A stretch of 64,000 nt of DNA from a virus. The notes below the pieces were generated by a model. It was given only the letters and a program-made list of their open reading frames with translations, made no database searches and was not told where the DNA came from. This document shows positions 1 through 64,000 of the stretch, one piece after another. How positions within the stretch are numbered: the stretch's first letter is position 1; the number at the start of each line of letters is the position of its first letter. The stretch covers positions 1-64,000 of the IMG/VR virus record IMGVR_UViG_3300047325_000181, one strand, 5' to 3'. The position numbers and the translations under genes were made by a program.

Positions 1-13
1 AAGTGCCTGAAGC

Positions 14-430
14 TCATAGCCAGCCCACCCGGGTCTCTTCGTTGCCCGTCCACTCGCCTGCGGGGTCCTCGGCGTAGTTGAAGCAGCCGCAGCGCCGGAA
101 GTCGCGGTTGCGGACCGTGCAGGCCTGGATGCTCGCCCTCTGGACGCGGGCATCGAAGATAGCTGTAAAGTGCTCGTGGTCGCTCTGAAGGTGGCCGCAC
201 TGGCAGACGCCCTTGGTCACCGGATGCACCTGCGCTTGGTTGGTCGGCGGGAAGGCCTCCCGGATGATGGCGTCATGGTCGTCGTCGAGTAAGCCGTATT
301 CGAAGATGAGGTCGATGAGTTGGCTCTTGGGCGCCTCGCGGGCCCAGTCGATGACGACCTCCAGTAAGTCATGGTGTGTCCAGGTTAGGAGGGCTTCATC
401 GAGGGAGCGCTCGGGGAATCTTGAGAGCAT
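14..430 (-). CDS. hypothetical protein with C-terminal Cys/His cluster
   Basis: A 138-residue protein of unknown function. The N-terminal two thirds is acidic and helical; the C-terminal part holds a CQCGH element, further histidines, and a later C-x(n)-CGC pair that could bind zinc. The ATG has an AAAGG Shine-Dalgarno sequence 4 bases upstream. It is the first gene at the window edge, transcribed leftward, and its operon continues outside the window. Confidence 0.7.
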   Translation of the reverse strand: MLSRFPERSLDEALLTWTHHDLLEVVIDWAREAPKSQLIDLIFEYGLLDDDHDAIIREAFPPTNQAQVHPVTKGVCQCGHLQSDHEHFTAIFDARVQRASIQACTVRNRDFRRCGCFNYAEDPAGEWTGNEETRVGWL

Positions 431-528
431 AGGGCCTTTCTGTGCTGTTTCATACTGCGCAAGTCAAAGAGTATGTGGTATCCTTGGGTTCCAAGTCAAT
501 GTTTGGTAGCAGATAGGAGGTGTTCTTC

Positions 529-624
529 GTGATACGTTCCCCCGTGCCCGTCGTGGATGTGGCGGCTGGGGTGGCCGCTCTGGTTATCGTGGGTCTCTCG
601 GTGTTTCTTGTTTGGGGGCACTGA
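529..624 (+). CDS. tiny single-span membrane peptide
   Basis: A 31-codon reading frame starting at GTG. A perfect AGGAGG ribosome-binding site at 515-520 lies 8 bases upstream. The peptide is hydrophobic, with one predicted membrane span (around VAAGVAALVIVGLSVFLVW) and almost no loops. It sits alone on the plus strand in a 300-base gap between two minus-strand genes. Function unknown; a small toxin-like or holin-like membrane peptide is possible. The strong ribosome-binding site is the main evidence. Confidence 0.5.
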   Translation: MIRSPVPVVDVAAGVAALVIVGLSVFLVWGH

Positions 625-727
625 AGAGACCGGGGTTGGGCGCCTCCGCTGCGCGGACCGCGCTGTCGGGCTTCGCCCTCGGTCGCTTCGCGACACTCGC
701 CGCTTCGCGGCTTCCATCGCTGGCGCG

Positions 728-1066
728 TTAGCCGCGCCGCAAACCGGGGGGCATGCCGCCCGGGAACCCAGCGCCGCGGGCCGCGGCGAGCTTGGCCTGC
801 GTGTTCATCTCTTCCATGCGCTCTAACTGGGACTTCGCTTCGGTTTGGCCCATCGTCACGAGATGCGCGACCTCGTGGGTGTTGAGCCAGAAGACCGTGC
901 CGTTGTTCGGGTTTTCGAGCGAGACGAAGTCAACTGCGCTTCGCAGGCACTCGTAGAGCATGACCATGCTCTCCGCCGTAACCGGCATTAGGATGCTCAT
1001 GCCGTTCTTGAAGGCGATGCTCACGAAGGTGTGCGGCTCCGTCCGGGGGTCGACGATGTCACTCAT
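728..1066 (-). CDS. hypothetical protein, 112 aa
   Basis: Unrecognised protein. A globular N-terminal half is followed by a charged helix (about residues 75-95) and a glycine/proline-rich tail. Its start overlaps the stop of the upstream gene by four bases (ATGA at 1063-1066), so the two are probably translationally coupled. Third-position GC is high, as in neighbouring genes. Confidence 0.65.
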   Translation of the reverse strand: MSDIVDPRTEPHTFVSIAFKNGMSILMPVTAESMVMLYECLRSAVDFVSLENPNNGTVFWLNTHEVAHLVTMGQTEAKSQLERMEEMNTQAKLAAARGAGFPGGMPPGLRRG

Positions 1067-1449
1067 GCGTTTTCCGCCATTTCATCGTAGGGGGTGGGCA
1101 ATGCTGCCTTGCCGTCACTGTCAGACTCGACGGCCCAGTATGCATCGTGCCCGTTCACCTCGTCCGCCGGGTAGGGCGCCATCGGGGCGGCGCTCACCAT
1201 CACCTCTGAGGCGATGCCCATGACCGTGGCGAGTTTGCCGCGGAGTTCCTCGACCTCCTCGCACTTCGTGGCGTAGCGCTTGAACCAGTAGTCGATGCGG
1301 TCGCAGCCGCGCTCGATTCTCTTTTGCATGAGGTGCCGCGTCCTGCGGTCGTACTCGCTCGCGCGCTGAAGCTGGCACACCTTATGACTCGCCTCGTCGA
1401 GTTCGGCCTCGACGCGCTTGACGTGTACGCAGCAACGGTGATTCGGCAT
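1063..1449 (-). CDS. hypothetical coiled-coil protein, 128 aa
   Basis: The start chosen at 1449 (MPNHR...) has AAAGGAAA just upstream; an in-frame upstream ATG would run into the preceding gene. Residues about 10-75 are rich in E, K, R and leucine with scattered cysteines, suggesting a long helix or coiled coil. No family recognised. It overlaps the next gene by ATGA. Confidence 0.6.
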   Translation of the reverse strand: MPNHRCCVHVKRVEAELDEASHKVCQLQRASEYDRRTRHLMQKRIERGCDRIDYWFKRYATKCEEVEELRGKLATVMGIASEVMVSAAPMAPYPADEVNGHDAYWAVESDSDGKAALPTPYDEMAENA

Positions 1450-1488
1450 CCAGAGTTTCCTTTCGAGCCGCCGAAAGACGGCCGCCAC

Positions 1489-1650
1489 TTACAGGGGAGG
1501 CTCGACCACGAGAGACTCGACGCCCGCCGTAAAGCCCGCGGCGTAGGCGTCTTCGAGGTGCCGCGTGATGCGCTGCACGAGCGACGTGTAGCCCGTCACG
1601 TTGTCGGCGACTGCCTCGGCAACACGCTTGTAATCGGGATTAGCGGCCAT
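1489..1650 (-). CDS. small hypothetical protein, 53 aa
   Basis: A 53-residue frame (MAANPDYKRV..., ending VVEPPL) that fills the gap between its neighbours exactly. Its ATG overlaps the end of the upstream YkuD-type gene by 11 bases. It looks like a small helical protein, and its codons are G/C-ending like those of its neighbours. Function unknown. Confidence 0.6.
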   Translation of the reverse strand: MAANPDYKRVAEAVADNVTGYTSLVQRITRHLEDAYAAGFTAGVESLVVEPPL

Positions 1651-2221
1651 AGGTCACCTGCAACTTCACGGGTCCTCCGATGTCGATAACCCAGCGCACG
1701 AACGGGACGAAGATTTTCTCGTTGTCCTCATTCTGGAGGCGCAGGCACCCTTCGGTGTCGGCCCAGCCCTGCTGCATCGCGAACGGGTCCACTAGCGCCG
1801 TCCCGCCCCCGTGGATGCCGATTCCCTGGCGGCCGTGCTTCGAGAAGTCGGCGCGCGGGTCGTCGGCGATGCCGGTGAACCAGCAGCCGTAAGCCGAGTC
1901 GTCGATGTTGTTCTGACGGACGCCGCCGTCTTCGAGACGGGTCGCGCAAGCCTGCGGGAGACCGACGAGATAGTTCGAGCCGGGCGGGCACTTGCAATAC
2001 CTGCCGTAGACGTCCTGGCCCGCTTGCACGTGCGCATCGCCCACCCCAACGTCGCGGCACTGGATGACGTGCTTGAGCCCGTCGGTCGAACCGTAGCGCT
2101 CGGCACCGTGCAAAAAGAGCTTCATCGAGCGGTAAAAACCGTCGAAGACGATGGAGCCATAGAAGTCGCCGGTGATGCCGATACCGCCGATGGTCGGCGT
2201 GTCGAGCGTCGCAGTGCCCAG
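1640..2221 (-). CDS. L,D-transpeptidase-like (YkuD-fold) protein with probable CTG start
   Basis: The C-terminal half carries the YkuD signature: a histidine in GIGIHGGG, then about 17 residues later TEGCLRLQNED, where the cysteine is the expected nucleophile. This matches L,D-transpeptidases or carboxypeptidases that act on peptidoglycan, so a lytic or cell-wall role is inferred. The first ATG is at 2125, but coding sequence continues upstream (GITGDFYGSIVFDGFYRS) to a TGA that ends the previous gene in the same frame. The only start-like codon after that TGA is CTG at 2219-2221, with AAGAAAGG 9 bases before it. Alternatives are a shorter protein from 2125 or readthrough of the TGA. Confidence 0.7.
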   Translation of the reverse strand: MGTATLDTPTIGGIGITGDFYGSIVFDGFYRSMKLFLHGAERYGSTDGLKHVIQCRDVGVGDAHVQAGQDVYGRYCKCPPGSNYLVGLPQACATRLEDGGVRQNNIDDSAYGCWFTGIADDPRADFSKHGRQGIGIHGGGTALVDPFAMQQGWADTEGCLRLQNEDNEKIFVPFVRWVIDIGGPVKLQVTYGR

Positions 2222-2224
2222 AGG

Positions 2225-2422
2225 TCAGAACCTTTCTTGGTCCCCAGAAGCGTACCGCTTCCGAGCCTGGCGAGTCAAGTTCCGAAAGTCCGCGAAGTAG
2301 GCCTGACGCAAGTCCGCGAGCGCGGCGTCGTACGCCCGCATGACCGTCGCGCAGACGTCCGGCGCAAGGCCAGTCTCATGCGAGACGCGCTTCAAGAGTT
2401 TCTTGCGCTCGTCGTCCGGCAT
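2225..2422 (-). CDS. small hypothetical protein, 65 aa
   Basis: A charged, helical 65-residue protein beginning MPDDERKKLLKRV. It ends in TGA, and the same frame stays open into the YkuD-type gene, so it might be the N-terminal part of a readthrough product. Its own ATG lies 3 bases after the stop of the upstream tiny membrane gene. No family recognised. Confidence 0.6.
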   Translation of the reverse strand: MPDDERKKLLKRVSHETGLAPDVCATVMRAYDAALADLRQAYFADFRNLTRQARKRYASGDQERF

Positions 2423-2425
2423 ACT

Positions 2426-2518
2426 TTAGCGGTTTCGCCACGCGAAGATGACGCCGAGCAACACGAAGGTGAGCAACAACAGGCTCCCCATGAGCAAACC
2501 TGCGGCGCCCTCGCTCAC
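2426..2518 (-). CDS. tiny membrane peptide B, 30 aa
   Basis: The GTG start overlaps the stop of the preceding tiny gene (GTGA). The peptide has one strongly hydrophobic segment (LLMGSLLLLTFVLLGVIFAW) and a basic C-terminus. Together with the next peptide upstream and the YkuD-type gene it could form a small lysis-type cassette. That is inference from position and topology only. Confidence 0.5.
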   Translation of the reverse strand: MSEGAAGLLMGSLLLLTFVLLGVIFAWRNR

Positions 2519-2610
2519 CGGCGGTCGCACCATGCGAAGAGGAAACCAAGCAACACGAGAGCGAGGGCGTACGCCGCCAAGGCAATTGACACAAAGGCCA
2601 GTTCACTCAC
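2515..2610 (-). CDS. tiny membrane peptide A, 31 aa
   Basis: A GTG start overlaps the TGA of the zinc-ribbon gene upstream (GTGA at 2607-2610), with GAGGTG as ribosome-binding site. A single hydrophobic segment (FVSIALAAYALALVLLGFLF) is followed by a short charged tail. Function unknown. The unbroken chain of four overlapping starts supports it being real. Confidence 0.55.
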   Translation of the reverse strand: MSELAFVSIALAAYALALVLLGFLFAWCDRR

Positions 2611-2807
2611 GGCTTCACCTCGAACTGCGGGTCCCAGACGGTGATGCCCCGGCCGCCGTGCGTCACCGAGAAAGTGCGGCGTAGTCCGGCCTGACCGGCG
2701 CGATTCAGTTCGCACGAGCAGCGAAGGCAGTGGCCGCCCTGGGCATTCGTATGCTCCGCGCTCAGCAGGTGCGAGCACCCGCAGGCCCGGTCCTTTCGTT
2801 CGGACAT
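2607..2807 (-). CDS. zinc-ribbon-like protein, 66 aa
   Basis: A small protein with CGC near residue 10 and CLRCSC near residue 30, a likely metal-binding cluster. The remainder is short beta-type sequence. Its ATG follows a TACAAT box by six bases (GGCGGC), so its mRNA is probably leaderless. It heads the short leftward operon that includes the two membrane peptides and the YkuD-type gene. Confidence 0.65.
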   Translation of the reverse strand: MSERKDRACGCSHLLSAEHTNAQGGHCLRCSCELNRAGQAGLRRTFSVTHGGRGITVWDPQFEVKP

Positions 2808-2813
2808 GCCGCC

Positions 2814-2819
2814 ATTGTA
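2814..2819 (-). promoter_or_regulatory. extended -10 promoter, leaderless start
   Basis: TGC-TACAAT on the minus strand, six bases before the ATG at 2807. No good -35 is visible at 17-18 bases. The spacing predicts transcription starting at the ATG. Confidence 0.45.
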
Positions 2820-2923
2820 GCACGAAACCCTCGGTCTTTGTCTTTTGTTTGACTTATGGGAAGTCAGGGTACCCCGTAGCCAGTGGCCATATCAGCCACA
2901 ACCCTGATAGGAGAGACTACCAA

Positions 2924-3775
2924 ATGCAAACGACCATCGAAAGGCCCGTCGTCGGGTCGGTCGACGAGGAGCGGCTCGAAGTGCGCATGCTCCCCGTCAG
3001 TGATTTAGCCGTCGACCGCAAGTACCAGCGCATTCTCGACAAGAACTGGTGCAACAAGACCGCGCAACGCTGGCGCCCCGAACTCGCGCAAGCGCTCGAA
3101 GTGAGTGTCCGGCAAAGCGAGTCCTACGGCGAGCAGTTCTTCGTGATTGACGGACAGCATCGACTCGAAGCCGCAAAGATTCGCGGCATTCCGGCGTTGC
3201 CGTGCATCATCCATCGCGACCTCGCTTCGCAAGACGAGGCGACGCTCTTCGTGCAGTTGCAAAAGAACCGGCGACCGCTCGGAAGCATCGACTTGTTTTG
3301 GGCGATGTTTCACTCGAACGACCCGAGTGCCGTGCGCATCGCTGAGATATGCGAGAAGCACGGGTTCATCATCGCGCGCAAGCTCGGCGATAATGCCAAC
3401 AACAAAATCGCCTGCGTCTCCGCACTCCAGCGCGTCTACCGCTACGGCGAAGGAACGCTCGAAGAGACGCTCTCGGTCTTGCGCGATACCTGGGATGGTC
3501 AGCACGATTCGCTCTTGCGAAACGTCGTGCAAGGTCTCGGGCGCTTCATCCAAGCGTTCGCGTTGCACGAAAACTACGCGCACGGCGCACTCGTCGACAA
3601 GCTGAAGGCCACGAGCGTTACGTCGCTCGCTGCTATCGGCGAAGGGAGGGCGCGTGATTTCAAACTCTCGGCACCGAACGGCTTTGCGCGCGCGGTCCTG
3701 GAGCAGTACAATCACCGGCGACAACATCGCAAGCTCCCACCGAGCTTCTTGATTGCCGACGACGCAGCGGCGTAA
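2924..3775 (+). CDS. ParB/Srx-fold nuclease-domain protein
   Basis: A 283-residue protein. Residues about 25-110 look like a ParB/sulfiredoxin-type domain: an N-terminal strand-helix region (LPVSDLAVDRKYQRIL), then FFVIDGQHRLEAA, where DGQHR is the characteristic phosphate-binding motif. The C-terminal 170 residues are helical. The start at 2924 is preceded by AGGAGA; an earlier in-frame ATG at 2849 lacks a comparable site. It stands alone on the plus strand between leftward operons and ends in a strong hairpin terminator. In phages such proteins are often of unknown role, perhaps DNA binding or nuclease. Confidence 0.75.
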   Translation: MQTTIERPVVGSVDEERLEVRMLPVSDLAVDRKYQRILDKNWCNKTAQRWRPELAQALEVSVRQSESYGEQFFVIDGQHRLEAAKIRGIPALPCIIHRDLASQDEATLFVQLQKNRRPLGSIDLFWAMFHSNDPSAVRIAEICEKHGFIIARKLGDNANNKIACVSALQRVYRYGEGTLEETLSVLRDTWDGQHDSLLRNVVQGLGRFIQAFALHENYAHGALVDKLKATSVTSLAAIGEGRARDFKLSAPNGFARAVLEQYNHRRQHRKLPPSFLIADDAAA

Positions 3776-3777
3776 CT

Positions 3778-3810
3778 GAAAAGGCCTCGGGTTACTCCGA
3801 GGCCTTTTTC
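3778..3810. terminator. bidirectional intrinsic terminator
   Basis: A perfect 10-bp stem (AAGGCCTCGG, 3781-3790, with 3797-3806), six-base loop, T-run on the plus side and an A-run before it that serves the minus strand. It separates the ParB-fold gene from the convergent operon. Confidence 0.85.
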
Positions 3811-3890
3811 TTGACCGTCTCGCGATGCGTGTAACAGAACTTTGAGTTCTTGCGCGCGCGCCACTTGCAGCCGGGATGCGCGCAGGTCAC
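3792..3890 (-). CDS. tiny zinc-finger peptide, 32 aa
   Basis: Starts at a GTG overlapping the stop of the upstream gene (GTGA at 3887-3890). It has C-x4-C, then C-x3-H 11 residues later, followed by a lysine-rich tail, consistent with one zinc-binding unit. The stop lies within the terminator hairpin. Last gene of the operon driven by the promoter at 4755-4783. Confidence 0.55.
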   Translation of the reverse strand: MTCAHPGCKWRARKNSKFCYTHRETVKKKASE

Positions 3891-4273
3891 GCGATACCGG
3901 CTCGCTCGTACGCCCGGCGCAGCGCCTCCTTGTGAACGAACGCCTTCGCTCGGCCCTGCGCGAACGGAGAGCGCACGAAGTCGTCGCGCTTCAACCCGCG
4001 GGCCTCGATGAAGGCCCACGCATCCTCTTCGCCCACCGCGCCGTTGCCGCTCCAATGCCGACGGTTTGCTCGGGAAGTTCGCGAGACGAACCACGAGACG
4101 AACCAATCACCAGGGTCAACGCTCCGCGGCTCGGGTGCGTGATACGTCAACACGAGGTCGTAGGGCGTCTGCCCGTGCGCGATTTCGTAGTCGTTGAAGA
4201 TGCGCGCTTCGCGGAGCTTCGCGAGGATGTCGCGGCGGAGCATGCCGCGTATCGACTTCGACTTCTTTTCCAT
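3887..4273 (-). CDS. hypothetical protein, 128 aa
   Basis: The start at 4273 (MEKKSKSIRG) is preceded by GGAGCGGGAG. The sequence is mixed alpha/beta with a tryptophan-rich centre (DWFVSWFVS) and an arginine/alanine-rich C-terminus. No family recognised. Third gene of a four-gene accessory operon. Confidence 0.65.
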   Translation of the reverse strand: MEKKSKSIRGMLRRDILAKLREARIFNDYEIAHGQTPYDLVLTYHAPEPRSVDPGDWFVSWFVSRTSRANRRHWSGNGAVGEEDAWAFIEARGLKRDDFVRSPFAQGRAKAFVHKEALRRAYERAGIA

Positions 4274-4283
4274 CTCCCGCTCC

Positions 4284-4376
4284 TCAGTAGTCCGACGAGC
4301 CGTACGACGCGCCGCCGTAGCCGGAGTCATCGCTCTGGTCCTCGGTGTCCTCGGGTTCGTAGTCGTAGTTCATCAT
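4284..4376 (-). CDS. tiny acidic Tyr/Ser/Gly peptide, 30 aa
   Basis: Starts with ATGATG overlapping the stop of the gene before it. The peptide is very acidic and rich in Y, S, G and D, hence probably disordered. Function unknown; such peptides can be DNA mimics or regulators, but nothing here shows that. Confidence 0.5.
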   Translation of the reverse strand: MMNYDYEPEDTEDQSDDSGYGGASYGSSDY

Positions 4377-4738
4377 GCCACCTTCGTTGCGTAGAGTTTC
4401 CGGTTGAGTGTTTTGTGCTGGTCGCTTTGCTGCTGGCCCCACACCGTGTACACCACGTATCCCGTTCCCACCGCCATCACGAGGTCGAGCCCGGGAGCCA
4501 CCTCGAACCGCACGAGCACCTGCGTCACCTTTTTGCCTTCGAGCCGCACTTCCACGAGTTCGCACTCGCCGAGCACGATTTGCTTCGGGAGGAGCGCCGT
4601 CAGGTTGCCGTACTTGTCGTCGGCCGCGGCTTCCCGCGCATGCTTCGTGTAGGTCAGAGTTCCCGGTGTCATCGGCAATTTGATTTTCGGAAGGAACACG
4701 TCTTTGTGAAATCTCTGTTCGCCCTGGTTCATCATCAT
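4373..4738 (-). CDS. hypothetical protein, 121 aa, first gene of an operator-controlled operon
   Basis: Starts at the first of three ATGs, five bases after GGAGG. Residues about 25-110 are beta-rich (repeated short strands in V, E, L and T), suggesting a small barrel. The gene lies just behind a promoter with the CCAGCGCGCTGG palindrome and so is probably expressed early. Function unknown. Confidence 0.65.
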   Translation of the reverse strand: MMMNQGEQRFHKDVFLPKIKLPMTPGTLTYTKHAREAAADDKYGNLTALLPKQIVLGECELVEVRLEGKKVTQVLVRFEVAPGLDLVMAVGTGYVVYTVWGQQQSDQHKTLNRKLYATKVA

Positions 4739-4754
4739 TTCAACCTCCACTGAT

Positions 4755-4783
4755 ATGATATACCAGCGCGCTGGAAATGTCAA
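4755..4783 (-). promoter_or_regulatory. sigma70-like promoter with CCAGCGCGCTGG operator (P1)
   Basis: TTGACA, 17-base spacer containing the perfect 12-base palindrome, TATCAT, then GGAGG ahead of the ATG at 4738. About 47 bases here are nearly identical to the promoter at 24653-24681. Confidence 0.8.
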
Positions 4784-4787
4784 CGAC

Positions 4788-4799
4788 TAGGGCGCCCTA
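4788..4799. promoter_or_regulatory. palindrome TAGGGCGCCCTA
   Basis: A perfect 12-base inverted repeat between the end of the helicase gene and the -35 of P1. It could be a second protein-binding site. It is too short, and lacks a T-run, to be a convincing terminator. Confidence 0.3.
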
Positions 4800-4814
4800 A
4801 CGGTGTGCGCTACG

Positions 4815-6269
4815 TCACAGTGCGTCCTTGAAGGGCATGCGCACCTCGCCGGTCTCAGGGTCGGCACCGTCAGCCTCGGCGGCTCGGCGGTGCTCCTCCT
4901 GGACCTCGCGGGCGAACCAGGACCTGCGGCCGTCGAGCGCCTCGTACCACGTCAGATGCTCGCCGACGAACTCCATTTGGACCGAGCCTGTTTTACCGTC
5001 ACGCACCTTACCGACGATGAGCGCGGCGCGCGTCGGCGGGATGACGTCGCCCGAGTCGTCTTTCTTGTCCGGGTCGTTGTCGGGGTTCGCTCGCCAGGGG
5101 AAGATGATGGTCGTCGCGTGACCCTCGGCATTCCCGCCGTCGCGTAAGTGGAACATGCTCGGCTTTTTGTCGGCCGCGGCCCGGTTCATGTGGAAAACGA
5201 CGTGCATTGCGCACTTCAATTCGGCGCTGAGCGAGACGAGGTCCATGAGCACCGAGTCGAGCACTGCATGCTTGTTGCCCTTAACCCCGGCGTCCACAAG
5301 GTCGCCGATGAATCCGATGTGGTCGATGTGGATAGCTGAGACGCCGGTCCGCGTCGCGGCGAGACGCGCCGCGAGCTTGATTTCGTGAAGCGTCATCCGC
5401 GGCGAGCGGTCAAAGAACTGGATAGGGAGCGGTTCGAGATGCGCCTGCGCTCGGTCAAGGAATGTCCGCTCGGTGACGGTCAGCGAGTCGGCCATTCGGA
5501 ACTTGCCGACCGGCACCCCGGAGACCATCGAGAGAATGCGCTCCGACGTCGCGGCCTCGCCCATTTCGAGCGCGAAGAAGAGCACCTTCCCGTGGCTCGC
5601 GCCATACTTGACGGCGTTGTAGTGGGCGAGATTGATTTGCGTGATGCTCTTGCCCATCCCGGGAGCCGCTGCCCATAGCACAAGCTCCCCCGGCTTAAAA
5701 CCACCCGTCAGCCGGTCAAGCGACGGCCACGGGGTCATAAAGGGCTTCGACGTCCGTGGGTGGTCGATAGCGTATCGGACGCCACGCAGCACCTCGATGT
5801 GCTCGTGCCCCTCGATGCTCTTGCGGACCCCGGCTCCGCCGAGAACCTGCTGCGTGGCCCAATCCGCGAGCGCGGTGGAGTCGACGAACCGTTCGGTCAT
5901 CGCCGCCTCGTGAAGCTGACGGCCGACCGCGGCGAGCCGCCGGGAAGCGGCCTTATCCGCCACGATGCGAGCGTAGTATTCCGCGGTCGTGCTCGTCGGG
6001 ACGACGTCCATGAGGCTCGTCAGATATGCGATGCCCTCGGCTCCAAACTTCGGGTCCTTGCGCATCTCTTCGGCAACGGTGATTTTGTCGAGCGGCGCTC
6101 CGGCGTCAGCGAGCTTGCACATCACGAGCCAGAGCTTCTCGTGGCTCGGCGAGTAAAAGTCGCTCGGCTTGAGCAACGGCGCGACGACGTCCCACATCGA
6201 GCGGTCAATCATCACGCAGCCGAGGGTCGCCTGTTCAGCTTCGAGGGAGTGCGGCGGGATGTCGGTCAT
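4815..6269 (-). CDS. dnaB: replicative DNA helicase, DnaB family
   Basis: A 484-residue DnaB-type helicase that should unwind DNA ahead of the phage fork. It has the N-terminal DnaB domain (residues 1-100, with LEAEQATLGCVM), a linker, and a RecA-like core with Walker A APGMGKS at about 202-208, a Walker B-like segment IHIDHIG at about 313-319, and a downstream FHMNR arginine/histidine segment. The length is normal for the family. The start overlaps the end of the DUF1376 gene (ATGA), a common pairing of phage loader/initiator and helicase. Confidence 0.93.
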   Translation of the reverse strand: MTDIPPHSLEAEQATLGCVMIDRSMWDVVAPLLKPSDFYSPSHEKLWLVMCKLADAGAPLDKITVAEEMRKDPKFGAEGIAYLTSLMDVVPTSTTAEYYARIVADKAASRRLAAVGRQLHEAAMTERFVDSTALADWATQQVLGGAGVRKSIEGHEHIEVLRGVRYAIDHPRTSKPFMTPWPSLDRLTGGFKPGELVLWAAAPGMGKSITQINLAHYNAVKYGASHGKVLFFALEMGEAATSERILSMVSGVPVGKFRMADSLTVTERTFLDRAQAHLEPLPIQFFDRSPRMTLHEIKLAARLAATRTGVSAIHIDHIGFIGDLVDAGVKGNKHAVLDSVLMDLVSLSAELKCAMHVVFHMNRAAADKKPSMFHLRDGGNAEGHATTIIFPWRANPDNDPDKKDDSGDVIPPTRAALIVGKVRDGKTGSVQMEFVGEHLTWYEALDGRRSWFAREVQEEHRRAAEADGADPETGEVRMPFKDAL

Positions 6270-7171
6270 ATTCCGGTGTCCCGGCTTTCGTAGGTTGCGA
6301 CCGTGGTCGGTACGAGCGTCATGTCAGTGGTCCCTCCTGGTTTCTTGCGAGGCGGCAGGGCGAGCTTAACGAGTTCGTCCTGGATGATTTTGAGCATGTA
6401 CGGCGCCTGTCCAAGTCGCTCTGAGGCGCTTGCGAAGGCGACGAGGATTTCGTCGTCGGTCCTCCCGAGCGCGGCAAGGTCGCGAGCGGCGGCCTTATTG
6501 CGCTGACCCCACTGGGTTCGGGTCATGCCTCGGCCGACGACGGTCTGCACCTTCGGCCAGAGAAGGGCGAGGATGTCCCGTGCTCGCTGCTCCGTCGGGT
6601 CCGGCAACTTCAGAACCGTCGGCTCGCGCTGCCTGGACGAAACGGCCAGGCTAGAGACGCTAGTCTCTAGCTCTATAGAAGACGAAGATGAAGTAGAAGA
6701 CGAAGAGTTAACATTTGGCTTAACCGACGCTATAGGCGTCGCTAGTGGCGTCGCTAGTGGCACCGCTTCGGTTTCGCTAGTAGCGCCGCTAGTGGCGACG
6801 CTTCTTTTCCCTCGTGCGGCGGCGCCTTTCTTGCCGTTTTCGCTTTGGGCGCGCTTATAGGCGATTTGTTGGGCGCGCGTCTCTTCTTGGCGACGGTTGA
6901 CCAAACGGGTGGCATCGCTTGGGTGTTCGATGAAGCACCGCTTAAGCGACGCCCATAGCGGTGCCATCTCTTCGCTAGTGGCGCCGACTAAGCGGGCGCA
7001 ACGCTCGGCGTCGTTCGGTATCGAACCCTTTTTCCAAGAATGACAAAGAAGCCGGATATAAGCGCCGCTCTCGGCGAGGCTCATCTCGGCTTGGTCGGAG
7101 TCACTCAGGTAGTCACCGGCGTAGAATTGGAACGCGGGACCCCACTCCGTATCGGCACTTTCAGATGACAA
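6266..7171 (-). CDS. DUF1376 (YdaU-like) replication protein
   Basis: The N-terminal 100 residues match the DUF1376/YdaU pattern (FYAGDYLSDS, LAESGAYIRLLCHSW, IPNDAERCARLVGA). A disordered serine/threonine-rich linker (residues about 120-185) leads to a C-terminal helical domain. Such proteins sit beside phage helicases and are thought to take part in initiation or helicase loading. The start is TTG at 7169-7171 with AAAGAGG upstream. The start is well separated from the upstream erf operon by a hairpin at 7257-7287. Confidence 0.8.
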   Translation of the reverse strand: MSSESADTEWGPAFQFYAGDYLSDSDQAEMSLAESGAYIRLLCHSWKKGSIPNDAERCARLVGATSEEMAPLWASLKRCFIEHPSDATRLVNRRQEETRAQQIAYKRAQSENGKKGAAARGKRSVATSGATSETEAVPLATPLATPIASVKPNVNSSSSTSSSSSIELETSVSSLAVSSRQREPTVLKLPDPTEQRARDILALLWPKVQTVVGRGMTRTQWGQRNKAAARDLAALGRTDDEILVAFASASERLGQAPYMLKIIQDELVKLALPPRKKPGGTTDMTLVPTTVATYESRDTGI

Positions 7172-7196
7172 AGGAACCTCTTTCTAGGCTCAACTC

Positions 7197-7225
7197 TTGC
7201 CACCGCGCTCGTCTCGTGGTAGACT
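7197..7225 (+). promoter_or_regulatory. possible plus-strand promoter before a hairpin
   Basis: TTGCCA, 17 bases, TAGACT on the plus strand, followed 32 bases later by a strong hairpin. It faces against the flanking minus-strand genes. If active it would make a short untranslated RNA of about 60 bases. Confidence 0.25.
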
Positions 7226-7256
7226 GAAGTCGAGCGCTCTTTCCGCTCATTTCAAG

Positions 7257-7287
7257 AAAGCTCCCGGGCGGCGAACCCGGGAGCTTT
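7257..7287. terminator. intrinsic terminator after erf
   Basis: A 12-bp perfect stem (AAAGCTCCCGGG with its complement), seven-base loop. On the minus strand the stem ends CTTTCTT, matching termination of the erf operon. It could also end a plus-strand RNA from 7225. Confidence 0.75.
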
Positions 7288-7313
7288 ACTGTATTCCGAC
7301 CAAGGTCAACTCG

Positions 7314-8165
7314 TCAAGTGGCCGCTGGCTTTTCCTTACCGAGTCGCTCTCCAGCCGACTCAATGATGGCCGGGACGCTCGACGCGCGTAGCTCGCTCAG
7401 TTCATCGACACTCGTCACGCCGTAGGTGGTGAGCGTTGAGGCGAGCGCGGCGTCGGCAGTTGCTTTCCCGTAACGGTTCGAGACCGCCGAGTACGCCTTG
7501 CGGACCGCCTGCTTTTGGTCGGCCGTGATGGAGCCTTTATCACCGCTCAGGACGGGCGTCTTATCGGTGCGCGCCTTCGTGTTGCCCCCCGGCGTATCGC
7601 TCACCGCGATATTGAAGACCGCCTGAAGCGCCTGCTTCTTCGCGGCCGTCAGCGCTTTCTTGAAGTACGACGTCCCGCCGTAGTCGACGTCGATGCCGAT
7701 GAAGTCGCCCATCGCCCGCTCGAAGCCCGTCTCGGTGTCGCCGAGCGTGAGGCGTAGGTTGATTTGCCCCTGCATAACCGCGGCGCCCTTCTGCGTCGAG
7801 CCCTCCAGCTTCGTCGCTTCGTGTTTTACGGGCGTGAAGATGATGGCGAGCCCGGCGTTTGACGCGGCCTCGTTCGCAGCTTCGACGATGTCCTCATCCT
7901 TGATGTACGCGAAGCCCTTGTCGTGGCGGCCTGTCGCGCCGAGCTTCCCGATGGAACGCTGGGCGAGGCTGAGCTTCGCGAAGAACTTCGCCTTGAGCGC
8001 GAGGGTCTTCTCGTTCTCCGCGACCATCTCGCGCAGGGCGGCCATCTCGGCCGGGACCTGGACCTGCGAGGGCGTGATGGGACGGGCCTGGAGGTCGCGC
8101 ACCCCATTGCGGTAGATGTCGATGGCCTCCCCCGCTTGCGTGATGTCTTCGAGACCCGCGCTCAT
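7314..8165 (-). CDS. erf: Erf-family single-strand annealing recombinase
   Basis: A 283-residue protein with the ERF pattern: FAYIKDEDIVEAANEAAS near residues 80-100, a beta segment with NLRLTLGDTE, then SYFKKALTAAKKQALQAVF. ERF proteins bind single-stranded DNA and promote annealing in phage recombination. The C-terminal 70 residues form a separate helical part with an ITADQKQAV stretch. It overlaps the upstream gene by ATGA, indicating co-expression, and ends before a terminator. Confidence 0.85.
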   Translation of the reverse strand: MSAGLEDITQAGEAIDIYRNGVRDLQARPITPSQVQVPAEMAALREMVAENEKTLALKAKFFAKLSLAQRSIGKLGATGRHDKGFAYIKDEDIVEAANEAASNAGLAIIFTPVKHEATKLEGSTQKGAAVMQGQINLRLTLGDTETGFERAMGDFIGIDVDYGGTSYFKKALTAAKKQALQAVFNIAVSDTPGGNTKARTDKTPVLSGDKGSITADQKQAVRKAYSAVSNRYGKATADAALASTLTTYGVTSVDELSELRASSVPAIIESAGERLGKEKPAAT

Positions 8166-8701
8166 TCCGGCAACTCCGGCGCCCGGCGCTGCACGACGAC
8201 CTCGATGGGACCGTCGACGTAGCGGAGCGCGCGCGACATGATTTCGGCGAGTGCGCCGCCGTACTTCTTGGCGTACTTTTTGAGTGCCGCGGCGTCGGTC
8301 TTGACTTGCGGCGGCGGCTGGACGACCGAGACCATCTCAGCCCGCTCGTGCGCCGGGATTTCCGTCAGGAACTCGATTTCCTTGAACGTGAACTCGTTCT
8401 TTTCGAGCTTCTTGCTCTGCTTGTACTCGATGACGTAGTCGACGCTCGGGAGCGCGGTCGCGTTCGCGGCCTGCATGCGCCGGTAGAGTTCGTGCTGGAG
8501 CGACTTCTTGTAGAGCGTCGCTTCGTCGATGGCCTTGCGCAGTGAGGCGATGCGCTCGTCCGAGTAGATGACCTCGTCGGCGATGTCCGCGAGCGGCATA
8601 TGCTCGAAGATGACATCGACCTCGCCGAGTTCGACGGACTCTCCGGCCCGCGTGATGCTGAAGTGTTCGCCCGATTCGGCCGTGATGACCTGAGTATCCA
8701 T
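8162..8701 (-). CDS. Erf-associated hypothetical protein, 179 aa
   Basis: The start at 8701 (MDTQVITAES) follows AGGAGCAAGG. The N-terminus is beta-type; the middle (residues about 50-90) is a charged helix, possibly a coiled coil. The C-terminus has an alternating lysine/alanine helix. A recombination accessory role (nuclease inhibitor or exonuclease partner) is suggested only by its place directly before erf. Transcription probably starts at the promoter at 8835-8863, giving a leader of about 130 bases with a strong hairpin. Confidence 0.65.
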   Translation of the reverse strand: MDTQVITAESGEHFSITRAGESVELGEVDVIFEHMPLADIADEVIYSDERIASLRKAIDEATLYKKSLQHELYRRMQAANATALPSVDYVIEYKQSKKLEKNEFTFKEIEFLTEIPAHERAEMVSVVQPPPQVKTDAAALKKYAKKYGGALAEIMSRALRYVDGPIEVVVQRRAPELPE

Positions 8702-8716
8702 CCTTGCTCCTAGAGT

Positions 8717-8746
8717 GAGGGCCCCCGTGATGAAGCGGGGGCCCTC
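8717..8746. promoter_or_regulatory. GC-rich hairpin in the leader of the erf operon
   Basis: An 11-bp stem (GAGGGCCCCCG with its complement) with an eight-base loop, just upstream of the ribosome-binding site of the 8701 start. There is no T-run on the minus strand, so attenuation or mRNA stability is more likely than simple termination. Confidence 0.5.
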
Positions 8747-8769
8747 GGTTGTGGAGGTAGCGGGGACGG

Positions 8770-8816
8770 CGGTTCGTGGCCACCGTCCCCCGGAACTGGC
8801 CCACCTGTGAGGAGAA
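8770..8816 (+). repeat. leader-type repeat, plus-strand copy
   Basis: Contains CGGTTCGTGGCC (8770-8781) and CCCACCTGTGAGGAGA (8800-8815), both also found ahead of the capsid gene (40707-40762) and, in part, ahead of 36813-37313. Here the copy points rightward and no gene begins at the usual distance. Confidence 0.55.
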
Positions 8817-8834
8817 GCCCTATTCCGTGCGCTG

Positions 8835-8863
8835 ATTGTAGCGCGCTGCTTTGGGGAAGTCAA
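8835..8863 (-). promoter_or_regulatory. promoter with AGCGCGCT core (P2)
   Basis: TTGACT, 17 bases, TACAAT on the minus strand. The AGCGCGCT core abuts the -10 box rather than lying mid-spacer. It drives the erf operon. Confidence 0.65.
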
Positions 8864-8893
8864 GGGGCCAGCGGAGGAAAGACAAGTCCACGG

Positions 8894-9220
8894 GTGAAGG
8901 TCAGTGACGTGGTCGATGACACGCTCTTTTCGCTCGTCGCGAGCGAGGGTGACCTCATCACGAAGCTGGACCTCCTACGGGCGCCCGGCTACATCGTGCG
9001 GACCGAGCTTTCCCGGCCCGGCACCCTCGAAACACGGACCATCCGCGTCGAGCAGCCCCTCGACCTCGCGCGAACCATCACCGTCCTCGACCGCTACTTA
9101 TCCCACCAGCAAGTCCTCGAAGTCATGGACGGATTCTCAGGCCTCGGACCCGAGTTTGCAGCCGCAATCGCAGAACTCAAGCTCCAGAGGTACGGTCTTG
9201 TCAGAGCCAGCGGACCCTAA
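8894..9220 (+). CDS. hypothetical protein, 108 aa
   Basis: Begins at GTG 8894 (KVSDVVDDTLFSLV). A GGAGG lies upstream at about 8875 but is rather far. The frame stays open to about 8807, where a leader-type repeat is found, so the start is uncertain. The sequence is mixed alpha/beta with no recognised family. First gene of the rightward replication/recombination block. Confidence 0.55.
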   Translation: MKVSDVVDDTLFSLVASEGDLITKLDLLRAPGYIVRTELSRPGTLETRTIRVEQPLDLARTITVLDRYLSHQQVLEVMDGFSGLGPEFAAAIAELKLQRYGLVRASGP

Positions 9221-9398
9221 ACGAAAGCCCCAGATTCGGTGGAAGCCCGAGTACGTCGAGTTCCTCCGCAACCAGTATCCCTACCATACGACCGTCGAAC
9301 TCAGCGAGATGATGGCCGAGACTTTTGACGTGAAGGTCTCGCCTTCGGCTGTCGGGTTCGTGATTTGGAAATCTCGCATCCCCAAGAAGCCCGCGTGA
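9198..9398 (+). CDS. small helix-turn-helix-like protein, 66 aa
   Basis: TTG start with AGAGG 8 bases upstream, overlapping the previous gene by 23 bases. It resembles the N-terminal DNA-binding region of homing-endonuclease-type proteins (WKPEYVEFLRNQY, VELSEMMAETF, SPSAVGFVIWKSRI). It runs by GTGA overlap into an HNH-like gene, so the two may be a split DNA-binding/nuclease pair. Confidence 0.6.
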   Translation: MSEPADPKRKPQIRWKPEYVEFLRNQYPYHTTVELSEMMAETFDVKVSPSAVGFVIWKSRIPKKPA

Positions 9399-9757
9399 GG
9401 GCTGGCGCTGAAGCCGCCGGAAAGCGACGCCGTGCCGAGGACAAGATGCGCGAGGCCGCCCGCGGCCGGGACGGCGAGCACTGCCAGATGGAGACAGCCT
9501 CCGGCTCTGCTTGGATGGTCTGCAAGCGCCGGGCGACCCAGGCAGCGCACGTCTACCGGCGCCGCGAGTGCGGCCGGGCAAAGTACGACCCCGACGTCGT
9601 CGTGATGGCTTGCGAGCCGTGCCACCGCTCCTACGACGACGACAGCCGCTACGATGTCCGGGTGCGCCCCGAGCACGAGGAGCGGGCCTGGGCGGCCATC
9701 ATTAAGGCCTCCAAGGTACTGCCGCCCCGCCAGACGCTCACGGGCCAGCGGGCATGA
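9395..9757 (+). CDS. HNH-like zinc protein, 120 aa
   Basis: GTG start overlapping the TGA of the previous gene. Contains EHCQ, VCKRRATQAAHVYRR and MACEPCHRSYDDD: a cysteine pair, a histidine-containing strand and CxxCH, resembling a small HNH nuclease or a zinc-stabilised relative. The classic HNH asparagine is not clear, so it may be structural or degenerate. It lies among recombination genes rather than inside a structural operon. Confidence 0.6.
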   Translation: MRAGAEAAGKRRRAEDKMREAARGRDGEHCQMETASGSAWMVCKRRATQAAHVYRRRECGRAKYDPDVVVMACEPCHRSYDDDSRYDVRVRPEHEERAWAAIIKASKVLPPRQTLTGQRA

Positions 9758-9951
9758 GCTTCCGGCAACCCTGGGAAGAGCAGCTTCAGAACATCGTCGA
9801 CCGGGCTCAGAGGGGAGAGCCGCTCTGTCACATCACCCACATCGGGATGACGTGCGCTGAGTTCGACGCCTATGTTGCAGAAAAGAACGGAGATGGTATC
9901 ATTGGGCTCCTCGGTCGAAACCACTATACCGCTCAGCGTCCTGGTCAGTGA
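9754..9951 (+). CDS. small hypothetical protein, 65 aa
   Basis: ATGA overlap with the preceding gene. A short helix-rich protein (SFRQPWEEQLQNIVDRA) with a C-terminal glycine-rich part. No family recognised. Its 3' end overlaps the RusA-like gene. Confidence 0.55.
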   Translation: MSFRQPWEEQLQNIVDRAQRGEPLCHITHIGMTCAEFDAYVAEKNGDGIIGLLGRNHYTAQRPGQ

Positions 9952-10549
9952 GGACGTCGCGGTCATCACCTTGCCGGTCGGCGACAAGTACCCGTCCCAG
10001 AACATGATTTTCGCGACCGGCGCACGGCGCGGGCCGAAGACGCGCGAGTACCTCGACCTCCGGCTCGCCGCGAAGACCGCCGGGGCAATTGTTGCCGCCC
10101 AGTGGGGAGCCATCAGTGTACCTTTGGGAATCAGTCTCACGCTCTACCAACAGAGCAACCGTTACCCTGACGCCTCGAATCTTGGAAAATGCGAACTCGA
10201 CGGTCTTCAGGACGCTGGCCTCTTGGTCGACGATTCCCTGGTCCGACCAGCTACGTTTCACGTGGAGCCGGGGACGCCGGGGCCGCGGCGGATGGTCTTG
10301 GTTCTCACGCGCCCGGCGGGTGCTCTTCGGATAGGAGCTTCGAGTGGAACACAATCGGAACCTCAGTCACGCGCAGCCGGACGTCATCATGGCGTTCGGA
10401 AAACAGGAAGCCCTTCGGCATCTCAGCCCGCTGGCCGAAGAAAACGTGCCACCAAGGCCGCCGCGACCCGTGATGCGTTCGTTCACGACAAGCACCTCGC
10501 GGAATACCTCGCCGACAAGAAAGACGTCCTTCGCCGCATCGGTCGATAG
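9872..10549 (+). CDS. RusA-like Holliday-junction resolvase
   Basis: Residues about 30-150 match the RusA fold: ITLPVGDKYPSQN at the front, then YPDASNLGKCELDGLQDAGLLVDDS, the RusA motif with conserved aspartates (PDxxN, LDxL, DDS). RusA dimers resolve four-way DNA junctions during phage recombination and packaging. The start is uncertain: ATG at 9872 overlaps the previous gene by 80 bases; a TTG near 9905 is an alternative. After about residue 150 the frame becomes S/P/Q/R-rich with unlike codon use, then coding-like again (residues 190-225), so a frameshift or disordered linker may be present. Confidence 0.7.
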   Translation: MLQKRTEMVSLGSSVETTIPLSVLVSEDVAVITLPVGDKYPSQNMIFATGARRGPKTREYLDLRLAAKTAGAIVAAQWGAISVPLGISLTLYQQSNRYPDASNLGKCELDGLQDAGLLVDDSLVRPATFHVEPGTPGPRRMVLVLTRPAGALRIGASSGTQSEPQSRAAGRHHGVRKTGSPSASQPAGRRKRATKAAATRDAFVHDKHLAEYLADKKDVLRRIGR

Positions 10550-10766
10550 ATACCGGCTCGACGCCCTCGCGGTCCTCCGCATTTGGTGGCTCCAGTTCTC
10601 CTCGTGGGCGAACCGTTTCTGGTGGCGCGATGTGCGCGGCCGGTGCCCCGACTACGGGTGCCACCGCAAACTCATCCGCGCCTGGATGAAGCCCTACGGG
10701 TTTCCCGGCCGGACGTGCCCCCAGGACCATCACTTCTACCTCGAAGGAGCGCCCCGGTGGCACTGA
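10344..10766 (+). CDS. hypothetical protein overlapping the RusA-like gene
   Basis: GTG start with a good TAGGAG site six bases upstream. It overlaps the preceding frame by 206 bases. Its first 35 residues and last 75 residues look coding (tryptophan-rich RIWWLQFSSWANRFWW, and CPDYGCH with later C and HH, a possible zinc site), but residues 36-70 are P/S/T-rich like an out-of-frame shadow. Either two genes overlap here or a one-base indel or programmed shift joins frames. Coordinates are therefore provisional. Confidence 0.45.
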   Translation: MEHNRNLSHAQPDVIMAFGKQEALRHLSPLAEENVPPRPPRPVMRSFTTSTSRNTSPTRKTSFAASVDRYRLDALAVLRIWWLQFSSWANRFWWRDVRGRCPDYGCHRKLIRAWMKPYGFPGRTCPQDHHFYLEGAPRWH

Positions 10767-11401
10767 AGCAGATTCCGGTCGGCCAGATAGAGCCGCACCC
10801 GAAGAACCCGAACTCGATGGCCCCGGACGCCTTTAAGAAGCTCCAACGCCACATCGAGCGCACGAGCTTCTACCCGCCGGTCATCGTCCGGCCGCTCGAC
10901 GACGGCCGGTACCAGATGATAGACGGCTGGCACCGCTACCTCATCGTGCGCGACCACCTCAAGCGCGACAAGGTCGCAGCTATCGTGGCGGAGGTCTCCG
11001 AGACCGAAGCCGACATGATGCTCGCAACCCTGAACCGGCTCCACGGCGAGGACGACCCGCGGGCGCGCGCGGAACTCGTGAGCGACCTCCTCCAAGAATA
11101 TGGCTCGGTCGTGGCCCTAGCGGACCTGCTCCCGGAGTCTCAGACCGAAATCAACACCATGCTCAAGAACCTAGAGAACGGGTTCGGCGGCGGCGATGAA
11201 CCCGAGCCCGATGAGCCCGGCGAAAAGAAGAAGATGAAGCTCCAGTTCACCGCGGACCAGTGGCTGGTCATCGGTGAGGCGCTCTCTATCATCAAGCGAC
11301 GTGCTGGCCTCGGAGAGAACGAAGTCGAACGGTGCTTCGAGTTCCTGGCGGCAGACTGGCTCGGCGGCCAAGAGCGCGTCGAGAGCCGCAACCTGAACTA
11401 G
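10757..11401 (+). CDS. second ParB-fold protein, 214 aa
   Basis: GTG start after AAGGAG, overlapping the previous stop. The N-terminal 100 residues are ParB-like: IPVGQIEPHPKNPNSM, VIVRPLDDGRYQMIDGWHRYLI, where DGWHR corresponds to the GERR/DGxHR motif. An acidic linker (residues about 140-155) is followed by a C-terminal helical part. Unrelated in length and tail to the ParB-fold protein at 2924. It ends convergently with the ribbon-helix-helix gene, stop codons overlapping. Confidence 0.75.
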   Translation: MALKQIPVGQIEPHPKNPNSMAPDAFKKLQRHIERTSFYPPVIVRPLDDGRYQMIDGWHRYLIVRDHLKRDKVAAIVAEVSETEADMMLATLNRLHGEDDPRARAELVSDLLQEYGSVVALADLLPESQTEINTMLKNLENGFGGGDEPEPDEPGEKKKMKLQFTADQWLVIGEALSIIKRRAGLGENEVERCFEFLAADWLGGQERVESRNLN

Positions 11402-11652
11402 TAGGACCGGGCGCGCTTCGCCTCGTGCTCGTCCGGGAAGAGCTTCCGGTGCTGACGCTCGACGTAGTCACTGAAGAACTCGCGCTGCGTCACTCGCTTG
11501 CCCGTCTCTTCTTCCTTGGCGTCGAGCACCTCCGTGAGCATCTCCCACTGGCGCGCGCGCAAGTGGAGGCCGCGGCTGATGAGCCGTTCGTCCGGGGGGA
11601 GGGGCTTGCGGCCGGGTTGCAGCCGCTTCTTGCGGGGGGCCTTTGTGCTCAT
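11398..11652 (-). CDS. ribbon-helix-helix-like DNA-binding protein, 84 aa
   Basis: A basic N-terminus leads into a likely ribbon-helix-helix: a strand at SRGLHLR, a helix QWEMLTEVLDAKEEETG, then a second helix VTQREFFSDYVERQHR. Such dimers bind short palindromes. The gene is driven by a promoter carrying the AGCGCGCT operator, with the -10 seven bases before this ATG, so it may regulate itself and the other operator sites. An ATG nine bases upstream overlaps the -10 and is less likely. Regulator function is inferred. Confidence 0.6.
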   Translation of the reverse strand: MSTKAPRKKRLQPGRKPLPPDERLISRGLHLRARQWEMLTEVLDAKEEETGKRVTQREFFSDYVERQHRKLFPDEHEAKRARSY

Positions 11653-11659
11653 GCTCTCC

Positions 11660-11688
11660 ATCGTACGGTCAGCGCGCTGGCTTGTCAA
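11660..11688 (-). promoter_or_regulatory. promoter with AGCGCGCT operator (P3), leaderless
   Basis: TTGACA, 17 bases with CAGCGCGCTG, TACGAT, then seven bases to the ATG at 11652. The stop codon of the upstream gene is the TGA within the -35 box. Confidence 0.7.
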
Positions 11689-11852
11689 CTGAAGAGGCCA
11701 TCAGGAGGCAAGCTCGGCTTCGGGAAACGAAGCTCTGCGATTTCTTGGGAGAGCGGGCGGCCCGACGCAAGAGCACGGCGCTCCGCCTCACGTAGTATAG
11801 CTGGAGGGCAGTCTTCTCGGAGGGCGTCATAGTTTTCCGAGTTTTCGGCCAT
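11685..11852 (-). CDS. small hypothetical protein, 55 aa
   Basis: Begins at an ATG inside the end of the upstream gene (26-base overlap) and ends in the -35 box of P3. Helical, charged N-terminal half and proline-rich C-terminus (FPKPSLPPDG). Third-position GC supports this frame over the two others. Function unknown. Confidence 0.55.
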   Translation of the reverse strand: MAENSENYDALREDCPPAILREAERRALASGRPLSQEIAELRFPKPSLPPDGLFS

Positions 11853-12252
11853 AGAGTGCAGCTATCGCCTTGTCGACGACGGCCCCCTGGGAAATGGGAG
11901 GGTCGTAGGCGTCACAGAGTTCCTGGACCCGCTTGAAGGTCTCGGGTAGGATGGTGAAGCTCCGCCGGTCCCGATGCGGGCCGTGGGCCCGGTGTTTGAA
12001 GGCCGGGAGGGACTTGCCGGTCTGAAGGAAGCGCTCGTACTCCTCGAACGCCTCGGTAAGAGACCGAAGCTCGACGCCGCGCTCGCGGAGGAGGGCCGCA
12101 AACGTGGTGTAGGTCCGCGCCCGGCCCGGCCACTGCAACCCCTCGGACCCCATGAACTGGAAGACGTCCACGACCGCAGCCGAGGGCCGCGGCCTCGTCA
12201 TACGCCACTTCAGCCATTGGGTAAAGGTCGGCCGTTCGACCGTTTCTGTCAT
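11827..12252 (-). CDS. hypothetical protein with C-terminal ribbon-helix-helix-like domain, 141 aa
   Basis: The start at 12252 (MTETVERPTF) lies four bases after GGGAG. The N-terminal 90 residues are helical (WLKWRMTRPRPSAAVVDVF). Residues about 100-138 read as strand-helix-helix (RRSFTILPETFKRVQELCD, ISQGAVVDKAIAALYG), typical of MetJ/Arc-like DNA binding. It is transcribed divergently from the operator promoter at 12288-12316, an arrangement usual for regulators. Confidence 0.6.
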   Translation of the reverse strand: MTETVERPTFTQWLKWRMTRPRPSAAVVDVFQFMGSEGLQWPGRARTYTTFAALLRERGVELRSLTEAFEEYERFLQTGKSLPAFKHRAHGPHRDRRSFTILPETFKRVQELCDAYDPPISQGAVVDKAIAALYGRKLGKL

Positions 12253-12287
12253 CATGCTCCCTAGTTTACCACGGGTGGCAATACCCG

Positions 12288-12316
12288 TTGACATTTACAG
12301 CGCGCTGGTGTATAGT
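12288..12316 (+). promoter_or_regulatory. promoter with AGCGCGCT operator (P4), leaderless
   Basis: TTGACA, 17 bases with CAGCGCGCTG, TATAGT, then six bases to the ATG at 12323, so transcription should begin at the start codon. Confidence 0.75.
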
Positions 12317-12322
12317 CGTGGC

Positions 12323-12718
12323 ATGATGGAAAGAAACTTTTCGGAAGTAATCCTCGACATAGCGCGTGTCTACGGCGAGCTTTCGCCGGAAAACCTCTAC
12401 CGCGACGGTGAAGCCTCGCCCGCGGAGGTCGCTCGCGAGCGAGCGCGCCTCACCGAGAAGCTCGAAGCGCTCTTCGCTGAGAGAGGCAGCCCGCTCGAAG
12501 AGAACGAGGCATACGAGTTTGCCGCCCGTATCAGAAAGAGGCCCGAATGGAGCGCCGCTGACCGACTTTCGTGCGAAAGGTTCGAGCCGGGGAACCCCAT
12601 CGCTCGCGGCAAGTCGCACGAGATGGCCGACGTCGGCCCTTACGAAGAGCCGCACTGCATCTTCTGCGGCTGGCAGCGTGACGAAGATGACTACTCGCTG
12701 ACGGGGTATCGCGGATGA
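12323..12718 (+). CDS. hypothetical protein with CxxC near the C-terminus, 131 aa
   Basis: First gene after P4. Long charged helices (residues about 20-60) and a C-terminal C-x(n)-HCIFCGW segment that may bind zinc. The start is the first of two adjacent ATGs, at the predicted transcription start, with no ribosome-binding site. It overlaps the next gene by ATGA. No family recognised. Confidence 0.65.
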   Translation: MMERNFSEVILDIARVYGELSPENLYRDGEASPAEVARERARLTEKLEALFAERGSPLEENEAYEFAARIRKRPEWSAADRLSCERFEPGNPIARGKSHEMADVGPYEEPHCIFCGWQRDEDDYSLTGYRG

Positions 12719-13011
12719 TAGAGTTCAACTACGAGCAAGAAGTGTTCAAGGCCGCCGAGGTCATCTACCGCCAAATGGGCTACACGTCCATCGTCGACGT
12801 CGGCGCCATCCTCACGGCGCGCGCCTTCCAAGAGGGCGGACGCCCGGGCTCGGCGGCGGGAGACATGCTCCAGAACGTCAGCATGGCGCTGCGCGTCATC
12901 GGGGAAGGCGAACTCGCCGACTCGGTCGACAAGCTCGGCAGCGACTACCGGCTGGCCGTGGCCACCGCGGTCATCGCGCGCGGCGCACAGGCGGTCGATG
13001 GCGCAGCCTAG
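12715..13011 (+). CDS. hypothetical protein, 98 aa
   Basis: ATGA coupling to the previous gene. A helical protein with alanine-rich second half (ADSVDKLGSDYRLAVATAVIARG). No recognised family. Co-expressed with its two neighbours from P4. Confidence 0.6.
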   Translation: MIEFNYEQEVFKAAEVIYRQMGYTSIVDVGAILTARAFQEGGRPGSAAGDMLQNVSMALRVIGEGELADSVDKLGSDYRLAVATAVIARGAQAVDGAA

Positions 13012-13333
13012 CCTCTTTGAAGCCGAGCGGCTCAAGCAGGACGGCATGGCCCGCGCCGACGCGAACGCGGACGACCGCTGGCGCCTGACGACCGATAGCA
13101 TCATCCGAGTCCTTGCGGCCCGTAAGCCGGTCTTCACGACCGACGACGTCCATGAGGCCCTCGCGACCACGGGAGCCACCACGCACGACAACCGGGCCAT
13201 CGGCGCGCGCATGCAAAGCGCCGCGCGACAGGGCCTCATCGAGATAACCGACCGCGTCCAAAAATCAGAGCGACCGGCCTGCCATCGCAGACCAGTCGCT
13301 ATTTGGCGTTCGCTCGTGTACGTGAAGCGCTAG
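12998..13333 (+). CDS. winged-helix-like hypothetical protein, 111 aa
   Basis: Starts within the end of the previous gene (14-base overlap). The central part reads as a small winged helix (SIIRVLAARKPVFTTDDVHEAL, then a helix around RAIGARMQSAARQGLIE and a final strand with WRSLVYVKR). DNA binding is a reasonable guess. It ends two bases from the convergent ssb gene. Confidence 0.6.
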   Translation: MAQPSLFEAERLKQDGMARADANADDRWRLTTDSIIRVLAARKPVFTTDDVHEALATTGATTHDNRAIGARMQSAARQGLIEITDRVQKSERPACHRRPVAIWRSLVYVKR

Positions 13334-13334
13334 G

Positions 13335-13745
13335 TCAGAACGGTATTTCGTCGTCGAACCCGGTGTCGCCCTCGAACTCGCTCGTCTGCGTGATACCGGC
13401 GCCGCGCTGCTCTCCGTACGCGCCGCCGCTATTCTCGGCCTTCTCGACGAAGCTGAAGTCGTTGATGACCAGTTCCGTCGCCTTGCGCTTCTCGCCGTTC
13501 TTGTTTTCGTACGCACGGATGACGAGACGGCCGGTGACGGCGATTTTCTTGCCTTTTTTGAAATACTGGTTGATGACCTCGCCCTTTTTCTCCCAGGCGA
13601 TGCAGTCGAGGAAGAGCGTATCGTCGCCCTTCGAGGTCTTGTGGTTGACCGCGATGGCGAACTTCACGACGGCCTTCGCGCCCCCCATCACGTATGTTAT
13701 CTCAGGGTCGCGGGTGAGGTTGCCGACGAAACTACAGACGTTCAA
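13335..13745 (-). CDS. ssb: single-stranded DNA-binding protein
   Basis: A 136-residue SSB with the OB-fold pattern NVCSFVGNLTRDPEITY, AVNHKT, LDCIAWEKKGEVINQYFKKG, VTGRLVIRAYENKNGEKR, and the acidic partner-binding tip DDEIPF at the C-terminus. It coats single-stranded DNA at the fork and recruits partners by the tip. The start is TTG at 13743-13745 with GAAAGG upstream; longer frames add only non-family sequence. A promoter lies at 13843-13872. Confidence 0.92.
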   Translation of the reverse strand: MNVCSFVGNLTRDPEITYVMGGAKAVVKFAIAVNHKTSKGDDTLFLDCIAWEKKGEVINQYFKKGKKIAVTGRLVIRAYENKNGEKRKATELVINDFSFVEKAENSGGAYGEQRGAGITQTSEFEGDTGFDDEIPF

Positions 13746-13842
13746 TTTGTGCTTGCCTTTCAGGCGGTAGGTAGAAAGACGGAGGACCCGCCCTTTCAGG
13801 CGAGGCCCTCCATTGTGACTGGCTTGCGCCGCATCCAACCTC

Positions 13843-13872
13843 ATTGTACCGCGGTGCGCGGGGCTAAGGCAA
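13843..13872 (-). promoter_or_regulatory. sigma70-like promoter of ssb
   Basis: TTGCCT, 18 bases, TACAAT. No AGCGCGCT core. The leader is about 95 bases and includes an imperfect hairpin around 13780-13815. Confidence 0.5.
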
Positions 13873-14226
13873 GCCCTTCCCGCCCGCGTCCTTGTAGCCC
13901 TGACGCGCGCGGTAGGCCGGGCCGAGAATCGAGCCGCCGACGATGCTCCACCAGTTCAGTTGACAGAAGTTCAGGAAGCCGCCGAAGCTCTGGTCCGCGA
14001 CGTGCGGCGGCGAGGTCGTCCAGAACCCGTAGGCCATGATGAAGACCGACTGCGCCGTGAGGCTCAGGGACTCGACGGCCTTCCAGACCGCGTTGCATAC
14101 CGACGGCGGTAGGCGCTGCCAGTAACTGTCGACGAGCGGGGCAAGGCGCGAAAGCCCGTAGAGCCAGATGCCGAGCGCGGCCGTGACAGCGGAAAAGACA
14201 AGTAGACCGTGCTCGAAGTGCGACAT
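13864..14226 (-). CDS. holin-like membrane protein, 120 aa
   Basis: Predicted membrane segments at about residues 8-27 (LLVFSAVTAALGIWLYGL), 58-75 and possibly 85-105. A GAGGGGAGC site precedes the ATG. It follows, in the same leftward operon, the amidase and a tiny membrane peptide, so a holin role is inferred. No specific holin family was recognised. Confidence 0.55.
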   Translation of the reverse strand: MSHFEHGLLVFSAVTAALGIWLYGLSRLAPLVDSYWQRLPPSVCNAVWKAVESLSLTAQSVFIMAYGFWTTSPPHVADQSFGGFLNFCQLNWWSIVGGSILGPAYRARQGYKDAGGKGLP

Positions 14227-14236
14227 GGGGCTCCCC

Positions 14237-14428
14237 TCACGCCGTCTTCTTCCGTCCCTTCGAGGAGCGGTCCTCGGCCAGTATCATGCCCCCGTAGTGA
14301 GCGGCCCAGTCCTTGCCGCAGTCCCGGCAGAAGAAGTTTGTGGGGGCTGGTCTCCCGGCTTCGCGCGCAGCGCGTATCTCGTCGCTCGGCGAGCCGATGA
14401 AGAAGCACTCCGTCGTGCGCTCAGCCAC
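14237..14428 (-). CDS. zinc-ribbon protein in the lysis cluster, 63 aa
   Basis: GTG start overlapping the stop of a 22-codon frame. Contains FFCRDCGKDW, a CxxC knuckle with partner C and H. Basic C-terminal tail (SSKGRKKTA). Lies between lysis genes; function unknown. Confidence 0.55.
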   Translation of the reverse strand: MAERTTECFFIGSPSDEIRAAREAGRPAPTNFFCRDCGKDWAAHYGGMILAEDRSSKGRKKTA

Positions 14429-14489
14429 GTCGCAATAAGCGTCGCCACAACGCCAGCACGGCTGGCGGGATGTTCACGGGTTGTTCCAC
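14421..14489 (-). CDS. very small reading frame, 22 codons
   Basis: A GTG-started frame (MEQPVNIPPAVLALWRRLLR) filling the gap between two coupled genes. No clear ribosome-binding site. Listed because the operon is otherwise gapless; it may be a coupling leader rather than a functional peptide. Confidence 0.25.
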   Translation of the reverse strand: MEQPVNIPPAVLALWRRLLRRG

Positions 14490-14494
14490 GGCTT

Positions 14495-14608
14495 CTAGTG
14501 TAGCAGAAAACCCACAAGGTCGCGCATCACGTAGAGCATCCAGCCGTCGAAGAGGCCAACCGCGACGAGCACCGTGAAGAGCGCGCGCTCGAACTCTACT
14601 TCAGCCAT
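14495..14608 (-). CDS. small single-span membrane protein, 37 aa
   Basis: Starts inside the last codons of the amidase (13-base overlap). One hydrophobic segment (ALFTVLVAVGLFDGWMLYVM) with an acidic N-terminus. Immediately downstream of the endolysin it could be a holin, antiholin or spanin-like factor. Function inferred from place and topology only. Confidence 0.5.
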   Translation of the reverse strand: MAEVEFERALFTVLVAVGLFDGWMLYVMRDLVGFLLH

Positions 14609-15147
14609 GCCGGTTTCGCGAGGCTCGTCAACGTCCGCAAATGGTCCATCCACTCATAGAGCAAGTCGCCCGGGCACGAGGTCCCGTACAGTTGAGCCGC
14701 AGTTATGTGGTCGATACCTTCGGTCACCATGTAGTAGGTCTCGACGTCGCGATGGCCGATGAGGAAGCGGGCGCCGAGCCCGTGCTCGCGCGCGAGATGG
14801 ACTTGTTGCGCGACAAGGGCGAGCGCCGAGTCCACGACTTCGTCTTCGGTGACGCCGTCGTTTGGTTGATAGTTCCCCGCGATGCAGATAGCGTAGCCTT
14901 GCGGGTTGAGGCCTTCCTGAGCCGCGGGAACGCAGTTCATCGGGCGGCCTTGCTGGATTTCCCAGGTGTGCGAAATCGGGTTCAGCCGCACGTACGCATT
15001 GTAGCCGATGGTCAAGAAGGGCTCACTCTCGGCGATTTGCGTCGCGTCCCACGTTTGGGGAGCGACCGAGTGGTGGATAACCACGTAGGACACGGTCGAG
15101 GGGTCGCGCTTGTCGAGTTGTGCGAGGACGTCCGGCGGTATCTGCAT
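14596..15147 (-). CDS. N-acetylmuramoyl-L-alanine amidase (endolysin)
   Basis: A 183-residue Amidase_2/PGRP-fold enzyme like T7 lysozyme. The zinc ligands are expected at H25 (VVIHHS), H132 (LIGHRD) and C158 (TSCPGD), with the substrate-groove motif QEGLNPQGYAICIAGN in between. It cleaves the amide between muramic acid and the stem peptide at lysis. There is no signal peptide, so it needs a holin; candidates follow directly. A TATAAT seven bases before the ATG, within the end of the fibre gene, suggests a leaderless internal promoter for the lysis cluster. Confidence 0.9.
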   Translation of the reverse strand: MQIPPDVLAQLDKRDPSTVSYVVIHHSVAPQTWDATQIAESEPFLTIGYNAYVRLNPISHTWEIQQGRPMNCVPAAQEGLNPQGYAICIAGNYQPNDGVTEDEVVDSALALVAQQVHLAREHGLGARFLIGHRDVETYYMVTEGIDHITAAQLYGTSCPGDLLYEWMDHLRTLTSLAKPAWLK

Positions 15148-15155
15148 GGCCCCTA

Positions 15156-15161
15156 TTATAT
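15156..15161 (-). promoter_or_regulatory. TATAAT box before the amidase
   Basis: Perfect -10 hexamer, preceded by TGA, seven bases before the amidase ATG. The -35 region is poor. Separate late expression of lysis genes is the likely use. Confidence 0.45.
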
Positions 15162-16273
15162 CACGTCTGGAAAATGACGATGAAGTTGAACGGGATGTTC
15201 GCGACGGGCTGCGGCGGCGCATCGTGGTACTCGCACGAACGAATCGTGACCGAGTTGCTGCCGAGGCCCGTGACCGTGCGGAAGCCGACCGCGTGAGCGT
15301 TCGTAGGGTCGTAGGAAATCGCCTGAATCGCCTGGATGACGTAGCCGCTCGGGAGCGTCAGCGTGAAGTTCCCGCTTCCGTCCGTCGTGCCTTGGCCGTA
15401 ACCGATGCGCCCGCCGACGACCGGAGTGCCCGCGGCGTTCGTGACCACCTTCACCGAGAGGTCGGTGACCGGGCCGTTGTCGTCGGCCACGGTGACGGAG
15501 CCATCGACGCTCGTGATACCCTGGATGGCCGTGACGTTTCCGGTCAGCGCGTTGACTGACGTGACGCCGTAATTCGAGAGCAGGATGCCGTACGTTCCGT
15601 AGGGCTCGATACCGATAGCGCCGTCGAGGTTGTTGAGCGTCACGGGGCCGGTCTTGCTGTTGAGGCTCGTCACGCCGCCCGGCGTCACGTAGGAGTTGAT
15701 GACCGTTTCGAGCGTCGGTAACTCCATCGTGATGTCTTGCGACTGGAGCGGACCTTGGCCCGCGGTCGGGACGTTCAGCTTCGCGACCTCGACGAAGCCG
15801 CTCGGCACCGCGGGCGGCGTGGTCGGGCTCGACCCTTGCACGTACTGCCAGGTGGCGTTGAACTGAATCTGATAGCAGGTCGTCGGAACGATGGAGCCGT
15901 CCGGCTGGCGCACGGAGCGCGTGAACGAGTAGACGAGCACCTCGTTCGGCTGCGCGCAAATGAGGTCGATGCGGAACGAGCCGCTTGAGTTCGCCGGGAC
16001 GCTGAAGCTCGCCGGAGTCACCTCGGGGCACCAACGCCCGAGCAGGTAAGCCGACTGGTTGCCGAGCGTCGAGCCGCCACAGAAAACGGTTCCGGCGCCG
16101 TTCGTCGTGACGGTCAACGGCTGGCCGGTCGAGTTGAAGCTCAGTTCGCCGAGGAGGTCGCGCGCCTGGAGACCGATGGCATCCATGACGGTCTCTTGCA
16201 ATTCCAGCATATCGGCGTAGCCGACAAGCTCGCCCATAACCCAGGAATTGAAGTGGTTGCTCAGGGCGCCCAT
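15161..16273 (-). CDS. tail fibre-like protein, 370 aa
   Basis: The N-terminal helix (GELVGYADMLELQETVMDAI) resembles fibre attachment segments. It is followed by long beta-rich sequence of T, G, N and V with alternating strands (GPVTLNNLDGA, VNALTGNVTAIQG), and an Ig-like end with SGNFTLTLPSGY. A distal tail fibre or adhesion protein at the end of the baseplate operon is the best reading. No enzymatic motif is visible. Confidence 0.65.
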   Translation of the reverse strand: MGALSNHFNSWVMGELVGYADMLELQETVMDAIGLQARDLLGELSFNSTGQPLTVTTNGAGTVFCGGSTLGNQSAYLLGRWCPEVTPASFSVPANSSGSFRIDLICAQPNEVLVYSFTRSVRQPDGSIVPTTCYQIQFNATWQYVQGSSPTTPPAVPSGFVEVAKLNVPTAGQGPLQSQDITMELPTLETVINSYVTPGGVTSLNSKTGPVTLNNLDGAIGIEPYGTYGILLSNYGVTSVNALTGNVTAIQGITSVDGSVTVADDNGPVTDLSVKVVTNAAGTPVVGGRIGYGQGTTDGSGNFTLTLPSGYVIQAIQAISYDPTNAHAVGFRTVTGLGSNSVTIRSCEYHDAPPQPVANIPFNFIVIFQT

Positions 16274-16283
16274 GCGAAGCTCC

Positions 16284-16958
16284 TCACGTTATGATGGTCA
16301 CGACGTACTTGTAGACCGGCTGCGTTCCGGCCGCCTTAATGGCGTAGACGACCGCTTCGAGGCCGGGGTCAATGCCGCCCGTCGCGTAGGTCGTCCCGGC
16401 CGTCCAAAGGTACGTGTTGTAGTCAAGGTAGGCATAGTCCAGGAAGAAGATGTCGTCCTCTGAGACCTGCGACGTCACCTGAACCACGAACTGGAGAATC
16501 AGGATGGTCTCGCCCGCGGCGGCGTCGGCCGCGCACGAAGTCGGGTCCGAGAGTAGGTCGTAGACGTAGGCCACGGGGGCCACGCCACCGTCCACCGAGG
16601 CGAGCGAGTTCAGGTACTTCTGGACCGCCGTTTGGATGGCGCCGAGGGTCAGCTTGCCCGAATCGAGCGCGTCGAGGATGCGGATGCGGTACGCGGAGTC
16701 CGGCTCGCCCGGCAGGCGCTGGACGCCGTACAGGACGCCGCTCGCGTCCAGGTAGATGCCCGTCGCCGTCTGGATGGTCGTTTGGACCTTGAAGGCGTTG
16801 ACGGCCGACACGTAGTTCGTGATGGCCCCGGCGAGCGCTTCGATGACGGCATGGAGCGGCCCAAGCCCGGTCGGCGCGTACTCCGTCGGCGTCACGTCGA
16901 AGTTGTACGGATTGGCGGGGAAATACTGGGTCAGCGGATTCGCCGGGTCGACGCTCAC
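16284..16958 (-). CDS. baseplate protein next to gpJ homologue, 224 aa
   Basis: The segment TATGIYLDASGVLYGVQRLPGE is typical of proteins that follow the gpJ homologue in P2/Mu-like baseplate operons (gpI/gp48-like position). Four-base overlap with the upstream baseplate J gene. It probably links the wedge to the fibre. Confidence 0.65.
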   Translation of the reverse strand: MSVDPANPLTQYFPANPYNFDVTPTEYAPTGLGPLHAVIEALAGAITNYVSAVNAFKVQTTIQTATGIYLDASGVLYGVQRLPGEPDSAYRIRILDALDSGKLTLGAIQTAVQKYLNSLASVDGGVAPVAYVYDLLSDPTSCAADAAAGETILILQFVVQVTSQVSEDDIFFLDYAYLDYNTYLWTAGTTYATGGIDPGLEAVVYAIKAAGTQPVYKYVVTIIT

Positions 16959-18178
16959 GGCAGTGCGACGCCCGTTCCGGTCACCGTGACCGAGGCGAGG
17001 TTGGCGCAGCGCGGCGTCTGGGTCGCGCTCGGGAAGAGGTCCGCGTTTGCCCCGTTGATGACGACCGAGCCGACCGCCACGTTCCAGACGCCCTGGACCG
17101 TGAAGACCTGGGCGATGAGTTCGGCGATGGTGACCGGGTTGCCGATGGGCAGCGCGTTGACGTAGTTGTAAATGGCAAGCTCGACCGCGGTCTGAATCGC
17201 CGCCGGGGTCGTTTCCGTCGAGGCGTACCCCGTGTCATAGGTGTACCCGAGCGCAATCGTGACCGGCAAGAGAATCGACCCCACGACGTTCACTTGAACG
17301 CCCGCGGCGCGGTAGAGGCCCGAGTTCAGGGCTGCCTGGAGGGCCGCAATCTCGGCATGGTTCGGGTTCGTCGGATTGCCGATGTCGCCCGTCCCGTCGT
17401 CGACGTAAAGCTGGACGCAGCCAAGCTGGAAATCGCCCGCGGGATTCGTGAGGTCGACGACCGTGGCTGACGCGATGCCGGGGAACGAGAGGGCCGCCTC
17501 GATGAGCGCCGCGGCCGTACACTGGGAGGCATTCGGGACCGCGGCGAGCGCGCGCGTCCGCAGGCTCGTGTCGGATTCCGTGTTCGCGCCGCCGCCGATG
17601 GAGAGCGGGTTCGTGACGAACGTGCCGCCCGGCCCGGAGAGGACTTGGTTGATAGCCCCGGCCGCCACGTTGCCGAGGGTGCCGGTGTTGACCGCCTCGA
17701 CCGCGACGGAGTTCGACTGGGTCTGGCCGGAGGGGATGGTACCGGTGGTCGTCGTGGCGTAGACGATGGGCGAGCCGCTCGGGTCCGCCGGTTCTGCGCC
17801 GACGAGCGTCCCGATGGGGATGATGGTCGGTGAGCCGCCGGAGACGGCAATCGAGAACGTCACCTGGCCGGTCGCGGCCACCGCTGCCTTGCGGTAGACG
17901 CCGACGTCAGCCGCTTTGTTATCTAAATCGGAGCCGGTAGCCGATAAAATGTATGCCGCGGCCTGGACGGACGTGAGAAGCTGGTAGGCGCCCTGGACGG
18001 TCACGCCCGGGTACGAGGAGGCATCGGAGCCGAGATTGAGCGCCTCGGCTTCGAGGAGGGTCTCGGTCACGCCGCCCGCGTTGAAGTTGGTCAAGAGCGA
18101 CTGGAGCGACTCGACCGTGCTCTGAAGCGAGGCCAGGACGTCGGCCGTCGTCGGGTAGGTGGGCAGTACAATCGACAC
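16955..18178 (-). CDS. baseplate J-like wedge protein
   Basis: A 407-residue protein with baseplate J (Mu gp47/P2 gpJ) features: an early helix (ETLLEAEALNLGSDAS), the central GTLVGAEPADPSG/VYATTTTG region, ESDTSLRTRALAAVPNASQCTAAAL, and a C-terminal domain around VTIALGYTYDTGY and NALPIGNPVTIAELIAQVF. It forms the baseplate wedge. It lies between gp25-like and gpI-like genes in the expected order. Confidence 0.85.
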   Translation of the reverse strand: MSIVLPTYPTTADVLASLQSTVESLQSLLTNFNAGGVTETLLEAEALNLGSDASSYPGVTVQGAYQLLTSVQAAAYILSATGSDLDNKAADVGVYRKAAVAATGQVTFSIAVSGGSPTIIPIGTLVGAEPADPSGSPIVYATTTTGTIPSGQTQSNSVAVEAVNTGTLGNVAAGAINQVLSGPGGTFVTNPLSIGGGANTESDTSLRTRALAAVPNASQCTAAALIEAALSFPGIASATVVDLTNPAGDFQLGCVQLYVDDGTGDIGNPTNPNHAEIAALQAALNSGLYRAAGVQVNVVGSILLPVTIALGYTYDTGYASTETTPAAIQTAVELAIYNYVNALPIGNPVTIAELIAQVFTVQGVWNVAVGSVVINGANADLFPSATQTPRCANLASVTVTGTGVALP

Positions 18179-18190
18179 GAGCGGCTCCTG

Positions 18191-19045
18191 CTACTGGAAG
18201 TACGGCACGACGAGATTCGCCTTGAGGGCGTCTTCCGAACCGATGGCCATAACGGTGTAGCTGATAATCCACGAATCGTACGTGGCTTGGGTGACTTCGA
18301 CGCTCAAGACCTGAGCCACTCGCGGCTCGGCGAGCAGCATGTCAATGACGTCCGTGCGCAAGAGTTCGGCCTGGGCCTGCGAGTTCGCCACGCCCGAGCC
18401 GATGATTTTGCCCTTCTCGAAGCCGTAGCTCGGATGGACGGGAAGCTCGCCGAAGGAGGTGCGGATGCGGATGGAGAGGTCCTGGGCCAAGAGATTGAGC
18501 CCGTTGATGCACAGGAGGTCGCCGTTCGGCCCGACGCGCCCTTCGAGGATGGTCGGGTCGAGGAAGACGTCCGAGCCGAGAATCGGGTACGGCCCGAGCG
18601 CCGCCGAGCCCGGCGTAAAGGGCCCTGGCTGAATCTGGTTCGGGTTGTCCATCGTGATGGTCGCGACGTTGGAGGGCCCTGAGACGTAGCCCATCGTGTC
18701 GACCGCGACGGCCACGTACCACTTCTGGACGCCGAAGGTCGGGTTGCGGTCCTGGAGGTCGTTGACGAGCACGACGGTCGAGAGCGGCTCCGCGTCCGTC
18801 TGGAGGTCAAAGGGGCCGGTCGGCGTCTCGCCGCGGTAGAGGAGGAGCGAGGCGACCGGGAAGCTGCCCGTCACCGGGTTCTGCTCGACTCCGCACACCA
18901 CGGCCGTGTCGGTCTGCGAGATGCTGAGAATGATGGGAGGGTTCGGGGGCATCGTGTCCGAGACGGTCGGGCAGACGAGCGTAACCGGCACCGTCACGGA
19001 CGGCGCGGTAACAATCGTCAGGTCGGTCGTCTGAGTCAGCGGCAC
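18191..19045 (-). CDS. baseplate wedge protein with C-terminal gp25-like domain
   Basis: Residues about 170-280 resemble the gp25/GPW family (LSIRIRTSFGELPVHPSYG, QAELLRTDVIDMLLAEPRV). The N-terminal 130 residues are beta-sandwich-like, fibronectin III style (PPNPPIILSISQTD, KWYVAVAVDTMGYVSGPSN). The gp25 homologue joins sheath, wedge and tube. The fused N-terminal domain is longer than usual. Confidence 0.7.
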   Translation of the reverse strand: MPLTQTTDLTIVTAPSVTVPVTLVCPTVSDTMPPNPPIILSISQTDTAVVCGVEQNPVTGSFPVASLLLYRGETPTGPFDLQTDAEPLSTVVLVNDLQDRNPTFGVQKWYVAVAVDTMGYVSGPSNVATITMDNPNQIQPGPFTPGSAALGPYPILGSDVFLDPTILEGRVGPNGDLLCINGLNLLAQDLSIRIRTSFGELPVHPSYGFEKGKIIGSGVANSQAQAELLRTDVIDMLLAEPRVAQVLSVEVTQATYDSWIISYTVMAIGSEDALKANLVVPYFQ

Positions 19046-19890
19046 TATTCGGACTCCACGAAGCCCACGTAGTAAGTCCCGAGCTTGGCGTCGGGGATGA
19101 GGGTAGCTTGCCCACTAGAGGTTACGCCGGGCGGGTCCATTGTCCCGGCCGACGTCGTGAACGTGCCGGTCGGAATCGTGACCGAGCCATCCTCGTGCAT
19201 GTAGATGATTTTGTAGACCTGGGTCTCATTGTAGGGCAGCGTCGCGTCCGGCGGGATGAGGATGAGGCCCTTGAACGAGATGGACAAGTGGGCATTCCGC
19301 GAGACGATGCCCTTCGACTTGATGGTGAGCTTCGCGCCGAGATTGGCGTGGGGGTGGAAGATGGTCAGCGAGGCTGTGAGACTCGGGCGCCCCTTCGCCG
19401 TGATGGTCAGCTTGGCCGGGATGTCTTGTTGAGCGAGCAGCGCGAGAATCGAGAGCGAGGCGTTGAGGCTCGGGTGCCCCTTTGCGCGGATGACGAGGTT
19501 CGCGTTCCGTTGGAGCGTAACGCGGTCGACAATCGTGAGCGAGGGGTTGAGGCGCTTCGTCGCGATGCCGTTGACGAGCGAGAGGCTCGCGTTGAGCGCG
19601 TCCGTGGCTTTTCGCGAAATCGTCAGGTCGGCCGGAAGATGGTTCGTGACCGGCAGCTTAATCGTGAGGTGCGCGGTCAGTTGGCCGGTCTTATCCGCGA
19701 CGATGGTCAGGAGGGCGGCGAGTTGCGAGGTTGCCTTCGCCTTAATCGTGAGACTCGCGCCAAGTTGAAGCGACGTCGCAGTGCCGCCGCCCGTTTCGGG
19801 CGCGACAACAGACAGCGTCGTGACACCGCTCTCAAGGAGCAGTTGCTGGCTTTTGTTCTCTAGTGCGAGAGGGAGCGTTACCGTCGACAC
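19045..19890 (-). CDS. beta-repeat appendage protein with Ig-like C-terminal module
   Basis: About 165 residues are built from roughly ten degenerate units of about 18 residues with the pattern LxAxLTIxxK (for example LGASLTIKAK, LNASLSLVN, LGAKLTIKSK), predicting an extended beta-solenoid or prism. The C-terminal 75 residues (LILIPPDATLPYN, AGTMDPPGVTSSGQA) form a separate module also found at the end of 21027-21956. A tail appendage is inferred from its place among baseplate and fibre genes. No known family recognised. Confidence 0.65.
   Translation of the reverse strand: MSTVTLPLALENKSQQLLLESGVTTLSVVAPETGGGTATSLQLGASLTIKAKATSQLAALLTIVADKTGQLTAHLTIKLPVTNHLPADLTISRKATDALNASLSLVNGIATKRLNPSLTIVDRVTLQRNANLVIRAKGHPSLNASLSILALLAQQDIPAKLTITAKGRPSLTASLTIFHPHANLGAKLTIKSKGIVSRNAHLSISFKGLILIPPDATLPYNETQVYKIIYMHEDGSVTIPTGTFTTSAGTMDPPGVTSSGQATLIPDAKLGTYYVGFVESE
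19275..19773 (-). repeat. protein-level tandem repeat, about ten units
   Basis: Coding repeats of about 54 bases (17-20 residues), diverged at DNA level but regular at protein level. Related units occur in 21958-22479 and 43468-43812. Confidence 0.55.
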
Positions 19891-19900
19891 GGTCCTGCCC

Positions 19901-20974
19901 CTACGGCAGCGCTCTCCAGGCGTTTGCTATTTGCAGCCACTGCGCTTGCGTCCAGCACGTTGAAGCAGCGACGGCGATTTTCCCGAAGAGGCCCGACCCG
20001 TAATACGAGTTCGGAATATCCCACCCGAAGTAGATGTAGCCGTTGGTCGACTTAACGTACCCAGCGCCTGGAGCGTTGATTTGGAAGCAGAACATGCCGT
20101 TGACGTAAAACGACATAAGACCGTAGCCGCTGCCGCCGGTCGTCTTGAACGAAACTCCATAGAGAGCGCGGGTCGGGAAGCCACTACTACTCATGCCGCC
20201 GCCCGTGCTGCCCGCGAACGTCCCTTGAAGGGTCGCCTGGTAAAGATACCAGAGAAAGCCGTTGTTACTGCTGTCGCGGGTGCTGAAAATTGTATAGAGC
20301 GTGTTCGGCTGCGCGTGCGAAATCTCGTAGACGCACATTATCGAAAACGCGGTCGCGCTCGTCGTCGTGTCGGGAATCTCGATGTACGACGTCGAGCCGG
20401 TGCCCGACGAGCTATTCGAGAGGTAGGGGCACGGCTCGTTGTCGTACGTGAGCGGCTGCGCGGCAAGCACGAGATTGCTCGTATTCTCGTAGGTTCCATT
20501 ACTGGAGCCGACGGTATCGGTGACCGTTGTGCCGGTCGTCTCGTTGCACGGGTAGTAGTGCGAAATGCCCGTAAACGACTCCATGAAGGTGTCGAAGTTG
20601 TTGCTGCTGCCACCGCCAGCCGCCAAGACCTCAGTGATAGTCGATTGGTAGCTCTGGCCGCCGCTCACCACGTAGAGCAAGTCGGTCCCCGTCGGAGACG
20701 CATGCGACGGCAGCGACGAGAGCGGGGCAGACGCGAACGTCACGTAGGCACCGGAGGCCATCGTGTTGCCCGCGGACCCGGCCAAAAGCTCTAGCGTCGT
20801 CAGTGAGAAACTCGTGCCGGTCGAAATTGAGGCGACCTGCATGACGGCCGCATGCGTCCCGTCGTAGACGGTTACGACGGAGTTTTGGGGCGTCTGGCTC
20901 GTGTCCGTGACGGAGACCGACACGGATGAGCTTACGGCCGGAATCGTAAAGGACGCCGTCGTGGTCACTGACAT
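19901..20974 (-). CDS. tail fibre/receptor-binding protein with LamG-like domain
   Basis: A serine/threonine-rich N-terminus (residues 1-110) is followed by a concanavalin-like lectin domain, recognised by HYYPCNETTGTTVTDTVG and SNGTY, then strands with AFSIMCVYEI and SFYVNGMFCFQI. Such domains bind glycans. A GGAGG site precedes the ATG. Inferred role: host recognition at the distal tail. Confidence 0.65.
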   Translation of the reverse strand: MSVTTTASFTIPAVSSSVSVSVTDTSQTPQNSVVTVYDGTHAAVMQVASISTGTSFSLTTLELLAGSAGNTMASGAYVTFASAPLSSLPSHASPTGTDLLYVVSGGQSYQSTITEVLAAGGGSSNNFDTFMESFTGISHYYPCNETTGTTVTDTVGSSNGTYENTSNLVLAAQPLTYDNEPCPYLSNSSSGTGSTSYIEIPDTTTSATAFSIMCVYEISHAQPNTLYTIFSTRDSSNNGFLWYLYQATLQGTFAGSTGGGMSSSGFPTRALYGVSFKTTGGSGYGLMSFYVNGMFCFQINAPGAGYVKSTNGYIYFGWDIPNSYYGSGLFGKIAVAASTCWTQAQWLQIANAWRALP

Positions 20975-21026
20975 GAAATCGCCTCCAGGAGCGCTCTTCG
21001 GGGGCTACGGTCCTGAGTCTTCCGCA

Positions 21027-21956
21027 TCAGGGAACCTCGTAGAAGGTGACGGTGAACGGGCCGATAGTGTCCTCGTAGGGCGTCAGGACAGCTTGCCCGG
21101 ATGAGGTAACCCCCGGTGGGTCCATCGTTCCGGCCGTGCTGACGAAAACGCCCCGCGGAATAGAACTGAAGCCGGTTCCGTACTGCTTGCGCACCTTGTA
21201 GAGCAAGGTCTGATTGAAGGGCAGCGTCGCGTCCGGCGGGATGAGCACAAGCTGCGCCGGGTCGATGCGCAAATGCGCGTTGAGCCGGTTGACGTTCGGC
21301 GACGGCGGCACGAGCGCGAGGAACGTCAACCCGAAGGACGGGTAGTTGACCTCAAAATCAAACGGGCCAATGGGGGTGAGGTCCGGCGTCGGCGGCCCGT
21401 AGTAGGTCAGGACGTTTTGGAGATTGATGACGACCGGGGTATCGGTTGTCGGCGTGTAGCCCGCGGGCGCCTCAATTATTTGGGCGTTATTCGGTATCCA
21501 CGCCATGCCGGAAAACGGCAAGCTCTCGGGGGCAAGCGGCGTGAAGGGGCCAGGTGTCGGGAACACGTACGTCGGCGAGCCGTACGTCAGAACTTGGTAC
21601 TGGAACTCGTCGATGTACCCGGCATCCGCAATTTCAAAGAGCGAGATATTGAACTGGTCCTGATACTGCTCGTTGTAAATGCTGAAGTAGTAGCCCGCAA
21701 CATGCGACTCGGTGATGACCGAGGCGAAGCAGGCCGCTTGGATAAAGTAGGGGTCGAAGCCGACGACCGAATACTGCTCGCCAACCTGCGACCAGCCATC
21801 GGGCGCGATGAACGGCTCCGGGCCTGAACCGCCGCCGCCGAACATGAAGGCGAGCAGCGTGTTGCCGACGGTCGTGTCTTCGTCGAAGAAGCAGCCCGCG
21901 AAATCGACGGCCTCTTCGGCTCCGTTCGCAAACTGAACGATGGATGGGGTTGCCAC
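21027..21956 (-). CDS. tail appendage protein sharing the Ig-like C-terminal module
   Basis: The N-terminal 200 residues form an aromatic-rich beta domain (GNTLLAFMFGGGGSG, HVAGYYFSIYNEQY) like other phage fibre jelly-roll domains. One repeat unit (NRLNAHLRID) precedes a C-terminal module nearly identical in pattern to that of 19045-19890 (LVLIPPDATLPFN, AGTMDPPGVTSSGQA). Probably part of the same appendage system. Confidence 0.6.
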   Translation of the reverse strand: MATPSIVQFANGAEEAVDFAGCFFDEDTTVGNTLLAFMFGGGGSGPEPFIAPDGWSQVGEQYSVVGFDPYFIQAACFASVITESHVAGYYFSIYNEQYQDQFNISLFEIADAGYIDEFQYQVLTYGSPTYVFPTPGPFTPLAPESLPFSGMAWIPNNAQIIEAPAGYTPTTDTPVVINLQNVLTYYGPPTPDLTPIGPFDFEVNYPSFGLTFLALVPPSPNVNRLNAHLRIDPAQLVLIPPDATLPFNQTLLYKVRKQYGTGFSSIPRGVFVSTAGTMDPPGVTSSGQAVLTPYEDTIGPFTVTFYEVP

Positions 21957-21957
21957 G

Positions 21958-22479
21958 CTAGAACTCCGCGGTCGTGAAGCTCACCACGACCGTTCCCGTC
22001 TCACCGTTCGGCGAGAAGACGCCGCTCGCCGGGTCGATGGTCCCGACGTCGCCCGAGATGCTCCAGGTCCCCTGTGGGTTCTCGATGATGGTGCCGTTCG
22101 AGCCGGTCAGAATCGCGTGAAACGTGATGGGCACGTAGCCGTTCGAGGTCGAGTTCGCAGGCACGATGGCGAGCGTGTAGCCCACCTTCTGCGCGTACTC
22201 GACCGCGAGTTGCGAGACGCGCGCGCGCAGCGACTGGTTCGACTGCGCGTATTCAACCGCAAGCTGAGAGACCTTCGCCTTGACGGCGGTCCCGGCGGTC
22301 TGCGCGTACTCGACCGCAAGCTGCGAGACACGCGCATCGGCCGTGACGAGAATCGAAAGCGATGCACCGAGTTGCGCGGTAGTCTTCGACTTAATCGCAA
22401 GGGACGCGCCAAGGTCATCCGTCCCGAGCGCGGAGATGGTGAGCGTCGCGGTCGTGGTAATCGAGGTCGACGTTGGCAT
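21958..22479 (-). CDS. repeat-containing appendage protein with Ig-like C-terminus, 173 aa
   Basis: Begins with two LGASLxI units, then three near-identical copies of a 13-residue repeat (RVSQLAVEYAQ), then a bacterial Ig-like domain (GTWSISGDVGTIDPASGVFS). The SQLAVEYAQ repeat recalls short segments found in some phage structural proteins, but its role is unknown. The order beta units, repeats, Ig parallels its two neighbours. Confidence 0.6.
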   Translation of the reverse strand: MPTSTSITTTATLTISALGTDDLGASLAIKSKTTAQLGASLSILVTADARVSQLAVEYAQTAGTAVKAKVSQLAVEYAQSNQSLRARVSQLAVEYAQKVGYTLAIVPANSTSNGYVPITFHAILTGSNGTIIENPQGTWSISGDVGTIDPASGVFSPNGETGTVVVSFTTAEF

Positions 22480-22488
22480 CCGGCGACC

Positions 22489-23511
22489 CTAGACGGTGAC
22501 CTTGATTGCGCCCTGTATGGCGGAGAGGTCGGTCGCGACCCACGGCTCGCCCGTGAGTGGATTCGTGTCGAAGTTCTGAACCGCGTACGAGTAGCTCGAC
22601 CCGAGCGCGACGTTGCTGCCGAACGATTCGCTCGTCCCGTTGCCGACGCCGAGTGCGACGGAACGCGAGCCGCTCGCATCCCTGCGGGCATAGGCCGAGA
22701 CCTGCACGGCCACGACCTGGTTCACGGTGTTGGGAATGGCACCGAGGACGTAGCAGTCTTCGAGGCCAGTCGTGTTCGCCGAGTTGTAGCTCGTGTCGCC
22801 GTCCGGCGGAACGTCGTCGACCTCGGACCAGTTCGTGCCCGAGAGCGGCGTCCAGGCGTGAACGCGGCCGTTCGCGGTCGGGATGAGATAGCCGACGTGA
22901 AGGTCGCCCTCGAACCCGTTGTTGTACGAGCCGGTCGGGTCGTTGATGTAGACGTCGCCCGCGTACCAGAGGTTTGAAGCGGCCGATGCGAACCCGGCTT
23001 GCTGAGCGTAGTCGTGCGCCGTGTTCGTCGTGAGAACGCCCGAAGCGCTCGCAACGCTCGCCGAGTTCAGTTGGATGGCAACGGAGCCGGTCGAACTGAA
23101 CGAGACCTGGAGTTCGAGGTAGAAGGCCGTCATAGCCGAGACGAGCCCGGCTGACGAAGCGGCCAGAACCGTGAAGCCGCTCGCGAAGTCGGTGCCGACC
23201 GTGTTCGTGACGATGAGCGACCCGTCCGAGCGCACGGCCACGCCGCACTGGAAGGTCCCGTTGTCCCAGAAGCCCATCAGGAGCGACGTCGGAACCGTCG
23301 AGCCGGGAATGATGAAGCGGGCGCCCATCGTGAGCGTCCCGGCGTTCTCGGAGAGGTTCTTGTAGCCGATGCCCGCGGCGCTGAAGGTAAGGCCCTGGGG
23401 CGCGACGCCGTCCGGGTTGTGGTTCGTAATCGTCAGGTTGCCCGGGCTATCCCACTTCGCGGCAATCTGCGAGGCATTGTAAAGCTGAGCCGAGTCGAGG
23501 AAAAGGTTCAC
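22489..23511 (-). CDS. tail fibre-like beta-sandwich protein, 340 aa
   Basis: GTG start. Concanavalin-like jelly-roll pattern: TMGARFIIPGSTVPTSLLMG, AFYLELQVSFSSTGSVAIQLN, then GYLIPTANGRVHAWTPLSG. Long beta-rich sequence without cysteines. A virion fibre or decoration of the baseplate is inferred from context. Confidence 0.6.
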   Translation of the reverse strand: MNLFLDSAQLYNASQIAAKWDSPGNLTITNHNPDGVAPQGLTFSAAGIGYKNLSENAGTLTMGARFIIPGSTVPTSLLMGFWDNGTFQCGVAVRSDGSLIVTNTVGTDFASGFTVLAASSAGLVSAMTAFYLELQVSFSSTGSVAIQLNSASVASASGVLTTNTAHDYAQQAGFASAASNLWYAGDVYINDPTGSYNNGFEGDLHVGYLIPTANGRVHAWTPLSGTNWSEVDDVPPDGDTSYNSANTTGLEDCYVLGAIPNTVNQVVAVQVSAYARRDASGSRSVALGVGNGTSESFGSNVALGSSYSYAVQNFDTNPLTGEPWVATDLSAIQGAIKVTV

Positions 23512-23563
23512 TGCGGGCCTCCAGCGCGGTCCTTGTCTCTTACGCCGTCGAGGCCCCGCGCGC

Positions 23564-24187
23564 CTAGCGCATCAGCAGCGGCGCGAGCGCCTTCCCGATG
23601 CGCGCTTGACCTTGCTCGGTCGGGTGGACCTCGTCCGTGAAGTCGGCCGGGTTGTAGTAGGGCCCGGCGTTTAAGTCGAGGACTCGCGCCCCGATGCGCT
23701 GCGCCACGACCCGCTGATGCGCGGCCCAGGCGTTCGAGGCGGCCGAGAGGGCGGCAGGAGCGATGCCGAGCGGGGAACGCTGCGGGGTGGCAAGACGGCC
23801 GAGGTCGCGCACCGTCACGATGACAATGGTTGCCTTCGGCACCGTCGCCTGGACGTGGCGGATGAGCGCGTCATAGTCGGCCTCGCGCGCCGCGAGCGTC
23901 GCTTGTCCGCGGGCGATAGGCCAAATGTCGTTTGTCCCGGCGTTGACGACCACATAGGCCGTGGTCGGATTGAGGTACTCGGTCGCGATTTGGGCCGAGG
24001 TCCAGCCGAACTGCGCTTCATCGTCCACCGGACGACCGAGCATCTCGCCAGCCACCTGAACGTAGCTGTCCTGGGGCGCGGTTATCGAGTCGCCGAGCGC
24101 GTCTACCGGCTGCTGGAAGGGCCGCAAGGCGCCAAGGCTGACCAGGAGGAGCGCGGCGAGGGCGGCGGTGCGGAAAAGGGTGCTCAT
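23564..24187 (-). CDS. SGNH/GDSL-type hydrolase with N-terminal membrane anchor or signal
   Basis: A 207-residue SGNH hydrolase: hydrophobic N-terminus (residues 5-21), block I GDS at 32-34 (serine nucleophile), VNAGTND for block III asparagine, and DEVHPT near the C-terminus supplying Asp and His. These enzymes remove acyl groups from esters, including surface polysaccharides. In a tail region this suggests capsule or O-acetyl removal, but the signal-like N-terminus would also fit host-cell export. It overlaps the upstream zinc gene by ATGA, so it is co-expressed with that operator-controlled gene. Confidence 0.8.
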   Translation of the reverse strand: MSTLFRTAALAALLLVSLGALRPFQQPVDALGDSITAPQDSYVQVAGEMLGRPVDDEAQFGWTSAQIATEYLNPTTAYVVVNAGTNDIWPIARGQATLAAREADYDALIRHVQATVPKATIVIVTVRDLGRLATPQRSPLGIAPAALSAASNAWAAHQRVVAQRIGARVLDLNAGPYYNPADFTDEVHPTEQGQARIGKALAPLLMR

Positions 24188-24636
24188 ACTGCCATTATCG
24201 CCGACGGAGTCAATTCGCCCACGTCCTCGTAGTCGTCAAAGCGCTGGGACTTCCTCGACGCGCGCGCCTTGCGCGAGCCGGAACCGTACCAGCGCTTCTC
24301 GCATACCGGCCCGATGCCGCCTGCGATAGAGACCGGGTCGGTGAGTTCCCGCGAGCACATCACGCATACGCCGGTTTCCTTGCCGATGGCCTTGGCTTGC
24401 TCCAGCGTTAGCCGGTCGGCCGCGCAGAGCGAGTAGATAGCGCCCGCCTGGTACTCCCAGCGGCCCTCTACGTCGGCCTTCGCGTAGGGCAGGCCGGACG
24501 TTTTGGAGAGTTGGACCTTGTAGAGCTTGCCGCCGCGGCGATACACGCCGGGCTCAGTGACCGGCGGAGCCGTCGAGCGCAGGTTCGCTTCCAGGTCGTC
24601 GAGGTAGGTGGCTAAGTCGTTTGCATTCATAATCAT
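24184..24636 (-). CDS. DUF6011-like zinc protein
   Basis: The C-terminal half has CVMCSRELTDPVS and GIGPVCEKRW, the treble-clef pattern of DUF6011 proteins. The middle is beta-rich (VYRRGGKLYKVQLSKTSG). The ATG is five bases after GGAGG and directly under an operator-bearing promoter, unlike the surrounding structural genes. A related zinc motif is in 58837-59148. It looks like an accessory insertion in the tail operon. Confidence 0.65.
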   Translation of the reverse strand: MIMNANDLATYLDDLEANLRSTAPPVTEPGVYRRGGKLYKVQLSKTSGLPYAKADVEGRWEYQAGAIYSLCAADRLTLEQAKAIGKETGVCVMCSRELTDPVSIAGGIGPVCEKRWYGSGSRKARASRKSQRFDDYEDVGELTPSAIMAV

Positions 24637-24652
24637 TTCAACCTCCACTGGT

Positions 24653-24681
24653 ATTGTATACCAGCGCGCTGGAAATGTCAA
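24653..24681 (-). promoter_or_regulatory. promoter with CCAGCGCGCTGG operator (P5) inside the tail operon
   Basis: TTGACA, 17 bases with the perfect palindrome, TACAAT. Nearly identical over about 47 bases to P1 at 4755-4783, including the downstream GGAGGTTGAAATGAT. Confidence 0.8.
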
Positions 24682-24698
24682 CCGACCGGGCTCAATCC

Positions 24699-25604
24699 TT
24701 AGAGCGCCTGGGTATTCACCGTTCCCACGGGCGGGGTCGCAGGCATCGTCGTGGTCCCGCTTACGCTGCCGCCGGTCTGGACGCCGTTGTGCTGGTGCTC
24801 GTTGAAGACGCGGGTCAGAGCTTCGAGTTCGCTCTTGAAGGCGAGTGAAGCCGTTCCTTCGCTGTCGCCGATGTTGACCGTCGGCGCGACGAGATTGATA
24901 GTCTGCGGGGCCGTGACCGTCACGACGCCGGTCGCGTCGATAGTCACCTCGGCGCCGCTCGGGGTCTGGAGCGTGATGACGCACTGCCCGTCTTCGGGCT
25001 CGTCGATGATGAGATACTCCCCGGCGGGCATCTGGAGGCTGAGCTTCGCGCGCGTCGGGGGCGGCGGCACGTACCCCTCGGGCGGGTTCGTGCCGGGGTC
25101 GGGGTAGCCCGGCGGCGGGTACTCGGTCAACTCAAGGAGAGCGCCTGAATTGAAGGCGAGGTCGAAGATGACAGGCGAGCCGCCGTCCGGCCCGGCCTGC
25201 TGCGGCGTCGAGCCGTAGTTGCGGAAGCGGAGATAGGCGAGCGTCTCGTCGTGGTGCATGACGAGGTCGTCCGGCATTTCCATCGCCGCGGGGAGCGGGT
25301 CGGCGTAGAGCGGAGCCGTCGTCGGGTCGTCCTGGTTGAAGATGTGGTTGAGCGCGGTTGCGAACTTCGGCGAGCCGTTGATGCAGAGGATGCCGACCTG
25401 CATGCCGAGCCGCGCGTTGCGCGTCAGACCGGCCGGACAGAACCATGGAATCTGCTGTGCGAGCCAACCGCTATGCAGTGGCAAGACATCGACGGAGAGC
25501 AGGCCGCGGTACATGCCGGTCGTGCTTATCGGGTAGACCTTCGTCACGCTCCCGGTCACGAAGTACGGCGCCTCGAAGAGCGAGGTGCGATGATTGACGC
25601 CCAC
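24699..25604 (-). CDS. baseplate spike protein (gpV-like)
   Basis: GTG start at 25604 overlapping the hub gene's stop. The N-terminal region is an OB-like barrel (MQVGILCINGSPKFATA). Mid-protein there is beta-helix-type sequence (GVVTVTAPQTINLVAPTVNIGDSEG), and near the C-terminus FNEHQHNGVQTGGSV, whose HxH corresponds to the metal-binding tip of P2 gpV-like spikes. It pierces the outer membrane or envelope during injection. Confidence 0.8.
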   Translation of the reverse strand: MGVNHRTSLFEAPYFVTGSVTKVYPISTTGMYRGLLSVDVLPLHSGWLAQQIPWFCPAGLTRNARLGMQVGILCINGSPKFATALNHIFNQDDPTTAPLYADPLPAAMEMPDDLVMHHDETLAYLRFRNYGSTPQQAGPDGGSPVIFDLAFNSGALLELTEYPPPGYPDPGTNPPEGYVPPPPTRAKLSLQMPAGEYLIIDEPEDGQCVITLQTPSGAEVTIDATGVVTVTAPQTINLVAPTVNIGDSEGTASLAFKSELEALTRVFNEHQHNGVQTGGSVSGTTTMPATPPVGTVNTQAL

Positions 25605-27043
25605 TACTTGCCCCCCGGGAACCGAAGCGAGAGCGATGTTCTCCACTCTTCGCCATAGGTCGCCTGATGCTCGATGCGCTCGATGTACCAGATTTGATTC
25701 GTCGTCGCGCCCTTCGCCGTCGTCACCGGCACGAGGATGCGGTCGCCGACGCGCCACGCCGTCGTGCCGCGGATGACGAGATGCCCGCGGAAGAGGCTAT
25801 TGTGATATAGCTGAATGGCGGGAAACAGGACGTTGGCATCGGCAATCGTCACGGCATAGAAAGCCGAGAACTCACCATAGCGGTACCCGTATGTCTCGAC
25901 GATGTCCGTTCCGGTCAACGCCGGATTGACACCTCCCTCCCCGCCGCCCGTCACGCCGCCCGCAAATCCGAGGCTCGCCGAATAGCCCTTCATCGCAACG
26001 ATAGACGTCTGCGCCGCGAGCGCGCCCTGCGGGTAGACGACGAGGAACGTGATGAGGTTCGCATCGGAGATGCTTACTTCAAAGTGATAGATGTCGGCCG
26101 CAGTAAGTTGCCCAACGGCGGGCTTCGTCGTCCACGCCGTGACGGCGTTGTCGAAAATCAGTTGCCCGATTTCGTTCACGAAGAGACGGAAAGCGGGGGC
26201 GTTCCGAATCTCCTGGACGTTCGCCCAGCCTGACCCATTCTGAACCTGGATGTTCGGAAATTGTCCTCCGAGCAGATTCGTAAAACCGGGGATGAGCGCA
26301 TCGGTGCGAATCCACGAACGCCACGCAAACCCGTACTGAAGAAAGCTCGCTTCAGCACCGCTTGGGATTTGCGCATCGGCAGAGCTTGCCGCATTCACGT
26401 CTTTGGAAACGACGAGGTCGAGCATCTTTGTGACGAGTTGCGTTCCCGATGCGGCCCCCGTGTTCGCAAGCGTAATCGGCGTCGCGAAGTAGCCGGACTC
26501 GCCTGCGGTCGAGACGGCAGGGACGTTCGCATCGTTCATGTCGAGTATTTTTGTCAGGTCGCGTCCACTGAGCGAAATGTGCGCATCGGGATGCTCGCTC
26601 ATCGAAGCGACCACTTCGACCGCGGAGTCCACGACGCCAATCATAACGCACGTCGCACTGCCGAGCGCTCCGATGGTCTCGATGTCCGCATACGTGAGAT
26701 TGAGATTAAGGTCGGTCAGCGTCGAGCCGAGCGGGCCGAGCGGCACTGTGCTCGGATTATCGTCGCGGTCGCGGTACGCATAAATGGCGACGAGGTCCAT
26801 CGGCCCCATGATGCTCGCGTAGTCCTTGACAAGCGGACTCGGCTGACCTGTAATGCTATACGGGTTGGTGTACGGCATGGTGAGACTAAACTGGCCGGAA
26901 TCACCCGTGTCATCCTTACTCGTATTCCACTCGAAGAGGTCGTAGAAGGCGTAGACGGTCTCCGTCCACGGCGAGAGAATGACGGCACACCACTTGACCT
27001 TATCCTGGCCTTCGTAGGGCCCATATTGACGCGAGCTATTCAC
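25604..27043 (-). CDS. baseplate hub/tail protein (gpD-like)
   Basis: A 479-residue protein in the hub position between a tail-sheath-initiator-like gene and the spike. It has an N-terminal split-barrel style region, a central domain with HISLSGRDLTKILDMND, and a C-terminal barrel with RVGDRILVPVTTAKG and WYIERIEHQATYGEEWRTSLSLR, typical of hub proteins (P2 gpD, Mu gp44, T4 gp27). It should form the trimer that holds the spike. Confidence 0.7.
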   Translation of the reverse strand: MNSSRQYGPYEGQDKVKWCAVILSPWTETVYAFYDLFEWNTSKDDTGDSGQFSLTMPYTNPYSITGQPSPLVKDYASIMGPMDLVAIYAYRDRDDNPSTVPLGPLGSTLTDLNLNLTYADIETIGALGSATCVMIGVVDSAVEVVASMSEHPDAHISLSGRDLTKILDMNDANVPAVSTAGESGYFATPITLANTGAASGTQLVTKMLDLVVSKDVNAASSADAQIPSGAEASFLQYGFAWRSWIRTDALIPGFTNLLGGQFPNIQVQNGSGWANVQEIRNAPAFRLFVNEIGQLIFDNAVTAWTTKPAVGQLTAADIYHFEVSISDANLITFLVVYPQGALAAQTSIVAMKGYSASLGFAGGVTGGGEGGVNPALTGTDIVETYGYRYGEFSAFYAVTIADANVLFPAIQLYHNSLFRGHLVIRGTTAWRVGDRILVPVTTAKGATTNQIWYIERIEHQATYGEEWRTSLSLRFPGGK

Positions 27044-27831
27044 GAGTTCGTCGCGGTATTCGCCGTCGTCAGTGAGGTGAGCGCGGCTTGCGCAGCGGCT
27101 TGCGCGGCGGCGAGCGTCGTGTCAATCGGTTGCTGTTTCATGGGCGCGATAGGGCTCGAATAGTCGAGCAGAATCGTTGCGTTGATTTTCAGGATGCCGC
27201 GGTTCGGGTTCTCCGCATCCTGCGTGAGTGAAACGCCCTCTTGCGTGATGAGAAACGACTTCTGGGTGAACGTGTCGAGAAACTTCAACTGATACGGCGA
27301 GTCGGTCGAGTTCGGCGCGCTCATCTTCGCGACTTCGAGTTGGTCGAAGAACTGCTGCACCTGCGCACCGGGCGTCGTCGTCCAGGTAACGATTGCCTCG
27401 ATGTCGAGCGTCCCGGGAGCCGTTCCGAACTCGACGACGTTGAAGCCAGCGAGTGATTGCTGGACGCTTTGACGCGCGCGCTTCTCGTAGCTGATGCGTT
27501 GCGCGAAGCCGTTGACGTTCGGCGACACGAAGACATCGAAGGTTATCATGGAAATTGGCTTTGTGCTCAGCGACGTTTTGACGTTGCCAATCGTCACGGC
27601 ATCCGTCGGTCCCGTCATGGTGGTTTGACTTGCCTGGTACAACGCGAGCGTGAACGTGCGTTTTACGGGCGGGCTCACGGTCGTACCGAATTGCGCAGCG
27701 GTCTTCGCCGTCGCAACGAGCGAGGCGTTTCGCACGGACGAGGCGACCTGCTGAGCGGCCGCATAAACGGCCTGCGCGCGCTGGTCGTAGATGTAGACGA
27801 GTTGCTGACCGATATTACTAAGAAAACTCAT
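27040..27831 (-). CDS. baseplate/tail protein preceding the hub, 263 aa
   Basis: The start at 27831 (MSFLSNIGQQ) overlaps the tape-measure stop by ATGA. The N-terminal helix is followed by a beta domain (FTLALYQASQTT, MITFDVFVSPNVNGFAQRIS) and an alanine-rich C-terminus. Position between tape measure and hub matches the tube-to-hub adaptor (gp53/LysM-type) of other contractile phages, but the family is not certain. Confidence 0.6.
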   Translation of the reverse strand: MSFLSNIGQQLVYIYDQRAQAVYAAAQQVASSVRNASLVATAKTAAQFGTTVSPPVKRTFTLALYQASQTTMTGPTDAVTIGNVKTSLSTKPISMITFDVFVSPNVNGFAQRISYEKRARQSVQQSLAGFNVVEFGTAPGTLDIEAIVTWTTTPGAQVQQFFDQLEVAKMSAPNSTDSPYQLKFLDTFTQKSFLITQEGVSLTQDAENPNRGILKINATILLDYSSPIAPMKQQPIDTTLAAAQAAAQAALTSLTTANTATNS

Positions 27832-29954
27832 CGCCCACTCCATGCTTGCGTCGGCCGGTTCGAGATGCGAGACCCTGCATGCGGCCCCCGATGGTCTTGG
27901 ACGAAGTGCGCCTTCACCACGAGGTGACCGCCTGGGACCGCCACCTTCGAGACTCCGTTCAGCGTCCCGACCAAGCGGTCCCGGTAGTCGTCGGTTCCAG
28001 CGGCATTCCGGTCGCCCGCGTTATAGAGGCCGCCGACAGCGCGCACGTCGTGATGCGCTTTCCACTCATCCGCTATGATACTGGCCGCGAGCATCGCCGA
28101 CTCGCCGACGTTCATCCCGTTGTGATGCGTCTTGAGCCAGGCGCCCCACGTCCGGTCGTCAATCTGAAAATAGCCGTGACCGTGCCCGAAGTCCCCGAGC
28201 GCGTTTTGCGGGGTTCCCTGCCACTCTTGGGTCGCGAGCGCCGCGAGAAGTGACGGGGGGATGCCGTACTTCTTGGCCGCCGCGTTGATTTCGCTCGCAT
28301 GCGGACCAGTCACCGGGATGTTGCGGGCGAGCCCATCGGCCGCCATATTACTGAGGCCCTGCCCGCGGAGTTGCAGGTACGTCGCCGCGGCGCCGAAGGG
28401 GTTGCCCTTCCCGAAGTTCTGGAACTCCGAGTCGCCGGTGCGGATATGCTGGTACTCGTCGTAGAGACCGAAGGCAATCGCGGCCGGAGCGGCGGCACGG
28501 CCGAGGACCCGCGCCGCGCCGCCGATGCCGACGGGGAGATTGACGGCCTTCCCGACGAGGACGGCCGCCACAATCGCGGCGCCCGTCTCGTACACGGCTT
28601 TCGTCGTTGGGTCCATGCCCTGGAAGGCGTCCCAGCCCTTGACGAGATTATCGAGGAGCTTCACCCCGTTGCCAGTCATCGAGTTCTCGATGCCCGCAAC
28701 GCCTGCGAGAATCTGGCCGGACGGCGTCGCCATCGCTTGCTCAGCGCGCGAGAGATTCATGCCCGCAGGCGTGTTGTTGATGTTCCAGGAGTGACCGTTT
28801 GCGTTGTAGAGCGCGCGCAGCGTCCGGCCGCCAGCCTGGCCAAAGTAGCCGGTCAGATTCGCAGCACCCCGAATACCGTTCGGGTCCCCGTACGTCGTGG
28901 TCATGTAGTTCAGGAGCTTGAACGAGTTGGCGTTATTCGGACCCGTCTCACCGTAAATGACATCGAGCGGGCTGATGCCAGCGCGGTACATCATGCCCGC
29001 GCGCCGGACGTCGGAGTTCCCGCCTTCCATCGCGCCGGTGATGGTATTGTACGTGGCCATTGCGCCAGCAGACGTGCCGAAGTAGCCGCCGAGTTGCCCC
29101 ATGCGCGCCATGAAAGCGGCGGGGCCTGCGACCGACTGATTGAGGTCGGGGTTAGAATATTGAAGCGTCGCGAGCGCCGAGTCGATGGCTCCGATAATGT
29201 CGGCGCCGCCGTTCCGGCGACCGAACGCGCCGCCGCTTTCGACCGCTCCGAAGAGGTCGTTCGTCGCGCTCTGCCAGCTTTGCCCGTTGAGCGCCGTCGT
29301 CGCCCCGACGTACCCAGCGACCTGTCCCGGCTCTAGACCGTACGCGCGAGCGACCTGCGCGAAAACCTTCGCTTGCGCAGCGGGATTCGAGGGCATGGCG
29401 GCGCCTGACGACTGGCCATAAATGGTCATGGCATCGACCATCGTCTGCGCATTGTAGCCATAGCGCTGGCCTTGATAGGCGGCCGACTGGAGGCGGCTGA
29501 TGTTCCCCGTGAACCCGGCGCCCATACCGACCGAGAGAGCCGCTGCGGCCTTGACGGAGGCCTGCTCGAAGGCGTAGGCCATGCGCAGCGACTGGCCGAC
29601 GATGACACCGACCGCCGTGACTGCCGCGCCGACCGACGTGATGCCGATAAGGCTCCCGAGCGAACCGCCGATGCCCGAGGAGCGAACGACGGTGGAAGCG
29701 AGGTTTTGGAACTGGCCGCCGAGGTCTTTGACCTTTGACGTCAGGCGCCCGGCTTCGTCAGCAGACGTCCCGAAGTTCGTCTTGATGCCGCGAAGCTGCT
29801 CCGACATCCGCTGGAGCTTGACGGTCTCCTGGTCCCCGGGACCCTTGACTTGCTGGGAGGCCTTGGCCAGAGCCTCGACATCGCGCGCAAAATCGCGCAA
29901 GCGCCCTTGCGTACGGTCTACTAGGGATAGCTCAAGCTCGACTTTAGACGGCAC
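27828..29954 (-). CDS. tail tape-measure protein with lytic transglycosylase domain
   Basis: A 708-residue protein: coiled N-terminus (residues 1-60), hydrophobic glycine/alanine-rich helices (about 90-130 and 460-480), and a C-terminal SLT-type domain from about residue 550: AAKKYGIPPSLLAALATQEWQG with the catalytic glutamate, then GHGHGYFQID and LYNAGDRN. It sets tail length and can cut peptidoglycan on DNA entry. It lies directly downstream of the frameshifted chaperone, as usual. Confidence 0.85.
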   Translation of the reverse strand: MPSKVELELSLVDRTQGRLRDFARDVEALAKASQQVKGPGDQETVKLQRMSEQLRGIKTNFGTSADEAGRLTSKVKDLGGQFQNLASTVVRSSGIGGSLGSLIGITSVGAAVTAVGVIVGQSLRMAYAFEQASVKAAAALSVGMGAGFTGNISRLQSAAYQGQRYGYNAQTMVDAMTIYGQSSGAAMPSNPAAQAKVFAQVARAYGLEPGQVAGYVGATTALNGQSWQSATNDLFGAVESGGAFGRRNGGADIIGAIDSALATLQYSNPDLNQSVAGPAAFMARMGQLGGYFGTSAGAMATYNTITGAMEGGNSDVRRAGMMYRAGISPLDVIYGETGPNNANSFKLLNYMTTTYGDPNGIRGAANLTGYFGQAGGRTLRALYNANGHSWNINNTPAGMNLSRAEQAMATPSGQILAGVAGIENSMTGNGVKLLDNLVKGWDAFQGMDPTTKAVYETGAAIVAAVLVGKAVNLPVGIGGAARVLGRAAAPAAIAFGLYDEYQHIRTGDSEFQNFGKGNPFGAAATYLQLRGQGLSNMAADGLARNIPVTGPHASEINAAAKKYGIPPSLLAALATQEWQGTPQNALGDFGHGHGYFQIDDRTWGAWLKTHHNGMNVGESAMLAASIIADEWKAHHDVRAVGGLYNAGDRNAAGTDDYRDRLVGTLNGVSKVAVPGGHLVVKAHFVQDHRGPHAGSRISNRPTQAWSGR

Positions 29955-29966
29955 GGGACCCTCGCA

Positions 29967-30224
29967 CTAGGTGCCTTTGGTTTTCCTCCGGGCGGCTTCG
30001 AGCACCCGCTCGAAGACCGCGCTATTGCCGCGCTTCACACTGAAGGAGCGGCCCGGTCCCGCCCTCGCGCTCCGCTCGCGCACGGCAAGCTCCGCTTCGC
30101 ATAAGTCGAAAAGCGCGTAGTGAACCGCGGTCCAGCAGGACGTCGGCACGGGCTGCCCTGCTTTAAGATGAGTCAGGTGTTGCCCGAGGAGAAAGCCGCC
30201 TAAGTCACCCGACTGTAGTAAAAA
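29967..30224 (-). CDS. -1 frame extension of the tail assembly chaperone
   Basis: An open frame of about 84 codons in the -1 frame relative to the upstream chaperone, overlapping its end and stopping just before the tape measure. It has no start or ribosome-binding site of its own; residues such as LGGFLLGQHLTHLKAG and YALFDLCEAELAVRE look coding. It is most simply the gpE'/T part made by ribosomal frameshifting, giving a fusion of roughly 320 residues. Confidence 0.7.
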   Translation of the reverse strand, partial: FLLQSGDLGGFLLGQHLTHLKAGQPVPTSCWTAVHYALFDLCEAELAVRERSARAGPGRSFSVKRGNSAVFERVLEAARRKTKGT

Positions 30225-30928
30225 GCAATTTCGTCTCGCGTCGGCTGGACCTCGATTTTCCACTTCGAGTAGGCCTGGAAGAGCGGGATGATTTCGTCCT
30301 CGGTGACGTACGGGTCGCGCGAGTCGAGCCAGTCTTTTGGCTGCATTTGCGGCCACTGCTTCGGGTCGTTAATATGGGCCCGGAACATCTGGACCTCGGG
30401 GCTGTTCAGCGGGTACCAGCCGATAATGGCCTTGAGGAGTTCGCCGACGATGCCGTACAGGATGTCGCCGTCGCTCACCTCGCGCCCGACCGCATGCGCG
30501 CCGCGCTGCACGTCGAGCATCTCGTTCTGGGTCGGGAATCGCCCGACGAAGAACTTATTCCGCGCTTCGAGGGCGAAGGTGAAAATCGGACCGCGCAGCT
30601 TCGGGTCGAGGAAGCGCGCGACCTTATCGAAGATGGCCTGCTGGGCCTCCTCCGACTGCTTCTCGATGTCACCCGAGACGGCGGTCTCGCCGTGCTTGTC
30701 GAGGACGCGCATCGGAGCGCCGCTCGCGAGCTTCTCCTCGGCCATGGCTTGCAGGTTTTCGAGTTGACCGATGAGGTCGGTCTTCGCACCCTTGGTAATG
30801 CCGGTGTCGGGCTCGACGGAGCCGTCCGGCCGCACGGCTTTCGGGTTACGCGGTGCGCGCGGCGGCTTCGGGGCCATACCGCCGGACTCGCCTTGCTGCG
30901 CAAGAATCTCGGAGGGCTTCTGACTCAT
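30200..30928 (-). CDS. tail assembly chaperone (gpG/gpE-like)
   Basis: A 242-residue soluble protein with disordered proline-rich N-terminus (residues 15-45), then helical domains. Gene order tube, chaperone, tape measure and the overlapping -1 frame identify it as the tail chaperone that keeps the tape measure soluble. An HNH gene is inserted between it and the tube gene and is coupled by ATGA, so the chaperone's expression now depends on that insert. Confidence 0.75.
   Translation of the reverse strand: MSQKPSEILAQQGESGGMAPKPPRAPRNPKAVRPDGSVEPDTGITKGAKTDLIGQLENLQAMAEEKLASGAPMRVLDKHGETAVSGDIEKQSEEAQQAIFDKVARFLDPKLRGPIFTFALEARNKFFVGRFPTQNEMLDVQRGAHAVGREVSDGDILYGIVGELLKAIIGWYPLNSPEVQMFRAHINDPKQWPQMQPKDWLDSRDPYVTEDEIIPLFQAYSKWKIEVQPTRDEIAFYYSRVT
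30218..30224 (-). promoter_or_regulatory. probable -1 frameshift site (T-run)
   Basis: TTTTTAC, read GCT TTT TAC in the zero frame, 16 bases before the stop at 30200-30202. Slipping back one base gives TTT TTA and enters the extension frame. P2 uses a similar T-run. The exact slip point is inferred. Confidence 0.5.
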
Positions 30929-31695
30929 GCCTGACTTCTTTCGATGGTTGCTGACTTTTCCTTGTACCGGCTTCGCGTGATGGCCCGAAACTTCTCGGGG
31001 TTGGCGGCGTATGCGCGCCGCTGGTAGTCGCGCTTGCTGGCGAGGTGAAGTTCGGGATTCTCCGCTTTCCAGCGGTCACGCCGGTCGCGAGCGCAAAGAA
31101 CGCAACGCCCGGGACCGTCTTTCGGGTGCAACCCCTTACCGCAGAGCTTCGCGGTCTCGGCCTTCTTGTGGTTATCGAAGAGCGACGGCGTTGCATCGGG
31201 CGGCACGAGGTGCTTCTTCTTCGAGTTGCACGAGCGGCAAAGCGGCTGGATGTTGTACGCAAAGTCGGTGCCGCCCGCAATGAGCGGCACGATGTGGTCG
31301 CGCGTCAATTTGCTCGGCTTCTTGCAGTGCGCGCAACGGTTACCGTGCTTTTCGAGAATGGCGAGCCACTCGGCTTCGGTGTGCGAGCCCATCGCTTGGC
31401 GCTCACGGTTGCGGCGGAGGCGTCCGGCGGCCTTGACGTACGCGGGGTTTTCCTGGCGAAACTGACGAGAGCGCTCGCGCTCCGGCTCGGGATTTTCCGC
31501 ATACCGCTGGCGGCGCTCGGCGTTCGTCTTTTCAGCGACGCGACGAGCGTACTCGCGCTTCGTCCTACGCTTCTTCTCTGCATTCGCAAGGCGCCACGCC
31601 TTATCCATAGCGCGATGACATTGGACGCAGTAGCCGTCGCTCGGGCGACGAGCATTCGGGACGTCTAGGTCGTGAAGCCCTTTCGGACATAGCAT
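30925..31695 (-). CDS. free-standing HNH homing-type endonuclease, 256 aa
   Basis: Zinc knuckle at the N-terminus (CPKGLHDLD...CVQCH), a basic helix with E/R-rich repeats, a central HNH domain (CAHCKKPSKLTRDHIVPLIAGG, then NIQPLCRSCNSKKKHL) and a second C-KGLH...CVLC knuckle at the C-terminus. It should nick or cut a DNA target and promote its own spread. It interrupts the tube-chaperone gene pair. A GNRA-loop hairpin ends one base before its ATG. Confidence 0.85.
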   Translation of the reverse strand: MLCPKGLHDLDVPNARRPSDGYCVQCHRAMDKAWRLANAEKKRRTKREYARRVAEKTNAERRQRYAENPEPERERSRQFRQENPAYVKAAGRLRRNRERQAMGSHTEAEWLAILEKHGNRCAHCKKPSKLTRDHIVPLIAGGTDFAYNIQPLCRSCNSKKKHLVPPDATPSLFDNHKKAETAKLCGKGLHPKDGPGRCVLCARDRRDRWKAENPELHLASKRDYQRRAYAANPEKFRAITRSRYKEKSATIERSQA

Positions 31696-31696
31696 A

Positions 31697-31718
31697 AGAC
31701 CGACTTCGCAGCCGGTCT
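31697..31718 (-). terminator. hairpin between tail tube and HNH genes
   Basis: A 9-bp stem (one G-U pair) with GCGA loop, ending one base before the HNH start codon. It may terminate or stabilise the abundant tube mRNA and limit HNH translation. The trailing T-run is only CTTA. Confidence 0.5.
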
Positions 31719-31749
31719 CACTGACTCCTTCAGTCCATAGTAGTGCGTA

Positions 31750-32262
31750 CTATTCACACCATCTTATTGCAATTTGCGCATCTTCCATGATGATGACGCC
31801 GTCGATGTCGACTGCGCGACGCAGTGACATCAGGACGCAATCGTGGTAGACGTTGAGCGCGTTCGAGTTCACGTCGAGTTCGACGATGTTGAAGTAGAAC
31901 TGCGTGAAGTCCGCGTTCGCCTGGTACTGCCCGACGACCGGCCGGATGCCGCCGCCGAATGCCGTCTCCAGCGTTTGGCCGAAGATGAAGCTCTTGTTGA
32001 AGCTCGCCGTCGCTTCGTAGACGCCCGGGATGATGGCGACCGAAACCGCCCCGCCGATGGCGCGAACGCGCTGCTGGTTGAACTGTTCGTCGACCGACAG
32101 CGACTTGATGAGGCCCTGAAGCTGCCCGTTGACGACGATGGCCAGATTGACCGCAGTCGAGGTATTGCCCGGGTCCGGTTGGAGACTCGACGTGAAAGCG
32201 CCCGGCACATTGAGGTTGCCGACGGCGTTTGCGATTCCGGTCTGAACTGCTCCGAAAGCCAC
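31750..32262 (-). CDS. tail tube protein
   Basis: A 170-residue protein in the tube position after the sheath gene. Typical beta-barrel tube sequence: GLIKSLSVDEQFNQQRVRAIGG, GVYEATASFNKSF, DCVLMSLRRAVDIDGVIIMED. It polymerises inside the sheath as the DNA conduit. A GGAGAAC site precedes the start. HNH genes flank it on both sides. Confidence 0.75.
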   Translation of the reverse strand: MAFGAVQTGIANAVGNLNVPGAFTSSLQPDPGNTSTAVNLAIVVNGQLQGLIKSLSVDEQFNQQRVRAIGGAVSVAIIPGVYEATASFNKSFIFGQTLETAFGGGIRPVVGQYQANADFTQFYFNIVELDVNSNALNVYHDCVLMSLRRAVDIDGVIIMEDAQIAIRWCE

Positions 32263-32278
32263 GGTTGTTCTCCTACGA

Positions 32279-32839
32279 CTACGCCGCTACGACGCTAGGG
32301 TGAAGGCGCGATGCCTGTTTGCGATTGCAGGGCATGCATTGCCCGACGATATTCGCAGCGGAGTTACTGCCCCCGCGAGACAGGGGGACGAGATGGCCGA
32401 CCGAGAGGCTCGCTTCGACGCCGCAATCGAGGCAGCGGCCGTTTTGCTTGCGCTGGATTTCACGCCACTCCGCCTTTGTAAAGGTCCCGTTGCCCTCGCG
32501 GGTGCGCCGCCGCGCCTTCTCTATGGCCCGAGCTTCGGGATGACGAGCATAGAATCGCGCTTTTTGAGCGCGGCGCTTCTCGGGGTTCTCGGCGGCCCAA
32601 CGTGCGCTCATCGCATTCCACTCTTCCCGGTGGTTCTCGCGCCAGGATTTATGGTATGCGGGCCATTCCGGCTTACTACGACGCTCAGCTTCTCCCGCAA
32701 GGCGCTTGTCGCGCGTATTCGCATAGAAAATTGAGGCCCGCGAACGGTCCAGCAGAATCGCAACGGCATCGGCGATTACCCCGACGCGCCGAAACTCGCC
32801 AATCGCCTCAAGCTCCTCGGGCGACCAAGTCTTACCCAT
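32279..32839 (-). CDS. free-standing HNH endonuclease with N-terminal helix-turn-helix, 186 aa
   Basis: Residues 1-50 (WSPEELEAIGEFRRVGVIAD, LLDRSRASIFYA) form a DNA-binding helix-turn-helix. A basic linker leads to an HNH domain: CLDCGVEASLSVGHLVPLSRGG, NIVGQCMPCNRKQ. It starts 8 bases inside the end of the sheath gene and sits between sheath and tube. Homing of the intron-less, free-standing type is inferred. Confidence 0.85.
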   Translation of the reverse strand: MGKTWSPEELEAIGEFRRVGVIADAVAILLDRSRASIFYANTRDKRLAGEAERRSKPEWPAYHKSWRENHREEWNAMSARWAAENPEKRRAQKARFYARHPEARAIEKARRRTREGNGTFTKAEWREIQRKQNGRCLDCGVEASLSVGHLVPLSRGGSNSAANIVGQCMPCNRKQASRLHPSVVAA

Positions 32840-34739
32840 TAACAGAACCCCCAACTGATACGGGAGCTTGGAACGGGATGAGCGTTTGGTCGACTGCGAG
32901 GTGGTTAAGCGGGAGCGTCGGGGCTGCGGAGTAGCTGACGACGAGGTCGGTGCCGTTCGTGCCCGAGGGCCCGATGGCGATGGAAGACGGGTTGAAGCTC
33001 GTAATCCAGTTGGCCTGGAGCGCGAGTTCGAGGATGTCGCGCACGACCGAGAGGATGTAGGCCGAGACCTTGACGGTGTTCCCGGCGCCGATGGCCTTCG
33101 GGGAGGCCTGCTCGACGTAGGCCTTGACGTTCGCGAGCAGGGCGTCCGAGACGCGCTGCACGGAAAGCTCGGAGAAAATCCAGGGGCTGCCATTGGACCC
33201 GTTCGGAGCGGTCGTGACCGACTGGACCACGCGTACGGAGCCGGGTCCCGCCGTCGAGACGCGCTCGAAGATGACGAGCCCGCCGAGGATGGCGCGGTCT
33301 TGGTCGCCGGTCGTCTTGAGGACTTGGTAGTCGACGTCCGCGGCCGTGGCCAGGTAGTCGAAGGTGATGGGCGTTGCGGGGCCGTTCGCGCCCGTGGCGC
33401 CATCGAGTGCAATCTGGCCGATGTAGACCCAGGCCGCGTCGACGAAGGTGAACTGGCCGGTCTGCGGGCTCAGGACGTTCAGTTTCTGCGCGCACATCGA
33501 GGAGCGCGGGCTATTGAGGGCCTGTGCTGCGGCGACGCCCGAGGAGACGACCGCGGCCGAGTTCTGAATCTTGTCCTGCGAGGGCGAGGCGCTCGTTTGG
33601 CACTGATGGACCCACGTGCGCAGGTAGCCAAGCGGGTAGAGCAGTTGGGCCTGCTGGTCCGCGGCGACTTGCGGCGCCGACGAGTAGCACCCGACGAGAT
33701 GGCCGAGGTCGAAGCTCACGTCGATAAGCTCGGCGATGGCCGTTTCGTAATCGGTGTTCGTGAGCGATTGCGCGCCCGAGCCCGTTCCGCCTGAGAGCGG
33801 CGTGGCCGCCATGTTGGCCGGGACGCCGTCGACGGCGACCGCGAGCGTCAGGAGCGGCTGGTAGCCGGTTCCGACTGCTGGGGTGATGAGCGAGTTCGCT
33901 TCCATCGCGGTCTGGAGCGCGACGAGCGAGGCGAGGTTGTCGAACGCCGTTCCGGCGCCGCCAATCGTCTGCGTTTGGCCCGTAATCGGGTCCGGGTAGG
34001 TGAACGTCGTCATAAAGCCCGACGTCGTCCCCGTCGCGAACGCGACCGTGATGCTGTTGTTCCACGTTCCGGCGTCGCCCGACTCGAACGTCGCCGACAC
34101 GACATCGGCGAAAGCGAGCGTCGCGCTTGAGGCCGTGAGCGTCCCCGACGCCGACGTCTTGGTCGCCGTGAAGGAGTATTCGCCTTCGGTGCCCTCGGCA
34201 ACCGCGGTTACCGTGATGACGTTGGCGTTGACCGTGACCGTGACGAGGCCGTCCAGCATCGAGTTCGCCTGAATCGCGCTTGCGAGGTGCTGCGCGATGA
34301 GGGCGTTCGTCGTGTCGCCGCTGACCGTGTCGTAGGTCGTCTCGTGACCGTCGATAGTGACGTTGGCCACGTCCGTGCCGCCGACCCAGGTCCCGCCAAC
34401 CGTGATGGTGCCCGAGGCGTGGTCCGCCGTTCCCGTGGAGATGTCGAGGGTCGCCGGGGTCTTCGTGCCCGCAACGCAAGCCACGAACCCGGACGCGCCG
34501 CCGACGTTGGCCGCGGTCTGGAGGGCATTGAGCAGCGGACCGGCGCGCAGCACTTGCTGGGCCTGCTGGATGTTGTTGAAAATGTAGACCGTGCCGGAGC
34601 CGAGGCCTCCGTCAGCGGCGCCAACCATGCAAATCGTTCCGAACGGCAGCAGTTGAAGGACGTTCTGCGTACCGATGGTCGACCGGAGGATGAAACCCGG
34701 TGCGACGATGGTCGTGCCTGCGAAGGTAAAGGTGGCCAC
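32832..34739 (-). CDS. contractile tail sheath protein
   Basis: A 635-residue protein. The N-terminus (VAPGFILRSTIG, VLQLLPFGTICMVGAAD) and C-terminal half (FSELSVQRVSDALLANVKAYVEQ, GNTVKVSAYILSVVRDILE) match sheath proteins. Residues about 110-320 are beta-rich insertions of Ig type (TVTVNANVITVTAVAEG) that would decorate the sheath surface. GTG start with GGGGAG upstream. It proves a contractile tail. Confidence 0.85.
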   Translation of the reverse strand: MATFTFAGTTIVAPGFILRSTIGTQNVLQLLPFGTICMVGAADGGLGSGTVYIFNNIQQAQQVLRAGPLLNALQTAANVGGASGFVACVAGTKTPATLDISTGTADHASGTITVGGTWVGGTDVANVTIDGHETTYDTVSGDTTNALIAQHLASAIQANSMLDGLVTVTVNANVITVTAVAEGTEGEYSFTATKTSASGTLTASSATLAFADVVSATFESGDAGTWNNSITVAFATGTTSGFMTTFTYPDPITGQTQTIGGAGTAFDNLASLVALQTAMEANSLITPAVGTGYQPLLTLAVAVDGVPANMAATPLSGGTGSGAQSLTNTDYETAIAELIDVSFDLGHLVGCYSSAPQVAADQQAQLLYPLGYLRTWVHQCQTSASPSQDKIQNSAAVVSSGVAAAQALNSPRSSMCAQKLNVLSPQTGQFTFVDAAWVYIGQIALDGATGANGPATPITFDYLATAADVDYQVLKTTGDQDRAILGGLVIFERVSTAGPGSVRVVQSVTTAPNGSNGSPWIFSELSVQRVSDALLANVKAYVEQASPKAIGAGNTVKVSAYILSVVRDILELALQANWITSFNPSSIAIGPSGTNGTDLVVSYSAAPTLPLNHLAVDQTLIPFQAPVSVGGSVNG

Positions 34740-34852
34740 TAGTCAACTCCCCACGAAAGAGTCAGTCGCGGTGCGGTCCCCCGTCGCCGGAGCGGCGGAG
34801 GGAGCCGGGAACCACTGGAAGAGGGCTTTCTTCTCCGGCCTCCGTGCTCCCG

Positions 34853-35647
34853 CTACGGGAAGCCGGATTCGGTCGTCGTTTCCCCACCCTGGGGGTCGAT
34901 GAAGGTCTGGTCTTGGGCGATGAGCTTCCCGAGTTGACCGACCCCGGCGATGAAGTCCAAGTGCGTCATAAGATAGGTCAGTGTCCGCACGAAGATGAGG
35001 GCTTCCCCGCCTGGGACGTCAAGGGTCAACCCGGCGTTGTCGACGCCGTTCTGACGTAGGACGTTTAGATAGCCCAGGTCCATGAAAACCTTCTCGGCGG
35101 CAAACATCACGGTCTTGACCAGGAGGTAAAGCTGGTCGGCCCGGCTCTCGAAGGTGTCATAGATGTTGATTTCGATGGTTACGTCCGAGGCCTGAGTCCG
35201 CAAGAAAACCTCGGCGTCCTCGGGCAGCGTGTTCGAGTTCGTCACGATGTTGCCGCCCGCGGAGGTGCGCTGATTGAATCCCTGCGCGACCTCTCCGGCC
35301 GAAATCCGGCGCGCAACGTCGGCCGCGCGCGCGACCTGGATGACCGGCTGCGGCGTCGTCGTGGCATGCGCGAGGTCGGTCACCGAGTTGACGTTGTAGA
35401 TGCGTAGGAGCGAGGCCTGAAAGGTACCGTCCTTGATGACCGGGATGCTCCCGAGCGGCTGGCCGAACTGCGCGAGCGCCGCCTTGAGGATGACGCAGAC
35501 GTCCGACTTCGCATCACGCGGCAGCGGCCAGACGACGTTGACGTCATCGGGAGTGGTGAGGTCGGGATTCGTGCTCTCATCAGAGACGACCGTCAGTTGA
35601 TTCGAGATGAAGAGCATGGCGCCAAGCTGCGCGCGACGGACGCTCAT
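34853..35647 (-). CDS. tail completion/terminator-like protein, 264 aa
   Basis: Located between neck genes and the sheath gene, where the tail terminator lies in contractile phages. Mixed alpha/beta with EINIYDTFESRADQLYLLVKTV and EALIFVRTLTYLMTHLDF. Family not firmly recognised. It overlaps the upstream gene by four bases. The 113 bases to the sheath gene hold a GC-rich imperfect hairpin and no gene. Confidence 0.55.
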   Translation of the reverse strand: MSVRRAQLGAMLFISNQLTVVSDESTNPDLTTPDDVNVVWPLPRDAKSDVCVILKAALAQFGQPLGSIPVIKDGTFQASLLRIYNVNSVTDLAHATTTPQPVIQVARAADVARRISAGEVAQGFNQRTSAGGNIVTNSNTLPEDAEVFLRTQASDVTIEINIYDTFESRADQLYLLVKTVMFAAEKVFMDLGYLNVLRQNGVDNAGLTLDVPGGEALIFVRTLTYLMTHLDFIAGVGQLGKLIAQDQTFIDPQGGETTTESGFP

Positions 35648-36285
35648 CGGTTATTCTCCACGAAGCGTTGCCACGAGGCCTCGATGTCGGCGACGAAGAG
35701 CGGCTTGATAGTCTCGCCCGCGGCTTCCATAAACGGCCGGGCCGGTTGTTGCGGGATTATCCAGCCCTTCGAGTTCGGGCCGACTTTGCGGAACGCGATG
35801 TAGGCGCTGCCCCGGAGCGCGCCGGTCGACGCGACCTTCTGGACCTTTGTGAAGCCGGTTGGGCTCCCGCCGTTCGCTTTCGACCAGCGATTGGCTGCGA
35901 GCGCAATCGGGGTCGGGACGGGCAGCGGGACCGTCTTGCCCATGAGAAACGGTTTCATGTCAACCGGCCCGCGGGTGCCCTGCTCGACGTCCGCGGCGTA
36001 CTCGGCCGTGGCGCTCACGACGCCCGTCAGCGCGTTCGGGAACGAGGCCTGAATCGAGCGCGCGAGCTTGCCAGTCTGGCGCTGAATCGTGAAGCTGCCC
36101 TTCGAGTAGGTCACGATGCCGCCCGAGACGTTCTTGACAGCCTGGCGCTGCGCGGCAATCGTCCACTTGCGCACGATGGCCTGCATTTCGCGAATCTGCG
36201 TCGCGGAATCCGCGAGCGCGCGCGCAAGCTCCTCGCCGTCCTTGAGCTTGAGATTGAGGTCGTAGGAAATCGACTCGCGGCCCAT
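35644..36285 (-). CDS. neck/tail-completion protein (Mu G/HK97 gp10-like)
   Basis: The N-terminal strand-helix (DLNLKLKDGEELARALADSATQI) followed by IVTYSKGSFTIQRQTGKLARSIQASF and AEYAADVEQGT is characteristic of the HK97 gp10/Mu gpG morphogenesis family. The C-terminus has PARPFMEAAGE. It probably acts in head-tail joining. Confidence 0.7.
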   Translation of the reverse strand: MGRESISYDLNLKLKDGEELARALADSATQIREMQAIVRKWTIAAQRQAVKNVSGGIVTYSKGSFTIQRQTGKLARSIQASFPNALTGVVSATAEYAADVEQGTRGPVDMKPFLMGKTVPLPVPTPIALAANRWSKANGGSPTGFTKVQKVASTGALRGSAYIAFRKVGPNSKGWIIPQQPARPFMEAAGETIKPLFVADIEASWQRFVENNR

Positions 36286-36809
36286 CAGAGCGTATCCGCT
36301 TTCACGAGGAGCTTCCAGGCGAACCGGACGTTCGCGTCAACAAGCGGAACCGGCCGGACCTTGGCCTGCCAGCGGCGCCCGTCAACGATGAAGCGGTCGA
36401 AGGTCATCGTCGGCTGCGAGGGGTCGCGGATGACCGCAAAGTTGCCGTCCTGATACGCTGCGTAGAGCATGGGGCTGAGCGGGAAGATGCAGTTGGCCGG
36501 GTCGGCCACGAAGGGGAGCGCGAAGCAAAGCTCCGCATCGCCCGCCTCGACGCCGCCGTAGTGCGCCCAGAACGCATTGAGGTTCTTATTCGTGAAGTAT
36601 GCCCGCAGGTTGACATACGGCAGGTACGACTCCCCGAGGTTCCCCGAGGGCGTGTAGGTCGCAGAGCCGGGCGTCCCGACGCCGCCAATCGAGACCTGCG
36701 GCTGGCCGAAGTAGGGGTCGATAGACGTGGCCGCCGGAGGAAGAGCATGTGCCCACTGGACGATGCTCCCCCTACGCCGTATGAGCGCCTGGACGGCGGC
36801 CACGTTCAT
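36285..36809 (-). CDS. head-tail joining hypothetical protein, 174 aa
   Basis: Unrecognised protein of mixed alpha/beta character with a central aromatic segment (VNLRAYFTNKNLNAFWAHYGG). One-base overlap with the next gene. Placed between connector and neck genes, so a head completion role is inferred. Confidence 0.55.
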   Translation of the reverse strand: MNVAAVQALIRRRGSIVQWAHALPPAATSIDPYFGQPQVSIGGVGTPGSATYTPSGNLGESYLPYVNLRAYFTNKNLNAFWAHYGGVEAGDAELCFALPFVADPANCIFPLSPMLYAAYQDGNFAVIRDPSQPTMTFDRFIVDGRRWQAKVRPVPLVDANVRFAWKLLVKADTL

Positions 36810-36812
36810 CGC

Positions 36813-37313
36813 TTACTCCCCGGTGTCTGACTCCGCCATTTTGGCAGCCTTCCGAGCCGCATTCGCGGTTCGCGTGGCGTTCTTCTGCCGAGCGGCTTCG
36901 AGCGCGGCTTCCTTCTCTTGCTCGATTTGCTTGGCTCCAGCCGCGGCGCGCGGGTCGGCCATCGTCTGGTCGCCTTCGGTCGCAGGGAGGAACGGCCCCA
37001 TATCCTTGACGCCGTACGTGTCGGGCACCGGGATGGCCATGCCAGCCGGGTACCAGTATTTCGCGTTTCCGGCCTCGGAGGCGCGCTCGTTCTCTTTGCT
37101 CTCGACGATGAACGCGGCCTCGGCGGGGGTCATGTAGCACTTCCAGTTACGGAACTGCCGGAAGTAGTTGATTTCCTTCGCTTCCTCTTTGCCGTCGATG
37201 TTTTCGACACGCCAGCCGCGGCCGACGCGAACCCGCGCCTCGCGGTAACGGGACTGAACCAAGACTTTGACGGACGAGCGCTCGGCCGTCTCACGGTCTG
37301 ATGTTTGTGGCAC
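36813..37313 (-). CDS. hypothetical structural-region protein, 166 aa
   Basis: GTG start preceded by GAGGAGA within the repeated leader. The N-terminal half has the pattern VLVQSRYREARVRVGRGW and FRNWKCYMTPAEAAF; the C-terminal third is a charged alanine-rich helix. A strong, shared leader with the capsid gene suggests high expression, perhaps a decoration or abundant structural protein. Family unknown. Confidence 0.55.
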   Translation of the reverse strand: MPQTSDRETAERSSVKVLVQSRYREARVRVGRGWRVENIDGKEEAKEINYFRQFRNWKCYMTPAEAAFIVESKENERASEAGNAKYWYPAGMAIPVPDTYGVKDMGPFLPATEGDQTMADPRAAAGAKQIEQEKEAALEAARQKNATRTANAARKAAKMAESDTGE

Positions 37314-37320
37314 TGAGAAA

Positions 37321-37361
37321 TCTCCTCACAGGTGGGACTTTATTCCGGCCCACGAAACCGG
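37321..37361 (-). repeat. leader-type repeat before 36813-37313
   Basis: A 20-base block identical to 40707-40726 (AAGTCCCACCTGTGAGGAGA on the minus strand), preceded by a CGGTTTCGTGGGCCGG block similar to the one before the capsid gene. Confidence 0.6.
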
Positions 37362-37397
37362 CGAGGTTTGACTTCTTGAGTCAGGGGATAGCGCCTG

Positions 37398-38483
37398 CTA
37401 AATCACCATCTGGTTGGCGTACTTCGAGAGCAGCGTCTTGATGATGTTCTCGTCGTCCTTGTCGATGGCGCCGCCGTACGGTTCAGAGCCGTACGATTCA
37501 CTCGCTCCGTCGACCGAGAGGCTCGCGAGCCCATTCGAGAGCGAGTACCAGTTCTGCCGCCGGATGCGATTGGCAACAAGGCGCGCGACGGCCATCGAGA
37601 CGCCCGCGGGAATCCCCGAGGACCAGTCGATGCCGACCGCAGGCGTTCCGGTATCGCCGCCGGTTCCCGGCTTCGTCTGGATGACGAGGCCGTTGCCTGG
37701 CGGGTCCGCGGTGCCGGGCGGGTTGAATTGCAGCGGCGTCCCGTCGAGGTAGTTGATGGGCGGGAACCCGAAACTGTAGTGCGTTTCGATGTTCATGTCG
37801 CCGGGCGTGAACGTATAGTTCCAGAGCGGCAGCGACACGCCAGCGTAGAGGACGCGCGGGGGAATCGTCAGCGTCCGGCGCCGCGTGTCGACCAGGAGGT
37901 CGGCGTCCTCGATGCCGGTCGGGTAGATGGGGCCGCTCGCGTTAACCGCGGCCTCGTAGACGTTGATGGGGAAGGTCTCGGGGCCCGGCGGGAACGGCTC
38001 CTGCGACCCGATGGCGAGGAACTCGGAGCCGTCGAGCTTGCGCGGCCGGACGAAGTGATACCAGACGTTCGACGGCAGGATGCGGATGAAGACCGTTGTC
38101 ACTTCGAGGATGTTGCGGTCGGGAAGCGTGATGACCGGCCCACCGGAGCCGTCGAAGAAGCGCACGACATAGCAGAAGTCGTACGGCGAGCGAAGCTCCT
38201 TAACGACGAAGTCCGTGACCTCTTGGATGTAGAGGTTGACGAGCGTATTGAAAGCGTCGAGGGTGCCGTTGCAGTCCAGGAAGTTTTGTAAGTTCGTGCC
38301 GAGCAGTACCGACATGACCTGCCGCGGGCTGCAATGCGGGCGCGGGTCTTGGTCGGTGTAGACCATCCGGGCCGGAATTGTGTACGGCCAGAAGGCCACG
38401 CCCGGCTGCTGCGGGATGGGGTTCGGCGGATTGGTGGGCGGATTGCTCGGGTTCGCGAACACCGGCCCGAAATTAGAACTCAC
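37398..38483 (-). CDS. head-tail connector candidate, 361 aa
   Basis: GTG start. Proline/asparagine-rich N-terminus, then a long mixed domain (NTLVNLYIQEVTDFVVKELR, RRTLTIPPRVLYAG) and a C-terminal helical part with KDDENIIKTLLSKYANQM. Position after the capsid region and before neck genes suggests a connector or head completion protein. Confidence 0.5.
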   Translation of the reverse strand: MSSNFGPVFANPSNPPTNPPNPIPQQPGVAFWPYTIPARMVYTDQDPRPHCSPRQVMSVLLGTNLQNFLDCNGTLDAFNTLVNLYIQEVTDFVVKELRSPYDFCYVVRFFDGSGGPVITLPDRNILEVTTVFIRILPSNVWYHFVRPRKLDGSEFLAIGSQEPFPPGPETFPINVYEAAVNASGPIYPTGIEDADLLVDTRRRTLTIPPRVLYAGVSLPLWNYTFTPGDMNIETHYSFGFPPINYLDGTPLQFNPPGTADPPGNGLVIQTKPGTGGDTGTPAVGIDWSSGIPAGVSMAVARLVANRIRRQNWYSLSNGLASLSVDGASESYGSEPYGGAIDKDDENIIKTLLSKYANQMVI

Positions 38484-38498
38484 AGGCGCATCCTCACT

Positions 38499-39206
38499 TT
38501 AAGAGGGCCATTCGCCAAACGAGTCAATTTCCCGGGGTTTCGCATCGAAGAGCGAGGGCCCACGTACGGAGGGATGCAGCTTTGCGCCTTGCTTCGAGTT
38601 GCACAATTGGCACTGCGCTGCGATATTGAATGCGGCGTTCGAGCCGCCAAGAACGAGCGGGCGGAGATGCCCGCGCGTCGGGGCGAGGCCCGGACCAAAC
38701 TCGCGCTTGCAGTCAATGCAGCGATTCTTCTGGCGCTTCACGATGGCGGCAAACTCGGCGGCCGTATGATGCGGACCGAGAGCGCCACGCTTACGGGCTC
38801 GGCGACTTGCTTTACTGGCGCGCACCTTATCAGTATTCGCGGCGGCCCAGGCGGCTCTATTGGCGCGCAGCTTATCAGCATTCGCGGCGGCCCAGGCGGC
38901 TGCGCTGGTGCGTTCCTTATCGGGATTCGCGGCCCGCCAGGCGGCTTTGAGGGCGCGCGCCTTATCGGGATTCGCGGCCCGCCAGGCGGCTGCGCTGGTG
39001 CGTTCCTTATCGGGATTCGCGGCCCGCCAGGCGGCTTTGAGGGCGCGCACCTTATCGGGATTCGCGGCCCGCCAGGCGGCTGCGCTGGCGTTAGCACAGG
39101 GCCTACAGCGAGTCTGGCGCCCGTCGCCTCTGCTCGCATTTCGACCAAACTCTTCAAGTGACTTCGTCGTGCCGCAGCCTCTGCAACGCTTAGACCCGGT
39201 TGGCAT
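38499..39206 (-). CDS. HNH endonuclease with tandem 15-residue repeats, 235 aa
   Basis: An N-terminal zinc knuckle (CRGCGTTKSLEEFGRN...CRPC) is followed by six copies of a 15-residue unit (AWRAANPDKxRxxxA), then an HNH domain (CIDCKREFGPGLAPTRGHLRPLVLGG split here in text as CIDCKREF and RGHLRPLVLGG; NIAAQCQLCNSKQ). The repeats are encoded by near-identical 45-bp DNA repeats. TATCAT lies seven bases before the ATG, with TTGAGA at 17 bases, so the gene has its own leaderless promoter. Free-standing mobile gene between capsid and connector genes. Confidence 0.85.
   Translation of the reverse strand: MPTGSKRCRGCGTTKSLEEFGRNASRGDGRQTRCRPCANASAAAWRAANPDKVRALKAAWRAANPDKERTSAAAWRAANPDKARALKAAWRAANPDKERTSAAAWAAANADKLRANRAAWAAANTDKVRASKASRRARKRGALGPHHTAAEFAAIVKRQKNRCIDCKREFGPGLAPTRGHLRPLVLGGSNAAFNIAAQCQLCNSKQGAKLHPSVRGPSLFDAKPREIDSFGEWPS
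38826..39095. repeat. six 45-bp direct repeats inside the HNH gene
   Basis: Six tandem in-frame 45-bp units; units 2, 4 and 6 and units 3 and 5 resemble each other most, giving a 90-bp higher order. Unit 1 differs most. Suggests expansion by slippage or unequal exchange. Confidence 0.9.
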
Positions 39207-39213
39207 CGCCCCG

Positions 39214-39242
39214 ATGATACCAGACGGCGCCTGATTTCTCAA
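39214..39242 (-). promoter_or_regulatory. promoter of the repeat-bearing HNH gene, leaderless
   Basis: TTGAGA, 17 bases, TATCAT, seven bases to the ATG at 39206. No AGCGCGCT core. Confidence 0.6.
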
Positions 39243-39322
39243 AGGAGGCCCCGACCCCGGCTCAAATCGACACGCTGCGCACAGTGAGCCGCTCCCGGGG
39301 CAGGGGTTTTGAGGGGGTTCAA

Positions 39323-39547
39323 TTAGGCGGCCGCCGGAGCCTCGCGCTTCCTCTTCGCGTCCCAGGCCGACTTTGCCGCCCGGTTGCACTCACGGCAGCC
39401 CTTCTTTTGGCCTTCGACCCACGGGTGGAGCCCCTTGGCGCAGCGGCTCGGGTCGGCGCGCTTCGTCGACGGCTTGCCCTTTTTCGCGGCCGACATCTTC
39501 GCCTTGGCTTCGGCGGTCCGCTTCTGGCCGAAGTCAAATGATAACAA
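39323..39547 (-). CDS. NUMOD3/zinc-knuckle remnant or small DNA-binding protein, 74 aa
   Basis: TTG start with AAGGAG seven bases upstream. AEAKAKMSAAKKGKPST resembles the NUMOD3 DNA-binding motif of homing endonucleases; CAKGLHPW...CREC resembles the knuckle of the HNH protein at 30925. There is no nuclease domain, so it may be what remains of a homing endonuclease or an independent DNA-binding factor. The start codon lies in a hairpin. Confidence 0.6.
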   Translation of the reverse strand: MLSFDFGQKRTAEAKAKMSAAKKGKPSTKRADPSRCAKGLHPWVEGQKKGCRECNRAAKSAWDAKRKREAPAAA

Positions 39548-39579
39548 AATCCGCTCCTTTTTTCAAGCGAGCGGATTTT
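39546..39579 (-). promoter_or_regulatory. hairpin covering the start of the NUMOD3-like gene
   Basis: A 10-bp stem (AAAATCCGCT with its complement) whose loop and 3' arm contain AAGGAG and part of the TTG start codon. Read-through mRNA from the capsid gene would hide the start. Confidence 0.6.
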
Positions 39580-39590
39580 GCGGTTTTCGG

Positions 39591-39614
39591 AAAAACCCTT
39601 ATTGCGTAAGGGTT
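39591..39614 (-). terminator. intrinsic terminator after the capsid gene
   Basis: Stem AACCCTTA with its complement (39594-39601, 39607-39614), five-base loop and TTT tail on the minus strand. A second small hairpin spans the capsid stop at 39613-39635. Confidence 0.8.
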
Positions 39615-39631
39615 AGCGGAGCAAAAGTCCG

Positions 39632-40699
39632 CTAGTTGTAGACCGGCGTGAGCGTCGAGTTGACGCCTTCGAGCAGACCCTGGTACTGGGTCACGCCAAT
39701 CTGGAGCATCGTCGTCTCGTACACGATGCCGCGGTCGGCCGTCGTGATAGATTGCAGGTCGCGGTAGTGGACCGGGTCCACGTCGACCATCTCGACCACG
39801 TTGCCCGAGTTCTTGTCGTCCTGGGTTGCGTCGTCGAGGAAGATGACCCGTTCGAGGCCCGAGCCGTCGGGAATCATGTACTGGTCGGCGATGAGGTCGA
39901 CCGAGCCCGTACCGAAATCCCACGTTTCGAGCGCGAAACCGGCCTTGTAGGCGGTGCCCGAGGACGGGGTCATTTGGCGGATGGCGTACAGCGACCCGAG
40001 CATCTGCGTGAGAAGCTCCATGATGGTGTACGACATGATGAGCGCGCGGACGCGGCCACCGGCGAGCTTGATGGCGAAGCACTGCTGGCGGATTTGCTGG
40101 TAGGCGAGCGCGGCGCCGCCTCCGGCCGATACGTCCAGAATGTTGAAGCCGTCTTGCTGGATTTGCGTGATGAGGCCGTCGAACGCGAGGCCGCCCGTCG
40201 CACCGGAGTCGCCGTTGAGGATGAAATACTCCTCGGCGAGACCGACGTTAATCATCTTGACGCGCTTTTGCTGCGCGAAGATGTCGATGAAGCTCGCGTC
40301 CTGCGCTTCGTCCTGCCACGCCACGATGACCAGGTCACCGATGTTCGAGTAGGGGCGCGAGACGTACTGGTACTGCGGGTCGATGGACTGCGGAAGGCCG
40401 CCCTTCGTGAAGGCCGCTCCCGTCGGGTCCGTGCCCAGATACTTGGTCGTGTTCTCGGTCAGACCGAGATTCGAGACCAGCTTGTAGAAGGCGTGGGCCT
40501 TACCGTTGCCCTTTTTGCGGGACAGGCGGTTGCGAACCGGCGTATCGAGGTTCGCGGCCAGCTTCAGGTCGTCTTCGAGGTCCTGACGAACCACTTCCAG
40601 ACCCACGACGGCAGTGTTCGACTTCCGAATCTCGTCGAACTTTTGAAGCTGCCGGAGGATGGTCTCCGGGTTGAGTAGCTCGCTCGTAATCTTCGCCAC
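39632..40699 (-). CDS. major capsid protein candidate (HK97-type)
   Basis: A 355-residue protein downstream of protease and scaffold genes and followed by a strong terminator, as expected for the most abundant virion protein. Its sequence has the E-loop-like charged segment (LSRKKGNGKAHAFYK), a spine-helix region (IDIFAQQKRVKMINVGLAEEYFI) and a C-terminal A-domain part (YRDLQSITTADRGIVYETTML). GTG start with GAGGAGA in a repeated leader. Confidence 0.75.
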   Translation of the reverse strand: MAKITSELLNPETILRQLQKFDEIRKSNTAVVGLEVVRQDLEDDLKLAANLDTPVRNRLSRKKGNGKAHAFYKLVSNLGLTENTTKYLGTDPTGAAFTKGGLPQSIDPQYQYVSRPYSNIGDLVIVAWQDEAQDASFIDIFAQQKRVKMINVGLAEEYFILNGDSGATGGLAFDGLITQIQQDGFNILDVSAGGGAALAYQQIRQQCFAIKLAGGRVRALIMSYTIMELLTQMLGSLYAIRQMTPSSGTAYKAGFALETWDFGTGSVDLIADQYMIPDGSGLERVIFLDDATQDDKNSGNVVEMVDVDPVHYRDLQSITTADRGIVYETTMLQIGVTQYQGLLEGVNSTLTPVYN

Positions 40700-40706
40700 G
40701 GAAGGT

Positions 40707-40762
40707 TCTCCTCACAGGTGGGACTTGATGCTGGGGAACCCGCTTTGCCCGGCCACGAACCG
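40707..40762 (-). repeat. leader-type repeat before the capsid gene
   Basis: Shares 20 identical bases with 37321-37340 and a CGGTTCGTGGCC block with 8770-8781. Contains the ribosome-binding site of the capsid gene. Confidence 0.6.
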
Positions 40763-40788
40763 AGCGAACGGAGGGGGAAGGTTTGGTG

Positions 40789-41664
40789 CTAGACCCGGAC
40801 TCCGGCGGCAGCGGCCTGCTTGTAGAGTTCGGCGAGCGCGGTCTCGGCGCGCATGATTTCGTTCGAGACTTTGCCCTTGCGCAGATTCTCTTGGTCCGTC
40901 AGCGCAATCTTGTTGTTCGCTTTTTCCAGGAACGACGTGCGCTCCTGTTTCAGCGTTTCGATGCTGGCGCGCAGGTCGGCGGCCATTTTCTTCAGGTCGC
41001 CTTCGGCCGTCCCGTCGGAGGTGTTCTCGGTTTTGCCCTTCTCGATGACGGCTCCGGCCGCGCCTTGACGCGGTTGGATGACCTTCTCGCCACCGGCGAT
41101 GCGCGCTTCGAGCGCTTTCGCCAAGTCCTCGAACTTGTCGTTGAGCATCTTCTCGATGGTCGCCTTCGAGACGGCGCCGTTTCCGGCGGCCCGGCGCGCA
41201 TCGCGCTTCGCGATAGCGGCCTGAGCTTTGGCGAGGTCGCCCGCACGGACGGCCTTGACGGCTTCGTCCATGTCGTTCATTTCGCCCGATTCGTTGTTCG
41301 GGTCGCCGTAGACGTCTTCGTCCGCGAGTCCGGCACCCTTCATAATCATGCCTCGGCACTTGTCGAGCGCCTGGACGTGGGCTTTCGCCTCGTCGGCCTC
41401 GGGCCACTGGCTTTCGCCTTCGCCCACGCTCATGTTCGCTGCGTCGTCGGTGTCGCCGCCCTCTTCGCCGTAGCCGGACTCGGCGAGGTCTTCCTTGCGG
41501 ATGACCGCGATGTCGGCATTCTTGGAGAGAACGATGTTCCCGTCCTTATCCTTGCCGACCACGTCGGCGTCGGACACGACGAAGAACTTGGCGTCGGTCT
41601 TGGCCTTGGCAACGGCGTCGGTTTTCGCGAAATCGTTGAGGGCGGAAATCTTCTTGTTCGGCAC
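40789..41664 (-). CDS. scaffold-like protein, 291 aa
   Basis: A highly charged, helical protein between protease and capsid genes, the usual scaffold position. The N-terminus has KFFVVSDADVVGKDKDGNIV; an acidic low-complexity stretch follows (residues 65-90), then long helices (DLRASIETLKQERTSFLEKA) typical of scaffolding coiled coils. GTG start. Confidence 0.65.
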   Translation of the reverse strand: MPNKKISALNDFAKTDAVAKAKTDAKFFVVSDADVVGKDKDGNIVLSKNADIAVIRKEDLAESGYGEEGGDTDDAANMSVGEGESQWPEADEAKAHVQALDKCRGMIMKGAGLADEDVYGDPNNESGEMNDMDEAVKAVRAGDLAKAQAAIAKRDARRAAGNGAVSKATIEKMLNDKFEDLAKALEARIAGGEKVIQPRQGAAGAVIEKGKTENTSDGTAEGDLKKMAADLRASIETLKQERTSFLEKANNKIALTDQENLRKGKVSNEIMRAETALAELYKQAAAAGVRV

Positions 41665-41675
41665 TGACCGGCTCC

Positions 41676-42266
41676 TTAACTCAGCATGTCGGAGGCTTTA
41701 GGCCCGACCATTTGAGCGGCTTTGATGAGGGAGCCCGTGACCCCTGTCCCGATGCGCCCTGATTTTTCGACCGCGGTGATGACGCACTTCCCGTTTGCCG
41801 GAACGTCCACGAGCGAAAGCTCGTCGAGTCGGTACTCGGTGATACGTCGACACTTCTTTCCGCGCGCATCCTTCGAGGGACCTGCGTCAATGACGCCACC
41901 TCCGATGGACGACCCGGTAAGGGTGCCGTCAAGCACCTTCTTCCACGTCGACTCAGCCCCTTCGGAAATGTGGATGCCGACGTAGACTTTTTTGGCAGCG
42001 CGGTCGGCGACGACCTTGATGGCGCGGCCCGCGGCAATCGGCTGGTGCATCTCGCGGATGTTCCCGTGCCAGCGCTTGAAGGCGCGGACGGTGGCATCGA
42101 AGTCGACGATGTCGCCCTGGGAATCGGCGACGGAATCTTCGGACTGGCCGACCACCCAAACGGTGCGCGCGGCTTTATCGACCCGGTCGAACTTGAGGAA
42201 AATATGGCCCGACCGCAACCCAGCGGCGAGCGACGTCGAGGCAACGGGGGCCGGGCTAAGATTCAT
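41676..42266 (-). CDS. XkdF-like prohead protease
   Basis: A 196-residue protein with the XkdF/U35-type pattern: DSQGDIVDFDATVRAFKRW, then a His in REMHQP (about residue 74), a serine in GTLTGSSIGG (about 119-120) and RLDELSLVDVPANG. These supply the likely His/Ser catalytic pair. It should cleave scaffold and capsid N-termini during maturation. It is encoded just before the scaffold-like gene. Confidence 0.8.
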   Translation of the reverse strand: MNLSPAPVASTSLAAGLRSGHIFLKFDRVDKAARTVWVVGQSEDSVADSQGDIVDFDATVRAFKRWHGNIREMHQPIAAGRAIKVVADRAAKKVYVGIHISEGAESTWKKVLDGTLTGSSIGGGVIDAGPSKDARGKKCRRITEYRLDELSLVDVPANGKCVITAVEKSGRIGTGVTGSLIKAAQMVGPKASDMLS

Positions 42267-42591
42267 TTTCCTTGTCTCCGAGGCCGAAACGCTCCATCCC
42301 GAGCGCCTTGAGAACGAACGGCACGACTTGCTTCGCGAGGACCGCGGCGTCCGCTGTCGTCACTTCCACATTCTCGCCGCTGATGACGGCGTAGAGACCG
42401 TAGTCTCCGATGTGAATGTCCTTGACGGCCCGGGTGAGTTCCTGGGCGACCTTTTGGCGCACCTCGGGGTCCGGGTCGAGGATTTTGAAGTGGACGATGA
42501 TTTTCTGCTCGTCCGGCTTCGTGAGATTAAAAGGGAGGGTGGCTCGCCCCGAGCGGGGTCCGCCATACCCTCCAATTCGGTCGCCGTTCAC
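42256..42591 (-). CDS. hypothetical protein, 111 aa
   Basis: Mixed alpha/beta with KIIVHFKILDPDPEVRQKVAQEL and a C-terminal helix. It overlaps the protease start by 11 bases. No recognised family; a head-assembly helper is possible from position. Confidence 0.5.
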   Translation of the reverse strand: MNGDRIGGYGGPRSGRATLPFNLTKPDEQKIIVHFKILDPDPEVRQKVAQELTRAVKDIHIGDYGLYAVISGENVEVTTADAAVLAKQVVPFVLKALGMERFGLGDKENES

Positions 42592-43406
42592 TAGGAGGAG
42601 AAGTCTTCCACCTGAATCGGCACAATGTCGATGCGCAGCCCGCTCGTCGGCCCCTTCGCCACTTCGGCGTGGGTCGGGAGCACGTACGATTCGAGCACGT
42701 TGCTCCCGTTGTCGACGCAGGTCGCGCTCGGGGCGACGCCCTTGGCGACGAGGTAGAGCGGGGAGAAGCTCGTTGCGGCGCTGACCGCCACGATGTCGTA
42801 CGTCAGGAGCGAGTCGATGTGGCCCGAGGGCAACGCCGGAGCGGTGACGGTGACATAGTTCGCGGTCGTAAGCGTGGCCGCCGTGTCGACGACGGTGACC
42901 GCGGCTCCCGGAGGCGCGAAGCGGGCCGTGCGGTCGCGACCGGCCGGAGGGCCGAAGGGCTGGAAGGCCGAGGTCTGAACCGTGCCGCCGCCATACACCG
43001 GCGCGACGTTGGCCGTGCCGGGCAGGTTGTTACGCTTTTCGGGCGGCGGACCCGAGGTGAAGTTCATAAACTGCGGGCTCCCGCCGTTGCCGGGCCCCGG
43101 GTTCAGTTCGTAGCGGGGGACCGCCACGTAAAACCGCGAGGTCGTTCCGGCCGTGCCGGTATAGGCGCCGGTCGGGGTGCCGACGGCTTCCGCGTTTGCG
43201 TCCCAAAAGGGGCGAAGCTGAACGCGCAGCACTTGCGCGATTTGCTTGTCGGTGATGACGCCGTCGCTAATCAGATTCCAGAGCTTCGTGTTCGAGGCGA
43301 CCGCGGTCGCTTCGTTCGTCGCCGGGAAGCCCAGGACGCTATCGGCGATGGTGGTGCTATCCCACTCGGTCGGGAAGTTGCCGGTCGGATTCAGGACGGT
43401 CGACAC
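42591..43406 (-). CDS. hypothetical head-region structural protein, 271 aa
   Basis: GTG start with GAGGG upstream. Two parts: a helical N-terminus (residues 30-75, NTKLWNLISDGVITDKQIAQVLRV shortened here to KLWNLISDGVITDKQIAQVL) and a beta-rich, proline/glycine-rich remainder ending VDIVPIQVEDFSS-like acidic sequence. Upstream leader shares TACCTGTGAGG with the leader repeats. Possibly a decoration protein. Confidence 0.5.
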   Translation of the reverse strand: MSTVLNPTGNFPTEWDSTTIADSVLGFPATNEATAVASNTKLWNLISDGVITDKQIAQVLRVQLRPFWDANAEAVGTPTGAYTGTAGTTSRFYVAVPRYELNPGPGNGGSPQFMNFTSGPPPEKRNNLPGTANVAPVYGGGTVQTSAFQPFGPPAGRDRTARFAPPGAAVTVVDTAATLTTANYVTVTAPALPSGHIDSLLTYDIVAVSAATSFSPLYLVAKGVAPSATCVDNGSNVLESYVLPTHAEVAKGPTSGLRIDIVPIQVEDFSS

Positions 43407-43467
43407 AGTGCGGAGCCCTCACAGGTATAAGATGAGTCGAACTTCGTCCGGCCCAGGCGCGGTCCTC

Positions 43468-43812
43468 CTACGGGACGCCGTTGTCAGGCGAACCTGCACC
43501 GGGAGCAACGAATTGCTCGGCGACGACTTGCGCCTGCGTTCCGCCGCCCATCGCGGCCGACAACAGGGCCTCGAATGACCCGTAGGGGCCTTTGTTCCAG
43601 TTCAACTCCGTGAGCCAGACGCCTGGCCGGGTCTGCCGGATATGGAGCGCCGCGCGGAGCGTCGCGTCCTTTTTCTCGGAAATCGTGAGGATTGCGGGCA
43701 GGTCGACATGCGGCGGCGGGACGATAGAGAGCGTCGCCGGGAGCGTCGTCCATTCCCACACCGGCGGGGAAACGGTGATGCTCGCCCCGAGCGCGGCGGT
43801 GCCGGTCTCCAT
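43468..43812 (-). CDS. small beta-repeat protein, 114 aa
   Basis: The first 60 residues contain four LxAxLxI-type units (LGASITVS, LPATLSIV, LPAILTIS, LRAALHI) like those in the tail appendage protein at 19045-19890. The C-terminus is unrelated (WNKGPYGSFEALLSAAMGG). It lies in the head cluster, so the repeat is used in different virion parts. Function unknown. Confidence 0.55.
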   Translation of the reverse strand: METGTAALGASITVSPPVWEWTTLPATLSIVPPPHVDLPAILTISEKKDATLRAALHIRQTRPGVWLTELNWNKGPYGSFEALLSAAMGGGTQAQVVAEQFVAPGAGSPDNGVP

Positions 43813-44219
43813 CAGAGGTCCGGGCTGTCCGAATCGTCGTCCTCTGGCTCGTCGTCTTCCCCGGCCGGAACGAAAACCTCGTGCATCTCTTCGGGCTCGC
43901 CGACCGTCACGTCGTCGCCGTCGCGGGTGTAGGGCACTTTCCAGACCGTGTCTTCATCGGTGCATTCGACGAGCGCGTAGTCCGGGAAGGTCGCGATGAC
44001 GCTGCACCAGTGACTGCCCGGCTCGACTAACTCACCCGACGCCGCATGGGGCGGATGCTCGCAGCCGCTTCCGGCAATAACCGCCGGAGCGATGGTCTTC
44101 ATATGCTCGTCGTAGGAGCCTTCAGCCAGGCTCTTGCGCAGCGCGCGAGGCTGGACGCTCACGGATTTCGCGAGCTTCACGGGGGCACTGGGCGCGGAGA
44201 CCGCGTCACCGAACTTCAT
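43812..44219 (-). CDS. hypothetical protein with acidic C-terminus, 135 aa
   Basis: The start at 44219 has GGGAGG eight bases upstream. Middle part has SHWCSVIATFPDYALVECTD and a beta region; the C-terminal 25 residues are nearly all D and E. No family recognised. One-base overlap with its downstream neighbour. Confidence 0.55.
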   Translation of the reverse strand: MKFGDAVSAPSAPVKLAKSVSVQPRALRKSLAEGSYDEHMKTIAPAVIAGSGCEHPPHAASGELVEPGSHWCSVIATFPDYALVECTDEDTVWKVPYTRDGDDVTVGEPEEMHEVFVPAGEDDEPEDDDSDSPDL

Positions 44220-44224
44220 CTGGG

Positions 44225-44416
44225 CTACCTCCCGCGGCGACGCTCCGAGACCATCTCGTCGATTTCGTCCCGGTCCGGCTCCGGTGGAGGGTCGGGATTG
44301 ACGAAGGGCACGTAGGACTGCCACGCCGCCTCTTCTTTGGCGAGCGTCTCGTCGCTGTCCCCCAAGCGCTTACGGATTTGCCGCAGGGCCTCTTTCTGGG
44401 ATTCTGTCAAAGGCAT
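44225..44416 (-). CDS. small hypothetical protein, 63 aa
   Basis: Helical N-terminus (SQKEALRQIRKRLGDSDETL) and proline-rich linker, then a charged tail. TGG-TATACT (44434-44439) lies about 17 bases upstream of its ATG, a possible extended -10 promoter that would restart transcription here. Function unknown. Confidence 0.5.
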   Translation of the reverse strand: MPLTESQKEALRQIRKRLGDSDETLAKEEAAWQSYVPFVNPDPPPEPDRDEIDEMVSERRRGR

Positions 44417-44473
44417 GTTTTCACCAAAGGTCAGTATACCACGCCGAAGCCCGACCTGGCTAGACGACGGGAA

Positions 44474-46483
44474 TCACATGCGGCCCTTTTTCCGCTTCTT
44501 GTCCGAAACGTAGCCCTTGGGGGCGCCGGTCGCAGTAAAGCCCTTGCGGTGCGCTTCGGCCAGGTCCTCGGCGGTCGAGGTGGGTGACTCTTTGTAGTCG
44601 ATGGGGAGCCCGGCTTCTTTCGCGGCGAGGGCGAACTCCTTGAGACCGGGCGCGATGCGCGCGACCTTGTCGTGCGTCGAGTTGAGTTGCTCCTCGGGGA
44701 CCGTACGCTCGCGGTCGGCGTTGCGCATATGCGCCACTTCCCGCGGGGCCTGGGCCTCGTTGAACTCGACGTCGTAGCCGTTGGCCATCGCCTGCTGGGC
44801 CCAGTCTTTGTAGCTGTCCGAGCCGGTCGAATCGTAGACGAAGCTGCCGTGGTCGGGGTTGCGGATGGCGTTCTTGAGGCGCTCCTTAACGACGTGCGAG
44901 GAAATCTCGTGCGTCAGGCCGCCGCCGAAATCTTCGCCCTTGCCGTCTTCGTTGCGCGGCTTTCCGGCCAGCGGGTGGTCTTTGCCGTACGGCTCTTTGA
45001 TGACGTTATTGGCGAAATCGCGCGCGTCACGGAAGCCGGTCGCGCGCTGAATGTAGGCGTCGAGCGCGGCCCGCTCTTCCTCGGGGTACGCCTCAAGCTC
45101 TTTCCAACTCTTCGGACCGCTTGGTCCGTAGCGGCCTGCATGGAGTGGGCCCGTGCTCCCGCTCGGATGCTTGCCCTCCTCGTGGGAGAACATCGGGTTG
45201 TTCTTCTTTTCCGCGTCCGAATCGAAAACGGGCGCGTCCTTGAAACCCGGCTGATACGCCTTGAACTTCTCGTGGCCGGGTCCGATGATTTCCTTCGTGT
45301 AGGTCCCGTCGCCGTTGTCGCGATGATGCGTCTTGCCTTCGTTCCCGGTATAGTCTTCGACCACGCCGCCCTTACCGACGCCGCCGCCGCCAATCATAAA
45401 GACGGCCTTGCGGCGCAGGGTCGAGGAGGGCGGGAGAAAGCCTTGGCGCTTGCGGTCCGAGACCGCAGCATCGTGGTCGACCGCGCCCGTCTCGGGGTTC
45501 GTATGCTCGTCTTCGATGCGCTCGCGGTCGGTCTGCGGCTTCTGCGCAGCCTTCGCCTTGGCGCCGTGCTCGTGCTTCTCGGCCAGCGCCGCGGCAGCAC
45601 CGTGCGGCGTCTTGAAATGCCCGAGGAACTCTTTCTTGCCGTTATGGGCGACCGAACGAGCCTGGTGCGCGTCCTTGGTCTGCTTGATTTCGCCGACCTG
45701 GGCGTCGCCCTGATGGACGGAGTGGCCGTCCTTCTGCGGACGAACTTCGTAGTGCGACCCGGCCTTCGTTTTCACGGAGCCTTTGCCCGAGGAGGGGTCG
45801 ATGCTCGCCGTCGAGCCGCCGACCGAGACGAACTGACCGTTCTCCGAGGAGTGCTCGTGACCGGACTCGTCTTTGACTTTGACCAAATCGCCTAGTTTCA
45901 CGCTTGCCCACTTCTCCGATTCCGGCCGCGCGTCGAGCATCTCTTGGAGCTTCTGATTATGCGCGTCGATTTCGGCATGCTGTTCCGCGGACATCGGCTT
46001 CGTACCGTCTTTCGTGTACTTCGCCTGAAGCCGGTGAATCATGTCGCGGTGGCTTTTGATGTCGTCCTTGCTGCTGGAGACGCCGGAGCCGCCGGACGTG
46101 AACTTGCCGTCCGGGTCGCGGGCTTGGTCTGACTTCTTCACTTTTGGCTTACTGCGCCAGATTGACTTGGCTTCTGGTTCCGGTTTCTTGGCGTAGAACG
46201 AGCCGACTTCTGCCTCAGCCTTGTCTTTGTGAGCATCGCACGACATAACGCGGGCTCCGTCGCGATAGTCAGCCTCAGCGTGAGAGGTGATGTGGGCCGA
46301 CTTTTCCCCGCAATACTTACATTTGCCATAAGAGTGCGGCCTCGTCTTGACGCCCATCGAGTAGGAATCGGAGACGCGCTCACCTTGCACCCCCCAGCCG
46401 GACGTAAACTTGCCGTCCGCGTCACGAGACTGGTCTTTGATGAGGTCTCCGAGCTTCACGGCTTTCTCCTTATTTTGAGGCAC
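44474..46483 (-). CDS. large modular protein with P-loop (zeta-toxin-like) kinase domain, 669 aa
   Basis: N-terminal 225 residues hold three copies of a KLGDLxK...DxxGxFxSxG motif (about 10-30, 117-132, 195-222) with a zinc cluster C55-x2-C58...C82 between. A P-loop GGGGVGKG at about 365-372 begins a domain resembling phage-borne zeta-toxin kinases, which phosphorylate UDP-sugars or related substrates; the C-terminus is helical and basic. The repeats may dock onto a virion partner, as the gene lies among head genes. Kinase function is inferred from the P-loop and context. Confidence 0.6.
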   Translation of the reverse strand: MPQNKEKAVKLGDLIKDQSRDADGKFTSGWGVQGERVSDSYSMGVKTRPHSYGKCKYCGEKSAHITSHAEADYRDGARVMSCDAHKDKAEAEVGSFYAKKPEPEAKSIWRSKPKVKKSDQARDPDGKFTSGGSGVSSSKDDIKSHRDMIHRLQAKYTKDGTKPMSAEQHAEIDAHNQKLQEMLDARPESEKWASVKLGDLVKVKDESGHEHSSENGQFVSVGGSTASIDPSSGKGSVKTKAGSHYEVRPQKDGHSVHQGDAQVGEIKQTKDAHQARSVAHNGKKEFLGHFKTPHGAAAALAEKHEHGAKAKAAQKPQTDRERIEDEHTNPETGAVDHDAAVSDRKRQGFLPPSSTLRRKAVFMIGGGGVGKGGVVEDYTGNEGKTHHRDNGDGTYTKEIIGPGHEKFKAYQPGFKDAPVFDSDAEKKNNPMFSHEEGKHPSGSTGPLHAGRYGPSGPKSWKELEAYPEEERAALDAYIQRATGFRDARDFANNVIKEPYGKDHPLAGKPRNEDGKGEDFGGGLTHEISSHVVKERLKNAIRNPDHGSFVYDSTGSDSYKDWAQQAMANGYDVEFNEAQAPREVAHMRNADRERTVPEEQLNSTHDKVARIAPGLKEFALAAKEAGLPIDYKESPTSTAEDLAEAHRKGFTATGAPKGYVSDKKRKKGRM

Positions 46484-46516
46484 ATCTCGTCCTCCTGGGC
46501 TCGCTTGAGGTTCGCG

Positions 46517-47047
46517 TCAGGCGCGCGAAGTCCTCAAGGCCAGGCGCTCGCAGACGAAGCTATTGTCTTCCTCGACCACGAGGTCGATGACCATGCTCTC
46601 GACGGTCTCGTACTTGAAGTCGTCGCGCGCGACGCGCCCTTCGAGATTCGAGGCGAAGAGGATGCGGCCGAAGAGCGCCGCCGGGGCGAGCCCGAGCACG
46701 ATTTGGGGCGCGGCGGTCGTAATCACCATCCCGGCCGGGCGCTTTTCGAGCGTTACCGAGCGGCGCTCGGCTTCGGACCAGTCCGATTCGAGAACGGCGC
46801 TGACCCCGTCGTAGGGGCCGAGATTCTTGAGACGCTGGAAAGTCGAGGCCCAGTTCTGAGCGGCCCAGGTCCCCTGGAGAACGGTCAGCGCCCCGAGCAG
46901 CATGCAATCGCCAGTGTAAACCGCGGCCCCGATGCGCGTCACGCGCCGGAAGCGGGCGCGGTGCGTCAGGACCAGTTCGCCGACGGCCACGTACTCAATC
47001 GGGACGAGACCGCGCTGCGTGACGACGCGGCAACCGACGGCGACCAC
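46517..47047 (-). CDS. free-standing Hint-domain (intein-like) protein, 176 aa
   Basis: GTG start directly after the gp7-like gene. Residues 6-50 align with the start of the upstream intein (CRVVTQRGLVPIE, VGELVLTHRARFRRV), and its end (VIDLVVEEDNSFVCERLAL) with intein block F. The initiator Met falls where inteins have Cys1/Ser1, and the terminal His-Asn is replaced by LALRTSRA, so it should not splice. It may be a decayed intein or a Hint protein with another use. No other family was seen. Confidence 0.65.
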   Translation of the reverse strand: MVAVGCRVVTQRGLVPIEYVAVGELVLTHRARFRRVTRIGAAVYTGDCMLLGALTVLQGTWAAQNWASTFQRLKNLGPYDGVSAVLESDWSEAERRSVTLEKRPAGMVITTAAPQIVLGLAPAALFGRILFASNLEGRVARDDFKYETVESMVIDLVVEEDNSFVCERLALRTSRA

Positions 47048-48817
47048 TTACGTGGGCTCGTAGGGAAGCCAGACGCACCGGCAGTTGTGAACCGCAATTC
47101 CTTCCACGATAAACGAAGCGTCGCGCTCGACTTGCAAGCAAACGACATCGCCTCCGTAAAGGGATTGTGATATACTTGACTCGTGCTCTCTAAGGACGAG
47201 GTTGCCACACTTTACGCCAAGCACATCGCTGACGGCTTCAGCGTAAAGGAGCTTGCTCGCGACATCGGACGCAGTCGCGCCTATTTGGTTGCGCAATTCG
47301 AGCGCTACGGCCTGAAGCAACGCGGCATCGCCGACTCGAATCGAGTGACGCGAAAGCGACTCAAACACGCCCTCACCCTTCAAAGTAAGGGCTCTATGAC
47401 GGTTCTCGAAAAGCTGATGCACGACGCGCTCGTAGCTTTGGGAGAGAGCCCGGTTTCTCAATACGCTGTCGAGTACCTGAATATCGATGTCGCCATACCT
47501 GACGCTTTGGTGGCTATAGAGATTGATGGAGGGGGCTGGCACGGAAGCGACCCCCGGAAAAAGACTCAGGACGCGAACAAGCAGGCGCTGCTCCAGTCGC
47601 GCGGCTGGGCCATTGTGCGCATTTGGAGCATTGGGAAGCGCTTTCGCAAGCGCTTCCCAGCCTATGCCGAGGACATTGTCGCCCTTGCCAATCTCCGTCG
47701 GCAAACGCCACCCGTCGCGCGTCAGAACGGCGTGGTCGCCCGTTATCCGCGCCCCGCCGATGTCGAAGATAGAGCCCGAATGCTTACGGCGAGACGTCGC
47801 AAGTACCCGCGCAAACCGTCCATGATGGGTAAGCACGTACTGACCTGGACTGACCGACCCGATGCGCTGGAGCCCATCGGGAGTGATGACGCGACAATCT
47901 TCCGTGACTGACCTGGGATGCAGCGGGATGACCGGGAGATAGTCGTCGACCTTACGGCCGTAGTTCGACTCGCCGATGATGTCCTTGATGCGCCGGGCCT
48001 TGTCGTTGATGAGGCGCAGGCAGTGGTCGCAAACGCGCGAGTCGTGCGCGCTCGACCCGATACACCACTCGAAACCTTGGTCGAGCAGTTCCTGGAGGCG
48101 TCCCTGGCTCTCGGCTCTGGCTGTCTCCGTGATGGCGATAGTTCCGAAATCGAGGTTGTAGTTGCGCGTCGTGTTCGCCATCGCGCGAGCCACCTCGCGC
48201 GGATTCTTGCCGAGCGCCGCGGCGCCGATAAGCTGCTGGCGAAGCTCGGACTTCATTTCCTCGAACTTGCTGTCTAGCTCGTTGAATGTATTGTGTTCGA
48301 GGAACTCGATGGCTCGCCGGTCCTCCGCCGTCACGGGCCGGTGCAGCACGGCGCGGCCGACGTTCGGCGCCGGGCGGTTTTCGCGGCGCGCGCTCGCCAA
48401 GCGGTGGTTGATGGCCGCCTCGGTCGCGAGCATCTGGCCGATGAGGTACGCCTGCATCGGGTGCGAGGCAAGCTCGACCATCGCTTTGGCCTTCCAGTCC
48501 TCGACGGACTGGTCAATCGTGTACGGGTCGAGCCCTTCCCACGTCCCGCCGGTCTTCTCGTAAAGCTGGTCGACAAGCTCGCGAAGCTGGCGCGCGAGGT
48601 CGGGCTGGCCTGCGATGAGCGCCCGGTACACCTTGTCTTCGTGCGCGCCGATGGGGCGGATACCGTGGTCCCCGGGGTCGCCCGGATGCCAGTCGCGCTT
48701 CTCTAGTTCGTAGTTCCAGTGCTTTTGCAGAACGCCGAGGGCAGCGTCCGGCGCGGCGCCCTTGCGAACGGCCAACTGCGCTAAATCGAACTCGACTTCG
48801 AGGACCGTCTTATCCAT
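47048..48817 (-). CDS. minor head protein (SPP1 gp7/Mu F-like) interrupted by an intein
   Basis: A 589-codon frame. Residues 1-302 and 579-589 are the head protein: FGTIAITETARAESQGRLQE, CIGSSAHDSRVCDHCLRLIN and the closing HPR|CRCVW motif of the gp7/Mu F family, which acts in head assembly and DNA ejection. Residues 303-578 are an intein: Ser1-VTEDC-RVITPDG (block A), ITGDHAVLTRDGW (block B), CLQVERDASFIVEGIAVHN (blocks F/G, His-Asn end), and Cys +1. Splicing would give a protein of 313 residues. Part of the intein frame is antisense to a homing endonuclease gene. Confidence 0.88.
   Translation of the reverse strand: MDKTVLEVEFDLAQLAVRKGAAPDAALGVLQKHWNYELEKRDWHPGDPGDHGIRPIGAHEDKVYRALIAGQPDLARQLRELVDQLYEKTGGTWEGLDPYTIDQSVEDWKAKAMVELASHPMQAYLIGQMLATEAAINHRLASARRENRPAPNVGRAVLHRPVTAEDRRAIEFLEHNTFNELDSKFEEMKSELRQQLIGAAALGKNPREVARAMANTTRNYNLDFGTIAITETARAESQGRLQELLDQGFEWCIGSSAHDSRVCDHCLRLINDKARRIKDIIGESNYGRKVDDYLPVIPLHPRSVTEDCRVITPDGLQRIGSVSPGQYVLTHHGRFARVLATSRRKHSGSIFDIGGARITGDHAVLTRDGWRLPTEIGKGDNVLGIGWEALAKALPNAPNAHNGPAARLEQRLLVRVLSLFPGVASVPAPSINLYSHQSVRYGDIDIQVLDSVLRNRALSQSYERVVHQLFENRHRALTLKGEGVFESLSRHSIRVGDAALLQAVALELRNQIGATASDVASKLLYAEAVSDVLGVKCGNLVLREHESSISQSLYGGDVVCLQVERDASFIVEGIAVHNCRCVWLPYEPT
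47171..47176 (+). promoter_or_regulatory. extended -10 promoter for the antisense endonuclease
   Basis: TGA-TATACT on the plus strand, six bases before the GTG at 47183; predicts a leaderless mRNA transcribed against the head operon. No good -35. Confidence 0.5.
47183..47911 (+). CDS. Vsr/DUF559-like homing endonuclease encoded antisense inside the intein
   Basis: A 242-residue protein: N-terminal helix-turn-helix (SVKELARDIGRSRAYLVAQF, residues about 19-38), linker, then a PD-(D/E)xK/Vsr-like nuclease core (NIDVAIPDALVAIEIDGGGWH, then KQALLQSRGWAIVRIWS) at about 95-150. The last 65 residues are antisense to the intein's N-terminal splicing blocks and may be non-essential. The stop TGA at 47909-47911 is the complement of the intein's Ser1 codon, so the gene lies wholly inside the mobile unit. 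GTG start, leaderless. It is expected to cut the empty head gene and drive homing. Confidence 0.8.
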   Translation: MLSKDEVATLYAKHIADGFSVKELARDIGRSRAYLVAQFERYGLKQRGIADSNRVTRKRLKHALTLQSKGSMTVLEKLMHDALVALGESPVSQYAVEYLNIDVAIPDALVAIEIDGGGWHGSDPRKKTQDANKQALLQSRGWAIVRIWSIGKRFRKRFPAYAEDIVALANLRRQTPPVARQNGVVARYPRPADVEDRARMLTARRRKYPRKPSMMGKHVLTWTDRPDALEPIGSDDATIFRD

Positions 48818-48844
48818 CTGTGACTTCTATCATACAACGAAAGA

Positions 48845-48869
48845 GCCGTGACCTGTTCGGCCACGGCTC
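48845..48869 (-). terminator. hairpin before the gp7-like gene
   Basis: A 10-bp stem with one G-U pair and five-base loop, followed by CTTTCG on the minus strand. It probably ends or slows transcription after the gene at 48912-49364. Confidence 0.55.
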
Positions 48870-48911
48870 CCACGAATCGAGTGCTGGAGCGAGTTGCGCT
48901 GGCACCCGAAG

Positions 48912-49364
48912 CTACATCGTCAGCGAGGGCGTTCCGGTGCTCGCATCGTGGAAGAGCTTCGTGTTCGTCGGGTCGACCGCGTAGACCGAAGCGCCGACCG
49001 TGAACGTGATGTTCGAGGAGCCGACGATGAGTTCGACCGTGTCGCCCTGGTTCGCCTTGATACGCTTGCGCGGGATGCGCACGGCGTTGGCGGCGATGCC
49101 GAGACCGCTTTCGAGCGGGTTCGTCGAGGAGGGGCCGCCCTGCGCGATGACCGACGCCTCGCTCGCGGTGTCGATGATGTCGTAGAAGAACTCGCAGACT
49201 TGGTCGACCGAAGCCGCGCCGGTCGAAGCGCCCGAGTCGAGCGCCGAGGTCACGGGGTTGACCAGAACCTTGAAGTTGACGTTCGTCGCATTCGTCTGGG
49301 CCGTCCCGTCCTGCGTGACGGCGCCCGTCGCGGGCGTGAAATGATAGGCGTGATTGACGGGCAT
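48912..49364 (-). CDS. hypothetical head-region beta protein, 150 aa
   Basis: Beta-rich small protein (NVNFKVLVNPVTSALDSG, DTVELIVGSSNITFTVGAS) between portal and gp7-like genes. The short strands and GS-rich turns suit a capsid decoration or stabilising protein. No family recognised. Confidence 0.55.
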   Translation of the reverse strand: MPVNHAYHFTPATGAVTQDGTAQTNATNVNFKVLVNPVTSALDSGASTGAASVDQVCEFFYDIIDTASEASVIAQGGPSSTNPLESGLGIAANAVRIPRKRIKANQGDTVELIVGSSNITFTVGASVYAVDPTNTKLFHDASTGTPSLTM

Positions 49365-49373
49365 CGAACTCTC

Positions 49374-51188
49374 CTAGTCCAGCAGCTTAACGAGGTCGTC
49401 GCGGAGCGATTCGAGGTCTGCTTTCTGAACCCCGCTGCCCGGAACCTGGGGCTTGGGCGGATGCGGCGGCTTCGGCGGCTCCGCGTCGCCGCCACCCACC
49501 CACACACCGCCGCCTTCCCCGTCCTCGCCGGGCGCCCCACCCTCGCCGCCGCCGTCTTCTTGCGGTTGGAGCGCGGGCAAGTCTTCGAGCTTGATGCCGG
49601 GCTTGGTCGCAATCGTGATGATGTCGCCGCCGGGCATCGGGGGCAGGCCGAGTTCGCGCCGGACCTCGTTGCGCGCGAGAATACCCGAATCAACCAGGGA
49701 AACGGCGCGCTGCGCGTCCTCAACGCTCTGCTCTTTATTGTCTTCGACGAACTCGAACTTGACATCGTTGAACGGGAAGATAGCTTTCGAGTAGCCGGAG
49801 AGGTCGAGCGGGTCGAGCGCGTTGTTCCGAATCCACATCTGGCCGCGGACGATTTCGCCGTTGATGAACTCCTGAATCGTGACCGCGAGCGAGTGGATGC
49901 CGCGGGACTGGGTCAGGTCCTTCTGCGTGTCGGCCGTCGTGCGGTGGAGGTCCTCGGTAAACCCGATGTCTTGGAGGGAGAGGCCGTAGACGGCGCACTT
50001 GACGTTCGCCCAGTATTTCATCAATTCGAGGACTTCGTTGTCGCGCATCGTCCCGGTCTGGAGCGGGATGAAGCCCTTGACGCCTTCCTTCGAGCCGATG
50101 AAGATGCCGCGCCGGATGCCCTTGGCGACCGACTGGTTCCACTTCATCTCGATAGCGTCGCGCTCGTCCTGACTCACTTCGGGGCCGAGGTCGAAGACGA
50201 ATTGCGGGGTGTTGTTGTTGCGGAAGAAGTCGACCATGTACTGGTCGCCGTAGAGCGCGCCGACCATCTTCTCCAGGATGACCTCGACCGGCGGCTTCCC
50301 GTAGCCGGTGCTCTGCTCGTTCTGGAGCATGTAGACGAGTTCGTCGTTGTTGTAGTACGCCTTAACGATGCCTTGGTCGTACCAATCGTAGGCCGGTTCG
50401 GGCGGCTGGGGCGTGGCGAGGTCGGGACGCCGGTAGCGCCGGACTTGGTCGCCCGGCAAGAGGTAGAGTTCGCCGAGCGCGGAGCCGTCGCAGAGCGGAT
50501 TCTTCACGATGGGCGCCGCGTCGTAGAGCGTCAGGTTGTCGACGATGCGGTTCAGGAAGGCCCGGAAGCTCGACTCGGCCGAGGGGTTCGGGCTCTCGAA
50601 CATCTCCTGGACCGGCAGGATGTGCGACTCGGCCGTCACCTCATGCGCGGCGAGGCAGTTCTCGAAGAACTCGCGCAGCCGGACGTTCTGGGAGATGTCG
50701 CTTCCGGCCGACTGCTCGGAGGAGATGACGTCGCGCAGCGCCCCGGAGGCGCGCATGAAGAAGACCGGGTCGAGCACCTGCGGCGTGAACTTCGCCTGTA
50801 ACTGCGGGTAATTCATCGTCAATTCGGAGACGGTGTGCCAGCGCTTGAGTTCGGCTTTCACCTTCTCGACGTCGGGGACGATTTTCCACTTCATCTCGCC
50901 GATGGCGCGCTTGAGCGTGTTGCGAATCGCGAAGATGATGTCGTCGCGGTCGGCCAACTGTTCGAGCGTGTAGCCCGGGATAGCGTAGCGCGAGCGCTGG
51001 ATAAGGTTCTCGCGCGTGTCCTTCGTCGACTCGGGGCGCATGAGCGACCCGCCGAGCGTCTTCGGGTCGTTGCCCTTGCGGGGCGAGACGCGCTCGGGGC
51101 CGAGGAACAAACGGCTGAATCGCCCCGGGTTCCGACGCTGCGGCGGGCGGTTTGGGCCGAGCGGGACGAGCGAATGCATCTCGGACAT
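49374..51188 (-). CDS. portal protein
   Basis: A 604-residue portal: N-terminal region, ELTMNYPQLQAKFTPQ, clip/stem region with DNLTLYDAAPIVKNPL, GELYLLPGDQVRRYRRPD, then VEVILEKMVGALYGDQYMVDFF and a helix with RTTADTQKDLTQSRGIHSLA, all typical of phage portals; proline/glycine-rich C-terminus. It forms the dodecameric ring for DNA packaging. The start at 51188 lacks a clear ribosome-binding site; an in-frame ATG at 51240 is the alternative. Confidence 0.8.
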   Translation of the reverse strand: MSEMHSLVPLGPNRPPQRRNPGRFSRLFLGPERVSPRKGNDPKTLGGSLMRPESTKDTRENLIQRSRYAIPGYTLEQLADRDDIIFAIRNTLKRAIGEMKWKIVPDVEKVKAELKRWHTVSELTMNYPQLQAKFTPQVLDPVFFMRASGALRDVISSEQSAGSDISQNVRLREFFENCLAAHEVTAESHILPVQEMFESPNPSAESSFRAFLNRIVDNLTLYDAAPIVKNPLCDGSALGELYLLPGDQVRRYRRPDLATPQPPEPAYDWYDQGIVKAYYNNDELVYMLQNEQSTGYGKPPVEVILEKMVGALYGDQYMVDFFRNNNTPQFVFDLGPEVSQDERDAIEMKWNQSVAKGIRRGIFIGSKEGVKGFIPLQTGTMRDNEVLELMKYWANVKCAVYGLSLQDIGFTEDLHRTTADTQKDLTQSRGIHSLAVTIQEFINGEIVRGQMWIRNNALDPLDLSGYSKAIFPFNDVKFEFVEDNKEQSVEDAQRAVSLVDSGILARNEVRRELGLPPMPGGDIITIATKPGIKLEDLPALQPQEDGGGEGGAPGEDGEGGGVWVGGGDAEPPKPPHPPKPQVPGSGVQKADLESLRDDLVKLLD

Positions 51189-51263
51189 AGTCAACGCAGG
51201 AGGTTCGGCCGCCCGAGGGCAAACCCCCTCGCCCGGGGCCATGAAGTCATGGTCCGGGGACAA

Positions 51264-51301
51264 TAAAAAAAGACGCGATGACGGGTACGCCTGGCTCGCG
51301 T
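51264..51301 (-). terminator. intrinsic terminator upstream of the portal gene
   Basis: Minus strand: ACGCGA stem with TCGCGT and a run of seven T after CTT. It ends the accessory operon 51457-53259 before the virion operon. Confidence 0.7.
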
Positions 51302-51328
51302 TTTCTGCTTCTTTAGGGAGATTTTGAC

Positions 51329-51460
51329 ATGCCCGACAACGAGACCGCCGAGATGACGATGAGCCAGCCCGAACAAACGGAAACGCCGACCTGCTCCCTA
51401 CCGGACGGCGTCTACAACCCGGCCGTTCACGGCCCGAACTTTTGCCCGGACTGCGGCTAA
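51329..51460 (+). CDS. tiny acidic zinc-ribbon peptide, 43 aa
   Basis: AGGGAG seven bases before the ATG. Acidic, threonine-rich N-terminus and a C-terminal FCPDCG with an earlier C (TCSLPDG). It lies alone on the plus strand and overlaps the convergent gene by four bases. Function unknown. Confidence 0.5.
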   Translation: MPDNETAEMTMSQPEQTETPTCSLPDGVYNPAVHGPNFCPDCG

Positions 51461-51720
51461 ACGAAGAGCAGTTCGTCGGCCAGCTTGCGGAACGGCGTGA
51501 CCGCCGTCTTGCGCTCGTCGACCACGTAGAGCAACCCACTGCCGGTCGGATTGATGTCGAAGTCATCCACCGGCAGTTGCTTTTTCCGGGTCACGAGCCG
51601 GAGCGCATAGTTCTCGGTCGCGGCTGAGAGCGCGCGGAAGTCGTCCCAGGAGCGGACGAAGCGGAGGCGCAGGTTGGCCCAGGCCGTGGCCTGCGGCGGG
51701 GTGAGGTTCTCGGGCGGCAT
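51457..51720 (-). CDS. hypothetical protein, 87 aa
   Basis: Helix followed by a beta region (YALRLVTRKKQLPVDDFDIN, LLYVVDERKTAV). One-base overlap with the metalloprotease-like gene. Last gene before the terminator at 51264-51301. No family recognised. Confidence 0.6.
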   Translation of the reverse strand: MPPENLTPPQATAWANLRLRFVRSWDDFRALSAATENYALRLVTRKKQLPVDDFDINPTGSGLLYVVDERKTAVTPFRKLADELLFV

Positions 51721-52445
51721 TAGGCGGCTTTCTTGCGGACGTTGCGCAGGCGATAGGACTCTTCGTTGAGGCCGTCGATTTGGTCGAAAAGTTTTGCGGC
51801 GGCTTTGTTGAGCCGGTCGTACTCGGCTTTGAGGGTGGCCTTCTGTTTCTCGATGTCGGCCAGCCGCTTCAGTGTAGCGCGTGGCAAGCGCTCGGGCAAG
51901 CGCGTCGACTTCCCAACCTTAACGCGCATCTTCGTGGCGAGCGCGCGCGCCTCGCTTGCCGGGACGCCGCAGTAGCGGGCCAGTAAGTCGATGTAGATGC
52001 GCACGAACTCGGGGCCGTGCCAGACATCCTCGGGGCAGAGACTGTGCGCGGTTTCGTGGAGTACGACCCAGCGCTTGCGCATCTCGCGCGGGAGCTTAAT
52101 GGTGCGCTGGTACGAGTTCCAGGCCGCACTCGTCCGGCGGCGGCCGTCACTGACGTGAACCATCGGCTTGCCGTAGGCCGTGCGAACCTCGCGAACGAGC
52201 GCTTCGCACTCGTCGAGCGAGTAGTTCTCGACCATCCGCTTGTAGGCGTCGGGCGCCACGAACTCGTGCGCGATGCCCTGCTCATAATGTCCCCTGCCTG
52301 GCTCGTTTAGGGCGACGACGAAGTGACGACCGTGCTCATGTTGACCACGTCCGCACGTTACGCAGTCGTAAGCCCGATTCTTGAGGCAGCGCTCCCAGGC
52401 GTAGACCTTGGAGCGCTGCGAGTCGCGGGGACGCTGGCGAGTCAT
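51720..52445 (-). CDS. HExxH metalloprotease-like protein, 241 aa
   Basis: Has WVVLHETAHSLCPEDVWHG: HExxH zinc motif plus a third histidine 9 residues on, as in SprT-like and other zincin peptidases of phages. An N-terminal cysteine pair (YDCVTCGRG) and a C-terminal coiled coil (residues about 205-235) flank it. Substrate unknown. The start at 52445 (MTRQRPRDSQ) is chosen over a longer frame that would cover the next gene. Confidence 0.7.
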   Translation of the reverse strand: MTRQRPRDSQRSKVYAWERCLKNRAYDCVTCGRGQHEHGRHFVVALNEPGRGHYEQGIAHEFVAPDAYKRMVENYSLDECEALVREVRTAYGKPMVHVSDGRRRTSAAWNSYQRTIKLPREMRKRWVVLHETAHSLCPEDVWHGPEFVRIYIDLLARYCGVPASEARALATKMRVKVGKSTRLPERLPRATLKRLADIEKQKATLKAEYDRLNKAAAKLFDQIDGLNEESYRLRNVRKKAA

Positions 52446-52450
52446 CCCCA

Positions 52451-52693
52451 CTAGGCCGCGTCGTCCTTCGCGATGGCCACGACGCCCGTGATGTGGATGG
52501 CCACGGGCCAACCCTTGCGCAGCGCCTGGTTGAGCGAGATGGCGGCGACCGAACCGCGTGATTTGAGTTCTTTCATGTCGCGGTCGAAGCGACGGGCCGC
52601 GTTATTGACGGCGACCGCCGGGCTCGATGCGTTCATGCTGTAGAAGCGCGGGGTGAGACCCCCGACGCCGACGGAGACTTGGTAGGCTTTCAT
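52451..52693 (-). CDS. hypothetical protein, 80 aa
   Basis: GGAGG precedes the ATG at 52693. Beta-alpha sequence (KAYQVSVGVGGLTPRFYSM, AAISLNQALRKGWPVAIHIT). No family recognised. Part of the leftward accessory operon starting at 53280-53308. Confidence 0.6.
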   Translation of the reverse strand: MKAYQVSVGVGGLTPRFYSMNASSPAVAVNNAARRFDRDMKELKSRGSVAAISLNQALRKGWPVAIHITGVVAIAKDDAA

Positions 52694-52703
52694 TCGTCCC
52701 TCC

Positions 52704-52847
52704 TTACGGGAACACCGCGTCTGCCGCGGCAGCAAGGTGAAAGTTCAACGTGATGAGTGAGGCGACGGTCACGCAGGCCGCGCTGATGAAGAACCAGTCC
52801 GGCGTGTAGACGACGCTGAAGAGCGCGTCGGCGAGCTTGAGCTTCAC
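52704..52847 (-). CDS. small membrane protein, 47 aa
   Basis: GTG start overlapping the upstream stop (GTGA). One hydrophobic segment (FFISAACVTVASLITLNF) and an alanine-rich end. Function unknown. Confidence 0.55.
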   Translation of the reverse strand: MKLKLADALFSVVYTPDWFFISAACVTVASLITLNFHLAAAADAVFP

Positions 52848-53017
52848 CACTTTTTCCTTTGCCTTTCGTACCGAGCTTCACGCTGCTTCGCCATGCAGAC
52901 GAAGCAGCGGGCCCAGGTGCTCGCATTGACCTTGTTGCCGGTCGCCTGGTTCGTGTCGCGCATGTCGCGCTCACAGTCAACGCAGTACCCGTTCTCCCGG
53001 CGCTCCTTCCTGGTCAT
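52844..53017 (-). CDS. zinc-ribbon protein, 57 aa
   Basis: Two CxxC knuckles (YCVDCERD and RCFVCMAK) about 28 residues apart with basic flanks. ATGA overlap with the gene before. Typical of small phage-encoded zinc proteins; target unknown. Confidence 0.65.
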   Translation of the reverse strand: MTRKERRENGYCVDCERDMRDTNQATGNKVNASTWARCFVCMAKQREARYERQRKKW

Positions 53018-53259
53018 TCGAGCACCTGCATCGCGCAAGCGCACTCGTTCTTCGGACCGCCGCAGCACGGCGCTTTGCCCAGGGCGTCCATCTTCTCGCG
53101 GAACGCTTTCCGCTTGGCGCGAGCTTTCGCATCGCGGCGGCACCGGAAGTCCTCTAGGCAGTCCTGGCACCGGCCGTAGAGCCGCCCTTCAAACGGGCTG
53201 AAGTACGGCGGGCGGGACTGGCATTGCAGGCACTTCGTGATGTCTTTTTCTTGCTTCAT
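53014..53259 (-). CDS. cysteine-rich zinc protein, 81 aa
   Basis: Contains CLQC, CQDC, then CC and CAC near the C-terminus, so one or two zinc sites, with a basic helix between. First gene of the leftward operon; the start at 53259 has GGAGG upstream and promoter TTGACT-N17-TACCAT. Confidence 0.65.
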   Translation of the reverse strand: MKQEKDITKCLQCQSRPPYFSPFEGRLYGRCQDCLEDFRCRRDAKARAKRKAFREKMDALGKAPCCGGPKNECACAMQVLE

Positions 53260-53279
53260 AAAATCCAACCTCCATAGGT

Positions 53280-53308
53280 ATGGTAGCATAGCGCCGCCAT
53301 AAAGTCAA
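53280..53308 (-). promoter_or_regulatory. promoter of the leftward zinc-protein operon
   Basis: TTGACT, 17 bases, TACCAT. Its spacer has GGCGGCGCT but no full AGCGCGCT core. Divergent from P6, separated by 18 bases. Confidence 0.6.
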
Positions 53309-53326
53309 GCGCCCAGGCTAAGCTGC

Positions 53327-53355
53327 TTGACATTTCCAGCGCGCTAGTGTAGACT
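53327..53355 (+). promoter_or_regulatory. promoter with AGCGCGCT operator (P6), leaderless
   Basis: TTGACA, 17 bases with CCAGCGCGCTAG, TAGACT, six bases to ATG at 53362. Confidence 0.75.
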
Positions 53356-53361
53356 CAAGAC

Positions 53362-53919
53362 ATGAAGAGACGTGACGGAACCGAATGCAACACGACCTGC
53401 CAAATCTGCGCCCGGCCCATCCTGGCGAAGACCGGCAAAATCGCGCACCACGGCTACACCCGCCCCATCTACCGCAGCGGCTGGCAGACGGCCTCGTGCT
53501 ACGGGGCGCGCAAGCTCCCGTACGAAGTGGACCGCTCGGTCCTGCGCGAGTACCTCGACCGCTTCATGCACCCGGCCCTCGACCGGACGAACGCGCTGCT
53601 CAAGGCGGTACGGGCTGGCGGCCCGGACCTCGAAGTGCCGAACCCGGCCTACGCTCGCTACCTCGACCGCATCGCGTACTACAAGTATCGGGGCAAGCCG
53701 CCGCAGGGCGAGCCGCCGCCGCAAATGCTGAAGTTCGTGGAGCGCCCGCCGGAAATCAACGGCCGGTATGACTTCGACAACCCGCAGTGGGCCGCGGCGC
53801 GTGAGTACGAGCGGGCGCTAGAGTCCTTCACCTATCAGGTGGAACGCGAGCAGCAGGCTATCGAGGAGGACGTCGAGCGGCTCGAAGCGCGGTACGACGC
53901 CTGGGTGGCCCCGGCTTAG
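53362..53919 (+). CDS. zinc-finger hypothetical protein, 185 aa
   Basis: N-terminal zinc segment (CNTTCQICARPILAKTGKIA, with later HH and a C near residue 48), then a helical region and a C-terminal coiled coil (residues about 150-180). Begins at the predicted transcription start, so leaderless. Followed by a strong hairpin. Function unknown. Confidence 0.65.
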   Translation: MKRRDGTECNTTCQICARPILAKTGKIAHHGYTRPIYRSGWQTASCYGARKLPYEVDRSVLREYLDRFMHPALDRTNALLKAVRAGGPDLEVPNPAYARYLDRIAYYKYRGKPPQGEPPPQMLKFVERPPEINGRYDFDNPQWAAAREYERALESFTYQVEREQQAIEEDVERLEARYDAWVAPA

Positions 53920-53927
53920 CCGGGGCC
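53907..53927 (+). terminator. GC-rich hairpin over the stop codon
   Basis: A 9-bp GGCCCCGGC stem with TTA loop that includes the TAG stop, directly before the -35 of P7. T-run weak. Confidence 0.45.
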
Positions 53928-53928
53928 C

Positions 53929-53957
53929 TTGACATTTTTAGCGCGCTAGATTATGAT
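53929..53957 (+). promoter_or_regulatory. promoter with AGCGCGCT operator (P7)
   Basis: TTGACA, 17 bases with TAGCGCGCTA, TATGAT; then GGAGG ahead of the ATG at 53974. Confidence 0.75.
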
Positions 53958-53973
53958 GATGTCGGAGGTGGAC

Positions 53974-54189
53974 ATGACCGGAGCCTACGAGTTGAACCTG
54001 GAGACCGGAGAGTTCGTGGAGATAGTTGCTCCCGAGAACCCGGCCCCGCGCGTCAACCATTTCGGCTGTCTCGGGGAAAAGCATGCGCCGGTGTTCGGCG
54101 GCTACCCGATGGACGGCGAGTGCGAGTGCGGGATGTGGAAGCATCACGTTCACTGCGCAACCTGTGGAGGAGTGAGTCAAGTTGGCTAA
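53974..54189 (+). CDS. cysteine/histidine-rich protein, 71 aa
   Basis: GGAGG precedes the ATG. C-terminal half has NHFGCLGEKH and CECGMWKHHVHCATCGG, a compact zinc-binding cluster. The N-terminal half is acidic. An 18-codon frame starting TTG at 54182 follows after GGAGGAG and may be a short coupling peptide. Confidence 0.6.
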   Translation: MTGAYELNLETGEFVEIVAPENPAPRVNHFGCLGEKHAPVFGGYPMDGECECGMWKHHVHCATCGGVSQVG

Positions 54190-54225
54190 GCCGACCACGC
54201 TCCTCTCACGCCTAGAAAGGACCCC

Positions 54226-54816
54226 ATGCCAGTAACCTACGAGCGCCCAAGCGCCCACCTGAGCTTCGTCGAGGTCTCACCCTTCGGCGGCTCCGTGCTC
54301 TTCGTTCTGACCGGCCCCACGACGGGGTACGTCCACCCGACGACCTCGGACGAGTTCTTCTACATCAACCGGGTCGGCTACAGGCTCCAGACCCTCGGCT
54401 TCGTGAAGCAGACGCCGGAAAAGGCCGAAGTGAGCGGAAGGCCCATCTGGTTCGACCCGCAGTACGGGTACTCGGCGCTCCGCCGGACCGATGGCGGCCC
54501 GACGTCTCGTAATGCGGAACACAAGTTCCGGGACTGGATGTTCGAGACGGCCTTGCGCCTCTTGAACGAGAACGCCGAGGACGCCGCGAACGGGGCCGCG
54601 GTCGAGAACCTCTCCCGAGCGCTCCGAGCGGTCGCCGACCTCCGCGAGAAGCTGGCGAAGGCCGAGCAGTTCGCGGAGGAACTGAAGCGGGTCGTGACCG
54701 GCGCCTCGACCGCCTGCGGTCGAACGCCCGATGCCTTCGGCCGTGGCGCACCGTGCGTCCGCGAAAGCGGCCACGGCGGCCACTGCGAGAGCGACCCGGG
54801 AGCGAAAGCCCGCTGA
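54226..54816 (+). CDS. hypothetical protein with coiled coil, 196 aa
   Basis: AAAGGA precedes the ATG. N-terminal beta-rich domain (VLFVLTGPTTGYVHPTTSDE), then helices and a coiled coil (residues about 130-165), ending in a C/H cluster (CGRTPDAFGRGAPCVRESGH). The one-base stop-start overlap with the next gene implies coupling. Function unknown. Confidence 0.6.
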   Translation: MPVTYERPSAHLSFVEVSPFGGSVLFVLTGPTTGYVHPTTSDEFFYINRVGYRLQTLGFVKQTPEKAEVSGRPIWFDPQYGYSALRRTDGGPTSRNAEHKFRDWMFETALRLLNENAEDAANGAAVENLSRALRAVADLREKLAKAEQFAEELKRVVTGASTACGRTPDAFGRGAPCVRESGHGGHCESDPGAKAR

Positions 54817-55109
54817 TGGCGGACTACATCGCGGAGGTCGGCCTCGAACCCATCCGGCTGTACAAGCCGCGTGGCCGGTTCTACGTGACGAGCGACGGGG
54901 ACGGTCCGCACGTCGTCGACGCTCGGACGGGAGCCCTCGTCGGGTTCGAGACCTGGGCCCAGGCCCGCGAGTGGGCCACGTTCTTCCGGGCCTACGTCAC
55001 GAAGTGGGGCGACGTCTCGCTCTACTCCGTCCCCTCGGACATCGAGGACGCGCCGGACCTCAAGCGCATTCAGCACCTCAACCAGCATATGGGAGACGAG
55101 CCAGCATGA
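54816..55109 (+). CDS. hypothetical protein, 97 aa
   Basis: TGATG overlap with the previous gene. Short beta strands then helices rich in W and F (WAQAREWATFFRAYVTKW). No family recognised. Confidence 0.55.
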   Translation: MADYIAEVGLEPIRLYKPRGRFYVTSDGDGPHVVDARTGALVGFETWAQAREWATFFRAYVTKWGDVSLYSVPSDIEDAPDLKRIQHLNQHMGDEPA

Positions 55110-55288
55110 GCACCAGCAACGAGAAGGTCGCGAAGTTCGACTGCTGCCAATGCGGCGAACCGAACCAAGGCCGCTTCCGGGACTACGTGACCTGTCCGAT
55201 GTGCGGGCACGTCGAGGAGATGCATGAGGACCACCGCTTCAGGCACGAAGCCTCTGCGGTCGACGCTTTCGGGCGCCTCGCACAGTGA
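55106..55288 (+). CDS. zinc-ribbon protein, 60 aa
   Basis: ATGA overlap. CCQCGEPN and CPMCGHVEEMHEDH form a classic two-knuckle ribbon. Coupled by GTGA to the next gene. Target unknown. Confidence 0.6.
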   Translation: MSTSNEKVAKFDCCQCGEPNQGRFRDYVTCPMCGHVEEMHEDHRFRHEASAVDAFGRLAQ

Positions 55289-55488
55289 GCGAGGACAAAA
55301 TGTGCCAGGTCGTCCGGTGCGCTCGCCCGGCCGACTGGGCCTGCCACCGGCCGCGGACCGGGACGCTCATCGGCTACTCGTGCCAGCAGCATCTCGGCGC
55401 GCTCGCCCAGCGCCACGCCGCCTTCCACTACGGTCTGGTCATCAAGGCGGTCGGAGAACTGCCGGACGGCCTCGTGCCCGGCGCTTGA
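55285..55488 (+). CDS. zinc-binding protein, 67 aa
   Basis: GTG start overlapping TGA. Pattern CQVVRCARPADWAC and later CQQHL suggests one zinc site. Its own TGA stop falls in the -35 box of P8. Confidence 0.6.
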   Translation: MSEDKMCQVVRCARPADWACHRPRTGTLIGYSCQQHLGALAQRHAAFHYGLVIKAVGELPDGLVPGA

Positions 55489-55513
55489 CATTTCCAGCGC
55501 GCTGGTTTAAGAT
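55485..55513 (+). promoter_or_regulatory. promoter with CCAGCGCGCTGG operator (P8)
   Basis: TTGACA, 17 bases with the perfect palindrome, TAAGAT; GGAGG ahead of the ATG at 55532. Confidence 0.8.
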
Positions 55514-55531
55514 AAGGATGGAGGTAACGAA

Positions 55532-55984
55532 ATGAAACATCTTGATGAATTGCCCGCTTTCGCGCGATGGAACACGCTCGCGGACTCGTACTCGAAAGAG
55601 CGCATCGACGGTCCGCCCATTTCGCCCGCGAACCCGTACTACCTGAAGCAAATCCTCTCGTTGTTGAGCGACGCGCAGCACGTCCATCCATCGAGCGCGA
55701 ACGACTACATCAACGCCGCGAAGGTCATGCTGTTGCGAGTGGCCGACGAGCAGCGCTGCTCGAAGTGTGAGGCAGGCATCCTGTGGGACGGCTCGTGCCG
55801 GTGCGCCGAGGACACGCCGGAAGTCGCGCAGGCCATCTACGACGAGGCCATCGCCGCTTTCATCGCCGACGACAACTTCACGAATCGCTCGAAGCTCCGG
55901 CTCGCCCTCATCAACCTGAGCCGCTTCCGTCCGGGGCTCACCGAAACCGAACTCGCGGCCATCCGTCCGCAGAAAGAAGGTTAG
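55532..55984 (+). CDS. hypothetical protein, 150 aa
   Basis: Helical protein with a central zinc-like CSKCEAGILWDGSCRC. Leads the six-gene rightward operon after P8. No family recognised. Confidence 0.6.
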   Translation: MKHLDELPAFARWNTLADSYSKERIDGPPISPANPYYLKQILSLLSDAQHVHPSSANDYINAAKVMLLRVADEQRCSKCEAGILWDGSCRCAEDTPEVAQAIYDEAIAAFIADDNFTNRSKLRLALINLSRFRPGLTETELAAIRPQKEG

Positions 55985-55990
55985 CATCCG

Positions 55991-56173
55991 ATGGTTCAAC
56001 TCACCGACAAGCAAAAATACGAGGAGACTCTACTCCTCGACGACGCCGTGAAGAAGCTCTACACCCTTCGCCAGCGCCTCGTGCTCGTCCAAGAGAATCA
56101 GGCGTCTGCGGAGGCGGCGCGCGACGCAATCAACGTCGCACTCAAAGCACTCGGATACAAGGAGAGTGGCTAA
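55991..56173 (+). CDS. small helical protein, 60 aa
   Basis: Almost entirely helical with heptad-like leucines (DDAVKKLYTLRQRLVLVQEN), so a small coiled coil is likely. AAGG upstream. Function unknown. Confidence 0.55.
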   Translation: MVQLTDKQKYEETLLLDDAVKKLYTLRQRLVLVQENQASAEAARDAINVALKALGYKESG

Positions 56174-56174
56174 C

Positions 56175-56402
56175 ATGACCGTCCAAGAACTCCACGCGGC
56201 CGCCGGTCCCGGCGACCGCATCACCATCGTCGACCGCTTCGGTGCCGAGCGCACGGGCAGCGTCGTGATGCGCAACCAGTTCGGCTTCGTGCTGAACATG
56301 GGCGGCCGTCACGGGACGCCCGGGCTCGCATCGCCCGACAACGTCGTCAAAATCCGCAAGACCACCAAAAAACCTTCAGCTATCGCAAAGGCGGTTTTCT
56401 AA
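56175..56402 (+). CDS. small beta-barrel-like protein, 75 aa
   Basis: The ATG at 56175 lies one base after the previous stop, with AAGGAG 10 bases upstream; a GTG at 56166 is an alternative. Sequence GDRITIVDRFGAERTGSVVM suggests an SH3-like barrel. Function unknown. Confidence 0.55.
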   Translation: MTVQELHAAAGPGDRITIVDRFGAERTGSVVMRNQFGFVLNMGGRHGTPGLASPDNVVKIRKTTKKPSAIAKAVF

Positions 56403-56403
56403 C

Positions 56404-56667
56404 ATGACACCCACGACCCCGAACCTCACGAAAGGTAACTACTGCTTCTACCTTCCGGCCACGTTGAAGTCGCCGAGCGGCGGCTATATCCCGGCCATCG
56501 TCGTCCGCAACGAGCCCGACTTCTACGTCACCGACTACGACTACGGCACGAACCGCGCGCTCGCGCAGGCGACGGTCGACATGATGAATGCCGACCTCGG
56601 GCTCTCGAAGAGCGACGTTCTGGAAATCGTGACGTCCTCGATGTTCCAGAAATCGCGGTTCAACTAA
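56404..56667 (+). CDS. hypothetical protein, 87 aa
   Basis: Begins one base after the previous stop. Beta N-terminus (YCFYLPATLKSPSGGYIPA) and C-terminal helix. No recognised family. The next gene overlaps by TAATG. Confidence 0.6.
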   Translation: MTPTTPNLTKGNYCFYLPATLKSPSGGYIPAIVVRNEPDFYVTDYDYGTNRALAQATVDMMNADLGLSKSDVLEIVTSSMFQKSRFN

Positions 56668-56819
56668 TGGGCGAGGTCATTCCGTTCGTCCGTCGCGAGA
56701 CGCTGCGCAAAGTCAAGGAAGGCGTCGCCCGCCGCAACGCGCGGACCGGCAAAAATGAGTCGGCCGCGGAGCACCTCAAGGAACTCGTCGAGCGCATGAA
56801 TCGCTCGGAGGGCGAGTAA
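56667..56819 (+). CDS. small basic helical protein, 50 aa
   Basis: Frame starts in the TAATG overlap and ends just before the next gene. MGEVIPFVRRETLRKVKEG and a charged helix. Too short for family assignment; tight packing supports it. Confidence 0.5.
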   Translation: MGEVIPFVRRETLRKVKEGVARRNARTGKNESAAEHLKELVERMNRSEGE

Positions 56820-56821
56820 CG

Positions 56822-57031
56822 ATGTACGGGAGGCTGAAACGACCGGCGCCGGTTTTCAAGGTCGGCGAGCGCGTTCAACTTCATCCGGCAACCGATGCGT
56901 GGATGATGGGCGACCGCTATGGCGAGGTCATCAAGGTCGGGACGAGGCGCATCCACATCAAAATGGACCGAAGCGAAAAGGTCCGCAAGGTCTTTCCGCG
57001 CGACATCCTCGACCCGCTCGGAGGACTCTAG
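56822..57031 (+). CDS. KOW/SH3-like protein, 69 aa
   Basis: FKVGERVQLHPATDAWMMGD then YGEVIKVGTRRIHIKM reads as a small SH3/KOW-type barrel. Last gene of the operon; it overlaps the convergent gene by four bases. Confidence 0.55.
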   Translation: MYGRLKRPAPVFKVGERVQLHPATDAWMMGDRYGEVIKVGTRRIHIKMDRSEKVRKVFPRDILDPLGGL

Positions 57032-57282
57032 GCGACTTGCTCCGTGGCCGGGAAGGCGATGCCGGTCCGCACCGGCGCGACTTTCCGGTCGCCCTGAATC
57101 AAATAGTCCAAGACCCGCTCTCTCATGCGCGGGTCTAAATCTTTGAGTTCGAGCCCGCGCGAACGAAACGCGCGCGCCCACTCGCGGATTTCGTAGAGGT
57201 CCCAAGCCGAGGCGCGAATGCCGTCATCGTAGAGCACGTTCAGCGCCATACGCCCGATAGGGTCAAGGTTGATTGCATGCAT
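57028..57282 (-). CDS. hypothetical protein, 84 aa
   Basis: The start at 57282 (MHAINLDPIG) is chosen for coding-like sequence; a ribosome-binding site is not clear. Helix-rich with basic C-terminus (YLIQGDRKVAPVRTG). No family recognised. Confidence 0.5.
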   Translation of the reverse strand: MHAINLDPIGRMALNVLYDDGIRASAWDLYEIREWARAFRSRGLELKDLDPRMRERVLDYLIQGDRKVAPVRTGIAFPATEQVA

Positions 57283-57310
57283 TCGACCCGCACCAAAGCC
57301 CTCTCCGGGC

Positions 57311-57526
57311 TCAGCGAGGGATGAACGTGAACGCAACCATGAGTCCAGCGCCGAGCCCAAGGAAGAATGCGTTAGCCAGAACGTGGACTCCCGCTGAGTC
57401 AAATCCGTCTTCGTCAGCATGTTGGTCGTTGACCTCGGCGTGAAGAGCGCGAGTGAGATTGACACCACCCAGGACCAGAAAGAAGACTGCGGCGATGGCG
57501 TCGAGGACGTGGAAGATGCCGCTCAC
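57311..57526 (-). CDS. two-span membrane protein, 71 aa
   Basis: GTG start overlapping the upstream stop (GTGA). Hydrophobic segments at residues about 5-20 (HVLDAIAAVFFLVLGGV) and 48-68 (LANAFFLGLGAGLMVAFTF) with an acidic loop. Function unknown. Confidence 0.6.
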   Translation of the reverse strand: MSGIFHVLDAIAAVFFLVLGGVNLTRALHAEVNDQHADEDGFDSAGVHVLANAFFLGLGAGLMVAFTFIPR

Positions 57527-57903
57527 TTGCGCAACGTGAGCGCGTTCGTTCCGTTGCGCGCCGCTGCGGCCAGTTGTTGCTGCTGCTGGAAGCGCTTGGC
57601 GTTCTGCTCGTCCGTGAAGCGATGCTTGTAGGTCAAGCGCGAGACGCAGTCGATTTTGCCCGGCGGGAAACCGATGTAGCGCCCGTCGGTCGAGAGGAAC
57701 GACACGTACTCGCCGCGCTGGAGCGCATCGAGCCCGGCGCATGCCTCTTCGTCGGTCACGGGGATGATAAGTGCAAGTTCGCCTGCGTTGATAGCGACAT
57801 AGCGAAAGGCCGGGTCTTCCATGTTGCGCTCGTGCTCGGCTTGGGCTTCGGCCTGCTCGGCCAGAATCTGGGCGGCTTTGTCCTCAGTGTCCAATGAGGT
57901 CAC
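57523..57903 (-). CDS. hypothetical protein, 126 aa
   Basis: Acidic helical N-terminus, beta middle (YVAINAGELALIIPVTDEEA), glutamine-rich helix near the C-terminus. It overlaps its upstream neighbour by 20 bases. No family recognised. Confidence 0.6.
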   Translation of the reverse strand: MTSLDTEDKAAQILAEQAEAQAEHERNMEDPAFRYVAINAGELALIIPVTDEEACAGLDALQRGEYVSFLSTDGRYIGFPPGKIDCVSRLTYKHRFTDEQNAKRFQQQQQLAAAARNGTNALTLRK

Positions 57904-58393
57904 CGTCCGTCATGGGGCGGAGCCACGACAGCGGAATCGAGCCGACATGGTCGCGCTCGACGACCGGCGTCGCCGAGGTGCCGTCGTAAATCGGCATCAG
58001 CGCCTCGACGAGCACCTTGACCGCATTCGAGGCGGTCGCGTTCTTCGGGGCCTGGATGTCGACGATGCGCGCGAGCCCCATGTTGCCGGAGCGCGCCTCG
58101 GTCTCGCCGGGGAGAATCGGGTAGACCTTCGCCATATCGCCGACGCGCCAGCCGCCCCACTTCTCGGCCGTCGCGGAGGACTCGAAGGTCCCGTCGAGCA
58201 GCGCATGCGGCACCGAGAACGTGATGTGGTAGACGTTGTTCTCGTCGCGCTCGTAGAAGGCTTTGGCGTCGAGGCGCTTGCCGTCGACGAACAGGCCGAG
58301 ATTGCGGCCTTCGAGCGCATCGGGCGTATCAGCAGCCGTGCGCAACGTGGGGATTCCCTTAGCTGACAAAATCGGCTCGTTTCTTGACAACAC
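57884..58393 (-). CDS. hypothetical protein, about 170 aa, start uncertain
   Basis: Beta-rich protein (NVYHITFSVPHALLDGTFES, GWRVGDMAKVYPILPGE, ARIVDIQAPKN). GTG at 58393 or TTG at 58369 could start it; neither has a good ribosome-binding site. The promoter TTGACT-N18-TATCAT at 58451-58480 points at it. Its 5' end is overlapped by the opposing operator promoter P9, so the two operons may interfere. Function unknown. Confidence 0.6.
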   Translation of the reverse strand: MLSRNEPILSAKGIPTLRTAADTPDALEGRNLGLFVDGKRLDAKAFYERDENNVYHITFSVPHALLDGTFESSATAEKWGGWRVGDMAKVYPILPGETEARSGNMGLARIVDIQAPKNATASNAVKVLVEALMPIYDGTSATPVVERDHVGSIPLSWLRPMTDGDLIGH

Positions 58394-58413
58394 TAGCGCG
58401 CTGCCATTATCAT
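58384..58413 (+). promoter_or_regulatory. promoter with AGCGCGCT operator (P9)
   Basis: TTGACA, 17-18 bases with TAGCGCGCTG, TTATCAT. It overlaps the start of the minus-strand gene and points at 58495-58803 with an 80-base leader. Confidence 0.65.
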
Positions 58414-58450
58414 CATTTGACTTAACGGACCGGCGGCCCGCTTCCTCGGA

Positions 58451-58480
58451 ATGATAGCGAGTCGCAACGCACAGAGTCAA
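58451..58480 (-). promoter_or_regulatory. promoter of the leftward 57028-58393 operon
   Basis: TTGACT, 18 bases, TATCAT on the minus strand, no AGCGCGCT core. It lies within the leader of the plus-strand operon from P9. Confidence 0.55.
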
Positions 58481-58494
58481 GGGGGCTCCCGAAA

Positions 58495-58803
58495 ATGATG
58501 ACTTCGACAGACGACGACATGATGCGCTGGATAAAGCGCTTTCCCGGCTATTGCACGTTTTGCAAGGGCGAAGGCGGCCACGAGTTTTACGAAAACCACG
58601 GTCTGCCGGGCCAAGGCGAGCGCCTCTTCGAGCCATGCGACGCGCTGCCCGAGTGCTACTGTCACCGCTGCGGCAAAGGCGACGCCGTCGACGTTGACCC
58701 GGCGGACGGGCAACCGGCGCCGTGTTCGTACTGCGGCTGGGCGAACGGGACCGGCGCCGACGACGTCATGCCGTCCCCGAGGTTCGTTCCCATCGACTTT
58801 TGA
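58495..58803 (+). CDS. zinc-finger protein with DnaJ-like cysteine pairs, 102 aa
   Basis: Four CxxC-type pairs (CTFCKGEGGHE, CHRCGKG, CSYCGW, plus CDALPEC) resemble the cysteine-rich region of DnaJ-type proteins. Acidic N-terminus. Its TGA stop lies inside the -35 of P10. A role in binding a host protein or RNA is possible but unshown. Confidence 0.65.
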   Translation: MMTSTDDDMMRWIKRFPGYCTFCKGEGGHEFYENHGLPGQGERLFEPCDALPECYCHRCGKGDAVDVDPADGQPAPCSYCGWANGTGADDVMPSPRFVPIDF

Positions 58804-58829
58804 CTTCCGCCCAAGCAGCGCGCTATACT
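58800..58829 (+). promoter_or_regulatory. promoter with AGCGCGCT core (P10), leaderless
   Basis: TTGACT, 18 bases, TATACT, seven bases to ATG at 58837. As in P2 the core abuts the -10 box. Confidence 0.65.
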
Positions 58830-58836
58830 TGGGAAG

Positions 58837-59148
58837 ATGAAACTCGGAGACGCCCTCACAAACCTGGCGTATATCGCCGCTGCACTGGCTCCAAGCAAGC
58901 CGTTGCCACCGCCGGAAGAGCCGCCGAAGCTCGGGGATATCATCTCGGGCTACACGGTCACGTCCACGGTCGCGGACCCGGATAGCGACTTGCTCTACCC
59001 GGACAGAGACGCCTACTGCCGTCGCTGCGGCCGGACGCTGAAGGTGGGGAAGTGGTCCGCGCTCGGCATCGGGCCCATCTGCGCCAAGAAGGAGGCAGGC
59101 GACCGGCAGACCCGCTTCCTCGATGCGCGCGGACGTGAACTCGAATGA
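58837..59148 (+). CDS. DUF6011-like zinc protein, 103 aa
   Basis: Hydrophobic N-terminal helix, proline-rich linker, then CRRCGRTLKVGKWSALGIGP and a fourth cysteine, the DUF6011 treble-clef pattern, shared with 24184-24636. Probably leaderless. ATGA overlap with the next gene. Confidence 0.65.
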   Translation: MKLGDALTNLAYIAAALAPSKPLPPPEEPPKLGDIISGYTVTSTVADPDSDLLYPDRDAYCRRCGRTLKVGKWSALGIGPICAKKEAGDRQTRFLDARGRELE

Positions 59149-59453
59149 AGCCCATCGTGCTCGACTTCCGGTACGAGAACCGCAACCCGCACGACACGTA
59201 CGCCCATAATTTCATCAGCCGCGGCGCCCCGGTCCCGGCGATGATATACGTGGTCGTGGTGGCCGCAGACTTCAGCGTGAGCGACGATGGCGTGACCCAG
59301 GCGACCATCCTGCCCCAAATCTTCGCAACCGAGGCCGAGGCGCGAGCCGTCGCCAAAGCGCTGCCGAGCGCGACCGGCGTCCTCGGCCTGGAGAGTCGCG
59401 TCCACTCCTTCAAGCTCGCCTTTGACTCTATCGAGGAGGCGCCGGTCTTCTAG
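59145..59453 (+). CDS. hypothetical protein, 102 aa
   Basis: ATGA overlap. Alternating beta/alpha (PAMIYVVVVAADFSVSDDG, TEAEARAVAKALPSATG). No recognised family. Confidence 0.6.
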   Translation: MKPIVLDFRYENRNPHDTYAHNFISRGAPVPAMIYVVVVAADFSVSDDGVTQATILPQIFATEAEARAVAKALPSATGVLGLESRVHSFKLAFDSIEEAPVF

Positions 59454-59468
59454 CCCAAGACCCTCGGC

Positions 59469-59684
59469 GTGACCAACGCCGAGTTCATCGCGTACTGTCA
59501 GGCGCGCGACGAGTGCCCCCGCAAGACCATCCTGGAGACCCCAGAAGGCCCCGTTGCCGAACTCAGCTTCCGCGACGGCACGGCCTTCTTTTTCTTTTGC
59601 GACGACCACATCGTCGAGGTGACCGGCCGCCAAGAAGTGACGGGGGTCCTCGTCCGGCACCGCCTCCAGGAGCCGATGAACTAG
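59469..59684 (+). CDS. hypothetical protein, 71 aa
   Basis: GTG start. NAEFIAYCQARDECPRKTIL followed by a compact beta part (FRDGTAFFFFCDDHIVEVTG). No family recognised. Ends just before P11. Confidence 0.55.
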   Translation: MTNAEFIAYCQARDECPRKTILETPEGPVAELSFRDGTAFFFFCDDHIVEVTGRQEVTGVLVRHRLQEPMN

Positions 59685-59693
59685 CCCTGCCTG

Positions 59694-59722
59694 TTGACAT
59701 TTCCAGCGCGCTAGTTTACACT
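59694..59722 (+). promoter_or_regulatory. promoter with AGCGCGCT operator (P11)
   Basis: TTGACA, 17 bases with CCAGCGCGCTAG, TACACT, then GGAGG ahead of 59743. Confidence 0.8.
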
Positions 59723-59742
59723 AGGGCTGGAGGTTGATTTTG

Positions 59743-59967
59743 ATGGCAGTGAACAAGGACGGTCGGAAAATCGTGGAGTGCCGGGGATGCGGCCAGGGCC
59801 AGCTTGTCTGGGTCCAGGCGCAGAGCGGCAAGTGGTATCTGACCAGCTTCCTCGCCAAATACGGTCAGCGGAAGCCGCACCGTTGCCCGCGGCCGAGACA
59901 GGTCGCCGAAGAGCCGGGCCTGCCCGCCTACGACAATGCCGGTCCGAGCAGCCTGGAGTGGGAGTAG
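59743..59967 (+). CDS. small zinc-ribbon protein, 74 aa
   Basis: CRGCGQGQLVWVQAQSGKWY followed by a later H-x-C (KPHRCPRPRQ) suggests a ribbon. GGAGG upstream. First gene after P11, before the large 59979 gene. Confidence 0.6.
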   Translation: MAVNKDGRKIVECRGCGQGQLVWVQAQSGKWYLTSFLAKYGQRKPHRCPRPRQVAEEPGLPAYDNAGPSSLEWE

Positions 59968-59978
59968 GCGCTGATTTT

Positions 59979-61547
59979 ATGATGACGTACGAATACGACG
60001 AGACGACCCCGGCCGAAGCCGCCGCCTACGAGAGCGACCAGGCCGAAGAACTCGCGGCGATGGAAGCCGCCAGGGACACCTTCACGTTCCCAGCCTACCG
60101 GCTCGCGGTCTTTGAAGAGACGTTCCTCGCGAAGATGAACAAGGTGGCCGCGAAGCTCGGGGTCGAGCCGGTCACGGTCGAGGTGCTGGAGCGCTTCGAG
60201 AAGCCGCGCGACATGGTGACCATCCTCGACGAAGCAGGCGTCCCGCACAAGGCCGTGACCGAGTTCACGGAGTGGGTCGAGTGGGTCACGGTCAAGGTGA
60301 CTGGCGTCTCCCCGAAGCTCGCGGGCTGGCAGTTCGCCGCCACGCTCGACCAGCGCGCGGAAGGCGTCAACCTGTTGCGCGTGTCTCCGGCCTTCGGCCA
60401 GGAGCTTCCCGAGCGCTTTCGGACGACCGACCAGCACTGCGACCACTGCCAGAAAATCCGCAACCGGGCCGAAGTGTTCGTGCTCTTCAACGAAGAGAAG
60501 AACGAGTTCGTCCAGGTCGGACGGCAGTGCGTCAAAGAGTTCCTCGGCGGCACGGACCCGGCGCAAATCGCGCAGTGGCTCGAATACCTCGGCGACATGG
60601 AAGCCGCCTTCGAGTCGAGCGATGAAGAGTTCGAGGGCCGCTTCGGCGGTTCTCCCGAGCCCCGCTACGAAGCGCTCGACGTGCTGACGTGGGCGGCGGT
60701 CGCGACGCGGGTGTACGGGTTCTGCAGCAAAGGCGCTGCCTACAACAACCCGAGCGTCCGCTCGACGGCCGACCGGGTCGAGGTGCGGCTCTCCGGCAAG
60801 GACGAGTACCTGAAGAAGCGCTGGGGCGGCCCAGACGGCACGAAGTCCGGCTTGCTGGAGCACGAAGTGACCGAGGCCGACAAGGCGCTCGCGAGCGGCG
60901 TGTTCGAGTACGTGGCCGGTCTCAAAGGCCAGAGCGACTACGAGTACAACCTCAAGACGCTCTTCAAGACGCTCGACAAAGTGAAGCCGAAGGACTTCGG
61001 CATGGTCTGCTCCGCCGTGGGGAGCTACCAGAAGTTCCTCGGTCTCCAGGCGCAGTGGGAAATCGAGCGGGCCCAGCGTGAGGCGCAAATGGCCGGAAAG
61101 ACGGCCGCGGCGTTCGTCGGCGAAGTGGGCGGCCGGTACGCGGCGCTCCTGAAGCTGGTCGCAACGAAAGAGTTCGCGAGCGACGGCTACGGGTACGGCG
61201 ACACCGGGAAGCGGACGCTCGTGACCTTCCTCGACGAGAGCGGGAACGTGCTGAAGTGGTTCACAGGCGACCTCGCCGGAACGAAGTTCAACGTCGAGCC
61301 GGGCACGACGCTCGACCTGGCCTTCACGGTCAAGAAACACGACGAGTACAAGGGCGAGAAGCAAACGATGCTCTCGCGGGTCGGAGCGCCGCCGAAGAAG
61401 CGCCCTCCGGCCCCGCAGGTCTCGCTCCCGCGCGGCCACGCCGCTCCGCTCGAACCCTCGACGCACGAGCCCGAAGAGTACGACCGCGCCGGAGACGACC
61501 CGGTCGGGGTTCAGGTGAACGCCCACGGCGACCCCATCAACCTATGA
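59979..61547 (+). CDS. large hypothetical protein with zinc motif and OB-like C-terminal domain, 522 aa
   Basis: Residues 25-120 alpha/beta; about 155-200 carry CDHCQKIRNRAEVFVLFNEE and GRQCVKEFLG, a zinc site like that of phage DUF6011-type proteins. About 380-460 is an OB-like domain (RTLVTFLDESGNVLKWFTG, TTLDLAFTVKKHDEYKGEKQ) suggestive of nucleic-acid binding; proline-rich C-terminus. Two ATGs at the start, AGTAGG upstream. Possibly a DNA- or RNA-binding protein made early after infection. Confidence 0.65.
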   Translation: MMTYEYDETTPAEAAAYESDQAEELAAMEAARDTFTFPAYRLAVFEETFLAKMNKVAAKLGVEPVTVEVLERFEKPRDMVTILDEAGVPHKAVTEFTEWVEWVTVKVTGVSPKLAGWQFAATLDQRAEGVNLLRVSPAFGQELPERFRTTDQHCDHCQKIRNRAEVFVLFNEEKNEFVQVGRQCVKEFLGGTDPAQIAQWLEYLGDMEAAFESSDEEFEGRFGGSPEPRYEALDVLTWAAVATRVYGFCSKGAAYNNPSVRSTADRVEVRLSGKDEYLKKRWGGPDGTKSGLLEHEVTEADKALASGVFEYVAGLKGQSDYEYNLKTLFKTLDKVKPKDFGMVCSAVGSYQKFLGLQAQWEIERAQREAQMAGKTAAAFVGEVGGRYAALLKLVATKEFASDGYGYGDTGKRTLVTFLDESGNVLKWFTGDLAGTKFNVEPGTTLDLAFTVKKHDEYKGEKQTMLSRVGAPPKKRPPAPQVSLPRGHAAPLEPSTHEPEEYDRAGDDPVGVQVNAHGDPINL

Positions 61548-61558
61548 AAGGACCCTAG

Positions 61559-62158
61559 ATGACACTCGAAGACAGCCTGAACGAACTCGGCGCGGCGTTC
61601 CAAATCGCCCCGCTCGCGCACCGCGGCCAGACGCGCGCCGACGGCGTGACCCCCTACATCTTCCATCCGATGCGCGTCGAGCAACTCGTGGCCTTTTGGG
61701 GAGCCAAAGACTTGGACTTGCTTCCGTGGGAGCCGCGCACCGAGGAGCTTCTCCGTATGCGGGCCGCGGCGCTCATGCACGACGTCGTCGAGGACACGAC
61801 GTATTCACTCGAAACGCTCGATGGGTTTGGCTTCAGTCACGAGCTTCTCGACCTCGTCGACCTGCTGACGAAACCCGACAACGGACCGGCCGGGCCGGAC
61901 TACTACAAGCGCATCGCAACGAGCCGGGAAGCGCTCGTCGTCAAGTGCGCCGACCGCTGCACGAACCTCGAAGACGCCATCAAAAGCGTCAAAGCGGGAG
62001 ACGGCATCGAGCGCTGGCGGGCGTACGCCGAGAAGACGGAGCGTGATGTGCTCCCCCTCTACGAAGAAATCGAGTGGAGCGACCTCCACTGGGAACTCGT
62101 CGAACGGCTGACGTTCCTAAACTACGCCCTAGATGCGGTCAGCCGGGTCCGCCTTTAA
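61559..62158 (+). CDS. HD-family (p)ppGpp hydrolase-like protein (MESH1/SpoT type)
   Basis: A 199-residue HD-domain protein with the ordered motifs of SpoT/MESH1 hydrolases: AHRGQTRADGVTPYIFHP (residues 20-37), ALMHDVVEDT (71-80, HDxxED) and KCADRCTNLED (129-139). The glutamate-aspartate pair after HD is the mark of hydrolase activity; there is no synthetase domain. It would remove the 3' pyrophosphate from alarmones and so blunt the stringent response. Starts 9 bases after the previous stop, AAAGGA upstream. Substrate is inferred. Confidence 0.8.
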   Translation: MTLEDSLNELGAAFQIAPLAHRGQTRADGVTPYIFHPMRVEQLVAFWGAKDLDLLPWEPRTEELLRMRAAALMHDVVEDTTYSLETLDGFGFSHELLDLVDLLTKPDNGPAGPDYYKRIATSREALVVKCADRCTNLEDAIKSVKAGDGIERWRAYAEKTERDVLPLYEEIEWSDLHWELVERLTFLNYALDAVSRVRL

Positions 62159-62440
62159 GGCGCTGACGTCGGCGCGCTTCAGTAGCTCCGTCCAGAGGTA
62201 GTCGTTGCGCTCACGCAGGCGCTCGATGTCCTCTTCCCGGAGCTTCACCTTGTCGCGCAGTGCCTCGTTCTCCGCGATACGGCCTTCCGCCAGCGACTGC
62301 CAAACGGCGGTCGCTTCGTGCATGTCCGCCACCCGCTTGTCACGGTAGCGAGCAATCGTCGCAAGGACGGCCGCAACGGCGCCTCCGACCGACATGAGCG
62401 GCACGAGGAAGGCGTTGATGTACGGTGACAACTCGGGCAC
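62129..62440 (-). CDS. membrane protein with coiled coil, 103 aa
   Basis: GTG start after GAGGACAGG. N-terminal span (INAFLVPLMSVGGAVAAVL) followed by a long charged coiled coil (residues about 35-90). Topology fits an inner-membrane spanin or holin-associated protein. Its 3' end overlaps the convergent HD gene by 30 bases. Confidence 0.55.
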   Translation of the reverse strand: MPELSPYINAFLVPLMSVGGAVAAVLATIARYRDKRVADMHEATAVWQSLAEGRIAENEALRDKVKLREEDIERLRERNDYLWTELLKRADVSALKADPADRI

Positions 62441-62484
62441 GGGCCTGTCCTCGCATTATTAGGAAGCGCTGCTAAGTACCACGT

Positions 62485-62637
62485 TCAGGCCCGGGGCAAG
62501 AAACTCTCTTTCTCCCTTGTCAACATCGCCTCGATGCGCTGGTTCGTGTACCAAACCGAGATGAGGACACTGACGAGCGTGGCAATCATGCCGACGATGA
62601 CATCCCCCGAACTGCAAATCGACGAGAAGGTGGCCAT
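62485..62637 (-). CDS. small membrane protein, 50 aa
   Basis: ATG with GGGGAG upstream. One hydrophobic segment (VIVGMIATLVSVLISVWY) and a charged C-terminus. Together with the next gene downstream it may be a lysis-type pair; not proven. Confidence 0.5.
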   Translation of the reverse strand: MATFSSICSSGDVIVGMIATLVSVLISVWYTNQRIEAMLTREKESFLPRA

Positions 62638-62704
62638 AAGTCAAACACTCCCCAAGAAACCAGAGTCTCGGAGTTCTCAATTCTGACTAACGAGTAGCAG
62701 TTCC

Positions 62705-63052
62705 CTACCCCGAGCGCCGCCCGATGTGCCAGCCGTGCTCCTTGCACGGGTACGGCGCCGCCCAGGACTCGTTCATGTCAAGGACGACCTGCCAGGCTTC
62801 ATCATAGGTCGCGAAGGCGACCTTCGGGTTGCCGGTCTTCTTGTTGACGCACTGCGCGGTCGTCGTGATTTGGTGCCAGCACTGGTGCTTCTCGCACTTC
62901 CAGACGCGCGCAGCCACGCCCGCCGCCGCTTCCGCGTCGTCGCGCGCCGCATACGAAATGAGGTGGTCGCAGTCGGGCTCTACCTGGAGCTTCCGAAAGC
63001 GGGCCCAGTCACGAAACCTTTTTGCCGGGACCATTGACGCATTCCATTGCAT
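62705..63052 (-). CDS. hypothetical protein, 115 aa
   Basis: Basic N-terminus with DWARFRKLQVEPDC, C-terminal region rich in H, C and W (CEKHQCWHQ, CKEHGWHIG), perhaps zinc-binding. It overlaps the MazG-like gene by 44 bases, so the true start may lie further in. Function unknown. Confidence 0.5.
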   Translation of the reverse strand: MQWNASMVPAKRFRDWARFRKLQVEPDCDHLISYAARDDAEAAAGVAARVWKCEKHQCWHQITTTAQCVNKKTGNPKVAFATYDEAWQVVLDMNESWAAPYPCKEHGWHIGRRSG

Positions 63053-63401
63053 GACGCCCGGTATGCTTGTAGTCCAAGCAGAAGCTGCAAATGCGGAAAT
63101 AGTCCGCCAGCATCATTGCGAAGTTCGCAACATCAGCGCACTCGCATGCGACGGCCTCGGCTTGCGCGGCGTCGGGAAACGCCTCCCAGGACTCGTTCAT
63201 CTTCGCAATGGCCTCCTGAAGCTCGACGAACTCTTCGCGCAGACGGGCGATGAGGTACGGAGCCGTTATCTTCAGGTCGAGCCAGTGCCCCTTGTGGAGA
63301 TTCTTCAGCATCTTGAAGCGCATGACTTCCGTGATGTAAGCGAGCGCTTCGTCGACGTCGTCGGCCGTAACCGGCGTGTCGGCTATCCGTGATGTACTCA
63401 T
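63009..63401 (-). CDS. MazG-like nucleotide pyrophosphohydrolase
   Basis: Start at 63401 (MSTSRIADTP) with GGAGGA upstream. All-helical; EEFVELQEAIAK and ECADVANFAMMLAD correspond to the ExxE and ExxD metal-binding motifs of MazG/dUTPase-like enzymes. These cleave nucleoside triphosphates and some forms act on alarmones. Neighbour to the HD hydrolase, though on the other strand. Confidence 0.6.
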   Translation of the reverse strand: MSTSRIADTPVTADDVDEALAYITEVMRFKMLKNLHKGHWLDLKITAPYLIARLREEFVELQEAIAKMNESWEAFPDAAQAEAVACECADVANFAMMLADYFRICSFCLDYKHTGRHAMECVNGPGKKVS

Positions 63402-63419
63402 GGGTCCTCCGTAAGTCAA

Positions 63420-63425
63420 AGTATA
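63420..63425 (-). promoter_or_regulatory. extended -10 (TGG-TATACT) before the MazG-like gene
   Basis: Minus strand GTGGTATACT, 18 bases from the ATG at 63401, followed by GGAGGA. The same GTGGTATACT string precedes 44225-44416. No clear -35. Confidence 0.4.
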
Positions 63426-63504
63426 CCACGGCCATCAAGGAAGGTCTAGGAGTGAACGAAGTCGGAGTTACTCACAGGACGCTTGCTAGTTGAGGTCTTC
63501 GTTT

Positions 63505-64000
63505 TTGGGCAACTCCCAAACACGTCGCGCGACACCTGAAGAGGTCATGTCCCTCTTTGAGAAGTGCGGCGATTCTGCGCTCATCGCCAAGAAGTTGGGG
63601 CTGAGCCGCAGTCGAGTCAACCGCATCATCGCGGACTACCGGGCCAAGCATGGCCTGCCGAAAGAGACGATGTACGCGAGCGGCGTCAGTGACGCGGCTC
63701 TCCTGCGCGCCCACGATGAAACCGGCCAAGACGTCGCGCTCACCGCGAAAGCCGTCGGCCTCTCGTATTCGCAAGTTCACCGGCGCCTCACGCGCATCCG
63801 GCTGGCAGGCGGCTCCTCGGCTCGCCCGCACATCTTCGAGGCCGACCCGGCAAGCGACAAGCCGAACCGCGTCGACGGCGTCCGCGAGCGCGCGGGTGTT
63901 CCGCTCGATGCCATCCGGCGCGTCACCGGCGGAACGCTGCGCGAGTGGGGCGTGGCCATCAAGAACAAGGACGGCGAGTTCGAGGAGCACGGGCTCTACG
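63505..64000 (+). CDS. helix-turn-helix protein, cut by the window end
   Basis: TTG start with GAGG upstream; coding-like sequence begins before the first ATG at 63547 (RRATPEEVMSLFEKCGD). Two helix-turn-helix segments are visible (SALIAKKLGLSRSRVNRIIA and DVALTAKAVGLSYSQVHRRL). At least 165 residues, continuing past 64000. A small terminase, regulator or homing-type DNA-binding protein are all possible; its rightward direction would fit a following terminase. Confidence 0.6.
   Translation, partial: MGNSQTRRATPEEVMSLFEKCGDSALIAKKLGLSRSRVNRIIADYRAKHGLPKETMYASGVSDAALLRAHDETGQDVALTAKAVGLSYSQVHRRLTRIRLAGGSSARPHIFEADPASDKPNRVDGVRERAGVPLDAIRRVTGGTLREWGVAIKNKDGEFEEHGLY

Follow-up and report, generated by a model that had tools for sequence, protein, structure and literature searches.

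A stand-alone Hint-fold protein without splicing residues, probably a domesticated intein domain, and neighbouring phage inteins with an antisense endonuclease frame

The window analysed here is a stretch of 64,000 nucleotides, corresponding to positions 1 to 64,000 of the 73,308-base IMG/VR virus record IMGVR_UViG_3300047325_000181. On its minus strand lie, in the direction of reading, the portal gene (49374-51566), a gene for a protein of 150 aa (48912-49364), the gene for a MuF-type minor head protein (47048-48817), an ORF of 176 aa starting with GTG (46517-47047), which is the subject of this report, and a gene for a protein of 669 aa (44474-46483), with a weak zeta-toxin/AAA_33 P-loop match. 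The MuF gene carries, within its HPR|CRC motif, an intein of 276 aa (47084-47911, minus strand), where all splicing residues are present: Ser1, TGDH, HN and Cys+1. This intein contains in turn an MTES_1575/DUF559/Vsr-like endonuclease ORF of 242 aa (47183-47911), located on the plus strand in codon-aligned antisense register.

As anticipated in a preliminary description of this DNA, the 176-aa ORF directly follows the intein-bearing gene: its GTG adjoins, and is in frame with, the stop codon of the MuF/intein gene (TAA, 47048-47050), the whole junction occupying 47045-47050 on the minus strand. PHROGs assigns no function to the ORF and NCBIfam has no match for it; a tRNA search of the window found none. 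The downstream P-loop protein and its relatives in four other lineages (L003, L026, L027 and L071, described below) are conserved, range from 538 to 674 aa, and feature a GGGGVGKGG P-loop-like motif, along with DADGKFTS-type repeats close to the N-terminus. A further repeat-containing ORF, with many near-identical AASGDNS(Q/K)L-type repeats, was observed at L086 5333-6226 (+).

When the ORF is aligned to the neighbouring intein, its start Met falls on Ser1, in agreement with the original placement of the start at intein position 1, and V8, G13 and VLTH are common to the two sequences. By blastp, the ORF matches its own neighbour intein with 37.4 bits (E 5.8e-8, in a database of one sequence), a second aligned piece covering block F; the best score obtained against 2,000 shuffled inteins is 24.3 bits. 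A profile of the five stand-alone members described below, compared by hhalign to a MuF-plus-intein profile, gives a probability of 98.6% (E 6e-16) over 87 columns, spanning block A, block B and the region that follows. Hint_2 is the sole Pfam family found at E<=0.1 and is present in all five members: the best match, to residues 4-44 of the window protein (E 5.4e-5), lies below the curated (gathering) cut-off. A PDB profile search with the stand-alone family returned 2lwy as the only match, with E 0.079.

The Hint fold proposed for the ORF was also obtained by structure prediction. From an alignment of 26 rows (the five members and 21 inteins), AlphaFold predicts a Hint fold with pLDDT 81.3 and pTM 0.77, pLDDT falling below 50 at residues 103-120 only. 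Since inteins are included in the alignment and may bias the model toward a Hint fold, this evidence is not fully independent; with four members alone (4 rows, no inteins) the model is poor, with pLDDT 38.9. In a second look at the Foldseek PDB matches, the nearest solved chain to the 26-row model is a Hedgehog autoprocessing domain (Z 15.3, 2.5 A over 129 residues), followed by inteins, with Z of about 15. Bacterial intein-like (BIL) domains are also among the nearest folds, the BIL and Hedgehog entries 2lwy, 6tmm, 6y75, 1at0 and 6tyy sharing the predicted fold with Z between 13.7 and 15.3. A similar fold is predicted for two small phage proteins in BFVD, A0A8S5TV04 (128 aa) and A0A1S5RCV4 (143 aa): the likeness is one of predicted fold, with identities of 11% and 14%, respectively. 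By profile relationship and predicted horseshoe fold, the stand-alone ORF is assigned to the Hint superfamily.

The residues required for splicing are, for the most part, not retained. At position 1, the five members have M, M, M, S and S: the Met is found in the window and in two relatives, while in the other two members a Ser follows the initiator Met. The position of the block-B His is occupied by T, V, T, G and T, with no His in any member; in the window, the TxxH site (46868-46879, minus strand) reads L-Q-G-T, both Thr and His being gone. Block F is kept, as already noted in the preliminary description, and the loss of the C-terminal His-Asn reported there is evident from the alignment. 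Blocks F-G, at residues 150-173 (46529-46600, minus strand), carry Arg-Thr in its place, and the two positions are R-T, R-T, R-P, E-G and E-G in the five members, with no HN in any of them. The stand-alone proteins end a few residues past these positions, with no Cys, Ser or Thr following an HN motif. Cys6, whose conservation was to be checked, is present in two of the five members only. In a comparison set of ten inteins, in contrast, both the block-B His and HN are present in 10 out of 10, and the first residue is Cys or Ser in all ten when taken from the intein boundaries, the alignment being one column off in four of them. Because of the loss of these catalytic residues, splicing by the known route would be impossible for the stand-alone protein.

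Nor does the family show the arrangement of other Hint-containing proteins. Inteins are inserted in frame in a host protein, while each of the five members has its own start and stop codons. BIL and Hedgehog domains, which form part of larger proteins, keep Cys1 and a catalytic His; the window protein stands alone and has neither residue, and the combination of nucleophile and catalytic His used for autocleavage is not found in the family. The closeness of the predicted fold to BIL and Hedgehog domains, together with the Ser found after Met in two members, could be taken to indicate an autoprocessing domain, still cleaving or modifying a partner through non-standard residues. Yet no N-extein, block-B His or C-terminal HN is available in any of the five members, and in three of them position 1 is the initiator Met itself: we regard this possibility as very unlikely.

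Relatives of the stand-alone gene were found by scans of viral contigs, and are all metagenomic. The gene is present in six contigs, representing five distinct lineages including the window, with 32-60% identity to the latter: L003 (IMGVR_UViG_3300047325_000188, 57% identity), L026/L010 (3300047325_000220, 60%), L027 (3300029900_000024, 32-33%) and L071 (3300037200_000348, 33%), the sixth contig, L075 (3300050134_000047), being 99% identical to L071. When 46 Hint-matching loci were read through, three (L003, L010, L035) turned out to contain the stand-alone family; in the other 43, the Hint segment lies inside frames of 456 aa or more, and these were taken as inteins in place. The scanned bacterial and archaeal genome contigs contain no relative of either the Hint ORF or the MuF protein, and in annotated phage records nothing matches 80% of the Hint ORF, nor was anything found there for the L071 member.

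The order MuF, Hint, P-loop gene is kept in all five lineages, with an extra short gene after MuF in L003 and L026. This short gene (L003 4707-4997, L026 5301-5612) is seen in these two lineages only and appears, by eye, membrane-protein-like. The distance between the upstream stop and the Hint start varies from -4 to +3 nt: 0 nt in the window, 3 nt in L003, 1 nt in L026, and a 4 nt overlap (ATGA) in L027 and L071, where the Met just precedes position 1. For L027 the longest ORF begins earlier, and the ATGA Met was chosen in agreement with the other members. The presence of Met at position 1 is not a by-product of the same-frame stop found in the window: in L003 and L026, where another gene lies upstream of the Hint gene, an ATG is still located at the same residue, intein position 1. 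The same layouts bear on a possible read-through of the TAA, by which the Hint ORF would be added to MuF as a C-terminal domain. The two ORFs of the window do share a frame and are separated by the TAA alone, but the intervening gene of L003 and L026, and the change of frame at the ATGA overlap of L027 and L071, lend no support to such a fusion, which is the least probable of the alternatives considered.

The search for the same pair of genes in other phages, proposed in the preliminary description, has a positive outcome for MuF and the Hint gene, adjacent or nearly so in all five lineages, but not for the intein: MuF contains an intein with an antisense nuclease in three lineages (window, L003, L027) and is intein-free in L026 and L071, where the Hint gene is still present. 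A role tied to the homing element, for instance in counteracting or assisting the MuF intein or its antisense endonuclease, would fit the three former lineages; the two latter, which keep the Hint gene in the absence of a MuF intein, make it improbable, if slightly less so than the other alternatives. In the L071 virus another Hint segment was observed elsewhere, in a 936-aa frame (G004:C1:37108-37380, +).

Substitutions by codon position follow the order third, first, second in all ten pairs formed by the five lineages, and whole-gene pN/pS, computed for four pairs, is 0.59, 0.66, 0.48 and 0.53. As judged from these values, the constraint acting on the stand-alone gene is purifying, but moderate. 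It is not evenly spread: in three of the four pairs, the N-terminal half, which is the most intein-like part, is less constrained than a conserved middle element, located at residues 89-143 (46619-46783, minus strand). This element occupies the site of the intein endonuclease/linker and has no family match.

The origin of the gene was analyzed by a tree of 36 Hint domains: the 5 stand-alone proteins, 10 inteins of mostly head-type genes and 21 other phage inteins. These 21 were what remained of 32 other screened loci, after setting aside 11 with no C-terminal end, nearly duplicated or already included in the head-type set. All five stand-alone proteins fall into a single clade (UFBoot 100), set on a long branch apart from all inteins, while the intein of the window clusters with its MuF counterparts in L027 and L003 (91). 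The separate clade and the lineages with an intein-free MuF indicate that the Hint gene was not copied from its present neighbour intein. The gene is likely to derive from some intein by an old event and to have been inherited vertically since, as suggested by these sequence comparisons, although the tree does not single out the source.

The preliminary description had considered duplication of the adjacent intein, followed by either repurposing or decay. Duplication of the neighbour finds no support, because of the separate clade and of the intein-free MuF of L026 and L071; decay is contradicted by a gene which is open and conserved in five lineages, with substitutions at third positions. Repurposing, conversely, is in line with this conservation, with the coding-type substitutions, and with a predicted Hint fold devoid of catalytic residues. 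A pseudogene, that is a recent duplicate of the neighbour intein on its way to decay, might have been suspected from the window alone, where all splicing residues are gone and the ORF lies directly beside the intein-bearing gene. Recent duplication and decay were both rejected on the grounds of conservation, tree and intein-free relatives, and we give the pseudogene only a small chance, a little above that of an autoprocessing domain.

We are fairly confident that ORF 46517-47047 is a domesticated intein Hint domain, now a separate gene, kept as a non-catalytic protein. The Hint splicing domain of some intein would have become a separate gene by gaining a start codon, placed on or just ahead of intein position 1, and would have lost the block-B His, the terminal His-Asn and, in the window, the nucleophile. 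The junction with MuF and the constant location within the head module point to a protein produced together with MuF, possibly by translational re-initiation, and acting by binding. It is probably a head-assembly accessory, as its context indicates, most likely of the MuF/portal-proximal head module and possibly in combination with the P-loop protein encoded downstream. The Hint fold may have been reused as a scaffold: the lower pN/pS of the middle element in three of four pairs, along with its lack of a known relative, makes residues 89-143 the likely seat of the new function. The protein still shares fold, blocks A and F, and N-terminal boundary with the inteins that these phages carry in MuF, from which it differs by being free-standing and by lacking the block-B His, HN and, in the window, the nucleophile. 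Yeast HO endonuclease is a domesticated, intein-derived free-standing protein where the endonuclease is kept; in the stand-alone Hint protein, in contrast, no endonuclease part was found.

The intein adjacent to the stand-alone gene has a feature of its own, the endonuclease frame on the opposite strand. In the window, the antisense ORF matches MTES_1575 with 46.5 bits, above the cut-off of 38.2 (E 4e-12), and with 48.5 bits in the genome search. The same layout is present in the inteins of L003, L027, L029 and L032. Among cultured phages, the head-gene inteins of Vibrio phages 1.265.O and 1.266.O contain an antisense nuclease, gp5 of Gordonia phage Malisha an antisense ORF with a weak match (MTES_1575, E 0.003), and Gordonia phage Nordenberg an antisense ORF matching phrog_5046, 'HNH endonuclease' (E 3.6e-15), with no Pfam family at E<=0.01; by eye only, the latter looks LAGLIDADG-like. 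None of these genes is annotated in the records of the four phages. For all nine pairs with positions assigned from coordinates, the antisense ORF is entirely internal to the intein, in codon-aligned register; L041 is a tenth case, identified by its stop-free run. The ORFs are located at window 47183-47911 (+), L003 3773-4585 (-), L027 4836-5702 (+), L029 4878-5729 (+), L032 4827-5588 (+), L073 2928-3878 (+), L005 5145-5885 (-), L006 4100-4837 (-), L007 4088-4798 (-) and L041 5184-5903 (-), each start being taken as the earliest start codon, with the true one possibly further downstream. As indicated by their matches, the ten ORFs belong to at least two nuclease families.

Some ends of the two frames coincide: in the window, the TGA stop of the nuclease (47909-47911) is the complement of the intein Ser1 codon TCA, and in L027, L029, L073 and L007 the first possible antisense start is the complement of the penultimate His codon. 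A head-type host gene is supported for the window, L029, L032, L005, L006, L066 and L073, by annotation for L007, and by 58% and 41% identity to the window for L003 and L027, respectively; for L041 no head-type support was found. A scan of 46400-49000 revealed no sigma-70-like site, and no promoter is therefore proposed for the antisense gene. From its position only, the antisense ORF may be taken as a homing endonuclease, which would cut an intein-free MuF allele and drive copying of the intein.

The antisense arrangement was compared to 20 other inteins. A profile built from six nucleases finds nine of the ten antisense frames, including four not in the profile (L073, L041, L005 and L006 were outside it); in the 20 other inteins, it detects no antisense frame, but two in the sense direction (L066, L013). 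The longest open run on the antisense strand covers 0.75-0.96 of the intein in the ten cases, and 0.53 or less in 19 of the 20 others, L039 reaching 0.77. In all seven nuclease pairs, most substitutions fall on the third position of the nuclease, corresponding to the first of the intein; all seven also show, in the middle part, a higher conservation of the nuclease frame than of the intein frame. At the C-terminal end of the nuclease, opposite the N-terminal half of the Hint domain, it is the intein frame that is better conserved, in five of the seven pairs. The pattern suggests that conservation serves the nuclease in the core and, at least in part, the intein at the end.

Openness was further evaluated by synonymous recoding, with 2,000 trials per intein. 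The observed antisense openness is reached in a fraction of trials of 0.04 for the window, 0.03 for L003, 0.06 for L029, 0.24 for L032, 0.17 for L073 and 0.27 for L007, and in none of the 2,000 for L027, L005, L006 and L041. Taken alone, openness is weak evidence in GC-rich phages, and is clearly beyond chance in four phages only. As to ascertainment, L027, L029, L032 and L073 were first found by nuclease search, and L005, L006, L007 and L041 by Hint or MuF similarity. Counter-examples are also available: at L066 4161-7031 (+), where the host matches Phage_Mu_F, the DUF559 nuclease is in the sense frame, and at L004 3861-7685 (+) two inteins within one gene both contain sense DUF559 nucleases. 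A relative of the antisense nucleases, L030 4389-5291 (+), is convergent with an intein-free gene, MuF-like by eye (5254-6522, -), and overlaps its 3' end.

Two reported systems resemble this arrangement in part. The excerpted text of PMC11855218 describes the ShiLan hidden HNH, an endonuclease encoded in another frame of a phage methylase insertion: there, the frame is on the same strand and no splicing domain is present, while the antisense nuclease lies on the opposite strand, inside a real intein, in a head gene. According to PMC9548176, group I introns of rDNA may carry homing endonuclease genes antisense to the host gene. Introns are removed as RNA, whereas an intein has to remain translatable as protein, and both strands are therefore coding in the inteins described here. 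The excerpts of PMC3229294, PMC8966425 and PMC3556154 describe neither an antisense frame within an intein nor a dead free-standing Hint protein, and neither is recognisable in the titles and abstracts of the literature searched; a 2025 preprint on non-canonical intein architecture in an actinobacteriophage, cited in the excerpted text of PMC11855218, may overlap with the antisense part.

Taken together, we see a slightly better than even chance that a dead intein has become here a non-enzymatic phage protein standing alone, probably a factor in head assembly, and is the neighbour of a recurrent class of dual-coding inteins, found mostly in head-protein genes of unrelated phages, with opposite-strand endonucleases of at least two families in codon register. 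A Hint family that is free-standing, splicing-dead and constrained as coding sequence would clearly exemplify the conversion of a selfish protein element into a non-catalytic viral part. The antisense nuclease is more surprising than the stand-alone gene, and possibly more unusual: it assigns either partner of a mobile intein to a strand of its own, each constraining the sequence of the other, and nuclease expression and evolution can thereby be separated from splicing. The layout may be tested now, since it is carried by the cultured Gordonia phages Malisha and Nordenberg and Vibrio phages 1.265.O and 1.266.O.

Follow-up and report, generated by a model that had tools for sequence, protein, structure and literature searches.

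In the minor head protein gene of a phage, we identify what is most probably a mobile intein that carries its homing endonuclease as a separate antisense gene, encoded on the opposite strand of the same DNA. The intein, the nuclease, the codon register in which the two overlap, the retention of both frames in relatives, the horizontal spread of the element and the existence of empty alleles are all read from sequence, and splicing, cleavage, homing and expression are inferred. About 20 distinct relatives share the arrangement, including phages of Salmonella, Escherichia, Vibrio, Gordonia and Aggregatibacter and several MAGs.

An intein in a minor head protein gene

The DNA analysed here, referred to as the window, is a stretch of 64,000 nucleotides from a 73.3-kb phage record, and its GC content is 63%. 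The features discussed below are listed with their positions in the window, their strand and, in brackets, the evidence for each.

49377-51566, minus strand: portal gene, upstream neighbour of the head gene (phrog_2662, 2e-31)
47048-48817, minus strand: Mu-F / SPP1 gp7-like minor head protein gene, 589-aa precursor (phrog_115 minor head protein, 1.3e-11)
47912-48817, minus strand: N-extein, residues 1-302, ending ...PVIPLHPR (phrog_115 covers residues 185-302)
47084-47911, minus strand: intein of 276 aa, head-protein residues 303-578, running from Ser1 to His-Asn within a conserved HPxC motif (boundaries, profile and Foldseek)
47642-47911, minus strand: N-terminal Hint half with blocks A and B, intein residues 1-90 (model, pLDDT mostly 87-96)
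47201-47641, minus strand: middle of the intein between blocks B and F, residues 91-237, antisense of the nuclease core (predicted disordered, pLDDT mostly below 50)
47084-47200, minus strand: C-terminal Hint half with blocks F and G, intein residues 238-276 (model; TIGR01443 above cut-off)
47051-47083, minus strand: C-extein CRCVWLPYEPT, beginning with Cys+1 (splice boundary)
46517-47047, minus strand: second, free-standing Hint-like ORF of 176 aa immediately after the head gene (Hint_2, 5e-5, below cut-off)
47183-47911, plus strand: antisense putative homing endonuclease gene, 242 aa, GTG start and TGA stop, wholly within the intein (MTES_1575 and I-Bth0305I profile)
47195-47332, plus strand: putative DNA-binding helix-turn-helix, N-terminal, residues ~5-50 (weak GcrA and HTH_23 matches; helices with pLDDT 78-91)
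47378-47707, plus strand: EDxHD / DUF559 catalytic core, residues ~66-175 (profiles, predicted structure and alignment)
47168-47176, plus strand: TGaTATACT, an extended -10-like sequence 6 nt before the GTG, a possible leaderless promoter and speculative (sequence)

The head-protein assignment rests on the phrog_115 match, a CxxC...HPxCRC region and the location of the gene downstream of the portal gene; matches to Phage_Mu_F PF04233 (7e-4) and TIGR01641 were both below their cut-offs. Within this protein the splice junctions are placed at ...PLHPR / SVTEDCRVITPDG...ASFIVEGIAVHN / CRCVWLPYEPT. Block A starts S1VTEDCRVIT, block B is T57xxH60, and blocks F and G are DVVCLQVERDASFIVEGIAVHN, followed by C+1, so that the residues expected of a splicing intein (S1, T57xxH60, H275-N276 and C+1) are present. 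T57, H60, H275 and N276 are invariant across 11 related inteins. The minus frame matches TIGR01443, a profile of the intein C-terminus, above its cut-off (17.4 vs 15.6 bits), and single-sequence matches to PF14890 (0.0026) and Hint_2 (0.05) are weak. A profile built from the 11 inteins matches PI-MtuI, the Mtu RecA intein, at 2e-10, a bacterial intein-like domain at 3e-10 and the phage intein gp41-1 at 2e-6 in the PDB, and an AlphaFold model of the window intein finds intein structures in Foldseek at 7e-5. Profile searches of the sense-frame region between blocks B and F gave no domain match, and in the model intein residues 99-233 are disordered, mostly with pLDDT below 50. The endonuclease of a canonical intein is a domain of the same polypeptide; that is not the case here, where the nuclease lies on the opposite strand.

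The free-standing ORF that follows the head gene has block A-like and block F-like parts but lacks an HN-C junction, and a counterpart with 33% identity occupies the same place in the related contig L006 (4246-4821). Elsewhere in the window, two distinct ParB-like genes are found on the plus strand (2849-3772 and 10583-11398).

A putative nuclease gene on the opposite strand

The translated plus-strand ORF matches MTES_1575 above the cut-off (4e-12), DUF559 just below the cut-off and Vsr weakly. Its EDxHD residues are E76, D102, E113-I-D115-GGGW-H120 and D130, and E76, D102 and E113 are invariant in 11 nuclease sequences; the profile match and the catalytic residues together place it in the EDxHD / MTES_1575-DUF559 nucleases. 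Searched against the PDB, a profile of the 11 related nucleases matches the DUF559 structure 3hrl (5e-12) and the catalytic domain of I-Bth0305I (3r3p, 1.3e-8), an intron homing endonuclease, and 3r3p is also the best Foldseek match of the nuclease model (E 1.1e-3). In this model residues 1-178 are mostly well predicted and residues 179-242 mostly poorly. The DNA is almost partitioned between the folded parts of the two proteins, with the C-terminal Hint half at 47084-47200, the folded nuclease at 47183-47716 and the N-terminal Hint half at 47642-47911. The nuclease occupies the usual site of an intein endonuclease domain, between blocks B and F, but is reversed.

These results bear out the preliminary description of this DNA, which had been made from the letters alone. 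It had placed an intein at residues 303-578, in exact agreement with the splice boundaries mapped here, in a gp7-like minus-strand frame with blocks A, B, F and G, Ser1, His-Asn and Cys+1, and these are as described. Its 242-codon Vsr/DUF559-like frame on the plus strand does lie entirely inside the intein. It had also proposed two profile searches, and both returned matches: the minus frame to intein and Hint profiles, with support from structure, and the plus-strand protein above cut-off to MTES_1575, with DUF559 and Vsr remaining weak.

The start of the window nuclease is uncertain, being a GTG without a good Shine-Dalgarno sequence, and a promoter scan upstream of it found no two-hexamer sigma-70 site. 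The TGA stop (47909-47911) is the exact reverse complement of the intein Ser1 codon TCA, and thus the nuclease ends at the first intein codon in the window; this is not so in Cys1 relatives.

Relatives with the same arrangement

When viral contigs were searched with the nuclease, L006, L007 and L010 were recovered, each with a head-gene intein and the nuclease inside it on the opposite strand. Cultured carriers, mostly unannotated for the nuclease, include Gordonia phage Malisha (gene 5) and Vibrio phage 1.266. Using tblastn with the head proteins of these two phages, we found Escherichia phage Snoke, Salmonella phages LSPA1 and PK1, Aaphi23, Vibrio phages VaM_H2 and 1.197.A, Gordonia phages Angelicage and Vivi2, and others. 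The PK1 record labels the antisense frame a "hypothetical protein". A tblastn search with the Salmonella nuclease matched 106 phage records and, among the annotated matches listed, the Salmonella-type nuclease underlies head, minor capsid or hypothetical protein annotations. A scan of genome contigs with the nuclease alignment found nothing.

To sample independently of the nuclease, we used the splice junction E-G-x-x-V-H-N-C-[R/K]-C as a pattern for viral and genome contigs. An antisense nuclease was present in 9 of the 13 distinct inteins chosen in this way, firmly in eight (L007/L030, L021, L022, L025, L026, L032, L033 and L036) and weakly in one (L024). L028 is a mini-intein, and no antisense nuclease match was found in L023 or L029. 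Three of the seven genome-contig matches to the junction pattern (L031, L034 and L035) proved not to be inteins. In L027 (1091-1864, plus strand) an MTES_1575/DUF559 nuclease shares the strand of the intein but not its frame, a third solution besides the in-frame and antisense ones; L004 and L005, found by another route, hold the same nuclease domain in frame within the intein.

Parts of the EDxHD motif are missing in several relatives (for example, EVFGGGWA in Salmonella phages), and some of these may be decaying or catalytically different, judging from their motifs. In L049 (Virus Rctr197k), a gene recorded as "head morphogenesis protein" (1165-2514, plus strand) resembles by eye a deoxycytidylate deaminase, and it contains an intein whose antisense nuclease gave only a weak match. 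From this case, the antisense arrangement may not be restricted to head genes. In L008 the same nuclease family is free-standing (4389-5291, plus strand) and convergent with an intein-less Mu-F head gene (5254-6522, minus strand), which it slightly overlaps; this could be a free-standing precursor or relative of the antisense arrangement.

Gordonia phage Barsten, its relatives and contig L025 have a different nuclease in antisense; in the Gordonia phages, head gene and register are those of the other cases. This second family matches phrog_5046 at 2.5e-15 and 1.4e-17 and, by profile, the LAGLIDADG enzyme I-MsoI at 2e-5, and has no match in Pfam. Among Gordonia Vividuovirus phages (Barsten, Angelicage and Sedona; L042, L050 and L057), three different inteins share one head-gene insertion site, and each has an antisense nuclease, two of EDxHD-like lineages and one LAGLIDADG-like. 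These comparisons suggest that the arrangement arose more than once. A tree of the EDxHD nuclease cores had support too weak to tell one origin from several.

Codon register and constraint on both frames

In the window, the nuclease and the minus-strand gene overlap codon on codon (register 0), as do all other antisense cases, with L042, L043, L049, L050, L056 and L057 checked from annotated coordinates. Position 3 of a nuclease codon then faces position 1 of an intein codon, and only TTA, CTA and TCA (Leu, Leu and Ser) in the nuclease would stop the intein, each of them synonymously replaceable. The other two antisense registers, by reasoning from the genetic code, would forbid some dipeptides.

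The three codons are absent from all 16 nuclease genes tested. Relative to genome codon usage, the log10P of this absence is -7.8 for Vibrio phage 1.266, -7.5 for Aaphi23, -3.7 for L036 and -2.8 for LSPA1, and ranges from -7.8 to -9.0 for Vibrio phages 1.265, VaM_H2 and 1.197.A, where the codon usage of 1.266 served as a stand-in. Five AT-rich phages thereby reach about 10^-7 to 10^-9 each. In three whole-genome controls, 0 of 118, 0 of 210 and 0 of 77 control windows of other genes were open. Because the nucleases avoid TTA, CTA and TCA while those control windows were never open, the intein frame is, on codon evidence, actively kept open in the relatives. The window by itself is weak evidence that both frames matter, because antisense frames of its GC-rich genes are often open by chance: codon usage alone gives p~0.085 for an open intein frame, and in 62 of 209 same-length control windows taken from other genes the codon-aligned antisense frame is likewise free of stops. 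The evidence for both frames therefore comes from the relatives.

Substitution patterns in Jerseyvirus-type phages address the same question. Between PK1 and SE1, differences in the overlap number 83, 22 and 59 at nuclease positions 3, 2 and 1. In the exteins the differences are 70:40:182 at sense positions 1, 2 and 3, and in Hint-only codons 5:5:26. As judged by these counts, substitutions in the overlap follow the nuclease frame, and those in the exteins and the Hint region follow the intein frame. The nuclease core of the window compared with L006 has the same nuclease pattern (60:36:81 by position). In the nuclease C-terminal tail, opposite the N-terminal Hint half, the counts are 15:6:16 and do not separate the frames; both frames look constrained there in this one comparison.

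Horizontal spread and empty sites

Salmonella phage PK1 and Shigella phage fPSFA are 93-100% identical across the intein and nuclease and about 53-75% identical in their N-exteins (DNA), with a sharp edge of identity at the insertion. Similarly, the intein is 95-100% identical between Vibrio phages 1.266 and 1.082, and extein identity falls to 62-83% just downstream. On these identity profiles, the whole element spreads horizontally between divergent exteins.

The insert is absent from more than 20 near-identical Vibrio phages. The empty head protein of Vibrio phage 1.133 equals the spliced product predicted for 1.266 at 357 of 367 positions and has a single additional Ala next to the insertion point. 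Gordonia phages Squiddly and Spooky are empty counterparts of Malisha. Horizontal spread and empty alleles in relatives lend the inferred homing function indirect support. An in-frame insertion that homologues lack at the splice junctions is thus established in relatives (Vibrio 1.133, Squiddly and Spooky). The search for intein-less relatives of the head gene, also proposed in the preliminary description, was answered in part: other phages lack the insert precisely at the junctions, but among relatives of the window phage no close relative with an empty site was found.

Alternative explanations

One alternative is that only the intein is real, and that the plus-strand frame is open merely by chance, opposite a GC-rich gene. 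The window does allow for this, with its 63% GC, the 62 of 209 controls that are open and other long antisense ORFs nearby. A chance frame would not be expected, however, to match MTES_1575 above cut-off at 4e-12 and keep E76, D102, D115, H120 and D130, to have homologues in phages of 43-53% GC, where control windows showed no open antisense frames, or to have relatives whose substitutions follow the nuclease frame. We reject this explanation, to which we give next to no chance. Conversely, the nuclease could be real and the intein frame dead, the nuclease having inserted backwards into a mini-intein and left the head gene broken or unspliced. Such a history would fit an intein loop that is predicted to be disordered and is merely the antisense of a nuclease. 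It is difficult to reconcile with the splice residues retained in the intein alignments, with exteins that remain in frame in all intact antisense loci, with the absence of TTA, CTA and TCA, whose probability is 10^-7 to 10^-9 in the AT-rich phages, and with the excess of changes at sense position 3 in Hint-only codons (26 vs 5 and 5), which shows purifying selection on that frame. The cultured carrier phages, moreover, form virions. We regard a dead intein as highly improbable and reject it as well.

A third possibility concerns function: the antisense nuclease may be a superinfection-exclusion or defence enzyme that shelters in the intein, with the intein mobilised by other means. Anti-phage proteins also have DUF559/MTES_1575 domains (NF058533 and NF042953 gave weak matches), and there are no cleavage-site data. 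Nevertheless, the homing enzyme I-Bth0305I is among the solved structures nearest to the nuclease in profile and in fold, and a LAGLIDADG homing-type nuclease takes its place in other inteins inserted at this head site. The related inteins L004 and L005 hold the same nuclease domain in frame, and the whole unit spreads between divergent exteins. A role in defence is, in our judgement, very unlikely.

Proposed mechanism

The evidence is best read as a composite element in which one strand provides splicing and the other, by inference, homing, as the preliminary description had proposed. That proposal would have failed had the minus frame lacked Hint matches or had homologous head proteins carried the region as ordinary sequence; Hint matches were found and homologues lack the insert. 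In the mechanism we propose, the sense strand would be expressed as a head-protein precursor, in which the Hint halves (blocks A/B and F/G) would fold, excise the 276-aa intein and join HPR to CRC. The stretch that separates block B from block F is the reverse complement of the gene for the putative helix-turn-helix and EDxHD nuclease, and would probably be no more than an unfolded read-through linker in the protein. The nuclease would be translated from its own antisense transcript, independently of the late head gene, and would cut intein-less head genes, so that repair copies the whole element in. Splicing, cleavage of empty sites, antisense translation and separate expression are inferences. 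Separate, perhaps earlier, expression of the nuclease is a plausible benefit of antisense placement, also inferred.

In the carriers examined, structural genes are on one strand and the nuclease is on the other. In LSPA1 and Vibrio 1.266, replication or recombination genes lie on the nuclease strand, and in the window the ParB-like genes do. At about ten loci the Shine-Dalgarno sequence and start of the nuclease (GGAGGTTATAAAC followed by ATG) are the reverse complement of block F (His-Val-Tyr-Asn-Leu). We considered whether this signal is selected, and rejected it as evidence, given that synonymous randomisation yields it fairly often (P 0.03-0.7 in those loci); it is a pre-adaptation, a partly automatic property of block F, and not proof.

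Comparison with known systems

In existing descriptions, the endonuclease of an intein belongs to the same reading frame, and its production is therefore tied to that of the host protein. Canonical large inteins such as PI-SceI and PI-MtuI contain, in frame between their blocks B and F, an endonuclease of the LAGLIDADG or HNH type. They have in common with the present element the Hint blocks, the placement of the nuclease between B and F, insertion in a conserved host motif, empty alleles and horizontal spread; unlike them, the element has its nuclease as a separate antisense gene of the EDxHD/DUF559 or I-MsoI-like type, with expression inferred to be uncoupled. Dassa et al. (2009; cited in PMC10448857) reportedly described fractured genes with split inteins and EDxHD endonucleases, the nuclease gene lying between the two split gene halves. 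Such genes and I-Bth0305I likewise tie the EDxHD nuclease family to phage inteins and introns, but the head gene studied here is unbroken, and its nuclease gene lies antisense within it. A 2025 preprint by Gosselin, Arsenault and Gogarten, "Actinobacteriophage Inteins: ... Non-Canonical Architecture" (10.1101/2025.01.02.630785), is said to be a survey of actinobacteriophage inteins. Actinobacteriophages include the Gordonia phages found here.

PMC11855218 cites that preprint for overlapping reading frames. The ShiLan insertion in phage methylases contains a hidden out-of-frame HNH (PMC11855218); it too is a mobile insertion that is open in the host frame with a nuclease in another frame, but its HNH is on the same strand in the third frame and no splicing domain was found, hence it is not an intein. 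Antisense homing endonuclease genes are known in nuclear group I introns, such as I-DsqI of Didymium (PMC9548176). There the homing gene is also on the opposite strand of a self-splicing element, but the splicing element is RNA, the gene sits in a peripheral loop and the other strand need not stay open, whereas in the phage intein the other strand is protein-coding throughout. Our literature search found no description of an antisense endonuclease in an intein, with most subscription papers outside its reach, and part of the finding may already have been reported, for example in the 2025 preprint. The back-to-back arrangement seems to have been mostly overlooked. Beyond the preliminary description, the comparisons made here establish that the architecture recurs in many unrelated phages, always in the same codon register, and involves two nuclease families or more.

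Significance

We think it somewhat probable, with less assurance than for the window element itself, that antisense-endonuclease inteins are a widespread and repeatedly assembled class of phage element, in which at least two unrelated homing-nuclease families are reversed in the Hint loop, in the sole register that costs the nuclease just three avoidable codons, allowing expression apart from the late structural host gene. In such elements, nature would repeatedly have encoded two working proteins on opposite strands of one stretch of DNA, under a simple rule (codon on codon, three forbidden codons). More than 100 sequenced phage records, among them many Salmonella Jerseyvirus-type genomes, contain the nuclease genes, for the most part without annotation, and the middle regions of many annotated "inteins" would really be antisense translations of nucleases. 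Since cultured carrier and empty phages exist, the homing prediction is directly testable. An antisense nuclease would break the link between nuclease and host protein, so that the parasite would control when to cut, which would be useful in a late head gene.
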